Assembly: GCA_900551465.1 (NCBI GenBank)
Contig: URWL01000118.1
Span: forward strand, 1-6,488
Direction: 5' to 3'
Origin: an uncultured Blautia sp.
GTDB lineage: Bacteria > Bacillota > Clostridia > Lachnospirales > Lachnospiraceae
DNA: 6,488 bases
The notes below the pieces were generated by a model. The model saw only the letters and a list, made by a program, of their open reading frames with translations, ran no database searches and was not told the origin of the DNA. The translations under genes and the position numbers were made by a program. Below, piece after piece: positions 1 to 6,488 of the stretch (positions within the stretch are counted from its first letter, which is position 1; each line of letters opens with the position of its first letter).

Positions 1-337
1 TTCAAGAGTCCGGGCAAGACTTCGCCGGGCAGAAGATAAAGGTGCAGAAGAATACAGGATCGGAAGTCTGTATGTATGTCCTTCTAAACATATGGTAACA
101 GTAAATAAAGAACCAGTCAGTCTTACACTGAAGGAATATGAGATGCTTTGCCTGTTATTGAAAAACAGTGGTATGGTGCTGTCCAGAACACAGCTTCTTA
201 ATCAGATATGGGGATATGAGTTTGATGGAGAGAGCAGGACGGTAGACGTACATATCAGAACTTTGCGCCAGAAATTGGGAGAAGCAGGAGATCTGATCGA
301 AACAATCCGGGGAATCGGATATAAGATGGGAAAATAA
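1..337 (+). CDS. OmpR/PhoB-family response regulator, C-terminal part (5' end outside window)
   Basis: Reading from base 2, the frame is open from the left edge to TAA at 335-337, giving about 111 residues without a start. The product is the winged-helix DNA-binding domain (Trans_reg_C) of an OmpR/PhoB-type response regulator. It shows the usual order: an Arg-rich stretch after the receiver domain (RVRARLRR), a short beta-rich segment, SLTLKEYEMLCLLLKN (first helix region), VLSRTQLLNQIWG, the recognition-helix block RTVDVHIRTLRQKLG, and the wing ending IETIRGIGYKM. The ATG at base 92 lies inside this domain and is not the real start. The receiver domain with its phospho-Asp is off the left edge, so the signal cannot be told. 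The gene ends at its own terminator and no histidine kinase follows, so any partner kinase must be upstream or elsewhere. Confidence 0.95.
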   Translation, partial: SRVRARLRRAEDKGAEEYRIGSLYVCPSKHMVTVNKEPVSLTLKEYEMLCLLLKNSGMVLSRTQLLNQIWGYEFDGESRTVDVHIRTLRQKLGEAGDLIETIRGIGYKMGK

Positions 338-373
338 TCTTCTGTATCGGAAGAAAAAATAAGAGAAAAACAG

Positions 374-401
374 ATGCCATGGGGTTTCCCATGGTATTTT
401 T
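374..401 (+). terminator. Intrinsic terminator after the response regulator
   Basis: A 10-bp stem (374-383 with 388-397, one G-T wobble, core CCATGGG/CCCATGG) closes a GTTT tetraloop and runs straight into a T tract at 397-401. An A-rich stretch precedes it, so it could also act weakly on the opposite strand. It lies 36 bases after the response-regulator stop codon and separates that gene from topB. Confidence 0.9.
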
Positions 402-413
402 CTGCATGTCATG

Positions 414-443
414 TTACAATTCTTTTATGCGAAAAAATATTTT
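414..443 (+). promoter_or_regulatory. Possible sigma-A promoter for the topB operon
   Basis: TTACAA at 414-419 and TATTTT at 438-443 are 18 bases apart, directly after the upstream terminator. Both boxes are imperfect matches to TTGACA/TATAAT. The position fits, since topB needs a promoter in the 106 bases between the terminator and its start, but the sequence match is weak. Confidence 0.3.
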
Positions 444-470
444 CACAGATAAAGCATCAGTGGTCTGTGA
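443..470 (+). promoter_or_regulatory. Inverted repeat in the topB leader
   Basis: TCACAGA (443-449) and TCTGTGA (464-470) are a perfect 7-bp inverted repeat with a 14-base spacer. It begins just after the candidate -10 box and ends 24 bases before the topB Shine-Dalgarno GAGGT (495-499). In RNA it would be a leader stem-loop and in DNA a spaced operator. No U tract follows it, so it is not a terminator. Function unknown. Confidence 0.35.
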
Positions 471-507
471 GGAATATCAGAATAACATATATGCGAGGTA
501 ATCATTT

Positions 508-2700
508 ATGAAATCACTTGTAATTGCAGAAAAACCTTCGGTTGCCAGAGATATCGCCAGAGTCCTCCACTGCAGTCAGAAAGGAAACGGATGTTTGGAA
601 GGAAAGGAATATGTTGTAACCTGGGCGCTGGGACATCTTGTGACTTTGGCTGATCCGGAGGAATATGATAAAAAATATATGAAATGGGAAATGAGTACAC
701 TTCCCATGATGCCAGAGCACATGAAGCTGGTAGTGATCCGACAGACTGCGAAACAGTACAATGCAGTAAAGACACAGCTTTTCCGAAAAGATGTGGGAGA
801 TATCATTATTGCCACAGATGCAGGAAGAGAGGGAGAACTGGTTGCCCGTTGGATCCTTGATAAATCTGGATGCAGGAAGCCCATCCGTCGTCTGTGGATC
901 TCGTCCGTAACGGATAAAGCTATCAGAGACGGTTTTCATAATCTGAGGGACGGAAGAGAATATAACGATCTTTACCGGGCAGCAGCCGCAAGAGCAGAGG
1001 CAGACTGGCTGGTGGGAATGAATGGTACAAGAGCGCTGACATGTAAATATAATGCACAGCTTTCCTGTGGTCGTGTACAGACGCCCACTCTTGCCATTAT
1101 CGCCATGCGAGAGGAAGAAATCAGACATTTTCAGCCAAAGGAGTATTATGGGCTTACAGTAAATGCAGGGGAGATACTCTGGACCTGGAAAGACCAGAAA
1201 AGCGGAAGTTTCCGTACTTTTCATAAGGAAAAGGCAGAGGAGATCCGAGAGAAGATAAAAGATGGAGCGCTGACCATTACTTCGGTGACAAAAAAGCCAA
1301 AGAAAACCCAGGCGCCGGGACTGTATGACCTGACTACATTACAGAGAGAAGCAAATCAGAAATACGGATTTTCTGCGAAAGAAACTCTGAACATCATGCA
1401 GAGACTTTATGAAAACCATAAGGTTCTTACTTATCCAAGAACAGATTCCCGTTATATTGGAAAGGACGTGGTACCGACCATCAAGGAAAGGCTGAAAGCT
1501 TGCGGCACAGGCCCTTATCGGAAGCTGGCAGGAGCCTTGCTGAATAAACCGATCCAGGTAAACGGAAGCTTTGTAGATGATAAGAAGGTCAGCGACCATC
1601 ATGCCATTATCCCTACAGAGCAGTTTGTACAGCTTGATCATATGACAAATGAAGAGAGAAAGATTTATGATATGGTGGTGCGCCGCTTTTTAAGTGTCCT
1701 GTATCCGGCCTTTGAATATGAGCAGACTGCCATGGAGGCAGAAGCTTCCGGATATGTGTTTGCAGCCAGCGGAAAAACAGTGAAAAATGCCGGATGGAAA
1801 GAAGTTTATGAGGGCGATTACCGGGAGGAGGAAGACGAAAACGAACAGGAAATGAAAGACCAGAGTCTTCCGGTGTACAAAGAGGGAGAAAAGCTGAAGA
1901 TTCTGGATATCCGTATGAAAGAGGGAAAAACAAAGCCTCCGGCAAGATTTACGGAAGCCTCCCTTCTTGCTGCTATGGAAAATCCTGTAAAATATTTATC
2001 TACAGGAGACCGTCAGGCTGCAAAAACACTGGGAGAAACAGGCGGACTTGGAACCGTTGCTACCAGAGCAGACATTATTGAAAAACTGTTTAACAGTTTT
2101 ATGATGGAGAAAAAAGGAAATGAGATCCATCTTACTTCTAAAGCAAAGCAGCTTCTTGAACTGGTTCCTGAGGATCTTAAAAAACCGGAGCTTACTGCAG
2201 ATTGGGAAAAGAAACTTTCGGATATCTCCAAAGGGAAGCTTCGTCAGGATACTTTCCTGAAAGAAATCAGAGATTACACCTGTGAGATTGTTGATGAGAT
2301 TAAAACCGCAAGCGGAACATTCCGCCATGATAATATTACAAACAAGGTATGCCCTCAATGCGGAAAACGGCTTCTGGCAGTAAATGGAAAAAACAGTAAG
2401 ATGCTGGTATGTCAGGACCGTGAATGCGGGTATCGGGAAACCATTTCCAGAACAACAAATGCACGCTGTCCCAAATGCCATAAGCGTATGGAGATGATCG
2501 TAAAAGGAAAGGAAGAAACTTTTATCTGTGTCTGCGGGTATAAAGAAAAGCTGTCTTCTTTCCAGGCGAGAAGGAAAAAAGAAGGAGCAGGTGTAAATAA
2601 AAGAGATGTACAGAAATATCTGAAACAGCAGCAGAAAGAAGCAAAAGAGCCGGTGAATAATGCTTTTGCCCAGGCTCTTGCAGGGATCAGGCTGGACTGA
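508..2700 (+). CDS. topB: DNA topoisomerase III (type IA)
   Basis: Type IA topoisomerase that cuts one DNA strand through a 5'-phosphotyrosine link and passes another strand through, mainly for decatenation and for resolving recombination or replication intermediates. At 730 residues it appears complete. The N-terminal Toprim domain has Glu8 (AEKPS) and the acidic motif TDAGREGEL at 103-111 (Asp104, Glu108). The second Asp of the usual DxD is Gly106, a variant I recall in other TopB proteins. SCGRVQTPTL is at 186-195, the catalytic tyrosine is Tyr309 in TYPRTDSRY, SDHHAIIPT is at 362-370, and GLGTVATRADIIEKL is at 513-527. The tail has two zinc-ribbon-like units, Cys615/618/635/640 and Cys654/657/674/676, then a basic end. 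The start is supported by GAGGT 8 bases upstream and by alignment of MKSLVIAEKPS with family N-termini. It is first in an operon with the AAA+ gene 30 bases downstream. No integrase or transfer genes were seen to mark it as a plasmid or ICE copy. Confidence 0.97.
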   Translation: MKSLVIAEKPSVARDIARVLHCSQKGNGCLEGKEYVVTWALGHLVTLADPEEYDKKYMKWEMSTLPMMPEHMKLVVIRQTAKQYNAVKTQLFRKDVGDIIIATDAGREGELVARWILDKSGCRKPIRRLWISSVTDKAIRDGFHNLRDGREYNDLYRAAAARAEADWLVGMNGTRALTCKYNAQLSCGRVQTPTLAIIAMREEEIRHFQPKEYYGLTVNAGEILWTWKDQKSGSFRTFHKEKAEEIREKIKDGALTITSVTKKPKKTQAPGLYDLTTLQREANQKYGFSAKETLNIMQRLYENHKVLTYPRTDSRYIGKDVVPTIKERLKACGTGPYRKLAGALLNKPIQVNGSFVDDKKVSDHHAIIPTEQFVQLDHMTNEERKIYDMVVRRFLSVLYPAFEYEQTAMEAEASGYVFAASGKTVKNAGWKEVYEGDYREEEDENEQEMKDQSLPVYKEGEKLKILDIRMKEGKTKPPARFTEASLLAAMENPVKYLSTGDRQAAKTLGETGGLGTVATRADIIEKLFNSFMMEKKGNEIHLTSKAKQLLELVPEDLKKPELTADWEKKLSDISKGKLRQDTFLKEIRDYTCEIVDEIKTASGTFRHDNITNKVCPQCGKRLLAVNGKNSKMLVCQDRECGYRETISRTTNARCPKCHKRMEMIVKGKEETFICVCGYKEKLSSFQARRKKEGAGVNKRDVQKYLKQQQKEAKEPVNNAFAQALAGIRLD

Positions 2701-2730
2701 ATTAAAAAAGAACTACACAGGAGGAACTAT

Positions 2731-4215
2731 ATGCCAGTTTTTGACTTTAACCAAACTCCGGAAAAAGGAACGACACCGGAATGCACATATACTACTTTTC
2801 AATCTAATGAAGACAAAGCCACACCGGAAAAACCGATTCTGATCCTGGATAATCAGAAATGCCAGTGGCCCCATCATTCCTGCGGGGTGTTTACCAATCC
2901 TGTCCATCGTACTTCCTTTGAATTTAAAGAGGAAAAGACAGCTGCCAGTGCGGATATCCGAAAGGTGGATTCAAGATTTGTAAGTCTGATCCGCTGGCTG
3001 GGAGAAAACCGGATCAATGTACGGCTTTCAGGAGAAAACAGAACAGAAGGGTACTGTGTTTACGGAATTCGTGAGATTGCCTTTGGAGGAGGAAAAAAAC
3101 TGTCTGCAGAGGATGGTTTTCTTCAATATATGATAGAACGGCTTTTGGCCAGCAGCGCACCGGAAGAGCTTTCGAAAGATGAAGAAGATATAGAAGATGG
3201 AGATGACATGAAGCTTACCAGCATTCAGAGCATAACAGATTTTATGACCTGCGCCGGCCGTACTCTTCCGGATAACATCCGTCTCTGGGCAAGAAGAAAT
3301 CTTGCAGTTGCACGTTCTTCAGAGGTTTCTCAGGAGGAACGGCGCCATGCGCAGCGAGCTCTTTCCATTATGATGAATATCCGGTGGAAAAGTAATTATT
3401 TCGAAGCTATCGATCCGGATGAGGCAAGAAGGATTCTGGATGAAACTCTTTATGGTATGGAAAAAGTAAAGCAGAGGATTATTGAAACCATTATTCAGAT
3501 CAACAGGACTCATACCCTTCCGGCTTATGGACTTCTTCTGGTGGGGCCGGCAGGAACTGGAAAATCTCAGATTGCTTATGCAGTGGCAAAAATACTGAAA
3601 CTGCCCTGGACAACGCTGGACATGAGCTCTATTAATGATCCGGAGCAGCTGACCGGAAGTTCACGTGTTTATGCAAATGCAAAACCAGGTATTATACTGG
3701 AAGCTTTTTCCATGGCAGGAGAGTCAAATCTTGTATTTATTATTAATGAGCTGGATAAGGCGGCTTCAGGAAAGGGCAATGGAAACCCGGCAGATGTTCT
3801 CCTGACACTTTTGGATAATCTGGGCTTTACCGATAACTATATGGAATGTATGGTTCCCACATCCGGAGTCTATCCAATTGCTACGGCTAATGATAAATCT
3901 CAGATCAGTGCACCCCTGATGTCACGTTTTGCTGTTATTGAGATTCCTGATTATACTTTTGAAGAAAAAAAGGTGATCTTTTCCAGATTTGCACTTCCAA
4001 AGGTGCTGAAAAGAATAGGATTAGAAGCTCATGAGTGTATTATAGAAGGAGATGCACTGGACGCTGTGATCCGGAAATATTCAGATACTTCCGGAATACG
4101 TGATCTGGAACAGGCGGCAGAGCATCTGGCAGCCAATGCTCTTTATCAGATTGAGGTGGATCATAGAAAAGAAGTAAGATTTACAAAAGAAGCAGTGAAA
4201 GAGCTTCTCGACTGA
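2731..4215 (+). CDS. Lon-like AAA+ ATPase without protease domain, unknown function
   Basis: A 494-residue protein with a strong ribosome binding site (AGGAGG at 2719-2724, 6 bases before ATG), 30 bases after topB and so surely co-transcribed. Residues about 225-475 match the AAA+ module of Lon: LDETLYGMEKVKQRI, Walker A GPAGTGKS at 272-279, NDPEQLTGSSRVYANAKPG, sensor 1 Asn387 (IATAND), arginine finger Arg399 (LMSRF), and sensor 2 Arg457 in SGIRDLEQ. The Walker B segment reads VFIINELDK, so the Mg-binding Asp of the family's DE is Asn339 while catalytic Glu340 remains. The chain ends where Lon's Ser-Lys protease domain would begin. The N-terminal 220 residues are not Lon's substrate domain as far as I can see. 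They hold a possible metal site (Cys44, His48, His49, Cys51, His59) and an acidic linker at 150-158. It may be a chaperone or remodeller acting with topoisomerase III. The family fold is confident, the role is not. Confidence 0.9.
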   Translation: MPVFDFNQTPEKGTTPECTYTTFQSNEDKATPEKPILILDNQKCQWPHHSCGVFTNPVHRTSFEFKEEKTAASADIRKVDSRFVSLIRWLGENRINVRLSGENRTEGYCVYGIREIAFGGGKKLSAEDGFLQYMIERLLASSAPEELSKDEEDIEDGDDMKLTSIQSITDFMTCAGRTLPDNIRLWARRNLAVARSSEVSQEERRHAQRALSIMMNIRWKSNYFEAIDPDEARRILDETLYGMEKVKQRIIETIIQINRTHTLPAYGLLLVGPAGTGKSQIAYAVAKILKLPWTTLDMSSINDPEQLTGSSRVYANAKPGIILEAFSMAGESNLVFIINELDKAASGKGNGNPADVLLTLLDNLGFTDNYMECMVPTSGVYPIATANDKSQISAPLMSRFAVIEIPDYTFEEKKVIFSRFALPKVLKRIGLEAHECIIEGDALDAVIRKYSDTSGIRDLEQAAEHLAANALYQIEVDHRKEVRFTKEAVKELLD

Positions 4216-4237
4216 TGAAATGATTTTTAGGAGAAAC

Positions 4238-4268
4238 AAGGAACCGGCGGAAATTCTGCCGGTTCCTT
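4238..4268. terminator. Shared terminator hairpin between convergent genes
   Basis: A perfect 11-bp stem (AAGGAACCGGC at 4238-4248 with GCCGGTTCCTT at 4258-4268) with a 9-base loop, lying in the 66 bases between the AAA+ stop (4215) and the XRE-aminotransferase stop (4282). The U tract is short on the + side (CCTTTGG) and broken on the - side (CCTTGTTTC). It probably serves both convergent genes, with modest efficiency expected. Confidence 0.8.
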
Positions 4269-4281
4269 TGGAAAAATGTAT

Positions 4282-5859
4282 TTAGTTTTGCTGGTAGACG
4301 CTCAGGAAGTCTGCGATTTCTTCTGACGCCTTGGAAAGAACCTCAATACGAGGAAGATATACAACACGGAAATGATCAGGCTGCTTCCAGTTGAATCCGC
4401 CTCCGTGGATCAGAAGGATTTTTTTCTCACGGAGAAGATCCAGCGCAAACTGCTCATCGTTTGTAATATTGAACTTTTTCGTATCAATTTTAGGGAAGAT
4501 ATAAAAAGCGGCTTTTGGTTTTACTGCCGTGATCCCCGGGATATCTGTAAGGGCTTTATAAATAAATTCTCTTTGCTCGTAAATTCTTCCGCCGGGTATA
4601 ATATAATCATTTACACTCTGATGTCCTCCCAGAGCTGTCTGGACAATGGACTGCGCAGGAACATTGGAGCAGAGACGCATGTTTGACAGCATGTTGATAC
4701 CTTCAATATAATCTTTTACATGGTGTTTGTTTCCGCTTAAGATCATCCAGCCAATACGATAGCCTGCAATCATATGAGATTTAGACAGTCCGCTGAAGGT
4801 AACACAGAAAAGATCTGGGGCAAGAGAGGCGATAGAAATATGTTCCTCGCCATCCATGACCAGACGGTCATAAATTTCATCAGAAAATATAATAAGCTGA
4901 TGACGTCTTGCAATATCTACGATTTTCTGAAGGACTTCTCTTGGATAAAGAGCTCCTGTAGGATTGTTGGGATTGATGATAACAATAGCCTTTGTCTTAT
5001 CAGTGATTTTTTTCTCAATATCATCTATATCCGGGTACCACTCAGACTGCTCATCGCAGATATAATGGACAGCCTTTCCGCCGGCAAGAGTGGCACAGGC
5101 GGTCCAAAGAGGGTAATCCGGAGATGGAATCAGAATTTCATCTCCGTTATCCAGAAGAGCAGACAGGGAAAGATTGATCAGCTCGCTGACTCCATTACCG
5201 GTGTAGATATCTCCGATGGAAACGTTAGGGATATGTTTCAGCTGTGCGTACTGCATGATAGCTTTTCTTGCGGAAAAAAGTCCCTTTGCATCAGAATAGC
5301 CTTCACATTCCGTAAGCTGCTGGCGCATATCATAAATTACTTCATCGGGAGTTCGAAAGCCAAAGGGAGCAGGATTTCCAATGTTCAGCTTTAATACATG
5401 GGTACCTGCTTCTTCCATTCGGGACGCTTCTTCTACAACAGGACCTCTGACATCGTATAAAACATTATCCAGTTTGGATGATTTCTTAAATTCACGCATT
5501 TTTGTTCCTCCCATAAGTTCGATTTGCGGATCTATTTTTTTGGAATCTCTAGTTTGGACAAGTTCAATTTGGAACTCGGATTTTTCCGGCAATGTTTTTT
5601 CAGCGGACATGATTTCTGGTTCAGATTTGGACGTGTCGGTATTTCCTATAAGCCATTCAGGACTTGTGTGAAGAGTTTCTGCAAGAAAGTTCAATATATC
5701 AGGACGGGGAAGGGTTTTACCGCTGACATACTGGCTTACATGGCTTTTTCCAAGCTTTATATGACGGGATTCTGCGGTTCGGACAAGATCTATCTGCTTC
5801 ATATTTTGTTTATTCATTGCAGAACGGAGCCTGTCGGCAAAAATTTCTTTTGAGTTCAT
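4282..5859 (-). CDS. alaA: XRE-family HTH / AlaA-type alanine aminotransferase fusion
   Basis: A 525-residue two-domain protein. Residues about 8-71 are a Cro/CI-type helix-turn-helix (KQIDLVRTAE, then KSHVSQYVSGKTLPR, ending SPEWLIG). Residues 72-120 are a polar linker. Residues 121-525 are a complete fold-type I PLP aminotransferase closely resembling E. coli AlaA (glutamate-pyruvate transaminase): KSSKLDNVLYDVRGP, LNIGNPAPFGF (Gly161), NPNNPTG (Asn299), SDEIYD (Asp327, Tyr330), Schiff-base Lys360 in SGLSK, and substrate Arg498 in DHFR. Subtracting 120 puts these at 41, 179, 240 and 378, the spacing I recall for E. coli AlaA, and gives 405 residues, AlaA's usual length. All catalytic residues are present, so transamination is likely. 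The start is set by AGGAGG at 5865-5870, 5 bases before ATG, and a good promoter. It is not a MocR protein, whose DNA-binding domain is GntR-type. The HTH suggests autoregulation or control of the divergent gene. An internal ribosome binding site may also yield the free enzyme. Confidence 0.95.
   Translation of the reverse strand: MNSKEIFADRLRSAMNKQNMKQIDLVRTAESRHIKLGKSHVSQYVSGKTLPRPDILNFLAETLHTSPEWLIGNTDTSKSEPEIMSAEKTLPEKSEFQIELVQTRDSKKIDPQIELMGGTKMREFKKSSKLDNVLYDVRGPVVEEASRMEEAGTHVLKLNIGNPAPFGFRTPDEVIYDMRQQLTECEGYSDAKGLFSARKAIMQYAQLKHIPNVSIGDIYTGNGVSELINLSLSALLDNGDEILIPSPDYPLWTACATLAGGKAVHYICDEQSEWYPDIDDIEKKITDKTKAIVIINPNNPTGALYPREVLQKIVDIARRHQLIIFSDEIYDRLVMDGEEHISIASLAPDLFCVTFSGLSKSHMIAGYRIGWMILSGNKHHVKDYIEGINMLSNMRLCSNVPAQSIVQTALGGHQSVNDYIIPGGRIYEQREFIYKALTDIPGITAVKPKAAFYIFPKIDTKKFNITNDEQFALDLLREKKILLIHGGGFNWKQPDHFRVVYLPRIEVLSKASEEIADFLSVYQQN
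5497..5512 (-). promoter_or_regulatory. Internal Shine-Dalgarno and ATG at the aminotransferase boundary
   Basis: On the coding strand, GGGAGGAA (5512-5505) is followed by ACAAA and then ATG at 5499-5497, giving a 7-base spacing after GGAGG. This ATG is codon 121 of the fusion, in frame, exactly where stand-alone AlaA proteins begin (MREFKKSSKL). Translation from here would give a 405-residue aminotransferase without the HTH. The Shine-Dalgarno codes for Gly-Gly-Thr-Lys in the fusion. Either it is an active second start or a relic of a once separate alaA gene. Confidence 0.65.
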
Positions 5860-5880
5860 AGATTCCTCCTGAAAAATAGA

Positions 5881-5893
5881 AACTTAAAAAGTT
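5881..5893 (-). promoter_or_regulatory. Inverted repeat downstream of the XRE-alaA promoter
   Basis: AACTT (5881-5885) and AAGTT (5889-5893) form a short perfect dyad with an AAA centre, overlapping one AAGTTCAA copy. It falls roughly 8-20 bases after the predicted transcription start, a place where a bound repressor would block initiation. It is short and AT-rich, so chance is possible. Confidence 0.35.
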
Positions 5894-5907
5894 CAATTTA
5901 TAAAAGG

Positions 5908-5936
5908 AGTATAGCACGAAGAGTTCAAAAGTTCAA
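5908..5936 (-). promoter_or_regulatory. Sigma-A promoter of the XRE-alaA gene
   Basis: On the - strand, TTGAAC (5936-5931) and TATACT (5913-5908) are separated by exactly 17 bases, a close match to TTGACA-N17-TATAAT. Transcription should start near 5901, giving a leader of about 42 bases with AGGAGG at 5870-5865. The -35 box lies inside the tandem AAGTTCAA repeats, so a protein bound there would compete with RNA polymerase. Confidence 0.8.
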
Positions 5937-5970
5937 TAATAAAATTATGGATATTAATAAAAAAAATGAA

Positions 5971-6000
5971 TGGATTTTTGGCTGTGGATCGTATTATAAG
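5971..6000 (+). promoter_or_regulatory. Possible promoter of the small secreted protein gene
   Basis: TATTAT at 5992-5997 (or TATAAG at 5995-6000) is a plausible -10 box. No good -35 box lies at the right distance: TGGATT at 5971-5976 is the nearest candidate. The poor -35 suggests an activator-dependent promoter or another sigma factor. The TGAATG (5967) and CGTA (5990) pair loosely resembles an ECF promoter, but the match is too weak to claim. Confidence 0.3.
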
Positions 6001-6009
6001 TGAAAGACA

Positions 6010-6029
6010 GCGTCAGTGTACACCGACGC
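6010..6029. promoter_or_regulatory. 20-bp near-perfect dyad, candidate operator
   Basis: The two half-sites GCGTCAGTGT and ACACCGACGC are reverse complements except for one pair, and the centre GTGTACAC is a perfect palindrome. The dyad starts 12 bases after the candidate -10 box and ends 23 bases before the Shine-Dalgarno GGGAG (6053-6057) of the 6067 gene. It is clearly richer in GC than the surrounding AT-rich spacer. This is the typical position for a dimeric repressor's operator. In RNA it could also form a leader hairpin. Confidence 0.5.
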
Positions 6030-6066
6030 GAATGTAGGTATTTATCAATGAAGGGAGAAAAGGATT

Positions 6067-6384
6067 ATGAAGAAAAAAGCAGCAGTCGTTTTATTTACAG
6101 GAGCATTACTTGTGGCATTTAGTACAACAGGAGTCCTGGCAGGCGGTCATGGACATGGCAGAAATCATATGGGAAGAAACTGCAGTTCAGAAAGAAACGT
6201 CTGCATTTATGAGGAACAGGACAGAGTATGTATCTGCGGACAGGACAATGAAAGCAGAGAAGGAAGCTGTGGAGAATGCCCTGGATTTGAAGACGAGGAT
6301 CATGATGGCATTTGTGATCATCATAAGGAAGAAGGATGCCGTCTGACAGGAGGGCAGGGATGCCACAGGAGAAACAGAAGATAG
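6067..6384 (+). CDS. Small secreted Cys/His/Asp-rich protein, putative metal binder
   Basis: A 105-residue protein with a clear N-terminal signal peptide: Lys2-4, a hydrophobic core at about 5-19, and a likely signal peptidase I site after VLA at 23-25. The mature part of about 80 residues holds nine cysteines (39, 46, 55, 57, 68, 71, 83, 91, 99), seven histidines including a GGHGHG start, and DEDHDGICD at 76-84. That last segment fits the spacing of a DxDxDG calcium-binding loop. GGGAG at 6053-6057, 9 bases before ATG, supports the start. Such composition suggests metal binding or a disulfide-rich extracellular peptide. I do not recognise a named family, though small signal-peptide proteins of this kind occur in gut Lachnospiraceae. 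It is divergent from the XRE-alaA gene with a 207-base shared spacer, so that XRE protein could regulate it. The basic tail (HRRNRR) ends the chain. Confidence 0.8.
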   Translation: MKKKAAVVLFTGALLVAFSTTGVLAGGHGHGRNHMGRNCSSERNVCIYEEQDRVCICGQDNESREGSCGECPGFEDEDHDGICDHHKEEGCRLTGGQGCHRRNRR

Positions 6385-6405
6385 GAAAGAATAATTATCG
6401 GAGAA

Positions 6406-6446
6406 TGCACAGTGCAGGAGGATCCTTCCCAAAATGCAGCACTGTG
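6406..6446 (+). repeat. Inverted repeat after the small secreted gene
   Basis: CACAGTGC (6408-6415) and GCACTGTG (6439-6446) form a perfect 8-bp stem around a 23-base loop that contains the palindrome AGGATCCT (6418-6425). The left arm is itself a dyad, TGCAC-A-GTGCA (6406-6416). No U tract follows, so it is not a standard intrinsic terminator. It may be an RNA-stabilising 3' hairpin or an operator for a gene beyond the right edge. I see no gene in 6385-6488. Confidence 0.45.
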
Positions 6447-6488
6447 TGGAACAACACAGAAATTCATACTGTTATTATGCACATTCGG

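Follow-up and report, generated by a model that had tools for sequence, protein, structure and literature searches.

The window analysed here, the whole 6,488-nucleotide stretch from an uncultured Blautia sp., carries on its minus strand a single open reading frame for a 525-residue protein, in which an XRE-type helix-turn-helix (HTH) domain is joined to an AlaA aminotransferase. The ATG of this frame is preceded by AGGAGG, and the features of the gene and its promoter are collected in Table 1. Pfam places HTH_3 at residues 12-70 with 23.5 bits, barely over the cut-off of 23, and Aminotran_1_2 at residues 154-501 with 180.6 bits. The AlphaFold model of the full-length protein is poor for AlaA (mean pLDDT 69, pTM 0.54) and was used solely for the order in the HTH domain and the disorder of the linker. 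On the plus strand, a gene for a 494-residue AAA+ protein (2731-4215) sits after a topoisomerase III gene (508-2700). The best NCBIfam match of the AAA+ protein is the ATPase part of Lon (profile positions 266-571 of 795), below cut-off, and there is no protease domain among its Pfam matches. Also on the plus strand, positions 6067-6384 encode a small protein of 105 residues that has, by eye, a signal-peptide-like N-terminus and a Cys- and His-rich body; it gave no match in Pfam or NCBIfam.

Table 1. Features of the fused gene and its promoter in the window
Feature	Position	Strand	Basis
Long product: XRE HTH fused to AlaA aminotransferase, 525 aa	4282..5859	-	ORF, Pfam, 4cvq match
HTH domain, residues 1-73, TP901-1 CI-like	5641..5859	-	Pfam, profile, fold
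Third HTH helix, residues 38-46	5722-5748	-	within HTH domain
Linker, residues 74-120, predicted disordered	5500..5640	-	pLDDT <50 for residues 76-118
Internal Shine-Dalgarno sequence GGGAGG, 7 nt ahead of internal ATG	5507..5512	-	sequence
Internal start codon ATG (Met121), aligned to Met1 of E. coli AlaA	5497..5499	-	alignment
Predicted short product: stand-alone AlaA, 405 aa	4282..5499	-	prediction from sequence
Shine-Dalgarno sequence AGGAGG for long product	5865..5870	-	sequence
TTGAAC box 1, likely -35 hexamer, 17-bp spacer to -10	5931..5936	-	sequence
TTGAAC box 2, within promoter spacer	5923..5928	-	sequence
Likely -10 hexamer TATACT	5908..5913	-	sequence
TTGAAC box 3, immediately 3' of likely transcription start	5891..5896	-	sequence

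The best solved relative of the enzyme part is E. coli AlaA (4cvq), a glutamate-pyruvate aminotransferase. Residues 121-524 of the fused protein align to chain residues 27-430 with an E-value of 7.7e-171, and the alignment begins at Met121. The active-site residues named for the E. coli enzyme in PMC4094517 map to the fused protein at an offset of +120 and are all invariant in an alignment of 42 sequences: Tyr15 corresponds to Tyr135, Arg18 to Arg138, Gly19-Pro20 to Gly139-Pro140, Tyr68 to Tyr188, Tyr129 to Tyr249, Tyr210 to Tyr330, Lys240 to Lys360 and Arg378 to Arg498. Asp327 and Asn299 are also present and invariant in this alignment. The full-length match includes the PLP lysine, the substrate arginine, the plug and the tyrosine of the partner subunit. 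In NCBIfam, the alanine aminotransferase equivalog NF006230 is the top match among those listed, with 369.2 bits under a cut-off of 534, and none of the 25 models listed, of 73, attains its own cut-off. The AlaA part is predicted to be an alanine-making enzyme, and the presence of both a DNA-binding domain and retained catalytic residues in the sequence is what a trigger enzyme, an enzyme that regulates genes, would have.

The HTH domain resembles those of phage CI repressors. Among 36 HTH sequences 21 residues are invariant, and a profile of these sequences matched four PDB sequences named CI (E-values of 8.4e-16 to 1.3e-14) as well as two weak, partial ones named BURRH. With the AlphaFold model of the HTH domain (pLDDT 93), the top four Foldseek matches are all TP901-1 CI (TM ~0.7); one of the four has an E-value below 0.001, and they include 3zhm, which is complexed with an operator half-site. 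At 33-35% identity, TP901-1 CI is the nearest solved HTH both by sequence and by fold. The C-terminal class I aminotransferase-like domain (Aminotran_1_2) is one that MocR/GabR regulators also have, but their GntR-type winged helix was not found, the N-terminal domain being HTH_3/XRE by Pfam and CI-like by profile and fold. The sequence-only reading of this DNA had claimed an XRE HTH fused to an AlaA with an intact catalytic set, which is borne out by Pfam, the 4cvq alignment and the invariant residues. It had also suggested a regulator-enzyme reached separately from MocR, and this idea is supported. The promoter boxes, the internal Shine-Dalgarno sequence and the own-promoter target described below were absent from that reading.

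A database search for the architecture had been suggested together with those claims. Our scan of GTDB genomes with the HTH domain alone found 66 loci, in Lachnospiraceae-type Bacillota and in Bifidobacteriaceae. AlaA follows the HTH domain in 65 of them; in the other one (L064) a contig end falls within the HTH domain. The two parts form one clean open reading frame in 59 of the 65, while three are truncated inside AlaA by a contig end, two have broken AlaA frames (L012 and L016) and L065 has its frame shifted locally where AlaA begins. L012 and L016 are Anaerobutyricum hallii and [Ruminococcus] faecis records, and it is in these assemblies that the frame is broken. The 66 loci and 59 clean fused frames rule out an artefact of one assembly or a lost stop codon. 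In broader terms, it is hardly credible that the fusion is accidental, broken or a sequencing artefact with a non-functional HTH domain: HTH_3 is barely over its Pfam cut-off, as such a reading would have it, but the loci lie in two phyla, the HTH domain keeps its invariant residues, and the promoter boxes occur with the HTH domain and are absent without it.

In a protein search with residues 1-160 as the query, at least 7849 of 7993 candidates were scored and all 120 matches listed span at least 98% of the query stretch; because the query held 40 AlaA residues, the total is not a count of fusions. The search with the HTH domain alone, limited to proteins of roughly the same length, returned 67 proteins; 62 of these had no contig above 10 kb, so many are probably fragments. 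In the family of G001 (Blautia caecimuris), AlaA was found at an E-value of 1e-60 or better in 39 of 150 genomes. The 40 matches comprise 14 fused ones (10 align from the HTH domain and 4 are known from the loci) and 26 that are not fused, 21 of which were fetched. In the family of G010 (Bifidobacterium), AlaA was found in 39 of 101 genomes; 28 align from the HTH domain, 9 lie in open frames of 512-659 residues and 2 in shorter ones. Across the class of G010, 89 of 197 genomes had matches, with identities of at most 58% except for G010 itself.

In a quick tree of 89 AlaA sequences, with SH-aLRT support only, the 63 fused rows (59 loci, the window and L099, L114 and L115) and two stand-alone genes, L096 and L097, form one clade (98) that is nested among stand-alone Lachnospiraceae genes. 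Inside it, 13 Bifidobacteriaceae rows form a clade of their own (99). The 26 stand-alone rows include three Actinomycetes outgroups, as well as L117 with just 79 bases upstream; L008, L012, L016, L017, L041, L064 and L065 were excluded from the tree and its counts. The fused and stand-alone labels require three changes on the tree, which by itself does not separate gain from loss. The simplest reading would be one fusion, two losses of the HTH domain and a transfer into Bifidobacteriaceae.

Upstream of 67 genes (the 66 loci and the window), TTGAAC is the top enriched hexamer, with 199 copies in forward and 49 in reverse orientation over 12,055 bases. The density of forward copies is 16.5 per kb upstream versus 0.23 per kb in the flanks. 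Of the 67 genes, 65 have one or more forward copies and 56 have at least two, and all 67 have a copy on one strand or the other. Within 200 bp upstream, the box occurs in 63 of 63 fused tree rows versus none of the 26 stand-alone ones; among the latter are L096 and L097, which lie within the fused clade and likewise have no box upstream. From one forward box to the next, the spacing shows its strongest periodicity at 10.5 bp, with a phase near zero (Rayleigh p ~7e-8 with kinship ignored; 114 of 151 distances used, those of 12-70 bp, and 21 periods scanned). The likely -35 hexamer is itself a box in 33 of the 67 genes, with a TATA-like -10 at a distance of 16-18 bp. Many genes have a further box in the promoter spacer or beyond the -10, and many relatives have boxes upstream of the -35 as well. 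TTGAAC is also found in the linkers, overall at 1.39 per kb on each strand versus ~0.24 in the flanks. In the window, an extra box lies inside the linker coding sequence (5562-5567, minus strand) and a one-mismatch copy directly ahead of the internal Shine-Dalgarno sequence; both could bear on the internal start.

The box was counted before the phage half-site was looked up. TP901-1 and phi13 CI have the half-site consensus AGTTCAYR, and a change of TTCA to TTGA weakens binding (PMC8516035). TP901-1 OL is AGTTCATGAAACGTGAACT, both half-sites of which are bound by a CI dimer (PMC4941734), and an OR half-site is AGTTCACG (PMC7250872). Since TTGAACTT is the reverse complement of AAGTTCAA, the core AGTTCA is common to the box and the phage half-site; as TTGAAC(TT), it is present on either strand upstream of every one of the 67 genes. 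The presence of boxes with this core at the gene's own promoter supports the idea that the HTH domain would bind them. The sites of TP901-1 are inverted pairs, whereas the boxes of the fused genes, given the excess of forward over reverse copies, are mostly direct repeats whose spacing varies but is helically phased. TP901-1 CI also has its HTH domain on a flexible linker to an oligomerising domain (PMC4941734), as the fused protein does. The fused protein thus shares with the CI proteins of TP901-1 and phi13 a CI-type HTH domain and the half-site core, but its C-terminal part is an enzyme and it sits in chromosomal alaA genes.

The positions of the boxes bear on what binding would do. XRE proteins can act as activators, and the boxes upstream of the -35 in many relatives would suit an HTH domain that activates its own promoter. 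However, a box that is itself the -35 hexamer, or lies in the spacer or beyond the -10, is in a position suiting repression. We consider activation improbable and repression the better account of the promoter.

The second feature of the gene is the start codon at Met121, with its own Shine-Dalgarno sequence. Stand-alone Lachnospiraceae AlaA proteins start at the same codon. When 66 genes were lined up, GGAGG was seen a short way ahead of the ATG in many of them. Of 65 of the 66 loci and the window, 54 genes have a start codon at this site, with a mean Shine-Dalgarno duplex energy of -9.25, versus -2.19 in the 12 genes without it (Mann-Whitney p 8.6e-7). L019 has no internal start codon, yet carries a strong Shine-Dalgarno-like stretch (-10.0). 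As controls in the window, an equally strong stretch is found at 1.5% of codons and at 1 of 13 other Met codons. Conservation among the 15 codons ahead of the start is limited to -3, a Gly codon in 43 of 63 genes, and -4, a Gly codon in 38 of the 63. Where both are Gly, the pair is spelled GGAGG in 32 of 33 cases; for Gly-Gly within AlaA itself the figure is 60 of 277 (p 3.9e-18, kinship ignored). Folding covered 49 of 60 fused rows, and in 42 of these 49 the site is predicted to be more open than control positions. Taken together, the gene very likely yields a plain AlaA from the internal start.

On the tree, 51 of the 63 fused rows have both start codon and Shine-Dalgarno sequence, one has the start only, two have the Shine-Dalgarno sequence only and nine have neither. 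The internal start, missing in 11 of these 63 genes, and its Shine-Dalgarno sequence require four changes on the tree, and its loss in four lineages indicates that it is not needed everywhere. Tree-aware pair tests had just two starred contrasts each, too few to reach significance. These losses, and the nesting of the fusion in a clade of stand-alone genes whose translation begins at the same codon, would agree with the internal GGAGG-ATG being a useless leftover of the ribosome-binding site of a stand-alone alaA, kept by descent, with only the long protein counting. We find this rather unlikely: the linker around the site is not conserved (codons -1, -2 and -5 to -15), whereas the site itself has been retained in two phyla, and Shine-Dalgarno sequence and start codon tend to disappear together. 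A site maintained for a second product remains our preferred reading.

In the Fusicatenibacter/Lacrimispora-type fused genes L013, L017, L019 and L022, the internal start is lost and forward boxes are few. The mean number of forward boxes is 3.73 in the 52 genes with an internal start versus 1.36 in the 11 without it; as this difference rests on four losses, we make no claim that box number is tied to the start. At an E-value of 1e-60 the fused gene is the sole AlaA in 26 of 28 genomes, several of which are draft assemblies. A second AlaA was found in 2 of 11 checked genomes without the internal start versus none of 17 with it, the other 9 of the 11 having no second AlaA at this threshold. The genomes of L019 and L022, both with a lost start, also carry a stand-alone AlaA, and G056, where the start is retained, likewise has a second AlaA. 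Compensation of a lost start by a paralogue was set aside, given the few cases and the example of G056.

Stand-alone relatives differ in their leaders. Among 17 stand-alone loci, Rfam detected a T-box leader in front of 4, and a search by signature found one at 6 of 26 stand-alone alaA genes (L102, L108, L109, L111, L122 and L124). All six have GCA after GAA in the specifier region, which we take to be an alanine specifier. For fused genes, the Rfam scan of 20 loci found no T-box and the signature was found upstream of 0 of 63. The alanine T-box leader is a tRNA-sensing RNA, and in related bacteria it presumably regulates the same enzyme gene as the boxes of the fused genes would. Other RNA elements near fused genes are a glycine riboswitch at L020 (2257-2374, minus strand) and a TwoAYGGAY RNA at L018 (270-436, plus strand).

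Genome scans for box arrays suggest that the gene itself is the main target. Two-box arrays gave 29 matches in 12 genomes, 15 at the own promoter and 14 elsewhere, with 15 for the reversed-pattern control. Three-box arrays gave 46 matches in 36 genomes, 38 at the own promoter and 8 elsewhere, with a control of 10. These scans would miss single-box or degenerate targets. Because arrays beyond the own promoter are at background in the genomes scanned, the system looks like a local homeostat and not like a MocR-like regulator of many genes. One match elsewhere, in Coprococcus comes (L155, G007:C130), has three TTGAAC boxes at ~1844 on the minus strand, away from alaA. At L129 (G021), TTTGAACCGGTTAAAT-like repeats lie between LacI-family-like and sugar-binding-protein-like genes (families by eye) and were set aside as a probable LacI-type operator. 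The fused protein could instead control a wider regulon of PLP or amino-acid genes, with its own gene not the main target; its architecture is like that of MocR, which controls other genes (PMC5320631), and G007 does have the three-box site elsewhere. In both scans, however, the matches elsewhere are no more numerous than those of the control, and we regard a wider regulon as quite improbable.

Given the TTGAAC boxes at its own promoter and the second Shine-Dalgarno sequence and ATG at the AlaA start, we conclude that the fused gene is probably a self-repressing alanine-synthesis gene, predicted to yield both a repressor-enzyme and a plain enzyme. An AlaA dimer would carry two HTH domains on flexible linkers, which could bridge two helically phased TGAACT/AGTTCA repeats. 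The bound protein would block the -35 region and, with the -35 hexamer so often itself a box, exclude RNA polymerase. The N-terminal arm of E. coli AlaA makes up the dimer interface and, as a mobile plug, covers the active site (PMC4094517). The HTH domain is tethered to the end of this arm in the fused protein, so occupancy by PLP or substrate may alter the possible placement of the two HTH domains, by analogy with the E. coli structure alone. The short form made from the internal start would provide enzyme, and it could pair with long chains to form dimers with one HTH domain that would be weak on DNA. In this way a single gene would act as an alanine homeostat, at the place taken by an alanine T-box leader in some stand-alone alaA relatives. 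With a little less than even confidence, we propose the complete version of this model: a captured phage-CI-type HTH domain lets the enzyme shut its own promoter, the internal ribosome-binding site gives HTH-free enzyme, mixed dimers set repression by alanine or PLP state, and the module occupies the position of the alanine T-box of some related alaA genes and moved whole, with its operators, from Lachnospiraceae to Bifidobacteriaceae.

Comparison with known systems places the fused protein beside, rather than within, the MocR family. MocR/GabR regulators combine a GntR winged helix with an aminotransferase-like domain, and direct repeats make up, or form part of, many MocR operators (PMC5320631). 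The fused protein is like them in having an N-terminal DNA-binding domain on a fold-type-I aminotransferase and direct-repeat sites. It is unlike them in its XRE/CI-type HTH domain, in an AlaA with catalytic residues kept, in boxes that are almost only at its own promoter and in an internal second start. With E. coli AlaA (4cvq) it shares the whole enzyme domain from Met1 and all named active-site residues, but the E. coli gene has neither HTH domain nor boxes. The CDD entry PRK13355, 'bifunctional HTH-domain containing protein/aminotransferase', already names this architecture, for bifidobacteria; it is not known to come with a function, an operator or a second start. Given this annotation, we do not claim the architecture itself as new. 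A literature search, with most subscription journals outside its scope, found nothing for the PRK13355 phrase and no publication on an XRE-AlaA protein.

If our interpretation is correct, the fused gene represents a second evolutionary route to transcription control based on an aminotransferase, one that uses a complete enzyme together with the type of DNA-binding domain and half-site of a phage repressor, in gut genera such as Blautia, Anaerobutyricum, Coprococcus and Bifidobacterium. Through the built-in second start, the doses of repressor and enzyme would come from one mRNA, and this compact design could serve as an alanine sensor. An annotation with the long protein alone would miss a likely second product.
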